DNA of 39,276 nt from Salinivibrio siamensis (GTDB lineage: Bacteria > Pseudomonadota > Gammaproteobacteria > Enterobacterales > Vibrionaceae), in the NCBI RefSeq assembly GCF_001996005.1, contig NZ_MUFB01000005.1, positions 17,891 to 57,166 of the forward strand. The letters are read 5' to 3'. Of the stretch, positions 1 to 39,276 are shown in pieces (within the stretch, counting starts at the first letter, position 1; each line of letters starts with the position of its first letter). The notes below the pieces were generated by a model. That model did not search any database. It had not been told where the DNA came from and saw nothing but the letters and a program-made list of their open reading frames with translations. Made by a program: the position numbers and the translations under genes.

Positions 1-1010
1 GCTTCTAGCGTGTCGGTGACGGCCCCAAGCCAAGGCAACATTTTCTCTTCTTCAGTGCCCGGTAAAAAGCCGATCGACTCGCCAATATCTGGGGTATTGC
101 GGGTCACGATAATCTTGTCATACATCCCTTTTTCGACCACTTGTTCAAGGGCCGCTGCCATCGCCAGAATGGTTTTACCACAGCCCGCCGGACCGGTGAG
201 GATCGCCAAGTCAATGCTCGGATCCAGCAACGCATCCATTGCCATGCCTTGGTAGATATTTTTCGGTTTCACATCCCACGCGGCGCGATGCATTAATCGC
301 TCTCGGCTCAGATCTTTAATCACCGCTTTATCGCCATCAATGGCTTGCACTCGCGCAGCAAAATCGTCACTGTCATCCAACAGGTATTGATTAACAAACG
401 GGGTATCGAGGAGCTCGGAGGGCAACGTATGTAAGGTCTCTGTGCCATAGGCTTGACTATTGCACTCCCCCACTTTATCCCAAAAGCTACCTTCAAATTG
501 GTGGAAACCCTTGGTCAACAATCGTACATCATCAATCAACTGGTCGGTGCGATAATCCTCCACATGCATCACCCCCGCCCCTTTAGCGCGCAGACGCATA
601 TTGATGTCTTTGGTCACCAACACCACTTTACGTGGCGAGCGTTTGGTTTGTAGATATAACACCGCATTGAGTATTCGGTTATCACCCGCTTTATCCGCGA
701 AGGCATGGACCGTTTCTTTGATCTCAAAATCAGCGAGAATCGATACCGTGCCAGTGGCATCCCCTTTGCCAACGGCAATACCCTCGCCAATTTCGTCAGG
801 AGTAGCCTCTTTAAAAATATCTTCCAAGGCGCGGATCGCCACACGCGCATCCCGTGAGACATCACGCTTGCTGTCTTTGATGCGGTCAAGTTCTTCGAGG
901 ACAGTCATGGGGATCACGACATCGTGTTCTTGGAAAGAGTAAATCGAGAAAGGCTCGTGGAGGAGAATATTAGTATCAAGTACAAACAGCTTCCGGTCGG
1001 CGTCGCCCAT
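1..1010 (-). CDS. PIN-domain / PhoH-family ATPase, 3' part outside window
   Basis: The frame is open from an ATG at 1010 down to base 1, giving 336 residues with the C-terminus cut off by the window edge. The N-terminal third is a PIN domain (starts MGDADRKLFVLDTNILLHEP, with acidic residues spaced as in PIN nucleases). From about residue 245 comes a PhoH-type P-loop ATPase whose Walker A reads GPAGCGKT, a Cys variant of the common GPAGTGKT. This is the PhoH2 architecture, linked in the literature to RNA unwinding and cleavage. The start is fixed by a near-perfect AGGAGG seven bases upstream. The family call is firm; the physiological role is not known from sequence. A short reading frame with its own ribosome-binding site lies just upstream on the same strand. 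Confidence 0.93.
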   Translation of the reverse strand, partial: MGDADRKLFVLDTNILLHEPFSIYSFQEHDVVIPMTVLEELDRIKDSKRDVSRDARVAIRALEDIFKEATPDEIGEGIAVGKGDATGTVSILADFEIKETVHAFADKAGDNRILNAVLYLQTKRSPRKVVLVTKDINMRLRAKGAGVMHVEDYRTDQLIDDVRLLTKGFHQFEGSFWDKVGECNSQAYGTETLHTLPSELLDTPFVNQYLLDDSDDFAARVQAIDGDKAVIKDLSRERLMHRAAWDVKPKNIYQGMAMDALLDPSIDLAILTGPAGCGKTILAMAAALEQVVEKGMYDKIIVTRNTPDIGESIGFLPGTEEEKMLPWLGAVTDTLE

Positions 1011-1032
1011 AGGCACCTCCTGTGTCGGCAGT

Positions 1033-1186
1033 TCACTGTCGGTGACAGCGCTTAAAATAAGCGTAGACCTGGCCGTTGGGATGCGCCCAACTTGTTTTAC
1101 TGCGCCAGCTCACGCTTTTATCTTTGCCGCCCATTAATGACGTTTGTATGTCAGCGTGACCTTTGATGCGATTCGTTGAGTTTCAT
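1033..1186 (-). pseudogene. Candidate small protein, split by a +1 frame change
   Basis: On the minus strand a strong Shine-Dalgarno (GAGGAGGG, 1192-1199) sits five bases before an ATG at 1186. That frame encodes only MKLNESHQRSR before TGA at 1151-1153. The +1 frame, closed just after the ATG (TGA 1183-1185), then stays open to a TGA at 1033-1035. From the ATG at 1134 it encodes a 33-residue basic, Trp/Tyr-containing peptide beginning MGGKDKSVSWRSKTSW. The ATG at 1134 has no ribosome-binding site of its own, so the good initiation signal and the longer frame belong together only if a frame change occurs. It could be a decayed small gene, a sequence error, a recoded gene or a leader peptide for phoH2. 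I do not recognise the peptide. Confidence 0.35.
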
Positions 1187-1214
1187 CGTGACCCTCCTCA
1201 CAAGTTCGAGTACT

Positions 1215-1247
1215 ATTGGCGGCCAATTTTTTCAGTGCCACACTGAA
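1215..1247. repeat. Two adjacent inverted repeats upstream of rapA
   Basis: ATTGGC-G-GCCAAT (1215-1227) is followed after three T residues by TTCAGTG-CCA-CACTGAA (1231-1247), a perfect 7-bp stem with a 3-base loop. They lie about 80 bases before rapA and just upstream of the minus-strand small frame. They could be operator sites or RNA hairpins; the T-run between them also makes the first resemble a weak terminator. Confidence 0.45.
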
Positions 1248-1325
1248 TAGCAGAGTATTTAAACGACGCTGTATTGAATGGCGTCGCGTCTTTCGACAAT
1301 CGAGTTAATTCAGAGGTTTTCCCCT

Positions 1326-4235
1326 ATGTCATTTGCGCTTGGACAACGTTGGATCAGTGATACGGAACATGATCTTGGACTCGGCACTGTGGTGTCCGTT
1401 GATGGCCGTACCGTGACCCTAATGTTTCCTGCTAGTGATGAAACACGGCTGTACGCCAGCCATGATGCGCCCGTGACTCGGGTGATGTTCAATCCCGGCG
1501 ATGAGGTGGAAAGTCACGAAGGCTGGACCATGACCGTCTCACGCGTTGAGGAAAACGATGGGGTATTGACCTATTACGGCCAGCGTTCCGACACAGGGGA
1601 AGATGAGGTCGCACTGCGTGAGATCTTACTCAGCCACCAAATTCGCTTTAACAAGCCGCAAGACAAACTGTTTGCAGGCCAACTCGATCGTATGGACCGT
1701 TTTGCCCTGCGTTATCGCGCTCTGACCAACCAATATCAGCAATTGCGCAGCCCGCTACGCGGCTTAACTGGTATGCGTGCTGGCCTGATCCCCCATCAGC
1801 TTTATATTGCCCATGAAGTCGGTCGTCGTCATGCTCCACGCGTGCTGCTCGCCGACGAAGTGGGGTTGGGGAAAACCATTGAGGCAGGAATGATTATCCA
1901 CCAGCAGGTGCTGGCTGGCCGTGCGGAACGTGTGCTGATTGTGGTACCCGAAACCCTGCAGCACCAGTGGCTGGTGGAGATGATGCGCCGCTTTAATCTG
2001 CATTTCTCCATTTTCGATGAAGAGCGCTGTGTCGAGGCTTTTGCCGACGCCCCCAACCCCTTTGATACCCAACAGTTGGTATTGTGCTCACTCGAGTTTC
2101 TGCGCAAAAACCGCCGCCGGGTGGAACAAGTCTGTGATACCCACTGGGATCTACTGGTGGTTGACGAAGCCCATCACTTAACTTGGACGCCGGAGGCACC
2201 GAGTCGAGAATATCAAATCGTTGAGAGCATTGCCGAACATACGCCGGGCGTGTTGCTACTTACCGCCACGCCAGAGCAACTGGGCCAACAAAGCCATTTT
2301 GCTCGCTTGCGCCTGCTCGACCCCGACCGTTTCTATGATTACGACGTCTTTGTCGAAGAAGCACAACAATACGCGCCCGTGGCTGAGGCCGTTGAGGCGC
2401 TGCTGAGTGATACCCCACTGACCGACGCGGCACAAGCTGGGATACGTCAGCTATTGCAACACGAAGATCTGTCAGCACGTTTAGCCCAAGTGCACAGTGA
2501 TAACGCAGAAGAGAACGCTCAGGCGCGCCAACAATTGATTGATGATCTTATGGACCGTCACGGCACCGGGCGTGTGTTATTTCGCAATACCCGAGCGGCA
2601 ATCAGTGGCTTCCCCAGCCGCCAACTGCGTATGCACCCACTCGCGCTACCCAGTCAATATCAAACTGCCATGCGAGTCGCTGGCATGATGGGTAGCACCG
2701 GCTCAAGCGAACAAAAGGCCGTGCAAAACCTATACCCAGAAGATATCTATCAACAGTTTGAAGGGGATAGCGCGAGCTGGTGGGGCTTTGATCCACGTAT
2801 TGACTGGCTGCTGGATTACTTAAAGGCCCATCGCAGCGAGAAGGTGCTGATTATTTGCTCGCGGGCGCAAACCGCACTGACTCTGGAGCAAGCACTGCGT
2901 GAGCGCGAAGGCATTCGCGGTACCGTATTCCATGAAGGCATGTCGATTGTCGAGCGTGACAAAGCCGCGGCTTACTTTGCCCAAGAAGAAGGGGGCGCTC
3001 AGGTCTTGATCTGCTCGGAAATTGGCTCTGAGGGGCGCAACTTCCAATTTGCCCATCAGCTGGTAATGTTCGACTTACCGATGAATCCCGACTTACTCGA
3101 GCAGCGTATTGGCCGCCTTGACCGTATTGGCCAGACGCAAGATATTGCCATTCATGTCCCGTACCTTGAAGGCACCGCGCAAACCATTTTGGCACGCTGG
3201 TATCACGAAGGCTTGGACGCGTTTGAAGATACTTGCCCCACGGGCCGAGCGGTGTTTGAACAATACGGCGAGACCCTCCTGGCCTTGTTGGCCGCCAACC
3301 AACAAGATGATGCGCTGACGACCCTTATTCACGACAGTGCCACCATGAACCAACGGCTAAAAGCGGAAATGGAGCAAGGCCGCGATAAACTGCTAGAAAT
3401 GCACTCTCACGGTGGGGAAGCCGCCAACCAACTGGCAAACACCATTGCTGAGCAGGATGGTGATACCAACTTAGTCACCTTTACCTTGGGGCTGTTTGAT
3501 ACTATCGGTGTCAATCAAGATGACAAAGGGGAAAATGCCTTGGTGGTCAAACCGTCTGAACACATGATGGTGCCCAGCTACCCAGGGCTACCTGCCGACG
3601 GCTGTACCATCACCTTTGACCGCGATACTGCATTGAGTCGCGAAGATGTCCAGTTTGTGTCTTGGGAGCACCCCATTGTTCGCGGCGGCATTGATTTGCT
3701 GCTGAGCGAAAACATCGGCACCACCGCGGTATCACTGCTTAAAAACAAGTCACTGCCGGTCGGCACGCTGTTTGTCGAGCTTATCTACACCATTGACGCC
3801 CAAGCTCCGAAATCGAGCGGTATCCACCGCTTTTTACCGCAAACACCCGTGCGACTGTTGCTTGATACCAATGGCAATGATCTGTCCGACAATGTCGAGT
3901 TTGAAAGCTTTCATCGCCAGCTAAGTCCGGTAAACCGCCACCTTGGCAGTAAAATGGTCAACTCAGTACAAAGCCAGATCCACAATCTGATTGAAAAAAG
4001 CGAGCCACTGGCAGAAAAAGCCCTCGGTGAGATCCAAACCCGGGCGCTCCAAGAAATGGAAACCGAGCTCCAACAAGCCTTAGCGCGTTTAGAGGCGCTG
4101 AAAACGGTCAATCCGAATATTCGTGATGATGAGCTAGACGCATTACGCGAGCAGATAAGCACCTTGTCGCACCATATTCAGCACGCACAAATTGAACTCG
4201 ATGCGCTGCGCCTTGTTGTGGTTAGCCACCAATAA
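1326..4235 (+). CDS. rapA: RNA polymerase-associated protein RapA (SWI2/SNF2 ATPase)
   Basis: A protein of 969 residues, the normal RapA length. RapA binds core RNA polymerase and promotes its recycling after termination. The N-terminal Tudor-like region starts [18 protein letters not shown], as in Vibrio homologues. The SNF2 helicase core follows: Walker [10 protein letters not shown] with Lys183, DEAH box at residues 280-283, and C-terminal helicase motifs including [11 protein letters not shown] and [11 protein letters not shown] around residues 570-615. An upstream in-frame start at 1278 would add 16 residues with no family support; the ATG at 1326 has AGAGG about 10 bases before it. rluA follows after 39 bases, so the two are probably co-transcribed. 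Nothing is truncated or missing. Confidence 0.98.
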
Positions 4236-4247
4236 ACCAAAGTGAGA

Positions 4248-4265
4248 CGGGGCCCGGCGGCCCCG
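4248..4265 (+). promoter_or_regulatory. GC-rich hairpin between rapA and rluA
   Basis: CGGGGCC-CGGC-GGCCCCG is a perfect 7-bp stem with a 4-base loop and no T-run after it, so it is unlikely to terminate. It lies between a weak Shine-Dalgarno-like AAGTGAG (4240-4246) and the rluA start. When folded it would bring that sequence to about 10 bases from the ATG at 4275. Confidence 0.5.
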
Positions 4266-4274
4266 ATAAACCCT

Positions 4275-5018
4275 ATGGCAATGACTGAATACCATCCACC
4301 GACAGACCCTTGGTTAGACATCCTCTATCAAGATGCGGATCTGGTGGTGATCAACAAACCCAGTGGTTTGCTGGCCAACCCTGGTCGCAATCCCGAGCAT
4401 TACGACAGCGCATGGTCGCGCGTGAAAGCCGCGTTTCCCTCCGCCGAGCTGGTTCACCGCTTAGACATGTCCACCTCAGGGGTGATGGCCTTTGCCGCCC
4501 ATAAAGAAGCAGAGCGCAACCTTAAAGCGCAGTTTCGCGACCGCGTCCCCACCAAACTCTATTATGCGGAAGTGTGGGGACAACCCGACAGCCATGACGG
4601 CATCATTGACTTGCCGCTGATTTGTGACTGGCCCAACCGCCCGCGTCAGAAAGTGTGCTTTGAACATGGCAAGCCATCACAAACCCACTACCGTTGCTTG
4701 CAAGCCTCACCATCTACCTGCTTGATGGCCCTGTACCCGTTGACGGGACGCTCGCACCAACTGCGTGTGCATATGCAGTCTATAGGGCACAGCATTGTCG
4801 GCGATGAATTTTATGCCTGCCCGGATGCGCTCGCCTATACCCATCGACTGCACCTCCATGCTGCCGAGCTCAGCCTGCTGCATCCGGCCACCGGTGAAAC
4901 GATCCATTTTCAGGCTCCCTGTGATTTTTACCCCACGATGCCCGACAACCGCTTGGCCAATGAGTATCAATTGGCCGTACCACTTGCGAGCACAACGACG
5001 GATTCACAGGCCAGCTAG
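4275..5018 (+). CDS. rluA: 23S rRNA/tRNA pseudouridine synthase RluA
   Basis: A 247-residue dual-specificity pseudouridine synthase; the E. coli enzyme makes pseudouridine at 23S rRNA position 746 and tRNA position 32. The catalytic motif HRLDMSTSG is at residues 61-69, with catalytic Asp64. LPLICDWPNRP and TGRSHQLRVHM are characteristic RluA motifs. A GTG at 4242 extends the frame, but the family N-terminus (MxxYxPPxxPWLxILYQD) supports the ATG at 4275 or the one at 4281. No Shine-Dalgarno lies directly before either; a hairpin occupies the spacer. The C-terminus carries about 30 extra residues (ending STTTDSQAS) compared with the 219-residue E. coli protein. Confidence 0.96.
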   Translation: MAMTEYHPPTDPWLDILYQDADLVVINKPSGLLANPGRNPEHYDSAWSRVKAAFPSAELVHRLDMSTSGVMAFAAHKEAERNLKAQFRDRVPTKLYYAEVWGQPDSHDGIIDLPLICDWPNRPRQKVCFEHGKPSQTHYRCLQASPSTCLMALYPLTGRSHQLRVHMQSIGHSIVGDEFYACPDALAYTHRLHLHAAELSLLHPATGETIHFQAPCDFYPTMPDNRLANEYQLAVPLASTTTDSQAS

Positions 5019-5086
5019 CTGAAACCATTGCACAACATCGCGATATCTCGCACCCTAGAGCCATGGATTGAGACTCGGAGATCAAC

Positions 5087-6058
5087 ATGGCTCAGCACGA
5101 CCCCGTCAATATCGTCTTTCTCGACCGCAACACTATCCCAGCGCATATTGTCCTGCCCACGCCCCAGTATCCACATCACTGGCAAGCCTACGGTGAAACG
5201 CAACCCAGCGATGTGATCGCGCGCTTACAAGACGCTGATATCGCCATTACCAACAAGGTGGTGATCGATGAGACGGTGCTTACCGCCTGCCCGAAACTCA
5301 AACTGATTGCGGTGGCCGCAACAGGGGTAAACAATGTCGACTTGGCGGCCTGCCAAGCGCATGGTGTACAAGTATGCAATGTGCAAGGCTATGCCACTCA
5401 GTCGGTGCCTGAGCATGTCATTGCCATGATTTTTGCCCTCAAGCGCCAGCTCCTCGGCTATCACCAAGATGTCCAAAATGGCGAATGGCAAAAGCAAGGA
5501 CAGTTCTGCTTTTTCACCCACCCTATTGGCAGTGTGGCCGGCAGTACATTGGGGATCATTGGAAAAGGTGCATTGGGCGAGGCCGTCGCACAACTTGCGC
5601 GCGCAGTAGGAATGAAGGTGGTTTTCGCCGAGCACCGTGGTGCACAGGCATGCCGACCTGGTTATCTGCCTTTTGAACACGTGCTATGCCAATCAGATGT
5701 GCTCTCCTTACATTGCCCACTCACCGATAACACCCATCATCTTATCGACCAAGACACGCTGGCGTTGATGCCAGAGCATGCCATATTGATCAACACCGGA
5801 CGTGGCGGCTTAGTCAACGAGACCGCGCTGCTACACGCGCTAGAAACGGGTCAAATTGGCGGTGCTGGATTGGATGTGCTGAGTGAAGAGCCGGCACCTA
5901 ACACTCACCCGCTGATCGCCGCATCATTGCCTAACCTGCTGGTCACCCCTCATATCGCATGGGGCGCAGATGAAGCGGTTAACCGTCTCGCCAACCAACT
6001 GGTGGATAACATTGATGGCTTTTTAAGCGGATCGCCGCAACATACACTGGTTGACTAA
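5087..6058 (+). CDS. D-2-hydroxyacid dehydrogenase (HprA/glycerate dehydrogenase type)
   Basis: A 323-residue NAD(P)-dependent D-2-hydroxyacid dehydrogenase, probably acting on hydroxypyruvate/glycerate or a related 2-oxoacid. The nucleotide-binding motif GKGALG (159-164) is followed by an AEHRG strand end (about 181-185); the catalytic triad is Arg239 (NTGRGGLVN), Glu268 (SEEPAP) and His289 (TPHIAWG). The ATG at 5087 has a GGAG-containing sequence 8-11 bases upstream. It lies 68 bases after rluA, probably in the same transcript, and ends at a clear terminator. HprA is the closest fit by motifs, but the substrate cannot be read from sequence, so no symbol is given. Confidence 0.93.
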   Translation: MAQHDPVNIVFLDRNTIPAHIVLPTPQYPHHWQAYGETQPSDVIARLQDADIAITNKVVIDETVLTACPKLKLIAVAATGVNNVDLAACQAHGVQVCNVQGYATQSVPEHVIAMIFALKRQLLGYHQDVQNGEWQKQGQFCFFTHPIGSVAGSTLGIIGKGALGEAVAQLARAVGMKVVFAEHRGAQACRPGYLPFEHVLCQSDVLSLHCPLTDNTHHLIDQDTLALMPEHAILINTGRGGLVNETALLHALETGQIGGAGLDVLSEEPAPNTHPLIAASLPNLLVTPHIAWGADEAVNRLANQLVDNIDGFLSGSPQHTLVD

Positions 6059-6063
6059 CGCAC

Positions 6064-6091
6064 AAGCCCGCTACATATCGCGGGCTTTTTT
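6064..6091 (+). terminator. Rho-independent terminator after the dehydrogenase
   Basis: AAGCCCGC (6064-6071) pairs with GCGGGCTT (6080-6087) across an 8-base loop, and six T residues follow. It ends the plus-strand rapA-rluA-dehydrogenase transcript. Its right half lies inside the 3' end of convergent djlA. Confidence 0.9.
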
Positions 6092-6892
6092 CACCACATC
6101 GTAGGCTTTTTGGATCTCTTGCGCCTTTTCTTTGGCAAGCTCCATCATTTCTGGCGGCAAGCCTTTTGCCATCAATTTATCGGGATGATGCTCATTCATC
6201 AGCTTACGGTAGGCTTTTTTCACCTCCTGAGAGGAAGCCGACGCATCAACACCCAGCACATCATAGGCATCATCAATCTCACTTTGCCGTGGTGGTGCGC
6301 CCGGCCCATCGGTTTGATGCTGCCAGCCGCCTTGATAACCTTGGCTAAAGCGAAACGCGGCTTCTTGCATCCGTAACCGTTGCTCCAGTTGCTGCGGCGA
6401 AAAACCCAGTTTCTCAGCAATCACATAGAGTAGTTCGCGCTCTTTAGGATGTAGCTCGCCGTCAGCAAACGCCGCTTGTATTTGCATTTCCAGAAAGACA
6501 CGCGACAAATCACGCTGCCCTTGGCTCAAAGCACGAATGCCGTTGAGGGTTTCATCCAGCGGAAAATCACTGTCTTTCCCCTCACGGAATGCCTGCTGAG
6601 CCAACTGCCTGGCTTCACCTTGCAGCTGCATTCTGTCCATAAATAAGCTGGCGAGACGAATTTCATCCTGTGTCACCTGCCCTTTGGCTTTGGCGATATG
6701 TCCCATCACGGCAAAGGTACCGTGAAAAAAAACACGTTGTGCTTGTGGGCCTTGGGCACCAAAACCGCCGAAACGCGCGCGCTGTTTCGCTTTATCAAAC
6801 TGATGACCCAAGAAAAGGCCAAGAAGAAAACCGATTGGGCCTCCCAACAATGTGCCGAGAATTGCACCAATTACCTTGCCATTTAGTCGCAT
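6071..6892 (-). CDS. djlA: Membrane-anchored J-domain co-chaperone DjlA
   Basis: A 273-residue type III membrane DnaJ-like protein that stimulates DnaK and is linked to envelope stress and capsule signalling in E. coli. The N-terminal membrane segment (about residues 6-30) has the glycine-rich pattern typical of DjlA. A TerB-like central domain spans about 55-180 (FADGELHPKERELLYVIAE), then a Gly/Gln-rich linker. The C-terminal J domain has the essential HPD at 236-238 (NEHHPDKL). The ATG at 6892 starts MRLNGKVIGA, matching the family. It is divergent from lptD, and its stop overlaps the dehydrogenase terminator. Confidence 0.97.
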   Translation of the reverse strand: MRLNGKVIGAILGTLLGGPIGFLLGLFLGHQFDKAKQRARFGGFGAQGPQAQRVFFHGTFAVMGHIAKAKGQVTQDEIRLASLFMDRMQLQGEARQLAQQAFREGKDSDFPLDETLNGIRALSQGQRDLSRVFLEMQIQAAFADGELHPKERELLYVIAEKLGFSPQQLEQRLRMQEAAFRFSQGYQGGWQHQTDGPGAPPRQSEIDDAYDVLGVDASASSQEVKKAYRKLMNEHHPDKLMAKGLPPEMMELAKEKAQEIQKAYDVVKKARDM

Positions 6893-7046
6893 GCCATGGT
6901 CTCATTGCTAGTTTCACACCCTGAACATTTACAGGTGATGCCGGGCGTAAATTGATTTATGATAATCGCATTTTGCAGCCAAAGCATACTGATGCGTTGC
7001 CTTCGTGTACACCACGCAATCAGATAAAACAGGAATGTCTTCTTCA

Positions 7047-9371
7047 ATGTCACCGACTGCACGTAGCTTTTTAGCCACCATGATTAGCCTGGCGCTTTAT
7101 GGCCCAGCCCTTGTTTTTGCTAATGCGGAATCATCCAACGAACCTTGTCCTGATAGCGAGGCGCGCTGTATTCCAGCAAGTGAGCAAACCCAAGATGTGA
7201 ACAATGCGCCTATTCGCGTGGTGGCCGATCGCGCGGAAGCGCAAACCAATGAAAAAGCCATCTACAACGGTAATGTCGAGGTGACCCAAGGTCATCGTAA
7301 AATGACGGCAGATACCGCGACCTTGCGCGATCCAGAACGGATCGTCACCGCTCAAGGTGATGTGGTGTTCAATGACGGCCAGATGATGGTGACATCGGAC
7401 TATTTACAAGCCAATTTAGAAAACGAAGACACCACACTCAATAATGCGCAGTACAAGATGCTGTGTACGCCAGGGCGAGGGGAAGCCAAGCGGGTATTTA
7501 AAAACGGTACCACCTTCTATGAGCTGGAAGATGGCACCTATACCACCTGTCCGGACGAAGACAAAAGCTGGCGCTTTTCTGCCTCGAAAATAGAAAAAGA
7601 AGACAGTAGCTTATTTGCTGATCTTTATCACCCTCGGTTTGAGGTGATGAATGTGCCGATCTTTTATCTGCCATACCTGCGGGTACCCGTTGAAGATGGC
7701 CGGCTAACGGGCTTTTTATACCCATCAGTCTCTTGGAGTGATCGCGATGGTATCGAGATGGAAACGCCATTTTATTGGAACATCCATCCGCAACTTGACG
7801 CCACGATCACGCCCAAATACATGTCGGAACGGGGTGTGCAGCTCAATACTAAGGTGCGTTATTTAACCCCACTCGGCTCAGGCGCCTTGTACTCAGAATA
7901 TCTGCCTGATGATCAGCGTAACCCAGATCTTGACGCACGCTGGGGCTTTAACTGGACACACAGCGGCGTACAGGGTCACTGGCGCTACCAAGCCGATTAC
8001 AGCAAGGTCAGTGACATCACCTACTTCCAAAACATTGACTCGGACGTGGGTAAACGGGAAGACAATACCTTGCTGCAAACCGGTGAAATCAGCTACCGCG
8101 GCTTAGATTGGAACAGCACCGTGCGCGTGAGAGATTTCCAACCGCTCACAGAAAATACCAGCGTGTATCGTTTGATGCCGCAAGTCGATTTTAACTACTA
8201 CGCGCCGCAAGTGGTGCCATGGTTGGATATCAGCGTACCGGCACAATTTAGTGTGTTTGCTAACGACGACCCGAATAAACCAGAAGCAACGCGCACACAT
8301 CTCGCCCCGACCTTGACCATGCCCTTCACACGCCCTTGGTTTAATGCCACGGCCGAAGCCAGCATGCTCTACACCCATTACGATCAGCGCTTTGACAATG
8401 CCATGCCAGATGCCGAGTCGACGGCGACCTTGAGTAAGTCGGTGGAGCGTAAAATCCCAACCGTGCGCTTGCATTCCGGCGTGGTTCTAGAGCGTAACTT
8501 TTGGGCGATGGGGGGGCACTTTAGCCAAACGATCGAACCTCAAGTGCAATACTTGTACATCAAAGACGTAGAACAAGGGGATATTTATAACCCCGTCAAC
8601 TTCAGTGGTGGTGGCTACGATACCGCACGCTTACAAACCGACTACTATGGTTTGTTCCGCGGCAATCAATTTAGCAGCATTGATTATGTTAACCCGGCTA
8701 ACCAGCTGACTTACGGGGCGACCACTCGTTTTTACGACGGTGGCTATAAAGAGCGACTCAACCTGTCGTTCGGGCAAATTTATTACTTTGATCAGCCGTC
8801 AAACCAAGACGCAGAAACCTTTGACTATTCATCGTGGGCGCTCGAAGGGGAAGCGAATATTGATGACTACCTGTTTTTACGGGCATCAATGCAGTACGAC
8901 AGCAACCTCAGTGAAATGCAATTTGGTAACGTGATTGCCGAGTATCGCCACCAACAATTCTACGCGCAAACCAGTTATCGCTATGTGGCCCAAGAATACA
9001 TTGAGTCTACCTTGCCTAACCGCGATATCAGCGCACTCACCGATGACGGCCTATCCCAAGCCGGTGTGGTCACAGGCTTCCCATTGTGGGGAGGCCTCAG
9101 TTTTAAAGGCCAATACTGGCGCGATCTGACTCAAGACGTGATGCTAGAAAATCAGTTTAGCCTGACCTATCGCTCGGATTGTTGGGTGGTCGGCCTGAGC
9201 TATAACGAGTACTTACTCTCGCGCTCTGATATTAATGCAGACCCAGAATACGACAACAACGTGACCCTCTCGTTTAGCCTATTGGGACTGGGAGCTGACA
9301 GTGGCTTTAACTTCAACACAGACTCAGGTAATGCGTTGGGTTATCGTAATCCTTTTGCCCTGAAGAACTAA
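7047..9371 (+). CDS. lptD: LPS-assembly outer-membrane protein LptD
   Basis: The beta-barrel subunit of the LptDE translocon that inserts lipopolysaccharide into the outer leaflet. From the ATG at 7047 it has 774 residues: signal peptide 1-25 (ending ALVFA), N-terminal OstA/jellyroll domain (about 55-200, with ATLRDPERIVTAQGDVVF), then a long aromatic-rich barrel. Upstream in-frame starts exist at 7005 (GTG) and 7035. The 7047 start gives the cleanest signal peptide and has AGGA 12 bases before it, but 7035 remains possible. Cysteines sit at 34, 41, 140, 168 and 712. E. coli LptD has adjacent C724-C725, whereas here a single Cys (RSDC) occupies that place. surA follows 53 bases later. Confidence 0.97.
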   Translation: MSPTARSFLATMISLALYGPALVFANAESSNEPCPDSEARCIPASEQTQDVNNAPIRVVADRAEAQTNEKAIYNGNVEVTQGHRKMTADTATLRDPERIVTAQGDVVFNDGQMMVTSDYLQANLENEDTTLNNAQYKMLCTPGRGEAKRVFKNGTTFYELEDGTYTTCPDEDKSWRFSASKIEKEDSSLFADLYHPRFEVMNVPIFYLPYLRVPVEDGRLTGFLYPSVSWSDRDGIEMETPFYWNIHPQLDATITPKYMSERGVQLNTKVRYLTPLGSGALYSEYLPDDQRNPDLDARWGFNWTHSGVQGHWRYQADYSKVSDITYFQNIDSDVGKREDNTLLQTGEISYRGLDWNSTVRVRDFQPLTENTSVYRLMPQVDFNYYAPQVVPWLDISVPAQFSVFANDDPNKPEATRTHLAPTLTMPFTRPWFNATAEASMLYTHYDQRFDNAMPDAESTATLSKSVERKIPTVRLHSGVVLERNFWAMGGHFSQTIEPQVQYLYIKDVEQGDIYNPVNFSGGGYDTARLQTDYYGLFRGNQFSSIDYVNPANQLTYGATTRFYDGGYKERLNLSFGQIYYFDQPSNQDAETFDYSSWALEGEANIDDYLFLRASMQYDSNLSEMQFGNVIAEYRHQQFYAQTSYRYVAQEYIESTLPNRDISALTDDGLSQAGVVTGFPLWGGLSFKGQYWRDLTQDVMLENQFSLTYRSDCWVVGLSYNEYLLSRSDINADPEYDNNVTLSFSLLGLGADSGFNFNTDSGNALGYRNPFALKN

Positions 9372-9424
9372 CCCGCCATATTGTGGTCTGGACTGTTGAA
9401 CCTATGAAAAGAAGTGGACAAAGC

Positions 9425-10720
9425 ATGAACAAATGGAGTCACGCCCTCATCACTGGCGTTTTAGTGTTGCTGACCCCTTTAACACAAGCCGCGCCGAAAG
9501 CACTCGATCGCGTGATTGCGGTCGTCAATGACGGCGTGGTATTAAAAAGTGATATGACGGCGATGCGTCGTACCGTTACCCTTAATGCCGCCAACAGCGA
9601 TCGCGAATTGCCGCCGCAAGAGGTGCTTGAAGAGCAGATGCGTGAGCGGCTGATTATTGAGGAGCTACAGCTGCAAGAGGCTAAACGTTTAGGGATCCAG
9701 ATAGACGACAGCCAATTGCAACAAGCAATTGAAAACATTGCTAAGGAGCAATCGGTTAGCGTACAAGCCCTGCGTGAAAAAATGGCTGAGCAAGGTGTCG
9801 CGTGGGCACAATACCGTGAACAAGTGCGTCGTGAGCTCACCATTTCCGAAGCACGTAATGCGCAAGTACGTCGCCGTATTAGTATTTTACCGCAAGAAGT
9901 CGAGACGCTCGCTAGCCAACTAAACGAGCAAAAAATGCAAAAAGTGAAATACAAACTTTCGCATATTCAGCTCAAGTTAGACGACGATGCTAGCAAGGCT
10001 GAGCGTGAAAGCGTGAAACAGCAAGCTCATCGCTTAGTCGATACTCTACGCCATGACGGGAATGTCGCTGAACTGGCGATGGAATATTCCAAAGGGCCCA
10101 AAGCGCTCGACGGCGGTGATTGGGGCTGGTTGCGACGAGAAGAAATGCCCACCATTTTCGCCGACCAGATCACCAACCAAGGTAAAGGGGCGATCATCGG
10201 GCCGTTTAGAAGCGGGGTTGGCTTCCATATTCTCAAAATTGACGATGTACAAGGGCTAGAAACGGTCGCGGTCACCGAAGTGAAAGCGCGTCATATCCTG
10301 ATCAAACCATCGATCGTACTGAGTGATAAAGGCGCGGAGAAAGAGCTCAACCAACTGACGAACCAAATCCGACGTGGTGAGCAAAGTTTTGCCGATCTCG
10401 CCAAGCAGTACAGCGACGATCCAGGCTCGGCAGTCAATGGGGGGGATCTAGGTTGGTCAACCACAGATGCCTATGTGCCTGCCTTCAAAGCCAAAGTCGA
10501 TGCCCTGCCAGAAGGACAAGTCAGCGAGCCGTTTAAAACCGTACATGGCTGGCATATTGTCGAAGTCACCGATCGTCGTGAAGTGGATAAAACCGATGCG
10601 GCAGTGAAAAATCGCGCTTACCGCATGCTGTTCAATAGAAAATTCAACGAAGAAGCGCAGGCCTGGCTGCAAGAGCTACGCGCAGGGGCTTACGTCGAGG
10701 TGCTCACCGATGACAGCTGA
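9425..10720 (+). CDS. surA: Periplasmic chaperone / peptidyl-prolyl isomerase SurA
   Basis: A 431-residue periplasmic chaperone that escorts outer-membrane proteins, including LptD, to the Bam complex. Signal peptide 1-22 ([10 protein letters not shown]...TQA) precedes the SurA N-terminal helical domain, with [19 protein letters not shown] at its start. Two parvulin domains follow at roughly 170-270 and 280-385, each with the GGDxGW motif (GGDWGW and GGDLGW). Upstream in-frame starts at 9383 and 9404 would block the signal peptide, so the ATG at 9425 is preferred. Its last 11 bases overlap pdxA, indicating translational coupling. Confidence 0.97.
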
Positions 10721-11702
10721 GCGTATCGCGATTACGCCCGGAGAGCCTGCAGGCATCGGGCCTGATCTTGTCTTGGCCATGGCGCTTCATGCCTGGCCTC
10801 ATCAGCTTGTCGCCGTCGCCAATAAGCAGATGCTGGCTGAGCGCGCCAAGCAGTTAGGGCTAGCCATCAGCTTACGCGACTACGATCCCCGCACTGAGCC
10901 GCAAGCACACAAGGCGGGCGAGCTCATTGTCGCAGAGACGCCGACTGGCGCGCCGGTGACGCCCGGGCAACTGGATGAGGCCAACGGCCGCTATGTACTT
11001 GATACCCTCACCCGCGCCGCGGAAGGAAACATGAGCGGCGAGTTTGCTGCGATTGTCACCGGTCCGGTTCATAAAGGGATCATCAACCGTGCTGGGGTCT
11101 CTTTTAGTGGCCACACCGAGTTTTTCGCCCAGCACGCCAATGTCAATCAAGTCGTGATGATGCTCGCCACTGAGGGGTTACGCGTCGCCTTGGTCACCAC
11201 CCATATTCCATTGGCCTATGTCTCCAAGGCCATCACCCGTGAGCGCTTGCACGACGTTATCGGCATTTTGCATCAAGACTTACGCGAAAAGTTTGCCATC
11301 ACACATCCTCGTATTTATGTGTGCGGCCTGAATCCGCATGCTGGTGAAGGGGGCTGTTTAGGAACAGAAGAAATCGACACCATTGAGCCGGCGCTGGATG
11401 ATCTGCGCCAACAAGGGATGGATTTAGTCGGTCCTTTACCTGCAGACACGCTTTTCCAGGAAAAATACCTGCAAGATGCAGACGCCGTGCTGGCGATGTA
11501 TCACGACCAGGGCTTACCTGTGTTAAAATTCAAAGGATTTGGCCGCTCAGTGAATATTACCCTGGGTCTGCCTTTTGTCAGAACATCAGTAGATCATGGT
11601 ACCGCACTGGATTTAGCGGGTACCGGTACGGCGGATACAGGAAGCCTGCGGACGGCCATCTCCCACGCCATTGAATTAGTAGATAGCAAGCATGAGCGAT
11701 AA
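10710..11702 (+). CDS. pdxA: 4-hydroxythreonine-4-phosphate dehydrogenase PdxA
   Basis: A 330-residue enzyme of the DXP-dependent pyridoxal-phosphate pathway that oxidises 4-phosphohydroxy-L-threonine. The three metal-binding histidines are in place: His165 (TTHIPL), His210 ([10 protein letters not shown]) and His265 ([11 protein letters not shown]). The start [18 protein letters not shown] matches the family. It overlaps surA upstream and rsmA downstream by 11 bases each, as part of the lptD-surA-pdxA-rsmA-apaG-apaH run also known from enterics. Confidence 0.98.
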
Positions 11703-12498
11703 AGTCCATCAAGGCCACCGTGCCAGAAAACGTTTCGGACAAAACTTCCTAAACGACCCATATGTCATCGATGGGATAGTGTCAGCCATTAATCCCCAAT
11801 CCGGCGAGAATCTGGTTGAGATTGGTCCAGGCCTCGGCGCGCTCACCGAGCCCGTCACTGAGCAAGTTGATCACTTAAACGTGGTTGAGCTTGACCGTGA
11901 TCTTGCCGCACGCCTACGCAGTCATCCATTTATGGGGCGCAAACTCACGGTCCATGAGGCCGATGCCATGGCGTTTGATTTTGCCGAGCTTGCCAAGCAA
12001 GGTCCACTGCGGATTTTTGGTAACCTGCCATACAATGTCTCTACACCGTTAATGTTCCATCTGTTCTCGTTTGCCGATCAAGTGCAAGATATGCACTTTA
12101 TGTTGCAAAAAGAGGTGGTTAACCGTCTGGCTGCAGGCCCGGGCACCAAAGCATATGGGCGTCTCACTGTGATGGCACAATACTACTGCCAAGTCATCCC
12201 TGTATTGGAAGTGCCACCGAGTGCCTTTAAACCCGCACCGAAAGTGGACTCTGCCGTTGTCCGTCTGGTGCCACACAAAACCCTGCCACATCCAGTCACC
12301 AATTTGTCATGGTTGGAGCGCGTGTGTCGTGAAGGTTTTAATCAGCGTCGCAAAACCATACGTAACTGTTTTAAATCATTAGTCAGCACGGACACCTTGA
12401 CCGAGCTCGGTATCGACCCCAGCTTACGTCCTGAGCACATGACTTTGGCGCAGTTCTCCCGCTTAGCTAACTGGTTAGACGCCAATCACTCATCATAA
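11692..12498 (+). CDS. rsmA: 16S rRNA dimethyladenosine transferase RsmA (KsgA)
   Basis: A 268-residue SAM-dependent enzyme that dimethylates two adjacent adenines at the 3' end of 16S rRNA during 30S maturation. SAM motif I EIGPGLG is at 43-49 and the catalytic NLPYN at 111-115; RKRFGQNFL at the N-terminus and [10 protein letters not shown] near residue 220 are family hallmarks. The ATG lies inside the end of pdxA (11-base overlap). The apaG ribosome-binding site follows directly. Confidence 0.98.
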
Positions 12499-12512
12499 AC
12501 AGGAGCCTTGAT

Positions 12513-12896
12513 TTGCAAGCCACTGAACAATCGCAATTCGAGATTCACGTCGCGACCCAATACGTGGAAGACCAATCAGAGCCTGACAATGAGCGTTTTG
12601 TCTTCTCTTATACCGTCACCATTGAAAACCGCGGCGATGCCCCTGCGCAACTTATGCGCAGAAAATGGCTCATTACCGATGCCAATGGTAAAGAGCTAGA
12701 AATAGAAGGAGAAGGCGTTGTCGGCGAGCAACCCAAGATTGCCGCGGGGGAAAAATACACCTACACCAGTGGCACCATCATCGAGACCCCTGTGGGTGTG
12801 ATGCAAGGTTTTTATACCATGCAAGGTCAAGACGATCAGTCATTTAAAGTCGACATCGCACCGTTTCGTCTCGCGCTGCCAAACATTCTCCACTAA
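12513..12896 (+). CDS. apaG: ApaG protein, TTG start
   Basis: A 127-residue ApaG-fold protein, usually encoded beside apaH and of uncertain biochemical role. Conserved stretches include GEGVVGEQPKI, YTYTSGTIIETPVGVMQG and a C-terminal FRLALP. No ATG or GTG precedes the conserved region in this frame. A TTG at 12513 has AGGAG seven bases upstream (12501-12505) and yields a protein of normal length, so TTG is the likely start. It lies 14 bases after rsmA and 17 before apaH. Confidence 0.94.
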   Translation: MQATEQSQFEIHVATQYVEDQSEPDNERFVFSYTVTIENRGDAPAQLMRRKWLITDANGKELEIEGEGVVGEQPKIAAGEKYTYTSGTIIETPVGVMQGFYTMQGQDDQSFKVDIAPFRLALPNILH

Positions 12897-12913
12897 CCCC
12901 AACAGGGAGGCAT

Positions 12914-13741
12914 ATGGCGACCTATCTTGTCGGGGATATCCATGGCTGTGAGCGCACATTAGATGCGCTTCTCACCCAAGTCGGGTTTGCCCCAGATAAA
13001 GACACTTTATACTCAGTTGGGGATTTGGTCGCACGTGGGCCAGATTCCCTTGGCGTATTACGTTACTTTTATCAGCTCGGTGACGCAGCTCAGGTTGTCT
13101 TGGGTAACCATGACTTACATTTGCTGGCCGTTGCCCATGGCATAAAACCGGTCAAAGCCAAAGACAACACCCAGCCCATTCTCGATGCGCCAGATAGGGA
13201 GCATCTCCTCGGCTGGCTTTCTCAGCAACCGCTTCTGATGGATGTCTCCGCGCCAGACGGTGGCTTTTTACTCACCCATGCCGGGGTTAGCCCGCAATGG
13301 GATAAAAAGACAGCGATCGCCTGTGCTCGCGAGGTAGAAGCGATATTGCGCAGTGATGATCAGCGCTGGTTGCTAGAAAACATGTATGCCGACAGCCCCG
13401 ATCAGTGGGATCCAACACTCACCGGGCTTGACCGCTATCGCTATATCATCAATAGCTTTACCCGCATGCGTTTTTGTTTCCCAGATGGCCGCCTTGATAT
13501 GCAATGCAAATTGCCGCCCAACCAGGCCGAAGACAGTGGTTTGTTACCTTGGTTTGAGGTACCGGCGCGCCAGCCGCTTGATCAGTCGGTGGTGTTTGGC
13601 CATTGGGCGGCGTTAAATGGCACCATCCAGCCCAAGCTTTATGGGCTAGATACTGGGTGCGTCTGGGGCGGTAAGCTCACGCTCCTTCGTTGGGAAGATA
13701 AAGCCTGCTTTACGTTAGCGGCAGATAATAGCGCCACTTAG
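12914..13741 (+). CDS. apaH: Symmetrical diadenosine tetraphosphatase ApaH
   Basis: A 275-residue metallophosphatase that cleaves Ap4A symmetrically to two ADP; it also has RNA-decapping activity in E. coli. The motifs GDIHGC (7-12), GDLVARGPDS, GNHDLHLL, THAGVSPQW and FGHWAALNG supply the metal and phosphate ligands. The start is fixed by GGGAGG seven bases before the ATG. Its TAG overlaps the stop of convergent folA in a 4-base TTAG, and I see no intrinsic terminator between them. Confidence 0.98.
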   Translation: MATYLVGDIHGCERTLDALLTQVGFAPDKDTLYSVGDLVARGPDSLGVLRYFYQLGDAAQVVLGNHDLHLLAVAHGIKPVKAKDNTQPILDAPDREHLLGWLSQQPLLMDVSAPDGGFLLTHAGVSPQWDKKTAIACAREVEAILRSDDQRWLLENMYADSPDQWDPTLTGLDRYRYIINSFTRMRFCFPDGRLDMQCKLPPNQAEDSGLLPWFEVPARQPLDQSVVFGHWAALNGTIQPKLYGLDTGCVWGGKLTLLRWEDKACFTLAADNSAT

Positions 13742-14220
13742 GCACGATCCCAGACAGTAAAAGTGACGGGGTAGGCGTTTTTTTCATCCACAGGATGGGC
13801 GCCGACCTCTGTTTTCACCCATCCTTCTCCCCACTGCGGGAAGCGGGTGTCGCCGTCGACGTCGAGATCGATAAAGGTCAGGTACAAACGGTCAGCTCGG
13901 GGCAAAAACGCCTGATAAATGGTACCGCCACCAATCACCATGACCTCCTCATACTCGACCACGGTTTCAAGCGCTTGCTCTGGCGAGCTCACCACTGTGA
14001 CGCCCTCTGGCTGAAAATCAGGGTCGCGGCTGATCACAATGTTCGGTCGTTTGGGCAGCGGACGACCAATCGACTCAAAGGTTTTACGCCCCATCACCAC
14101 AGGGTGACCAAGGGTGGTGCGTTTAAACCACGCTAAATCCGCCGGCAAATGCCACGGCATTTGGTTATTCTTGCCAATCACTCGATCGTTTGCCATCGCA
14201 GCAACTAAACTGATGCGCAT
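13738..14220 (-). CDS. folA: Dihydrofolate reductase FolA
   Basis: A 160-residue chromosomal DHFR that reduces dihydrofolate to tetrahydrofolate with NADPH; it is the trimethoprim target. The N-terminus MRISLVAAMANDRVIGKNN, MPWHLPADLAWFK with the active-site Asp28, VVMGRKTFESIGRPLP and VIGGGTIYQAFL are all canonical. A longer frame to 14349 exists, but AAGGCACC before the ATG at 14220 and family alignment set the start. It is the last gene of a likely yjjP-yjjB-folA operon, 17 bases after yjjB. Confidence 0.98.
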   Translation of the reverse strand: MRISLVAAMANDRVIGKNNQMPWHLPADLAWFKRTTLGHPVVMGRKTFESIGRPLPKRPNIVISRDPDFQPEGVTVVSSPEQALETVVEYEEVMVIGGGTIYQAFLPRADRLYLTFIDLDVDGDTRFPQWGEGWVKTEVGAHPVDEKNAYPVTFTVWDRA

Positions 14221-14237
14221 TCTAGGTGCCTTTTTCC

Positions 14238-14702
14238 TTAAATCACTGGTCGGCGACGATAAAACAATAACCCGGGCATCGCAAGACCAATGGCCAATGC
14301 CGAGAGAATAAAGCCGGCTGTGGTGAGGTTTTCGATAAGGCTCGCCCATAAAGCAGGGCTATAGCCTTGATTGTTGATGGTTACCAACGCAATCATCGCT
14401 TTAAACGCGTAAACGCCGGGGATCATCGGGATGATCGCTGCCACGGTAAACACCTTGGGATGCGCCAAAAAGCGCTGCGACCAGTACACACCTAAAAAGC
14501 CAATCGTGGTCGCCCCTGCCAGCGTGGCCCATTCAATGGCGACACCAGACTCCATCAGTAAAAAGCGTAAGCCATGCCCCACGGCACCGCCATAAGCACA
14601 GTATTTGAGCGCCTTAACCGGTACATTGAACACTAATGCAAACCCCACCGCAGGGATCATGGCAAAAAACATATCTTCCAGTAAGGCGAGCAATAAACTC
14701 AT
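14238..14702 (-). CDS. yjjB: YjjB, small subunit of the YjjPB transporter (ThrE-like half)
   Basis: A membrane protein of about 154 residues with four or five hydrophobic segments, matching the C-terminal half of ThrE-type exporters (DUF3815). The stretch IPAVGFALVFNVPVKAL and AHPKVFTVAAIIPMIPG correspond to E. coli YjjB. YjjPB in E. coli has been reported to export succinate. The start is ambiguous: ATG at 14702 overlaps the yjjP stop as ATGA and has GGGGA upstream, while ATG 14708 and GTG 14714 would extend it slightly. Confidence 0.93.
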   Translation of the reverse strand: MSLLLALLEDMFFAMIPAVGFALVFNVPVKALKYCAYGGAVGHGLRFLLMESGVAIEWATLAGATTIGFLGVYWSQRFLAHPKVFTVAAIIPMIPGVYAFKAMIALVTINNQGYSPALWASLIENLTTAGFILSALAIGLAMPGLLFYRRRPVI

Positions 14703-15478
14703 AACCATCCCCACGCCCCCACGAGACTCATAGCACCGACAATGCCTAATGCTGTTGCCAAGGTGAGCAAGGATGCCATCGTCCAGCGTGCGATACCCAT
14801 ATCGACAAAGCCTTTGACCATGTCTGATACCGCATTTATCAACGGGTAGCCAGGTACCAACATTAAGACTGATGAGGCCATGATGAGGAAGGGTTCATTG
14901 CCCCAATGCATTATGGTCCCCACACTGGATATCAAGGTGGTGACCATGGCGGTGACCGCGAAGGTGAGAAGCGGATTAAATTGACGGTGAGCTATCAACT
15001 GGCGTACCCGCATACCGGTGGCAGAGGCGATAAACGTGAGTGCAAACACCACCGCATCACCGCCCGCTAAACGACTAAAGGCCGCACACGATAACCCTAT
15101 CATCCCCACCACGAGCCAAGGTGGGTAACGAAAGGGCTCAATCCGGCTCAAGCGCTTACGTACCGCCAAGGCGTCGAGGATCCCTTTCTCGGCCAAAATG
15201 ACCGTGCGCTGGATATCGGTCACCACTTTCATATTAATCCCGCGATCGGGACAACGCCTGGCGGTGGTAATGCAGTGACCTTGACTGAGTGTGGTGACCA
15301 CTAAGGAGCTCGCCGATAACGCCAGTTCAACGCTATCGAGCCCTAGCGCCCGCCCTAAACGGATGCTCACATCACTGACGAGTTTACTTTCCGCACCATG
15401 CTGTAATAGCCGCTGGCCGACTTCAATCACCAGACGCGATATGACCCGTTGCTCTGGTTCGGTTAACCGCTTTCCCAC
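14699..15478 (-). CDS. yjjP: YjjP, large subunit of the YjjPB transporter, GTG start
   Basis: A 259-residue protein of the ThrE/DUF1212 family. An N-terminal soluble domain of about 110 residues (GQRLLQHGAESKLVSDVSIRLG) precedes five hydrophobic segments. It partners YjjB, with which it overlaps by four bases. The start is a GTG at 15478, preceded by AGAGGGA at a spacing of about eight; no ATG is available near the conserved N-terminus. The substrate in this organism is unknown; succinate (E. coli) or threonine/serine (ThrE homologues) are candidates. The gene heads the operon that ends with folA. Confidence 0.93.
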   Translation of the reverse strand: MGKRLTEPEQRVISRLVIEVGQRLLQHGAESKLVSDVSIRLGRALGLDSVELALSASSLVVTTLSQGHCITTARRCPDRGINMKVVTDIQRTVILAEKGILDALAVRKRLSRIEPFRYPPWLVVGMIGLSCAAFSRLAGGDAVVFALTFIASATGMRVRQLIAHRQFNPLLTFAVTAMVTTLISSVGTIMHWGNEPFLIMASSVLMLVPGYPLINAVSDMVKGFVDMGIARWTMASLLTLATALGIVGAMSLVGAWGWL

Positions 15479-15587
15479 CTCAAAAATCCCTCTTCGTTGC
15501 GCTTATCTACTCGCAGTATTCACCACAGCGTCATCTCGGTCTTTGATGCAAATAAAGTTGTGCTCAGATTATCGCCACGTCGGAGAT

Positions 15588-15617
15588 AAAAAAAGCCGCT
15601 ACAACAGTAACGGCTTT
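15588..15617 (-). terminator. Terminator after cgtA
   Basis: On the minus strand AAAGCCG (15611-15617) pairs with CGGCTTT (15592-15598), with an inner GTA/TAC pairing, and a seven-base T-run follows (15588-15594 on the plus strand read as A). It separates the ribosomal/cgtA transcript from yjjP. Confidence 0.85.
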
Positions 15618-15623
15618 ATAAGA

Positions 15624-16844
<1,221 letters not shown>

Positions 16845-16856
16845 TTAGTGAATGGC

Positions 16857-16941
16857 GATCTTATCGATCTTAGGATCATTTTTCTGTTTTGACCGCTTTT
16901 CTGTGCTGCTCTGATCAGACGCTCACTGACCGGTGATCACC
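16857..16941. promoter_or_regulatory. GATC cluster with two palindromes upstream of cgtA
   Basis: Five GATC sites fall within 82 bases (16857, 16866, 16874, 16913, 16935). The last two sit in perfect 10-bp palindromes, TCTGATCAGA (16910-16919) and GGTGATCACC (16932-16941), whose centres are 22 bases apart, about two helical turns. This lies between the rpmA terminator and cgtA. A Dam-sensitive operator is possible but unproven. Confidence 0.4.
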
Positions 16942-16948
16942 AGACACA

Positions 16949-16977
16949 ATAAAAAGCCCCGCCAAAAGGCAGGGCTT
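16949..16977 (-). terminator. Terminator after rpmA
   Basis: On the minus strand two 10-base arms (16968-16977 and 16954-16963) pair with one mismatch around a TTTT loop, followed by TTTATT. It lies 25-53 bases after the rpmA stop. Confidence 0.85.
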
Positions 16978-17001
16978 CAAAAATTCGCTTGGCGTTGAAG
17001 C

Positions 17002-17259
17002 TTATTCAGCTTCGATAGTAACGAATTTACGGTTATGACGACCTTTGGTCTCAAATTTCACTTTGCCATCAGACAGAGCGAATAGAGTGTGGTCTTTACC
17101 GCAACCTACGTTATTGCCTGCGTGGAATTTAGTACCACGTTGACGAACGATGATGTTACCTGCTAGTACAGACTCACCACCGAAGCGTTTAACACCTAGG
17201 CGTTTACTTTCTGAATCGCGGCCGTTTTTAGTAGAACCGCCAGCTTTTTTGTGTGCCAT
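17002..17259 (-). CDS. rpmA: 50S ribosomal protein L27
   Basis: An 85-residue ribosomal protein whose N-terminal tail reaches the peptidyl-transferase centre. The sequence [19 protein letters not shown] and [19 protein letters not shown] are diagnostic, and the length matches E. coli L27. AGGAGAG precedes the ATG. It follows rplU by 18 bases in the conserved rplU-rpmA operon and ends before a strong terminator. Confidence 0.99.
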
Positions 17260-17277
17260 CTCTTCTCTCTCCTACTC

Positions 17278-17589
17278 TTAAGCGCTGATGCCAGTGATTT
17301 TGACTTCAGTGAACCACTGACGGTGGCCCATGTGCTTGCGAGAATGTTTACGACGACGGAACTTAACGATATTCACTTTATCGCCGCGACCGTGAGTAAC
17401 AACTTCTGCTGTTACTTTTGCACCGCTAACAAAAGGCGCGCCAACTTTAACGTCTTCGCCGTTTGCCACTAGCAATACTTTGTCAAGTTCTACACTTGCG
17501 CCAGTTTCAACGTCTAGCTTTTCCAAGCGAATAGTCTGGCCTTCGCTTACTCGGTGTTGCTTACCACCACTTTGGAAAACTGCGTACAT
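17278..17589 (-). CDS. rplU: 50S ribosomal protein L21
   Basis: A 103-residue 23S-rRNA-binding protein. [18 protein letters not shown] at the N-terminus and [15 protein letters not shown] near residue 77 are typical of L21. GGAGT precedes the ATG at a spacing of five bases. It is the first gene of the rplU-rpmA operon, transcribed from a recognisable sigma-70 promoter about 75 bases upstream. Confidence 0.99.
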
Positions 17590-17956
17590 GTTTTACTCCG
17601 CATTTCCGCACGGCCTGCTGCATTATTGAGCAACAAGGGGTGCGCATATAATTCATCAATAGGGCGCGAATTCTACGGCAGAAATTGATTTGAGGCAAGA
17701 GGGGAAAGCAAGAAAATTGGTGAAAAGGTGCTCAGCATTAATTCCCGCACATTTTCCCTGTGTGAGCGCTATCTCGTCGCCTGTTATCTGGTGTACTATG
17801 CGAAGCTAAATACCCGCTCTGGTGCCGATACTGACGAAGGTTTCACGCCATTCTGAACGTATTAACATGCAATATTTCGCCTCTTGCTGCTAGTGAGTTG
17901 TGATTTATTTCGTTAGCTCGGCAGGCAAGTAACTAGGACAACGCCCGGATATATTC
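17590..17956. other. Divergent intergenic region rplU / ispB
   Basis: The 367 bases contain the rplU promoter on the minus strand (listed separately). For ispB I found no convincing promoter: TACTAT near 17796-17801 is a possible -10 without a good -35. No small gene or RNA gene is evident. Confidence 0.6.
17670..17698 (-). promoter_or_regulatory. Sigma-70 promoter of rplU-rpmA
   Basis: On the minus strand a -35 TTGCCT (17693-17698) and a -10 TAGAAT (17670-17675) are separated by exactly 17 bases. The bases after the -10 (TCGCGCCC) form a GC-rich discriminator, as in ribosomal promoters under stringent control. The predicted start is near 17663, leaving a leader of about 75 bases. Confidence 0.75.
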
Positions 17957-18928
17957 ATGGATTTCAAATCAATCCAAGCCTTAATTAGTGACGACATGGC
18001 GCAGGTCGATCAAAAGATCCTCGCCCAGCTAAACTCTGATGTCGCGCTAATCAATCAGCTCGGCTTTTACATCGTCAATAGCGGTGGTAAACGACTGCGC
18101 CCGATGCTCGCTGTATTAGCGGCGCGTGCGCTTGGTTATCACGGTGACAAACATACCACCGCCGCCGCGTTTATTGAGTTTATTCACACCGCCACCTTGC
18201 TCCATGATGACGTGGTCGATGAATCCGATTTGCGTCGCGGTAACGCAACGGCCAATGCCTTGTTTGGTAATGCGGCCAGTGTGTTAGTCGGTGACTACAT
18301 TTATACCCGCTCGTTTCAAATGATGACCAGCCTGCGCTCGTTACGCATTCTGGATTTAATGAGTGAGGCTACCAATGTGATTGCTGAGGGGGAAGTGCTG
18401 CAATTGATGAATTGTAACGACCCTGATACCACAGAAACCAGTTACATGCAGGTGATCTACTCTAAAACGGCGCGCTTGTTTGAATCAGCCACCCAGATTG
18501 GCGCGATTCTTAACGAGGCGGACGCGGAGACGGAGAAAGCCCTTCAAGACTATGGCCGTTACCTCGGGACGGCGTTCCAGTTAATTGATGATGTGATTGA
18601 CTACACCAGCGCTGACGATGAAATGGGTAAGCAAACGGGCGATGATCTCGCCGAAGGCAAACCGACATTGCCTTTGTTGTACGCCATGCAACATGGGTCT
18701 GAGGCAGAGTCGGCGATGATTCGTGCCGCCATCGAAAAAGGCAATGGCCGCGATAAACTCGAGGCGATTCTGGCCTGTATGGACGCCTGCGGCTCTCTCG
18801 CCTATACGCGAAAACGTGCCGAGCAGGAATCAGAAAAAGCGATCCGTGCGCTCGATACGCTGCCAGATACCCCGTATAAACACGCCTTAGTGGCGTTGGC
18901 GCATTTAGCAGTTGACCGCAACACCTAG
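17957..18928 (+). CDS. ispB: Octaprenyl diphosphate synthase IspB
   Basis: A 323-residue trans-prenyl transferase that builds the polyprenyl side chain of ubiquinone and menaquinone. The first Asp-rich motif DDVVD is at 84-88, the second DDVID at 211-215, and GGKRLRP at 43-49 binds pyrophosphate. Positions coincide with E. coli IspB. The chain length cannot be read directly, but octaprenyl is normal for this lineage. It is divergent from rplU, as in many gammaproteobacteria. Confidence 0.97.
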   Translation: MDFKSIQALISDDMAQVDQKILAQLNSDVALINQLGFYIVNSGGKRLRPMLAVLAARALGYHGDKHTTAAAFIEFIHTATLLHDDVVDESDLRRGNATANALFGNAASVLVGDYIYTRSFQMMTSLRSLRILDLMSEATNVIAEGEVLQLMNCNDPDTTETSYMQVIYSKTARLFESATQIGAILNEADAETEKALQDYGRYLGTAFQLIDDVIDYTSADDEMGKQTGDDLAEGKPTLPLLYAMQHGSEAESAMIRAAIEKGNGRDKLEAILACMDACGSLAYTRKRAEQESEKAIRALDTLPDTPYKHALVALAHLAVDRNT

Positions 18929-18948
18929 CTCAATATAAGCCCCTAGCC

Positions 18949-18978
18949 AAAATAAAAAGCGGCGCTGTTGCGCCGCTT
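18949..18978. terminator. Terminator between ispB and mdh
   Basis: A perfect 9-bp stem (AAGCGGCGC, 18957-18965, with GCGCCGCTT, 18970-18978) and a 4-base loop lie between the convergent genes. On the minus strand it is followed by TTTATTTT, so it is a strong mdh terminator. On the plus strand the tail is CTCTC, so it is weaker for ispB. Confidence 0.85.
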
Positions 18979-19002
18979 CTCTCACCAATGTCGAATTGCC
19001 CA

Positions 19003-19941
19003 CTATTTTGCCGCGAACTCTTCGCCCATTTTAATATCTTTACGCAACGTTTCTAGCATCTTGTCCATCGCTTGTTGCTCATAGGCACTGAGCTCACCGA
19101 TGCTTAGGATCTCGTCGACCCCTTCTTTGCCTAGACGTACGGGTTGAGCAAAGAAACGGGCATGCTCGCCACTGCCTTCAACGTACGCGCATTCCACCAC
19201 GTTTTGTTCGCCTTGCAGGGCACGGACCAGCGATAGACCAAAACGGCATGCAGCCTGACCCATCGACAAGGTCGCAGAACCACCACCGGCTTTGGCTTCC
19301 ACCACTTCGGTGCCAGCGTTTTGAATGCGTGGAGTCAAGGCTTCAACCTCTTCTTGGCTAAACGTCACCCCTTTTACTTGTGACAATAGCGGCAGAATGG
19401 TCACGCCCGAGTGGCCACCGATAACAGGAATAGACACTTCACGTGGATCCATGCCTTTCAGCTCACCGATAAAGGCTTCAGAGCGGATCACATCCAGCGT
19501 GGTCACGCCAAACAGTTTGTTTTTGTCATACACGCCCTTGGCTTTCAGTACATCCGCGGCAATCGCCACCGTGGTGTTCACTGGGTTAGTGATAATGCCT
19601 ACGCAGGCTTTTGGACAGACATCGGCGATTTTTTCCGCCAATGACTTAACAATCCCAGCATTTACATTGAACAAGTCAGAGCGATCCATACCCGGCTTAC
19701 GGGCCACCCCCGCAGAGATTAATACCACATCAGCCCCATCAAGTGCTGGCGTTGGGTCTTCGCCGCTGTAGCCTTTGATGGTGACCGGCGTGGGGATATG
19801 ACTGAGGTCAACCGCCACACCTGGCGTAACAGGAGCGATATCATACAAAGCCAGGTCGGAACCGGCTGGTAAATTGTTTTTTAGCAGTAGGGCTAGAGCC
19901 TGACCAATGCCTCCCGCGGCGCCAATCACAGCAACTTTCAT
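19003..19941 (-). CDS. mdh: NAD-dependent malate dehydrogenase
   Basis: A 312-residue TCA-cycle enzyme interconverting malate and oxaloacetate, exactly the length of E. coli Mdh. The NAD motif GAAGGIGQ is at 8-15. Substrate arginines are in [11 protein letters not shown] (Arg81, Arg87) and [10 protein letters not shown] (Arg153), and the catalytic His177 is in GGHSGVT. AGGAG precedes ATG 19941. It is divergent from argR as in Vibrio and enterics. Confidence 0.99.
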
Positions 19942-20247
19942 GTCGTTCTCCTTTCGATATTTCTTATAGTCCGGATCCGGTCCGGCTTCTGTTCGGGCAC
20001 AAATCGCCCATCAATGGTGCGAACTGTTGCTTCATCATATGCCCGCCCCTACCCCCACTCAAGCCTCAGGCGGTGATGATCAGCCTAAGCTCTCATTTTT
20101 TCGCTCTCCCTTTATCCCACCCTTTCGTTGTCGCGGGGTGTCTGGTCAGCAACAGTGATATTGTCGCCATTTTACACCCTCAGTGATTGCCCCTCGTTGC
20201 ATGTATATGCAAAATAGCCACTCGTTTGTCATTGCGAGTCTGCCGTC
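19942..20247. other. Divergent intergenic region mdh / argR
   Basis: The 306 bases hold an ARG-box-like site and candidate argR promoter near argR. Close to mdh is a 10-bp palindrome CCGGATCCGG (19971-19980) flanked by a third TCCGG repeat. No coding frame looks real. I could not place an mdh promoter with confidence. Confidence 0.55.
20187..20215 (+). promoter_or_regulatory. Candidate argR promoter with overlapping ARG-box-like operator
   Basis: TTGCCC (20187-20192) and CAAAAT (20210-20215) are spaced by 17 bases. Within the spacer lies TGCAT-GTAT-ATGCA (20198-20211). This has the same 5-4-5 inverted-repeat geometry as the ArgR consensus TGAAT-N4-ATTCA, differing at one symmetric position in each arm. 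The arrangement suits argR autorepression. Each hexamer matches only four of six positions, so the promoter call is moderate. Confidence 0.5.
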
Positions 20248-20718
20248 ATGCGTAACTCAGAAAAACAAGACCAATTGGTTCGAGCGTTTAAAGCGATCCT
20301 CAAAGAAGAAAAGTTCAGTTCTCAGGGTGAGATTGTCGAAGCCCTACGTGCTCAAGGATTTGAGGGCATCAACCAGTCGAAAGTATCACGCATGTTGACC
20401 AAGTTCGGCGCTGTGCGTACCCGCAACGCCAAAATGGAAATGGTCTATTGCTTACCGATTGAACTCGGTGTCCCAACCACTGGCAGCGCCTTGCGCGAGC
20501 TCGTGATGGAAATTGACTATAATGAGGCTGTGGTGGTGATCCATACGGGGCCAGGGGCGGCGCAACTCATCGCTCGCCTACTTGACTCTCTGGGCAAGGC
20601 TGAAGGTATCCTAGGAGCAGTGGCTGGAGACGACACCATCTTTATCACACCCACCCGCGGTACCAGCACAGAAGCCTTATTTGAGGCCGTGTGTGATCTC
20701 TTTGAATATCATTATTGA
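20248..20718 (+). CDS. argR: Arginine repressor ArgR
   Basis: A 156-residue hexameric, arginine-responsive repressor. The N-terminal winged helix-turn-helix contains [20 protein letters not shown] (about 50-69). The C-terminal oligomerisation and arginine-binding domain has [15 protein letters not shown] and [13 protein letters not shown]. Length equals E. coli ArgR. The ATG at 20248 has only a weak GCGAG upstream; a frame starting at 20183 is a shadow in another phase. It is divergent from mdh. Confidence 0.98.
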
Positions 20719-20728
20719 TTCCTTTATC

Positions 20729-20750
20729 AGGCAGCGTGAAGCCGCTGCCT
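20729..20750 (+). terminator. Hairpin after argR, probable terminator
   Basis: AGGCAGCG (20729-20736) pairs perfectly with CGCTGCCT (20743-20750) over a 6-base loop, 10 bases after the argR stop. The following tract (ACCTGCCCTGTCTTACTTTT) is only mildly T-rich, so termination may be partial. Confidence 0.5.
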
Positions 20751-20859
20751 ACCTGCCCTGTCTTACTTTTGAGTCGCCACAACGAAAGCAAAAGCGATAA
20801 CATCGTTTTAATTTTTTGATACCCCTCTGTTACTATCTGCTTTTAGCTGCCACACACTG

Positions 20860-20889
20860 TTCACGCTTTCGTTAAACGTCAATTATACT
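20860..20889 (+). promoter_or_regulatory. Candidate promoter of the TRAP permease gene
   Basis: TTCACG (-35, 20860-20865) and TATACT (-10, 20884-20889) are separated by 18 bases. Transcription from about 20896 would give a leader of roughly 115 bases. Confidence 0.5.
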
Positions 20890-20896
20890 GCGAACG

Positions 20897-21010
20897 TAGC
20901 AGTGGGCTGCAGACAGGCGAGTCGCTCATGGAGAGTGACGCAACCGGGTATGCATTTCTCGGGACACTGTAGCCGCATCAGCGGTGCATATGATAATAAG
21001 GACAAACTGC
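20897..21010 (+). ncRNA. Structured 5' leader of the TRAP permease mRNA
   Basis: The leader can form several consecutive short hairpins: GCAG-TGGG-CTGC near 20899-20910, an imperfect GCG...CTC/GAG...CGC stem around 20918-20942, CCGGG with CTCGG (one wobble) around 20945-20965, and CCGC-ATCA-GCGG near 20974-20985. It matches no riboswitch class whose core I know. It may simply be an untranslated leader. Confidence 0.3.
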
Positions 21011-23581
21011 ATGACGAAGACACATCAATCGTCTCCTGATGTGCAAGACATGGTGGCGCAAGCAGACACAGGCGCACGATCACCGCATGGACTATCAGGA
21101 CGTATTCTTTGGCTGGTACCACTTTGCTGGTCCCTTTTTCAGCTTTGGTATGCGTCACCGCTACCTTTTGCGCTCGACTTTGGCGTACTCAATAATACCG
21201 AAGCACGTTCGCTCCATTTAGCGTTCGCAATGTTTTTGGCTTATACCGCTTATCCCGCGCGTAAAACCTCACCCCGTGATCGCGTTCCCTTGCTCGATTG
21301 GGTTTTTGCGCTCGTAGGTAGTTTAGCCGCAGGTTATCTCTTCCTTTTTTACAATCAGCTTGCTGATCGCGCTGGTGCTTACACCTCGTTTGATATCACG
21401 GTTGCCGCCATCGGCATGATTCTGATGTTGGAAGCAACACGCCGCGCCCTTGGCCCTCCATTGATGGTGGTGGCTGGTGTCTTCTTACTCTACACCTTTG
21501 CCGGCCCCTACATGCCGGATGTCATCGCTCACAAAGGGGCAAGCTTGAACAAAGCCATGTCACACTTGTGGCTGACGACTGAAGGCGTCTTTGGCGTAGC
21601 ACTGGGGGTATCTACCTCTTTCGTCTTTCTGTTTGTGCTCTTTGGCGCACTCCTCGACCGTGCCGGCGCCGGTGGCTATTTTATTAAAGTGGCCTTCTCA
21701 CTATTAGGCCATATGCGCGGCGGTCCTGCGAAAGCCGCGGTCGTGGCCTCTGGCCTCTCAGGCTTGGTCTCGGGCTCATCGATTGCCAACGTCGTCACCA
21801 CCGGGACTTTCACCATTCCACTGATGAAACGCGTGGGTTTCCCGAGCCATAAAGCCGGGGCGGTGGAAGTTGCCGCGTCGACCAATGGCCAGCTGACTCC
21901 GCCGATTATGGGCGCTGCCGCATTCTTGATGGTGGAATACGTGGGGATTTCCTACGTCGAGGTGATTAAAGCCGCGCTACTTCCTGCACTGATCTCTTAT
22001 ATTGCGCTGATTTACATCGTGCACCTAGAGGCCTGTAAAGCCGGTATGGAAGGCTTACCACGCCGCCATACCAGCACGGTATTACAAAAACTGTTCTCAT
22101 TCATGACGGTATTTGTCGGCTTGCTGGTGCTCAGCGCCGCGGTTTACTACGGCATTGGTTGGACCAAGGATGTGTTTGGCGCCATGGCAACCGTAGTCAT
22201 CGGTATCCTCACCTTGGTGGCTTATGTACTTTTAGTACGCTACTCCGCCCAGTATAAATCGCAAGCAGCGGAAGACCCCGCGGCGGCCGATTTGTCCGAA
22301 GTGCCAGAGCCGGGCCCCACCGTGCGTTCAGGCTTGTACTACCTGCTGCCAATCGGCGTATTGGTATGGTGCTTGACCGTCGAGCGCTTCTCGCCAGGCC
22401 TGTCTGCGTTTTGGGCGACTGTGTTTATGATTTTTATCATTCTCACCCAGCGCCCGCTGATTGCCTACTTCAACCAGCGTAACAACTTTAAAGAAGAGAT
22501 CCGTGACGGGGTGACAGACTTAGCCGAGGCCTTTGTTACTGGTGCGCGCAACATGATCGGTATCGGTGTCGCCACCGCAGCGGCCGGGATCGTGGTGGGT
22601 ACGGTGACACTCACCGGTATCGGCTTGGTAATGACAGACTTCGTCGAGTTCATCTCCGGCGGTAACATCTTCCTGATGCTGCTGTTCACCGCGGTCATCA
22701 GCTTGCTATTAGGGATGGGGCTGCCGACTACCGCCAACTATATCGTGGTCTCCACCCTGATGGCGCCGGTCATTGTTACCTTAGGTGCACAACAAGGGCT
22801 GATCATTCCACTGATCGCGGTGCACTTATTTGTGTTCTACTTTGGTATCCTTGCCGATGACACGCCCCCGGTGGGGCTGGCTGCCTTTGCGGCGGCAGCG
22901 ATCGCTAAATCCGACCCCATCCGCACCGGTGTGCAAGGTTTCACCTACGATATTCGCACCGCCATCCTGCCATTTATGTTTATCTTCAACACTCAGTTGT
23001 TGTTGCTCGATCTCGATGGCCCCTTCCACCTGATTTTGACCATTGTGTCGGCGACAATAGCCATGCTGGCTTTCTCTGCCGCGACACAAGGTTGGTGGAT
23101 GACCAAGAACAAATGGTGGGAAACCGCGCTGCTGTTGTTAATCACCTTCTCCCTCTTCCGCCCAGGGTTTTGGTGGGACGAAGTGTATCCACCGACCACC
23201 AGCTTCCCAGGCACAGAGATCACCCGTGTAGCGGAGCAGCTACCAGAAGGAAAGCCGCTGCAGCTTGAAGTGGAAGGGGAAAACTTCTTTGGTGAGCAAG
23301 TCTCCAAACACGTGGTTCTGCCCGTGGATCATAGCCTTGAAAGCGGTGAAGCCCGCATTAACGACACAGGCTTAATGCTTCGTGAGGAAGATGACAAGTT
23401 GTTGGTGGATATGATCCAGTTTGGCAGTGACGCTGACAAAGCGGGCATCGATTTTGACTGGCAAATCAAAACGGTGACGGTTGATAATGTCCGTCCATGG
23501 AAAGAGTGGGTGTTTGTCCCCACCCTCTTGCTATTGGCATTGTTGGGGTGGAATCAACGCCGTCGTATTCGCCAAGCCTAA
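21011..23581 (+). CDS. Fused TRAP transporter permease (4TM-12TM) with C-terminal DUF3394 domain
   Basis: An 856-residue membrane protein fusing the small and large TRAP membrane subunits, as in TAXI-type systems. The first third (about 25-180) is the small-subunit-like part. The large-subunit part has GSSIANVVTTGTFTIPLMKR, LLGMGLPTTANYIVVSTLMA and ADDTPPVGLAAFAAAAIAKS, the TRAP signatures. After the last transporter helices (about 690-725) a soluble segment of about 110 residues contains a PDZ-like stretch (FGSDADKAGIDFDWQIKTV), followed by a final membrane segment. AAGGA eight bases before ATG 21011 sets the start; a GTG at 20984 is less likely. No TAXI substrate-binding gene lies beside it, so its substrate and partner are unknown. 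Confidence 0.93.
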   Translation: MTKTHQSSPDVQDMVAQADTGARSPHGLSGRILWLVPLCWSLFQLWYASPLPFALDFGVLNNTEARSLHLAFAMFLAYTAYPARKTSPRDRVPLLDWVFALVGSLAAGYLFLFYNQLADRAGAYTSFDITVAAIGMILMLEATRRALGPPLMVVAGVFLLYTFAGPYMPDVIAHKGASLNKAMSHLWLTTEGVFGVALGVSTSFVFLFVLFGALLDRAGAGGYFIKVAFSLLGHMRGGPAKAAVVASGLSGLVSGSSIANVVTTGTFTIPLMKRVGFPSHKAGAVEVAASTNGQLTPPIMGAAAFLMVEYVGISYVEVIKAALLPALISYIALIYIVHLEACKAGMEGLPRRHTSTVLQKLFSFMTVFVGLLVLSAAVYYGIGWTKDVFGAMATVVIGILTLVAYVLLVRYSAQYKSQAAEDPAAADLSEVPEPGPTVRSGLYYLLPIGVLVWCLTVERFSPGLSAFWATVFMIFIILTQRPLIAYFNQRNNFKEEIRDGVTDLAEAFVTGARNMIGIGVATAAAGIVVGTVTLTGIGLVMTDFVEFISGGNIFLMLLFTAVISLLLGMGLPTTANYIVVSTLMAPVIVTLGAQQGLIIPLIAVHLFVFYFGILADDTPPVGLAAFAAAAIAKSDPIRTGVQGFTYDIRTAILPFMFIFNTQLLLLDLDGPFHLILTIVSATIAMLAFSAATQGWWMTKNKWWETALLLLITFSLFRPGFWWDEVYPPTTSFPGTEITRVAEQLPEGKPLQLEVEGENFFGEQVSKHVVLPVDHSLESGEARINDTGLMLREEDDKLLVDMIQFGSDADKAGIDFDWQIKTVTVDNVRPWKEWVFVPTLLLLALLGWNQRRRIRQA

Positions 23582-23585
23582 TAAC

Positions 23586-23619
23586 AGGGGGACGTGTGTA
23601 ACACGTGCCCCTTTCTTTT
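23586..23619 (+). terminator. Hairpin between TRAP permease and usp
   Basis: AGGGG-G-ACGTGT (23586-23597) pairs with ACACGT-G-CCCCT (23601-23612) with one G-G mismatch and a 3-base loop, followed by TTCTTTT. It lies 5 bases after the permease stop and 21 bases before usp, so it may reduce rather than abolish readthrough. Confidence 0.75.
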
Positions 23620-23640
23620 ATAAGCGCAAAGGATATCGCT

Positions 23641-24072
23641 ATGTATAAACATATCTTGGTTCCCGTTGATTTGAACGACGAAAGCTTTGCAGATACCGCA
23701 GTGGATCACGCCGTTTGGCTCGCCAGCCAGTCAGGGGCCAAAATACACCTGCTCACTGTACTGCCCGGCATTCACAATTCGATGGTCGCCTCTTACTTCC
23801 CTGAAGAAGCTGCCAATAAAATGAAACGCGACATGAAGCGCAACTTACAAGGGTTTGCGGATAAATACGTCCCCAAAAGCGTGGCCTGTCAGGTCTCTGT
23901 TGAAGAAGGCAAGCCCTACAAGGGGATCATTAAAACGGCAGAGCGCATCGGCTGCGATCTGATTGTGATGCCAAGCCATAAGCGCTCACGCGTCAATAAA
24001 ATGATGCTGGGCTCAGTCGCCGCCAAAGTGCTCGAGGGTGCGAGTGTCCATGTGATGGTGTTAAAACCTTAA
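23641..24072 (+). CDS. Universal stress protein, UspA family
   Basis: A 143-residue single Usp domain starting MYKHILVPVDLNDESF. Family members that bind ATP carry G-x2-G-x9-G(S/T). Here the region reads PSHKRSRVNKMMLGSVA, keeping the terminal GS but with His/Arg where the first glycines would be, so ATP binding is doubtful. AAGGA before ATG 23641 rejects the longer frame from 23605. Usp proteins are often encoded next to TRAP permeases (TeaD beside TeaABC is the known case), which suggests a regulatory role for the upstream transporter, but that is inference. Confidence 0.92.
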   Translation: MYKHILVPVDLNDESFADTAVDHAVWLASQSGAKIHLLTVLPGIHNSMVASYFPEEAANKMKRDMKRNLQGFADKYVPKSVACQVSVEEGKPYKGIIKTAERIGCDLIVMPSHKRSRVNKMMLGSVAAKVLEGASVHVMVLKP

Positions 24073-24079
24073 CCATACG

Positions 24080-24112
24080 GTTCAGGCACGCATCGGCGTG
24101 CCTGAACATTTA
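24080..24112 (+). terminator. Terminator after usp
   Basis: A perfect 12-bp stem (24080-24091 with 24096-24107, loop ATCG) is followed by ATTTATT on the plus strand. It separates usp from convergent ubiX. Confidence 0.85.
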
Positions 24113-24733
24113 TTACCGCTGGCGTTGATCATAGCCCCAGCGCGGCACCAAGGTTTGTTCTGCCCCCAAGTGGTCCAAAATGCGCGCCACCATAAAGTCC
24201 ACTAAGTCGTCAATTGACTGAGGCTGATGATAAAAGCCTGGCGCGGCGGGCATAATCGTTACCCCCATCTGCGACAGCTTGTGCATATTCTCTAGGTGCA
24301 AGGTCGAAAACGGTGTCTCGCGCACCACCAATAGCAACTGTCCGCGCTCTTTAAGCACCACGTCGGCAGCTCTCTCAATCAGGTTATCGGACAACCCATG
24401 CGCAATGGACGATAGCGAGCCTGCCGAGCAGGGACACACCACCATTTGCTTCGGCGCCGCAGACCCAGACGCAACAGGCGAAAACCAATCCTCTTTGCCA
24501 CACACCACCAGCTTATCGGTGTGGCATTGTAAGTGTTCCACTAACACCTTTTTCGCCGCATCCGGCCCGGCGGGCAACTTCAGCCCATGCTCGGTCGCCA
24601 ACACCACACGTGCGGCCGACGAAATCAATAAGAAAACCTGATAGTCTTGCGCAAGCAGGCACTCGAGCAAACGTAGGCCGTAGGGCGCACCGGATGCGCC
24701 TGTCCACGCCAAGGTTATTCGTTTATCCGCCAT
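24113..24733 (-). CDS. ubiX: Flavin prenyltransferase UbiX
   Basis: A 206-residue enzyme that attaches a dimethylallyl group to FMN to make the prenylated flavin required by UbiD in ubiquinone synthesis. [17 protein letters not shown] at the N-terminus is the flavin-binding motif; [32 protein letters not shown] and [13 protein letters not shown] are diagnostic. The start lies in the last 11 bases of mpl, with an AAGGAGG Shine-Dalgarno inside mpl, so the two are translationally coupled. Confidence 0.97.
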
Positions 24734-26096
24734 AAACCGCCTCCTTACTCGCCAGAGCTGTTAGCAGCTTGTCATGAATGCCACCAAAGCCGCCGTTGCT
24801 CATCACCAGCACGGTATCGCCTGCTTGGGCTTGCTCGCACAGCGCAGTAACAAGGGCTTCAATATCGGCATGGATGTGCGCAGGCTGGGTGCAACTGTCC
24901 GCCACCGCGTCGAGCGACCAATCCAGCCCTTGCGGTTGGTACAAGAACACCGCGTCCGCACGGGCTAATGACGCTGCCAAGGTGTCTTTATGCACCCCTT
25001 GCTTCATGGTATTGGAACGTGGTTCTAACACCGCCAAAATACGGCCACTGCCTACTTTCGCGCGCACCCCCTCAAGGGTTAATCGAATCGCCGTTGGATG
25101 ATGGGCAAAATCGTCATACACAGTGACGCCGGCTTGCTCACCGCGCCACTCAAGCCGACGCTTGGTATTGATAAATCGTTCGAGCGATTGACAAGCAAAG
25201 TCCGGGGTCACCCCCACATGACGCGCTGCCGCGATGGCCATCAAGGCATTACGCACATTGTGGTCACCGACCAAATCCCAGCTCACCGTCCCCACGATTT
25301 CACCGGCAAAGTACACATCAAACTGGCTGCCAGCCGGGTCTTTTTTCACACTCTGCCACTGACCATCCGGGCCCGCATAAACACACTCGCTCCAGCATCC
25401 CATGGCGAGGGTATCCGTGACATTGGCATCGTCTGACGGGGCGATAATCTGCCCAATCCCTGGCACGGTACGCACCACATGGTGGAATTGCTTCTGGATC
25501 GCCGCCAGATCATCAAAAATATCAGCATGATCGAACTCAAGATTGTTGATCACCAAAGTTTTCGGTTGGTAATGAATAAACTTAGAGCGCTTATCGAAAA
25601 ACGCACTGTCATATTCATCGGCTTCCACCACGAAAAACGGGCTCTCTCCTAATCGCGCCGACGCGTTAAAGTTACTCGCCACCCCACCAATCAAAAAGCC
25701 AGGTTGATAACCACAGTCTTCTAAAATCCACGCCAGCATACTCGCGGTGGTGGTTTTTCCGTGAGTGCCAGATACCGCCAGCACCCAGCGGTCTTGCAGT
25801 AAAAAGTCGTGCAGCCATTGCGGGCCAGAAGTATAAGGCAACCCTTGATTGAGGACCGCCTCAACACAAGGGTTGCCTCGACTCATGGCATTGCCAATCA
25901 CCACTAAGTCAGGTGCAGGCGATAGTTGGGCAGGGTCATAGCCTTCGATAATATCGATTCCCTGAGACTCCAGTAGTGTGCTCATCGGTGGGTAAACATG
26001 GCTATCAGAGCCCGTCACCGTGTGCCCAAGTTGTTTTGCCAGCATGGCTGCGCCACCCATAAAAGTCCCGCAGATGCCTAAAATATGAATATGCAT
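24723..26096 (-). CDS. mpl: UDP-N-acetylmuramate:L-Ala-gamma-D-Glu-meso-DAP ligase Mpl
   Basis: A 457-residue cytoplasmic Mur-ligase-type enzyme that re-attaches recycled murein tripeptide to UDP-MurNAc. The N-terminal Rossmann motif is [15 protein letters not shown] and the ATP loop GTHGKTT is at 110-116; [12 protein letters not shown] in the C-terminal half is typical of the family. A frame extending to 26186 adds 30 residues with no homology, so ATG 26096 is chosen; it has AAGG upstream. It is followed by ubiX in an 11-base overlap and is divergent from fbp. Confidence 0.97.
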
Positions 26097-26351
26097 AGCC
26101 TTCACTGTATTGTTGATTGCCTGCCGTTTGGCGCAGGCGTTTATTATGCCTCGGATTAACGCTTGGGTCTTATCGCTTGCGCGCATCTGACATGGTTTTT
26201 ATGTCGCGATCACACTTCCCTCGCCTGATTCATTTCTTCAGTACGATTAAAAAGTCACGAAAGCTAGAATAGCGGCGATTCCAAGAGGCAGCCCACTGCC
26301 CATGTATCCGATTGCACAAGAAAGACAGTTCATCATCATTAAGGATTGAGA

Positions 26352-27374
26352 ATGCCCGACATTAAGACCCTCGGCGAGTACATTGTTGAGAAGCAACACG
26401 CGTTTCCGCATGCTAGCGGCGATTTATCTTCTCTTCTCGCCTCGATTCGTCTGGCCGCCAAAATTGTTAACCGTGAAATCAACAAAGCCGGCTTAGTCGA
26501 CATTGCCGGCGCGATTGGGACGGAAAACGCACAAGGCGAAGAGCAGCAAAAACTCGACGTCTATGCCAACGAAAAATTTAAAGCCGCGATGGAAGCGCGC
26601 GACCAAGTGTGTGGCGTGGCCAGTGAAGAAGAAGATGACGCGGTTATTTTTAATAAACAGCTTAACCGTAATGCCAAATATGTGGTGTTGATTGACCCAC
26701 TTGATGGCTCCTCTAACATTGATGTTAACGTCTCTGTTGGCACCATTTTCTCCATTTACCACCGCGTCTCGCCTGTGGGGACACCGCCCACCGAAGAAGA
26801 TTTTCTCCAGTCCGGTCACCGCCAAGTCGCCGCCGGCTATATCATTTACGGCTCATCGACCATGTTGGTTTACACCACCGGTGATGGTGTGCATGGTTTC
26901 ACTTATGACCCGTCCCTCGGCCTGTTTTGCCTGTCTCACGAAAACATGACCATTCCTAAAGACGGCAACATCTACTCGATTAACGAAGGGAACTACATCA
27001 AGTTCCCGCAAGGCGTCAAAAAATATATCAAATACTGTCAAGAAAACGTCCCACAAGAGAAACGTCCTTACACGTCGCGTTATATTGGCTCCTTGGTCGC
27101 TGACTTTCACCGTAACCTGCTAAAGGGCGGCATTTACCTCTACCCCAGCACGCTCGCCTACCCCAATGGCAAACTGCGCTTGCTGTATGAGTGCAACCCG
27201 ATGGCGTTTATTATCGAGCAAGCCGGCGGCAAAGCAACCGATGGCACCCAGCGAATCATGGACATCGCTCCGAATGAGCTCCATCAGCGCGTCCCATTCT
27301 TTGTTGGCTCGAGCAATATGGTCGATAAAGTCGAGGAGTATCTCGACGCTTATCCGGATCATGACGACGAATAA
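26352..27374 (+). CDS. fbp: Class I fructose-1,6-bisphosphatase
   Basis: A 340-residue gluconeogenic phosphatase converting fructose-1,6-bisphosphate to fructose-6-phosphate. Metal ligands are in SEEED (91-95) and [10 protein letters not shown] (115-124). Substrate-binding stretches include [21 protein letters not shown] split across residues about 240-262. The ATG at 26352 has AAGGA six bases before it; the TTG at 26346 is disfavoured. It is divergent from mpl and ends at its own terminator. Confidence 0.98.
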
Positions 27375-27412
27375 GCGCAAAATAGACACCTAACGACAGT
27401 CTTCCATGATAA

Positions 27413-27445
27413 AGAGGCGGCCAACACGGTCGCCTCTGTTATTTT
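27413..27445 (+). terminator. Terminator after fbp
   Basis: AGAGGCG (27413-27419) pairs with CGCCTCT (27431-27437), with an inner CC/GG pairing, followed by GTTATTTT. It ends just before the ppa -10 box, so the fbp terminator and the ppa promoter overlap. Confidence 0.75.
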
Positions 27446-27464
27446 CACGCTTGGCGGTTATAAT
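27436..27464 (+). promoter_or_regulatory. Promoter of ppa
   Basis: A perfect -10 TATAAT (27459-27464) has a weak -35, CTGTTA (27436-27441), at 17 bases. Transcription from about 27471 gives a leader of roughly 30 bases. Confidence 0.6.
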
Positions 27465-27500
27465 TGGCACACACTTTTTCATTAAACAAAAGGACATCCC

Positions 27501-28028
27501 ATGAGCCTGAACCAGGTCCCTGCGGGCAAAGAGCTGCCTGAAGATATTTATGTGGTGATTGAGATCCCAGCTAACGCCGATCCTATCAAGTATGAAGTCG
27601 ATAAAGACAGCGGCGCCGTTTTCGTTGACCGTTTCATGGCAACGCCTATGTTCTACCCATGTAACTATGGCTATGTGAACCACACCTTGTCGTTGGACGG
27701 TGACCCTGTCGACGTGCTGGTACCCACTCCCTTCCCATTGGTACCAGGCTCAGTGATCCGCTGCCGCCCTGTTGGCGTGCTGAAAATGACCGACGAGTCG
27801 GGTGAAGATGCGAAAGTGATCGCCGTACCGCACAGCAAGCTAACCAAAGAGTACGATCACGTGAAAGACGTGAACGACCTACCTGAGCTGCTAAAAGCCC
27901 AAATCACGCACTTCTTCGAGCGCTATAAAGAGCTAGAAGCAGGCAAGTGGGTGAAAGTGGATGGCTGGGAAGATGCCCAGGCGGCAAAAGACGAAATCCT
28001 GTCATCATTTGAGCGCGCAAAGCAGTAA
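27501..28028 (+). CDS. ppa: Inorganic pyrophosphatase
   Basis: A 175-residue family I soluble pyrophosphatase. The metal-binding signature DGDPVDVLV (66-74) and [18 protein letters not shown] with [19 protein letters not shown] are canonical, and length is one short of E. coli. AAAGGA precedes ATG 27501. It is flanked by terminators on both sides, so it is monocistronic with its own TATAAT promoter. Confidence 0.99.
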
Positions 28029-28049
28029 TCCTCCGCGTCAATGACACAT

Positions 28050-28077
28050 AAGCCCGCGAGCCTTCGCGGGCTTTTTT
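28050..28077 (+). terminator. Terminator after ppa
   Basis: A perfect 10-bp stem (28050-28059 with 28064-28073, loop GCCT) is followed by a six-base T-run. It touches the end of convergent tamB. Confidence 0.93.
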
Positions 28078-31000
28078 CTATTTGATCTCAAACTGATAGA
28101 GCAAATCCACCGCTTGATCCACCCCAGAGACCGCTTCGAGATAAAGGTCTTGCATCAATCGGTAGCGCACCGTAAACACCCCTATCGCATCGAAGATCCC
28201 CACACCGTATTTCACCTCTAGATCGGGCAGGATATAACCCGATACTTCTACTTTCTGCTCATCACCAGCACCAGCGGTATCAAGAGTGAGATCTTCCACA
28301 CCGAACGCTTGACCGATTTCACCCACTAGCTTGCCACTTTGCGCTAAGCCCAAGCCAATCAGCATCGAGGTCATATTGGCATCACCGGCGCCGGCATCAA
28401 GCGCGCGGCCACGTAACAAATAAGACAGGGCGTTTGCCTGCGAGCCTGCCGGATCCATAAACACATCAGCAACCGGGTCATCGGCGGGCCCCGTTAAACG
28501 GATCCCTGCTGTGACATCCCCTTCGATGCGTTCAGGATTTCGAATCGCTTCCACCTGCAAATACGGCTGATCAGCGGGGCCATTGAATAAGATCTCGCCC
28601 TTTTTAATCAGCAAGTCTTGGCCAAACGAGCGGTAAGTACCGTCCAGCAGGCTCACATTCCCCACAATTAAGGCACCTTGCTGATTGTTTTTGATGTTAA
28701 GCGCTCCTGCCAAACGCGATTTCAGTCCGAACGCCGCTAATTGCACATCTTGCCCCAGCTCCAGTCGCACATCAGTCTGTAAATTAAAGGGCACAGATTC
28801 ACTTTGCTCAATATCCTCTGGCACATAGTTCTCTTTCAGCAAGACCGTATCATCCGAGACCGTGATCGCAGACTCGGGCAGATTCTCGACTTCAATCCGC
28901 CCCCAAGGCACACGAATATCGCCCCGAATAGTCATATCATGCGGCGTTGCCGATACCGTGAGGTCAGGTGCCACATCCAGCCGCACCATGGGCGGCACGT
29001 TGACGCGTAAGGTATCCCCAGCCACGTTTAAGCCAAAGCGCCAGTCATCCATGCTGGGCCATTGCCCATCGCCGTTAAGTGCCAGCACACCATCCGGTGT
29101 CACCAGCTCGCCTTCCACCTTGCCTTGTTTACCATCCACCGTGAGTGCTAACCGCCCATCGTTCACATCGACAGGTGAAGCCAAGCCTTTGACTCGCAAC
29201 GCGTCAATCGTCAGCCCGCCATACACATTCGGCAAGGTCAGCGGCCCCTCCATCCGCAAGTTAGCGTTCACTTCACCATTAATATCTGCTTGCTGATCGC
29301 TACCCAGCAAAGGTTCGAGTGTCGCGAGTTGAACGTCATTGACCGTCACCTCCCCCAATAAGGAGCGACTTGGCGCCAACAGATCGGTCAAGGTAAAGGC
29401 CGAGGCTAGGGTGCCTCCTTCGGACAATGTCAGCGCCATCGCGCCTTGCAATTTATCCTGATGCCAACGCGCATTGAGATTGGCATGCTGCCAGCCAATC
29501 ACCAGTGGTGTGTCGGCCTGCTGGCGCACATCACCATCCGCGATATCAATCGAGGCTTGCACATCCGGCGAGACGTCAGGCTGCCAGCGTGCATGAACCG
29601 CGGCATTGGCACGTGTATCAAGTTGCCATTCCGGCGGTAAGAAGGCAGCGATTTGCGCGGCTTCAAAGCCTTCAATCTTGGCAACCACCTCCCCTTGCGC
29701 GCCGATTGTCGCCGGTTGCGATAAGCACAAAGAGGTCGCTTGCCACTGCCAACAATGCTCGCCAACCTCAGTTTGCATATCGGCGAAACGGAGCGTAATC
29801 GGTGCTGCACTTTGCTGCACAATGTCGCCAAGATCTTCCACGCTCACCGATGTATCGAGTAACTTTCCTTGCCAGCCTGTGTCTCGCGACAATGCACCTT
29901 CAATGCGCAGCCCGCCAGAAGCTGGAGCACCTTGCCAGCGCAAATCCAGCTGATGGGCGGCTTCATCACCGCGCACGGTTAAATCGAGGTTATCTAAACG
30001 CACGGTTTGATAGCGCCCGCCCAATACCGATACCGTCAGATCACCACCCAAGCGGTCTTTCACGGCAAGATTGCCGTCTACCGTTAGCTGATTAATGCGC
30101 ACATCTTGCCAACGCAGCTGCTTAGCATGGAGTGCCAACTTTGCGGTTGGCTGTGCAAACGGCCCGCTCAGTCGCGCATCGCCACGGATCACACCAGTGA
30201 GCATGGGCAAGGATTGCGACAAATCGGCAATATCGACCGAGAGCCCCATTTGCCACTCATCACGCACTTGCCCTTGCGCCGTTACTTGGTTGGGACCGTG
30301 TGACAGCGTCAATCCCGGTGTTGACACGCTCGGCTGACCATCGCCATCACGATCATGCGCATTGAGCGCGCCCGCGACCGCTAGCGGCAGTTTTTGCAAC
30401 TCGCCATGCACCACCAACGTGGGCACCGACACATCCCAGCCGCCTTGGGCGGTTAAGCGGCCACGGTGGCTGATTGCACCGGTTAAATCTCCCGTCACCT
30501 CTGGCCATTGCTGCTGAGGTTGAATGTTGGCAAAGCCTAACTCAGCTTGCCAAAAAGGCACGCTGGACCAATCTACGCTGGCACGGCCAGCCACCTTGCC
30601 GCCGAGCGTGTTGGCCTCCAGCTGCGAGAGGGTCAGCGCCGTCAGGCTGCCTTGGCCGGCAAGATTCAGCTGAGTGGTTGGCACGTCAGGGCCCTCGATG
30701 CCGGTTTGTAAGCCGAGCTGATAGTTGGACAAATCCCCATCGGCGTGAAATTGTAGCTCGCGTAATGCCGCGATCGCTTCCCCCGTCAGCGGCCACGTCA
30801 ATGCCTCGCTACCCAATTGCACCGCAAAAGGTAAGTTCGCCGCCAGCAGGTTTGCCTCTCCTTCCAGTGTCGCCGTCACCGGACCGCGCGCATTCGCGCT
30901 TAGCTCAAGCGCGGCCAGGCTTCCTGAAGCCGACAGTGATAAGGCTTGGCCTTGAAGCGGGGCGAGATGAGTGGTCAACTGGGTTTGCAAGGTCAGTGGG

Positions 31001-31848
31001 TACTCACCCTCGAGTGTAATATCACCCGCAAGGCTTGCCGTGCCTTGGGGGGCGGTCACTGAGAAGCTATCAATGGTTACCGCACTGCCTCGAACGCTAC
31101 CCGCCAAAGATAACGCTGAGAGGGTTTGTACTGTGCCCGCTTCAATCCGCGTATCTTGCAAGCGAAGCTGCTCCACCTCGATAGCCAGCGGCAGCGCCAC
31201 CGTGGGTAATTCCAGGCCTGGGTAATGCCATGGCGTGCTTGCCACCGCGCTATCCGGTTTGCCGACCGCTTGGTCGGTACTTTCTTGAGGCTCGGTGTTG
31301 CTCGGCAGACTCACCACCAACTGCTGCCAATCGGTCGGCGATACAGTTAACGTATCACCCACAAAATGCACGCCACCTTGCAGTTGGTGCCAACTCACCG
31401 ACTGTCCAGCGACCTGAATCGCTACATCCTTAAAGGCAAAGGCATTGATGTGAACAGGCAACGGCGCGTGGATAACCGACGTGGATACGTCTTCCGACGA
31501 TGTATCCTCCTTATTCGCGGGCAAATCAATATCGAGCCTGACCCCTTCGACGGCCAATTGGTCAATACAAAGCTCAGGCGTCAGTAAGCACTTACCTTCA
31601 ATAACAAGATTCAGCTGTTTGGCGTTCAGTTGCAGCTGCGCATCCTTATAGCGCACCCCTTGCAGAATAAAGCCGGTCAGCAGGCTGCCTTCGGCCTCAT
31701 CGACCGATAACGCTGGCAAGGCTTTTTGCGCGCCCCACAGGCCCACTTGCAGACCCACCGGAGTAAAAAGTGCGGCCGCCACCAGCCCCACCAATGAAAA
31801 AAGAGCAATTAACGCAATAAACGTTAGCCTGACGAACCAGCGACTCAT
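28078..31848 (-). CDS. tamB: Translocation and assembly module subunit TamB
   Basis: A 1256-residue AsmA-like bridge protein that spans the periplasm and works with TamA in outer-membrane assembly and phospholipid transport. One N-terminal membrane anchor (about 7-27) is followed by a long beta-rich repetitive periplasmic body. The conserved C-terminal TamB domain (DUF490, about 900-1256) contains GEILFNGPADQPYLQVEAIR and ends LLYQFEIK. The start ATG 31848 overlaps the tamA stop as ATGA, so the pair is co-translated. Two cysteine pairs lie in the body (LLTPELC near residue 90, CWQWQATSLC near 700). Confidence 0.97.
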   Translation of the reverse strand: MSRWFVRLTFIALIALFSLVGLVAAALFTPVGLQVGLWGAQKALPALSVDEAEGSLLTGFILQGVRYKDAQLQLNAKQLNLVIEGKCLLTPELCIDQLAVEGVRLDIDLPANKEDTSSEDVSTSVIHAPLPVHINAFAFKDVAIQVAGQSVSWHQLQGGVHFVGDTLTVSPTDWQQLVVSLPSNTEPQESTDQAVGKPDSAVASTPWHYPGLELPTVALPLAIEVEQLRLQDTRIEAGTVQTLSALSLAGSVRGSAVTIDSFSVTAPQGTASLAGDITLEGEYPLTLQTQLTTHLAPLQGQALSLSASGSLAALELSANARGPVTATLEGEANLLAANLPFAVQLGSEALTWPLTGEAIAALRELQFHADGDLSNYQLGLQTGIEGPDVPTTQLNLAGQGSLTALTLSQLEANTLGGKVAGRASVDWSSVPFWQAELGFANIQPQQQWPEVTGDLTGAISHRGRLTAQGGWDVSVPTLVVHGELQKLPLAVAGALNAHDRDGDGQPSVSTPGLTLSHGPNQVTAQGQVRDEWQMGLSVDIADLSQSLPMLTGVIRGDARLSGPFAQPTAKLALHAKQLRWQDVRINQLTVDGNLAVKDRLGGDLTVSVLGGRYQTVRLDNLDLTVRGDEAAHQLDLRWQGAPASGGLRIEGALSRDTGWQGKLLDTSVSVEDLGDIVQQSAAPITLRFADMQTEVGEHCWQWQATSLCLSQPATIGAQGEVVAKIEGFEAAQIAAFLPPEWQLDTRANAAVHARWQPDVSPDVQASIDIADGDVRQQADTPLVIGWQHANLNARWHQDKLQGAMALTLSEGGTLASAFTLTDLLAPSRSLLGEVTVNDVQLATLEPLLGSDQQADINGEVNANLRMEGPLTLPNVYGGLTIDALRVKGLASPVDVNDGRLALTVDGKQGKVEGELVTPDGVLALNGDGQWPSMDDWRFGLNVAGDTLRVNVPPMVRLDVAPDLTVSATPHDMTIRGDIRVPWGRIEVENLPESAITVSDDTVLLKENYVPEDIEQSESVPFNLQTDVRLELGQDVQLAAFGLKSRLAGALNIKNNQQGALIVGNVSLLDGTYRSFGQDLLIKKGEILFNGPADQPYLQVEAIRNPERIEGDVTAGIRLTGPADDPVADVFMDPAGSQANALSYLLRGRALDAGAGDANMTSMLIGLGLAQSGKLVGEIGQAFGVEDLTLDTAGAGDEQKVEVSGYILPDLEVKYGVGIFDAIGVFTVRYRLMQDLYLEAVSGVDQAVDLLYQFEIK

Positions 31849-33548
31849 AACTCAGGCCCCAAGGTAAGGTGTACACGAAAATCATCATCGTCATTATCAA
31901 AGCCATGTGCGACATCAAGACGAATCGGGCCGACCGGCGATGACCAGCGAATACCGGTACCGGCCGCACGCTTCCACGATAAATGACTGGTCCACGCATC
32001 ACCGCCATCGGTAAATAACGCCCACCACCAGTTGCCGCCGAGGCGATATTGATACTCCAACGTACCGGTTAACATATAGCGCGCGCCACTTAGCTGACCG
32101 CTATCGTCACGCGGGGAAACAGTTTCGTAGGCATAGCCACGAATGCTGTTGTCGCCCCCGGCGAAAAAACGCAACGATGGTGGCGCTTCACTAAATTCTT
32201 CAGAAATCAAAGCGCCACCATCAACGCGTAATAAGCCGCGATGGTTTTTATTCAGACTACGAATCCACGCACTCCGCCCTTGTAAGCGCACCAAGCTGAT
32301 GTCGGACAGCCAAACCGGATCAGCTGCTTCCAATGTAATAGATTGTTTGTCTCCCCAATGCGGCATTAACCCACCGCGAGCGCGGGTGCGAGTGAAATTG
32401 ATCCCAGGCAGCACCACGCTAACGATGTCTTCATCTTGCCCTTGGGTGTAGTTTTCATATAGCCAGCGCAATGAGACACTGCGTTGCCAGCCGGTATCAT
32501 ACAGCCAATGGCGAGAGACAGAAGTGGACACCTCGAGGCTGGAGGTATCGCGTTGATCGGTATTTTGTAACCCTAACTGCACTTGATAATACTCGCGGGA
32601 AACATCCTCCAAGGGGACCTTGTAGGTCGAGGTTAGCGTCTGTTCGGGCTCAGAAATCGCCAGTGATGTGGTGATACTGTGGCCGCGTGAGTTATACCAG
32701 GGCTTTCGCCAGTTAAACTTGAACCGCGGACCAATGTCGGTGGAGTACCCAATCCCGGTTTCAAACTTGTTGCGTGCTTCAGGGGTGAGCGTCACCTTGA
32801 TCGGCACTTCGTTGTCATCGGCTTCTTCCATGTCCGCTTGCACCAAGGCACTGGCGAACCAACCGGTATTCGCGAGAGCTTGGTTAAACTCGCCCAATAC
32901 CGACACGCGATACAGCTCGCCTGGAGAAAAATCACGTAAAGTGTCGAGACGCTGCAACTGAATTTGCGCACCTTGGTAGCGAATCGCACCAAAGTGATAG
33001 CGCTTACCACTGGCAAAGTGAAGCCGAATAAAGGCCTGCTGACGATCAGGGGCAACCTCTAATCGCGTTTGCGTAAAGCGACCATCAAAATATCCCTTTT
33101 TCACTGCCAAACTTTGAATCTGGCTTTTTAGCGTCTCGTAATCACTGTGATTGAGCCTCGCGCCCGGCTGAGGCCCTTGGGCGATGAGAGCATGAAAGTC
33201 ATCATCCATATTAGCTTCGCCATTGAACACCACATCCACTTGTGCCAAGCGAACGGGTTTACCTGGGTCAACCTTGACCTCCAGCGTGGCGTCTTCATCC
33301 ATTCGCGTGGTGATCTTGGGTTGATAAAAGCCCACCGCTTGCAGCGCTTTGCGCACATCTTTTTCGACCCGGGCTATAAATCGGTAGGAGCCATCTCGCT
33401 CTTCTGGGGCAATCGCCGCGAGATAGGTCTCGACGTTGTCTTGTGCAATGCCGTCTAGCCCTTCAATATCAATGTCGACATCCGCACGAGCAACGCTAGC
33501 CATCAAGCTGATAGCGATCGCGAATAGCGGGAGTAGCCGTATATTCAT
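31845..33548 (-). CDS. tamA: Translocation and assembly module subunit TamA
   Basis: A 567-residue Omp85-family outer-membrane protein. Signal peptide 1-22 (MNIRLLPLFAI...ARA) is followed by three POTRA domains (about 25-265) and a 16-strand barrel. The lid-loop motif is present as GGDNSIRGYAYE near residue 460. The frame runs up to 33689, but only ATG 33548 gives a clean signal peptide; its Shine-Dalgarno is weak (GGA). It is followed by tamB in a 4-base overlap and is divergent from msrA, the order seen in E. coli except that the ytfP-type gene after tamB is absent. Confidence 0.97.
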   Translation of the reverse strand: MNIRLLPLFAIAISLMASVARADVDIDIEGLDGIAQDNVETYLAAIAPEERDGSYRFIARVEKDVRKALQAVGFYQPKITTRMDEDATLEVKVDPGKPVRLAQVDVVFNGEANMDDDFHALIAQGPQPGARLNHSDYETLKSQIQSLAVKKGYFDGRFTQTRLEVAPDRQQAFIRLHFASGKRYHFGAIRYQGAQIQLQRLDTLRDFSPGELYRVSVLGEFNQALANTGWFASALVQADMEEADDNEVPIKVTLTPEARNKFETGIGYSTDIGPRFKFNWRKPWYNSRGHSITTSLAISEPEQTLTSTYKVPLEDVSREYYQVQLGLQNTDQRDTSSLEVSTSVSRHWLYDTGWQRSVSLRWLYENYTQGQDEDIVSVVLPGINFTRTRARGGLMPHWGDKQSITLEAADPVWLSDISLVRLQGRSAWIRSLNKNHRGLLRVDGGALISEEFSEAPPSLRFFAGGDNSIRGYAYETVSPRDDSGQLSGARYMLTGTLEYQYRLGGNWWWALFTDGGDAWTSHLSWKRAAGTGIRWSSPVGPIRLDVAHGFDNDDDDFRVHLTLGPEL

Positions 33549-33735
33549 ACAGTGAGATCCGTTACCCGGGTGTCGCCCGGCTAAATTGATGATATCTTGC
33601 CATATTACGTGTTGAGCGGGGATGGATGCCAGTACCATGTTGATCACAAGATGCGGGAGCCATGCCTGACGCCAACCATTAACGCGCAAAGCAGCACGCG
33701 TTGCGCTTTTCCATCACAGCAGTCAAAGGATGCCT

Positions 33736-34368
33736 ATGTCGATGCAATCTTCCTTTACCCAACCTGACAATGCGATAGCCGATCGCACCGATCCTATTAT
33801 TCCAACCGAACCGCACGCGGTATTTAATCAGCCTATCACGGCCACGCCAGCGGCCGGTCAAAAACAGGTTATTTTTGGTATGGGCTGTTTTTGGGGGGCC
33901 GAGCGAAAGTGGTGGCAACAGCCAGGGGTAGTCATGACATCAGTCGGATACAGTGGCGGCGTCACCCAGCATCCGCGTTATCAAGACGTGTGCACAGGGC
34001 AAACCGGCCATGCCGAAGTCGTTAACGTGATTTTTGACCCGTCAGTGGTGAGTTTAGACACCCTACTTGCAGTGTTCTGGGAAAACCACGATCCGACTCA
34101 AGGCATGCGTCAAGGCAATGACGTCGGCCCGCAATATCGTTCCGCAATTTACTATTGCGATCCAACGGACCAAGCCAGCGTCGAGGCGAGTCTGGCGACC
34201 TATCAGGCGGCATTGAGAGAGGCGGGTAAGCCAGATACGGTGACCACTGAGATCGCACCCGCTGGCGCGTACTATTTCGCGGAAACTGACCACCAGCAGT
34301 ACTTGCACAAAAATCCACAAGGCTACTGCGGCTTAGGTGGCACAGGTGTTTGTTTCCCCCCGCAGTAA
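33736..34368 (+). CDS. msrA: Peptide methionine-S-sulfoxide reductase MsrA
   Basis: A 210-residue enzyme that repairs S-methionine sulfoxide in proteins. The catalytic motif GCFWG is at 50-54 (Cys51), and the recycling cysteines are Cys198 and Cys206 (GYCGLGGTGVC), matching E. coli. The N-terminal extension PxxPHAVF is typical of the long MsrA form. AAAGGA lies five bases before ATG 33736; ATG 33730 is also in frame but overlaps that ribosome-binding site. It is divergent from tamA and convergent with ytfK across a two-way terminator. Confidence 0.97.
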   Translation: MSMQSSFTQPDNAIADRTDPIIPTEPHAVFNQPITATPAAGQKQVIFGMGCFWGAERKWWQQPGVVMTSVGYSGGVTQHPRYQDVCTGQTGHAEVVNVIFDPSVVSLDTLLAVFWENHDPTQGMRQGNDVGPQYRSAIYYCDPTDQASVEASLATYQAALREAGKPDTVTTEIAPAGAYYFAETDHQQYLHKNPQGYCGLGGTGVCFPPQ

Positions 34369-34379
34369 ACCATTGGTGC

Positions 34380-34407
34380 TCAGCCATTCATCATCAACCA
34401 TGGCTGA
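34380..34407. repeat. Inverted repeat after msrA
   Basis: TCAGCCAT (34380-34387) is repeated inverted as ATGGCTGA (34400-34407), 12 bases after the msrA stop and just before the main terminator. It has no T-run and may only support 3'-end stability. Confidence 0.4.
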
Positions 34408-34419
34408 AGGGTGAGGCAT

Positions 34420-34450
34420 AAAAAAACACGTCCGGTTGGACGTGTTTTTT
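34420..34450. terminator. Bidirectional terminator msrA / ytfK
   Basis: A 13-bp perfect stem (34421-34433 with 34438-34450, loop GGTT) begins with six A and ends with six T residues, so it terminates in both directions for the convergent msrA and ytfK genes. Confidence 0.93.
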
Positions 34451-34464
34451 CAGTGTGGCGATGT

Positions 34465-34671
34465 TTATGCGGTAATGGCCATGGCTTTGATTTCTTTATT
34501 CACCTCGGTCATTACCGATAACGCTCGTTTGTCACTGTGTCCCGGCGGCAGTAAACGGCCACCATCAAACTCAAACGCGCCTACACCTTCGATATAGAGT
34601 CGGCCCTTAAAAAATCGTTTCACATACCGCGCAATCTGGGTTGGTCGATATTGACGAAAGATGCGAAGCAT
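34465..34671 (-). CDS. ytfK: YtfK family protein (DUF1107)
   Basis: A 68-residue cytoplasmic protein. It aligns along most of its length with E. coli YtfK: RYxPxQxAxYVK, F(K/R)GRLYI, VGAFEFD and LSVM(T/S)EVN. E. coli YtfK binds SpoT and promotes (p)ppGpp accumulation under phosphate or fatty-acid starvation. The same role here is inference. The ATG at 34671 follows AAAGGGA; a frame to 34698 adds nine residues and is disfavoured. In E. coli it lies in the same ytfJ-ytfK-ytfL-msrA-tamA neighbourhood; ytfL is missing here. Confidence 0.92.
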   Translation of the reverse strand: MLRIFRQYRPTQIARYVKRFFKGRLYIEGVGAFEFDGGRLLPPGHSDKRALSVMTEVNKEIKAMAITA

Positions 34672-35044
34672 AAGGATCCCTTTCTTTTTTCTCAACAAAG
34701 TCTGATTAACAGACCGAAACGGTAACCCTATTCATTCACTGTTCACAGCAAATATGAGCTACCACCATGGAGAGCAGAAGATTATCTAACCATCTCCGCG
34801 TACAAAGCTAAGCAAGCAAAGTGCCACCTTGCCAAGGTGACCAACACAGTGTTAGAGGCAACACAACACCAAAAGTTCCCTCGTTTGATCGATGACGAGC
34901 CAAGGCTTTTTAAGATCACCGGATAAAATTCCGATCTTGCGCACGGATTCACCTTAGATACTTGGCACAAATCACCGTCTGGCGTAACCATAGATAACTT
35001 GGCACCTGATGCCAAATAGTGACCACAAACATGGATGATTAATA
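34672..35044. other. Divergent intergenic region ytfK / ytfJ
   Basis: The 373 bases contain an inverted repeat GTCTG-ATTAA-CAGAC (34700-34714) near ytfK and repeated TAGATA/TTGGCAC motifs near ytfJ (listed separately). Reading frames across it look like chance. I could not assign promoters with confidence. Confidence 0.5.
34955..35015 (+). repeat. Direct and inverted repeats upstream of ytfJ
   Basis: TAGATACTTGGCAC (34955-34968) recurs as TAGATAACTTGGCAC (34991-35005), offset 36 bases. The second copy runs into an inverted repeat TTGGCA-N5-TGCCAA (34999-35015). Repeats about 3.5 helical turns apart before a gene suggest binding sites for a dimeric regulator. No regulator can be named. Confidence 0.45.
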
Positions 35045-35602
35045 ATGAAAAAAACCACCCTACTTGCTCTCGTCTTTGCGTTATTCTCTGGCACCAGTAT
35101 GGCGCACACGATCCAAAATGGTGCACCTTTACCTTCAGCCAAGGTCGCCGAGCATGGCGAATTGACCCTCAATGGCGACGATATCGTCTATCAAGACTGG
35201 CAAACCGAGCAATTGCCAGGCAAGGTGCGCGTGATCCAAGCTATCGCCGGACGCAGCAGTGCCAAAGAAATGAACGCGCCGTTAATGGAAGCCATCACAG
35301 CCGCAGACTTTGATGACGCTCGCTACCAAACCACCACTATCATTAACCAAGATGATGCCATGTGGGGCACCGGGGGTTTTGTGAAATCATCAGCCGAAGA
35401 CAGTAAACGCGAGTTTAGTTGGTCTTCTATCGTGCTCGACGAAAACGGCAGTGTTGCCGAAGCGTGGCGCCTAAAAGAAGAAAGCTCGTTAATTGCTGTA
35501 TTGGATGACAAAGGCTCAGTACGTTTTGTCAAAGAAGGCAAATTAAGTGCCGATGAAGTGAATCAAGTCGTCAGCTTAGTCACCCAACTGGTCAACCAAT
35601 AA
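35045..35602 (+). CDS. ytfJ: YtfJ family periplasmic protein
   Basis: A 185-residue exported protein with a signal peptide (MKKTTLLALVFALFSGTSMA, 1-20). The rest aligns with E. coli YtfJ: GKVRVxQxIAGRxSAKExNAxLxEAI and RYQTTTIxNxDDA. The fold is thioredoxin-like but there is no CxxC pair, so a redox role is unlikely; the function is unknown. ATG 35045 has only a weak GGAT upstream. A GC-rich hairpin follows, then the Zur-like site, so ytfJ is probably separate from the zinc operon. Confidence 0.93.
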   Translation: MKKTTLLALVFALFSGTSMAHTIQNGAPLPSAKVAEHGELTLNGDDIVYQDWQTEQLPGKVRVIQAIAGRSSAKEMNAPLMEAITAADFDDARYQTTTIINQDDAMWGTGGFVKSSAEDSKREFSWSSIVLDENGSVAEAWRLKEESSLIAVLDDKGSVRFVKEGKLSADEVNQVVSLVTQLVNQ

Positions 35603-35609
35603 CAACCGC

Positions 35610-35628
35610 GCGCGGGGACAGCCCGCGC
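35610..35628 (+). terminator. GC-rich hairpin after ytfJ
   Basis: GCGCGGG pairs with CCCGCGC over a 5-base loop, 8 bases after the ytfJ stop. There is no T-run, so it may be a weak or Rho-assisted terminator. Confidence 0.5.
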
Positions 35629-35661
35629 TGCCATTCAATACTTGGCGTTGATGATGATAAT

Positions 35662-35676
35662 TGTTATGTTATCACA
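35662..35676 (+). promoter_or_regulatory. Zur-box-like operator of the zinc operon
   Basis: TGTTATG-T-TATCACA has the 7-1-7 geometry of the gammaproteobacterial Zur box (TGTTATA-N-TATAACA) and matches 12 of 14 arm positions. It lies 26 bases before the first start codon of the operon, where it would overlap the promoter. This supports zinc-repressed expression of the downstream genes. Confidence 0.7.
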
Positions 35677-35701
35677 TTACTTATATGGCGCGGAAGTTGG
35701 T

Positions 35702-35989
35702 ATGTTTCGGCGATTGATCGTCCATCTGCTGTTTGTTTTGCTGCTCAGCCAAGCTGGGCTGTGGGGGCATCATCACCTCGATACTTTCACTCCAACGCAT
35801 CACAGTGAGCACTGCAGCGCCTGCCACTTGGTGCCACCCGCCCTCTTAGCTTATGCTGTCACAGCACCTGCGCCCACCTATGTGGTCAACGCAATTATTA
35901 CCCTTTCTAAGCCACCACGTGCTTACCACATCGCCATCGCCTTTTCGGCGCGCGACCCACCTAGTCGAATAAATACCGCAATGATTTAA
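35702..35989 (+). CDS. Small membrane-anchored His/Cys-rich protein (DUF2946-like)
   Basis: A 95-residue protein heading the zinc operon. Residues 5-21 form a signal peptide or membrane anchor (LIVHLLFVLLLSQAGLW). Next comes a metal-ligand-rich stretch with HHH at 23-25, HH 33-34 and HSEHCSACH at 34-42 (Cys38, Cys41). A second hydrophobic segment spans about 46-68, and a SARDPP motif lies near the C-terminus. The CxxC plus terminal R-x-PP pattern resembles DUF2946 proteins, but the match is from memory. The frame extends upstream to 35642 through the Zur-like site, so ATG 35702 with GGAAG before it is preferred. It may bind or sense zinc at the membrane. Confidence 0.75.
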   Translation: MFRRLIVHLLFVLLLSQAGLWGHHHLDTFTPTHHSEHCSACHLVPPALLAYAVTAPAPTYVVNAIITLSKPPRAYHIAIAFSARDPPSRINTAMI

Positions 35990-36014
35990 CCCATTTATTC
36001 ACTAGGAGAACCCA

Positions 36015-36707
36015 ATGAAAACGCGTTTTTTACCCAATGTTATCGCCATGGCCATCGCAACCGCGTCCACAGCCACGCTCGCCGAAGAAGCCAACTATCA
36101 GTCGTTCGATGCCCATGTGCACGGTGAAGTCACGGCAAGCCTTGCCCAAGACGGTGAGCGTGTGCTGATTGAACTGACCGCACCCGGCCATGATGTGGTT
36201 GGGTTTGAGCACCACCCGAAAAATGCCGCCGACCAGCAAACACTTGAAGATGTTTATGCGCTGCTGCGTGATGGTGGGAAACGCTTCCAGCTTGCTGAAG
36301 CGGCGAATTGCCAGCTGGTCGAGGCCAAAGTCACCAGCAGTTTTAGCGACTACGATGAGCATCACGGCCACGATGAGCACCACGGCCACGATGAGCACCA
36401 CGGCCACGATGAGCAACATGACCACGACGAGCACCACGGCCACGATGAGCAACATGACCACGACGAGCACCACGGCCACGACGAGCACCACGGCCACGAT
36501 GAGCATCATGGGCATGATCACGGTAACCACAACACCTTATCAGCGAACTACCAATTCGTTTGCCAAACCCCGCAAGCCTTCACCGAATTGCAAACTGATT
36601 GGTTTAGCCTGTTCCCTAACACAGAAACCATCAAAATTCAGGCCTTTACTGATGATAAGGTCTGGGTAGACACCTTGAATCGTGCCAAGTCGCACATCCA
36701 GTGGTAG
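36015..36707 (+). CDS. zrgA: Periplasmic zinc-binding protein ZrgA (DUF2796) with His-rich repeats
   Basis: A 230-residue exported protein: signal peptide 1-23 (ending ATLA), DUF2796 domain with FDAHVHGEVTASLA and GFEHHPKNAADQQ (30-110), then nine hexapeptide repeats D-E-(H/Q)-H-(G/D)-H at 114-167. These carry 25 histidines and are followed by the conserved C-terminal part. Two cysteines, Cys99 and Cys183, flank the repeats. Vibrio ZrgA is the periplasmic zinc binder of the Zur-regulated ZrgABCDE importer, which sits in the same msrA/tamA neighbourhood in V. cholerae. AGGAG precedes ATG 36015. The gene lies 25 bases after the small protein. Confidence 0.88.
   Translation: MKTRFLPNVIAMAIATASTATLAEEANYQSFDAHVHGEVTASLAQDGERVLIELTAPGHDVVGFEHHPKNAADQQTLEDVYALLRDGGKRFQLAEAANCQLVEAKVTSSFSDYDEHHGHDEHHGHDEHHGHDEQHDHDEHHGHDEQHDHDEHHGHDEHHGHDEHHGHDHGNHNTLSANYQFVCQTPQAFTELQTDWFSLFPNTETIKIQAFTDDKVWVDTLNRAKSHIQW
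36354..36515 (+). repeat. Nine 18-bp tandem repeats inside zrgA
   Basis: Nine in-frame copies of an 18-base unit (typical unit GATGAGCACCACGGCCAC) differ at only a few positions. Two copies are the variant encoding DEQHDH. Near-identical tandem DNA repeats can change in copy number by slippage or recombination without shifting frame. Confidence 0.95.
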
Positions 36708-36720
36708 TGAACAAGGAGGC

Positions 36721-36739
36721 GGGGCGCATCCAGCGCCCC
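36721..36739 (+). promoter_or_regulatory. Hairpin between zrgA and zrgB
   Basis: GGGGCGC-ATCCA-GCGCCCC is a perfect 7-bp stem placed between an ideal AAGGAGG (36713-36719) and the zrgB ATG at 36748. Unfolded, the spacing is 28 bases, too long for initiation; folded, it is about nine. There is no T-run. Confidence 0.6.
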
Positions 36740-36747
36740 TGTCAGGC

Positions 36748-37443
36748 ATGATAACCATCGAACAACTACGTTTTACTTGGCCAGCTCAGCCGCAACCGAT
36801 CTTAGATATCGATAGCTTTGCGGTCGGTGAGGGCGAGCATGTATTTTTAAAAGGCCCCAGTGGCAGCGGGAAATCCACGCTACTGAGCCTGATTGCAGGC
36901 ATTCATACCCCACAATCGGGAACGCTAACGGTCAATCATCAAGCGCTGACCGTACTGAATGATCGCCAAAGGGATCAATTCCGTGCTAACCATATTGGTT
37001 ATATTTTTCAGCAATTTAATCTGCTGCCCTATTTATCGGTGATTGATAATGTCACCGTCCCGCTGCGCTTTTCTCACACGCGGCGTCAGGCACTCAGCCA
37101 GCCTGCACACCAAGAGGCCGCCAATTTACTCGATAAGCTGGGCCTTCCCGCACACTGTTACCATCAGCCAGTGACTGCGCTGAGTATCGGCCAGCAACAG
37201 CGGGTCGCCGCGGCACGGGCATTAATTGGGGCACCGGCGTTAATTATCGCTGACGAGCCGACCTCTGCGCTCGATGCGGACACCCGCAATACCTTTATTC
37301 AGTTGCTTCAAGACCGCTGCCGGGAAGCCAACAGCAGCTTATTGTTTGTCAGCCATGACAGCCAATTGGCGCCCTTATTTGACCGCGATGTCTCGCTTCC
37401 CGCGCTTAATCGTGCCATACATCGCGAGGAGGCCAACCAATGA
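36748..37443 (+). CDS. zrgB: ABC transporter ATPase of the Zrg system (LolD/MacB type)
   Basis: A 231-residue ATPase with Walker A GPSGSGKST at 36-44, a Q-loop in YIFQQFNLLPYLSV, signature LSIGQQQRV (Ile instead of the common Gly), Walker B LIIADEPTSALD and H-loop VSHD. By sequence it is the LolD/MacB class, which drives FtsX-like permeases rather than classical import. The frame opens at 36682 inside zrgA, but the family start is MITIEQLRFTWP at 36748. It overlaps zrgC by four bases (ATGA). The letter zrgB follows operon order in Vibrio and is from memory. Confidence 0.9.
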   Translation: MITIEQLRFTWPAQPQPILDIDSFAVGEGEHVFLKGPSGSGKSTLLSLIAGIHTPQSGTLTVNHQALTVLNDRQRDQFRANHIGYIFQQFNLLPYLSVIDNVTVPLRFSHTRRQALSQPAHQEAANLLDKLGLPAHCYHQPVTALSIGQQQRVAAARALIGAPALIIADEPTSALDADTRNTFIQLLQDRCREANSSLLFVSHDSQLAPLFDRDVSLPALNRAIHREEANQ

Positions 37444-38699
37444 TTTCACTGTTAGGATTGGCAGGGCAAAGCCTCAAGAATCGCCGCGCCACCGCCCTGC
37501 TTTCTTTGCTGACCGTCACCATCGCCGTGGTGCTCTTGCTCGGGGTGGAAAAGGTGCGCACCCAAGCCAAAGCCAGCTTTGCCAATACCATCTCCAACAC
37601 CGATTTAATTGTCGGCGCCCGCTCCGGTCCGATCAATTTACTGCTCTATTCCGTGTTTCGCATCGGTAACGCTACCAACAATATCGGCTGGGACAGTTAC
37701 CAGCGCCTTCGTGAGCATCCGGATGTGAGTTGGACCATCCCCATTTCACTGGGGGACTCTCACCGCGGCTTTCGCGTGGTCGGCACCACCAATGATTACT
37801 TTGACCATTATCAATATGGTCAAAAACAACCACTGGCCTTTCGCCAAGGCGGCCCATTTTCCGGCTTATTTGATACCGTGATTGGCGCCCAAGTGGCAAG
37901 AGAGCTGGGATACAAGATGGGCGATAGTCTGGTCATTGCCCATGGACTGGCCGACAAAGGCTTTAATCAGCATGACAACTTGCCCTTTACGGTCACTGGG
38001 ATCTTGGCGCCCACTGGCACCCCCGTCGACCGTAGCGTACATGTGTCGCTCGAAGCCATCGAAGCGATTCATGTCGGCTGGGAAAGTGGCGCACGACTCG
38101 GCCAAGGCCTCACCCAAGCGCAAGCGCAACAACGCGAGCTACAACCAGAACAACTGACCGCGGTGATGGTGGGACTAAACAGCAAAATCAAAACCTTTGC
38201 CGTCCAGCGCTGGGTTAATACTTATCCACGCGAACCATTAACCGCCATTATGCCCGGTATTGCCTTGCACGAGCTGTGGGGCATGATGCGAGTTGGCGAA
38301 CAAGCCCTGTTGGTGATCTCTGGCTTTGTGGCCGTCGCCGGGCTGTTGGGTATGCTCTCAAGCCTGCTCACTAGCTTGAACGAGCGTCGACGCGAAATGG
38401 CAATCTTACGTGCGATGGGCGCGCGTCCTTTGCATATTATTTTGCTATTGGTCAGTGAGGCGGTCGCGATCACTCTTGCAGGGATCGTCTCTGGCGTGTT
38501 CCTGCTTTATGGTGGACTCGCTCTAGCACAGCCCTATATTCTCAGTGAATTTGGCTTATTCTTACCGCTCGACTGGCCGTCCTCTTATGAGCTTTCATTG
38601 ATGGCCGGAGTGTTAGTCGCTGGCTTTATCGTGGGATTAATTCCGGCCTGGCGAGCCTATCGACAGGCGCTCGCCGATGGCATGACAATTAAGGTGTAA
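37440..38699 (+). CDS. zrgC: FtsX/MacB-type ABC permease of the Zrg system
   Basis: A 419-residue permease with the FtsX/LolCE/MacB topology. One N-terminal membrane segment (about 17-35) is followed by a large periplasmic domain (about 40-285) and three C-terminal segments (about 288-310, 332-360, 387-408). NERRREMAILRAMGARP just before the third segment is the coupling-helix hallmark of the family. Such permeases usually act mechanically on periplasmic partners; here ZrgA is the obvious candidate. The start overlaps the zrgB stop. Confidence 0.92.
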   Translation: MISLLGLAGQSLKNRRATALLSLLTVTIAVVLLLGVEKVRTQAKASFANTISNTDLIVGARSGPINLLLYSVFRIGNATNNIGWDSYQRLREHPDVSWTIPISLGDSHRGFRVVGTTNDYFDHYQYGQKQPLAFRQGGPFSGLFDTVIGAQVARELGYKMGDSLVIAHGLADKGFNQHDNLPFTVTGILAPTGTPVDRSVHVSLEAIEAIHVGWESGARLGQGLTQAQAQQRELQPEQLTAVMVGLNSKIKTFAVQRWVNTYPREPLTAIMPGIALHELWGMMRVGEQALLVISGFVAVAGLLGMLSSLLTSLNERRREMAILRAMGARPLHIILLLVSEAVAITLAGIVSGVFLLYGGLALAQPYILSEFGLFLPLDWPSSYELSLMAGVLVAGFIVGLIPAWRAYRQALADGMTIKV

Positions 38700-38702
38700 C
38701 AG

Positions 38703-39200
38703 ATGAAAAAACGGATAACGCTCGGCCTTATCGCTTTACTCAGTGGCCTGTTAAGCTCACTGGCGTGGGCAAGCAGTGAGCCACTCACGCTAGATTGGAT
38801 TGATTTGGTCCCCGAGCACGAACGCGCCCAATTTGATAGCCGCGGGATGCCGGAAATCAGCCACGACAGTGAGAATCCACAAAGTCTTGTCGGCTCAGTT
38901 CGCCCGGAGCTCAACAACAGCCAGGTCAAAATCCCCGGCTTTGTGATCCCTCTAGAAGGCGACGATAAAGTGGTGACGGAATTCCTGCTGGTGCCCTTTC
39001 TTGGCGCCTGTATCCATGTCCCACCGCCGCCACCTAATCAGATTGTTTATGTAAAGTTTGCCGGCGGCGCGCCGATTCAACAACTATGGGATGTGGTGTA
39101 TGTCGAGGGCACACTGAAAACCGAGCATATAAGTCATGACTTGGCAGAAGTGGGATATGTGCTACAAGGCACCGAATTAACTGACTACGACGACGGATAA
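38703..39200 (+). CDS. zrgD: DUF3299 exported protein of the Zrg system
   Basis: A 165-residue protein with a signal peptide (about 1-23, ending LAWA) and a DUF3299 domain: QVKIPGFVIPLEGDD and FLLVPFLGACIHVPPPPPNQ, where Cys103 and His105 are possible metal ligands. It starts three bases after zrgC, so it is co-transcribed. Its molecular role is unknown; position suggests periplasmic help to the Zrg transporter. A fifth gene (zrgE in Vibrio) is not seen in the remaining 76 bases. Confidence 0.88.
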   Translation: MKKRITLGLIALLSGLLSSLAWASSEPLTLDWIDLVPEHERAQFDSRGMPEISHDSENPQSLVGSVRPELNNSQVKIPGFVIPLEGDDKVVTEFLLVPFLGACIHVPPPPPNQIVYVKFAGGAPIQQLWDVVYVEGTLKTEHISHDLAEVGYVLQGTELTDYDDG

Positions 39201-39276
39201 GTCCCTATCAATCAGTGAGCCCGATCGGCGCACCCGATGTTGTCAGGCAATATAATGAGACAAGATCGCCAGTGCG

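Follow-up and report, generated by a model that had tools for sequence, protein, structure and literature searches.

How an operon placed under the zinc repressor Zur could serve zinc supply with an ABC pair of the MacB/LolCDE type is the question raised by this locus of Salinivibrio siamensis, which was analysed within a stretch of 39,276 nucleotides (hereafter the window). The direction of transport is disputed for such systems. Import is held for Vibrio, in which growth at low zinc depends on zrgA, a gene that Zur represses (PMC9820375, PMC9817125), versus export for P. aeruginosa, of which the orthologous pair is assigned to pyochelin-cobalt export (PMC11481552). In that study, loss of PA4065 from a znuA zrmB background produced no relevant zinc change, but did raise the zinc-demand reporter. 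Two laboratories have thus arrived at opposite readings of such gene sets, one as importing zinc and the other as exporting a metallophore. An earlier note on this DNA had called the mechanism little described; structures, knockouts, and Zur control have already been published, and the remaining question is this dispute over import and export.

The zrg operon and its Zur box

The zrgDACBE operon, including its Zur box, spans positions 35658-39200 of the window and consists of five co-directional ORFs on the forward strand. The first, a zrgD-like gene for a small membrane protein (35702..35989, +), encodes 95 aa from the ATG at 35702, which is preceded by GGAAG; the alternative start, TTG at 35642, would overlap the Zur box. 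It is followed by genes for the periplasmic zinc-binding protein ZrgA (36015..36707, +), the 231-aa LolD/DevA-like ABC ATPase ZrgC (36748..37443, +; PF00005, ABC_tran, 109.3 bits), the type VII permease ZrgB (37440..38699, +; PF02687, FtsX, 67.4 bits; PF12704, MacB_PCD, 41.4 bits), and the periplasmic DUF3299 protein ZrgE (38703..39200, +; PF11736, 145.2 bits). The ATPase and permease ORFs overlap by 4 bp, and both adjoin zrgA. The terminator scan gave no convincing terminator (4 found versus 3.3 expected by shuffling). These ORF positions and Pfam matches bear out the five-gene set that the earlier note had described behind a Zur-like site. Its likeness to Vibrio ZrgABCDE was also right, as this is an orthologous zrg operon with a type VII (MacB/LolCDE-type) ABC pair, and it constitutes a further member of the system already described in Vibrio (PMC9820375, PMC9817125).

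ZrgA scored 157.3 bits with PF10986 (cut-off 27.4) and exceeded the cut-off of the NCBIfam equivalog NF047873 (198.8 versus 185), and its structure matches were 8ezw and 7ahw. Its residues H34, H36, E65, and H172, each kept in 46 of 49 sequences, correspond to site 1 of V. cholerae ZrgA, which is composed of His35, His37, Glu66, and His184 (PMC9820375). The pair C99-C183 corresponds to the disulfide of the V. cholerae protein, and each Cys is kept in 49/49 sequences. The DEHHGH-type His loop of ZrgA is encoded by an 18-bp tandem array of 8.6 copies (36352..36505, +), and the ZrgA ORF ranges from 201 to 288 aa across five other Salinivibrio loci. ZrgE contains the invariant region GACxHxPPPPxNQ, of which C103 and H105 are kept in 41/41 sequences. 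It matched the structure 4hsp, identified as PA4066 (PMC8561739). A pattern search of 17 DUF3299-like rows of the sister type found CxxC at the corresponding position in 8, CxH in 0, and neither in 9. For the zrgD-like ORF, neither Pfam nor NCBIfam gave a match with E values up to 0.1. The 26 distinct sequences aligned, including that of Salinivibrio, exhibit a conserved HHxxHxC and a C-terminal RxPP, motifs that were named by eye and are absent from some rows. Relatives are located at the equivalent position in Vibrio, Photobacterium, Enterovibrio, and Aeromonas loci, V. cholerae ZrgD itself lying outside this comparison.

The Zur-like site that the earlier note had placed at 35662-35676 proved to be the core of a predicted 23-bp Zur site, TAATTGTTATGTTATCACATTAC (35658..35680, +), with a PWM score of 24.7. 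Of 120 non-Salinivibrio zrg upstream regions, 78 served to train the matrix; in the remaining 42, no site within 600 bp scored above 10. This score compares with 4.4 for the next independent site in the 39 kb and 14.8 for the best of 300 one-kb Markov shuffles, and the box tops the window by 20 bits when its own shifted register is excepted. The box is present in five other Salinivibrio genomes (L033-L037), 357-360 bp before zrgA, and its core is an exact match in the own genome at G000:C45:53552-53566. Matrix-scored Zur sites of the own genome also lie at znuA/znuC (30.0), ribA (29.4), and an L31-like gene, rpmE2 (26.7), which together with the zrg box likely form its Zur regulon, as judged from these predicted sites. 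Four other pattern matches scored 14.2-18.3 with the matrix. A looser pattern with one mismatch gave 42 matches in the own genome versus 32 for its backward control, so that only matrix-scored sites were used. A plain short palindrome was rejected as evidence of a Zur site (13 matches versus 11.0 expected), the trained matrix alone setting the site apart. No promoter resembling the sigma-70 type was predicted at the Zur box.

Gene linkage and other zinc transporters

Among the best 80 named loci, 75 contain ZrgA together with the ABC pair and DUF3299, and contig ends truncate three of the remaining five. The earlier note had named unlinked genes in relatives as a ground for refutation. Of 20 family loci chosen from 127 ZrgA-bearing genomes, 19 are linked, the remaining one being an orphan zrgA. 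In the class sample, 27 genomes have both genes; they lie together in 22, but about 9 kb apart in G159 and far apart or on different contigs in G290, G396, and G415, while G200 is broken by contig ends. Genes of the zinc-starvation response (Fur family, COG0523, DUF1826, PRA-CH, and ZnuA) accompany several zrg relatives; in L100, ZrgA is located inside a znuCBA operon, and in L083 its neighbors are a Fur-family gene and ZnuA. A permease subclade sits behind alkaline phosphatase genes, and three small proteins linked to such genes had no family in the Pfam scans. By eye, these three resemble DUF3299.

The earlier note had further proposed that the ABC pair is used instead of a Znu-type importer. 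This holds within the operon, whose five proteins gave no match to PF01297 (ZnuA) or PF00950 (ABC-3) at E up to 0.1, but not for the genome, in which ZnuA has two matches and ABC-3 four, at least three of the latter scoring 238-275 bits. In the view of PMC9820375, ZrgBC is a genuine ABC importer, with ZrgA as its solute-binding protein and the ZrgB dimer as the path of zinc across the inner membrane. We rate this view a serious competitor, somewhat short of an even chance. It is favored by three near-complete genomes (G193, G334, and G292) that contain zrg without a ZnuB, ZnuA, or ZIP match and in which zrg adjoins a Zur box and a Fur-family gene (by Pfam in L105; by eye in L106 and L095), and by the about 100-fold lower survival in low zinc when zrgA is lost in a znuA background (PMC9820375). 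Against it, a MerC match lies at the zrg locus of all three genomes, so that another conduit is possible and the case for zrg as their proven sole importer is weakened; moreover, an ABC-3 match is missing or weak in seven zrg genomes altogether, and ZIP is matched in three further ones of these (G166 being outside the ZIP/ZnuA search). MerC was also rejected as a general zrg partner: the own genome has no match, and by hand count MerC occurs in 12 of the 29 genomes whose permease reaches 400 bits versus 39 of 245 others. These 51 matches were taken up to an E value of 0.001, and four of them are below the cut-off.

Fold and conserved residues of the permease

The AlphaFold2 model of ZrgB (pLDDT 84.6, pTM 0.75) matched 5xu1 (Z 24.1), LolCDE chain E (20.8), HrtB (18.8), and MacB (17.5) in the fold search. 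Four helices are predicted (16-48, 284-315, 330-371, and 382-414), with the periplasmic domain between helices one and two. ZrgC scored below the cut-off of every one of the 25 NCBIfam models listed, of 203 matched. Neither MacB nor LolCDE describes the pair, as ZrgC (123.6 bits) and ZrgB (19.1 bits) fall below the MacB equivalog cut-off of 966, and likewise ZrgC below LolD (164.1 vs 307.75) and ZrgB below LolC-E (32.4 vs 362.45). The ATPase-permease fusion of the MacB type is also absent, ZrgC and ZrgB being encoded by separate genes.

The type VII fold argues against ZrgBC as an importer; to our knowledge, import has not been established for this fold. The helices point both ways. Within the helices, neither a Cys nor a His is kept in at least 90% of the 123 Zrg-type permeases, which speaks against import. 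E37, E287, E315, E340, and D413 are kept there in at least 90%, which speaks for it. Because the helices lack a conserved His or Cys, we lean slightly to zinc release on the periplasmic side rather than passage through ZrgB, though the conserved acidic residues leave a transmembrane zinc path possible.

The stretch of zrgB containing D55, D106, H168, H178, D197, and H211 (37602..38072, +) encodes, as judged by conservation, a candidate zinc site in the periplasmic domain. These six residues are kept in 123/123 Zrg-type permeases, and H108 in 121/123; the three His are absent from E. coli LolC, LolE, and MacB. Across all clades, D106, H168, H178, D197, and H211 are kept in 166 of 170 permeases, a conservation at the level of aligned sequences that is a new result of the present analysis. 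The clades are approximately 27% identical, and their near-invariant residues, counted after L243, L244, L317, and L298 (without the site) were set aside beforehand, are three His, three Asp, and one Arg, the rest being Gly, Pro, Leu, and Ala. L315, one of 28 other permeases, is intermediate. The three His and two or three Asp may thus form a zinc site, and zinc is probably handled at the periplasmic side of the permease. H178 lies in a low-confidence loop of the model (block 171-180, mean pLDDT 58). A structural or partner-binding role of the invariant His and Asp, instead of zinc binding, appears unlikely to us. In its favor, the alignment gives D106 a counterpart in LolC, and the four permeases that lost the His retain D197. 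On the other side, the three His were lost jointly in all four losers, and the His-rich insert beside H211 requires six or more changes on branches with good support, counting gains as well as losses, which also argues against that role.

This His-rich loop, just after H211, is present in 23 of 40 permeases without a neighboring zrgA versus 0 of 122 with zrgA (Fisher p about 2e-17, kinship ignored). A neighboring ZrgA was defined as a match above 30 bits within 5 kb, by which a very diverged ZrgA may be missed, and 8 permeases were excluded for having less than 2.5 kb upstream, with no filter on the length downstream. The contrast was not significant with tree-aware independent pairs (5-6 pairs, p 0.25-0.5), which were too few. 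That test used 84 of the 162 usable permeases, namely 44 with ZrgA (32 hand-picked for diversity and 12 random) and all 40 without; in a second test, L239, L240, and L241 were recoded as ZrgA-bearing, as zrgA lies elsewhere in their genomes. The other 17 of the 40 lack the rich loop, and at least three of the 17 have ZrgA elsewhere in the genome.

Proposed mechanism and comparison with known systems

The reading that we prefer, and regard as fairly probable, is a Zur-repressed zinc-acquisition operon in which zinc passes from ZrgA to a periplasmic site of ZrgB and ZrgC drives mechanotransmission, with a net supply of zinc. The P. aeruginosa assignment and the 17 permeases with neither the rich loop nor a neighboring ZrgA count against it. 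When zinc is scarce, Zur would leave the box and the operon would be expressed, as suggested by the site and the published Vibrio work. ZrgA would gather periplasmic zinc through its HxH...E...H site and His repeat, and may pass it to the candidate site on ZrgB, in which three His would be joined by two or three Asp. ATP turnover by ZrgC would then move the periplasmic domain of ZrgB by mechanotransmission, as the MacB/LolCDE fold suggests. The net outcome would be zinc supply to the cell, either by passage through ZrgB or by release to another carrier.

More tentatively, and with perhaps one chance in a few, ZrgBC may belong to a Pseudomonadota-wide type VII ABC class with an invariant zinc site of three His and three Asp. 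Such permeases would not be zinc channels, but would use ATP for periplasmic release or hand-over of zinc to a separate conduit, such as ZnuB, ZIP, or a MerC-like protein. An enzyme might even be the recipient, as the alkaline-phosphatase-linked subclade suggests. The collector would be interchangeable, either ZrgA in trans or a His-rich permease loop beside H211. Export of a metal-bound metallophore by ZrgBC, as proposed for PA4063-PA4066 in P. aeruginosa, is improbable: the MacB-like fold and the pyochelin-dependent cobalt accumulation of PA4065 mutants (PMC11481552) favor it, but inspection by eye of the ORFs in the window and the 4.8 kb beyond it recognized no gene for MacA or for TolC, which may also lie elsewhere, identical invariant residues occur in Vibrio, Pseudomonas, and other permeases, and several relatives sit with zinc-starvation genes. 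Together, the invariant residues and the alternation of ZrgA with a His loop indicate where zinc handling is expected, which makes the dispute testable with point mutants. If the permease acts solely on the periplasmic side, mechanotransmission would be applied to a metal ion.

Compared with ZnuABC, the zrg operon is alike in Zur control and in a zinc role, which is predicted here, and ZrgA can even occur within a znu operon; the operon itself differs in having no ZnuA or ABC-3 domain match. It shares four helices, a large periplasmic domain, and a LolD-like ATPase with the type VII systems LolCDE, MacB, and HrtBA, although its ATPase is separate, unlike that of MacB, and ZrgB alone has the three His when compared with the E. 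coli LolC, LolE, and MacB. P. aeruginosa PA4063-PA4066, for which pyochelin-cobalt export is the function proposed (PMC11481552), has orthologous ZrgA (7ahw) and DUF3299 (4hsp) proteins, and permeases of other Pseudomonas share the invariant residues of ZrgB, that of P. aeruginosa being outside the alignment. The predicted Salinivibrio system differs from Vibrio ZrgABCDE in that an 18-bp repeat array, which varies in length, encodes the His loop of ZrgA. It is like the ZrgABCDE of V. cholerae and V. parahaemolyticus in gene types, ZrgA equivalog score, Zur box, and the site 1 and Cys pair of ZrgA.

The zrg operon, its Zur box and the Znu system

A Zur box and five co-directional genes occupy positions 35658–39200 of the window, which lies at G000:C45 in its own genome. 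The gene order is zrgD, zrgA, zrgC, zrgB and zrgE, with zrgB the permease and zrgC the ATPase in the Vibrio naming. The ZrgA, ATPase, permease and DUF3299 (ZrgE) matches all exceeded the Pfam cut-offs. The permease is shared at 100% identity with Salinivibrio proteolyticus DSM 19052 (L115), which makes Salinivibrio the probable genus. In one Salinivibrio genome (L037:2878-3967), the permease was split into two ORFs, owing to mutation or assembly error. The downstream neighbour begins approximately 240 bp after zrgE, and therefore the operon probably ends with zrgE. For scoring the box, a 23-bp matrix was trained on the sequences preceding related zrg operons, excluding the seven Salinivibrio rows; a site above 10 was obtained in 78 of the 120 regions, some of which share genus or species. 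The window box scored 24.7, compared with 4.4 for the next best site in the 39 kb (its own shifted register aside) and a maximum of 14.8 in 300 shuffles of 1 kb. The earlier note had described a Zur-like site heading an operon of a His/Cys membrane protein, a binder, an ATPase, a permease and a DUF3299 protein, which is confirmed.

With at most one mismatch allowed, a pattern matched the window's own genome 42 times and its backward control 32 times. The matrix scored 30.0 before znuA/znuC, 29.4 upstream of a ribA-like gene and 26.7 upstream of an L31-like ribosomal gene, the latter two in the L250/L252 pair of loci (all genes named by eye), and 14.2–18.3 at four further scored places. The three highest-scoring sites are what a Vibrio-type Zur regulon would be expected to contain, Vibrio targets of Zur being described in PMC8248653. 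Since two ZnuA and four ABC-3 matches occurred in this genome, which gave no ZIP match, zrg is a second system beside Znu and not its replacement. The phrase "instead of a Znu-type importer" in the earlier note hence does not hold for the genome as a whole.

Distribution and partners of ZrgA

At family level, 127 of the 150 genomes sampled had ZrgA; at class level the count was 36 of 274, with 32 scoring over the cut-off. Hand counts gave 29 class-level genomes with a permease of at least 400 bits, 27 of them with over-cut-off ZrgA (the exceptions were G166, with the permease at a contig end, and G326), and five with such ZrgA and no permease at that level. On whether the genes are unlinked in relatives, a point raised by the earlier note, zrgA and the permease were together in 22 of the 27 class-level genomes having both; contig ends broke the linkage in G200, the genes were approximately 9 kb apart in G159, and in G290, G396 and G415 they were far apart or on different contigs. 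Among the matches listed, the top-ranking 80 named loci included 75 with ZrgA beside the ABC pair and DUF3299; of the remaining five, three were cut by contig ends and two, from Thiohalocapsa, had the permease and DUF3299 but gave no match to ZrgA in the vicinity.

Each V. cholerae site 1 residue, taken from PMC9820375, was kept in 46 of 49 ZrgA rows. An 18-bp tandem array (window 36352–36505) encodes the His repeat of ZrgA, and the length of the ZrgA ORF was 201–288 aa across five other Salinivibrio loci. ZrgA was also found in pump-less contexts, which fit zinc gathering in general: L100:1557-8302, ordered COG0523-DUF1826-zrgA-znuC-znuB-znuA (COG0523 by eye) with no own ABC pair adjoining zrgA; L083, where its neighbours are ZnuA and a Fur-family gene; L112 (and L111 by eye), where a short relative directly precedes a HupE/UreJ-type membrane protein; and L089, beside a TonB receptor (by eye). 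ZrgD bears an HHxxHxC pattern in most aligned rows. Cys-x-His was kept in 41/41 Zrg-type DUF3299 rows, and the 17 sister-type rows had CxxC at the matching place in 8 and neither pattern in 9; a metal site in this protein is plausible.

Possible zinc supply without Znu

The near-complete genomes G193, G334 and G292 have zrg with a Zur box and no ZnuB, ZnuA or ZIP match, which favours the view that zrg can supply zinc in the absence of Znu. In this set the neighbour of zrg is a Fur-family gene, recognised through Pfam at L105 and by eye at L106 and L095. Since MerC is matched at the zrg locus of each of the three, ZIP matches occurred in G288, G398 and G274 (ZnuA also in G274), and G166, likewise without ABC-3, was outside the ZIP and ZnuA searches, zrg as the sole possible zinc route was found in no genome examined. 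MerC-like membrane proteins, a possible zinc conduit, recur beside Zur-like, DUF1826 and zrg-type genes (L095, L105, L106, L292, L299). Sheng 2015 (PMC4567617) is said to be the first zrg knockout study.

The permease and its relatives

In the AlphaFold2 model of ZrgB (pLDDT 84.6, pTM 0.75), a large domain separates the first of four helices from the second. Its best structural neighbours were 5xu1 (Z 24.1), LolCDE chain E (20.8), HrtB (18.8) and MacB (17.5), with Foldseek in agreement, which bears out the proposed MacB/LolCDE-type pair with an FtsX-like permease. Salinivibrio ZrgB contains no Cys. Across 123 distinct permeases of the Zrg type, D106, H168, H178, D197 and H211 (Salinivibrio numbering) were without variation and H108 was kept in 121; within the helices no His was kept in at least 90%, and the acidic residues so kept were E37, E287, E315, E340 and D413. 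Sister permeases were gathered by a search with the permease alignment and a second with a sister alignment, and showed 20–39% identity to the Zrg type in sampled pairs. The five residues were kept together in 166 of all 170 permeases; in the other four, none of the three His remains. With these four excluded, only 23 columns stayed near-invariant when the 138 permeases of the Zrg type were compared with the 28 others (27% identity on average): three His, three Asp (D55 included), one Arg, and otherwise Gly, Pro, Leu and Ala. All the His and Asp lie within the periplasmic domain. Judged from sequence, this comparison of relatives points to the periplasmic domain of the permease as the presumed place where zinc is handled, a proposal that is directly testable.

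Five sister loci (L237, L287, L288, L289, L292) are accompanied by one or more genes of the COG0523, DUF1826, Zur-like or MerC kinds. Four others lie behind an alkaline phosphatase gene (PF00245 by Pfam; L231:4234-8392, L301:1443-3680, L306:6409-8712, L307:1133-3387), so that a periplasmic zinc enzyme adjoins a type VII ABC pair; this subclade also has a small DUF3299-like protein, with CPFC read in L301, L306 and L307. In a distant permease group (L243, L244, L317), the type VII pair of L244:2665-5478 lies next to a binding protein resembling ZnuA (135.8 bits to PF01297), L317 has a neighbour similar to that protein, and the His site is lost in both permeases.

ZrgA bears a His-rich loop, and many sister permeases have one directly after H211. 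At least six His followed H211 in 0/122 permeases with neighbouring zrgA versus 23/40 without. Among the 12 permeases in the tree that belong to the Zrg-type clade and are without neighbouring zrgA, five (L299, L303, L308, L310, L318) had 6–44 loop His, L324 had three, and six had none; for three of these six (L239, L240, L241), zrgA is present at another place in the genome. On a tree built without the loop columns, each trait needed no fewer than six changes along well-supported branches; the independent pairs were 5–6 in total, none with both traits changing the same way (sign test p 0.25–0.5). It is suggestive, though not proven, that ZrgA and the built-in loop are two ways of feeding one site. 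Neither the invariant His nor His-loop permeases were described in the titles and abstract openings of the literature matches listed.

In published work, ZrgA binds zinc and is required in a znuA mutant, with a MacB-like permease (PMC9820375), and in V. parahaemolyticus Zur represses zrg, which has a main role (PMC9817125). A PA4063 structure is reported (PMC8561739), and a MacB exporter of pyochelin-cobalt is argued for (PMC11481552). The Salinivibrio operon joins an already known kind of system. Among comparators, LolC, LolE and MacB of E. coli differ from the Zrg-type permeases in being without the three His, whereas D106 is matched in LolC.
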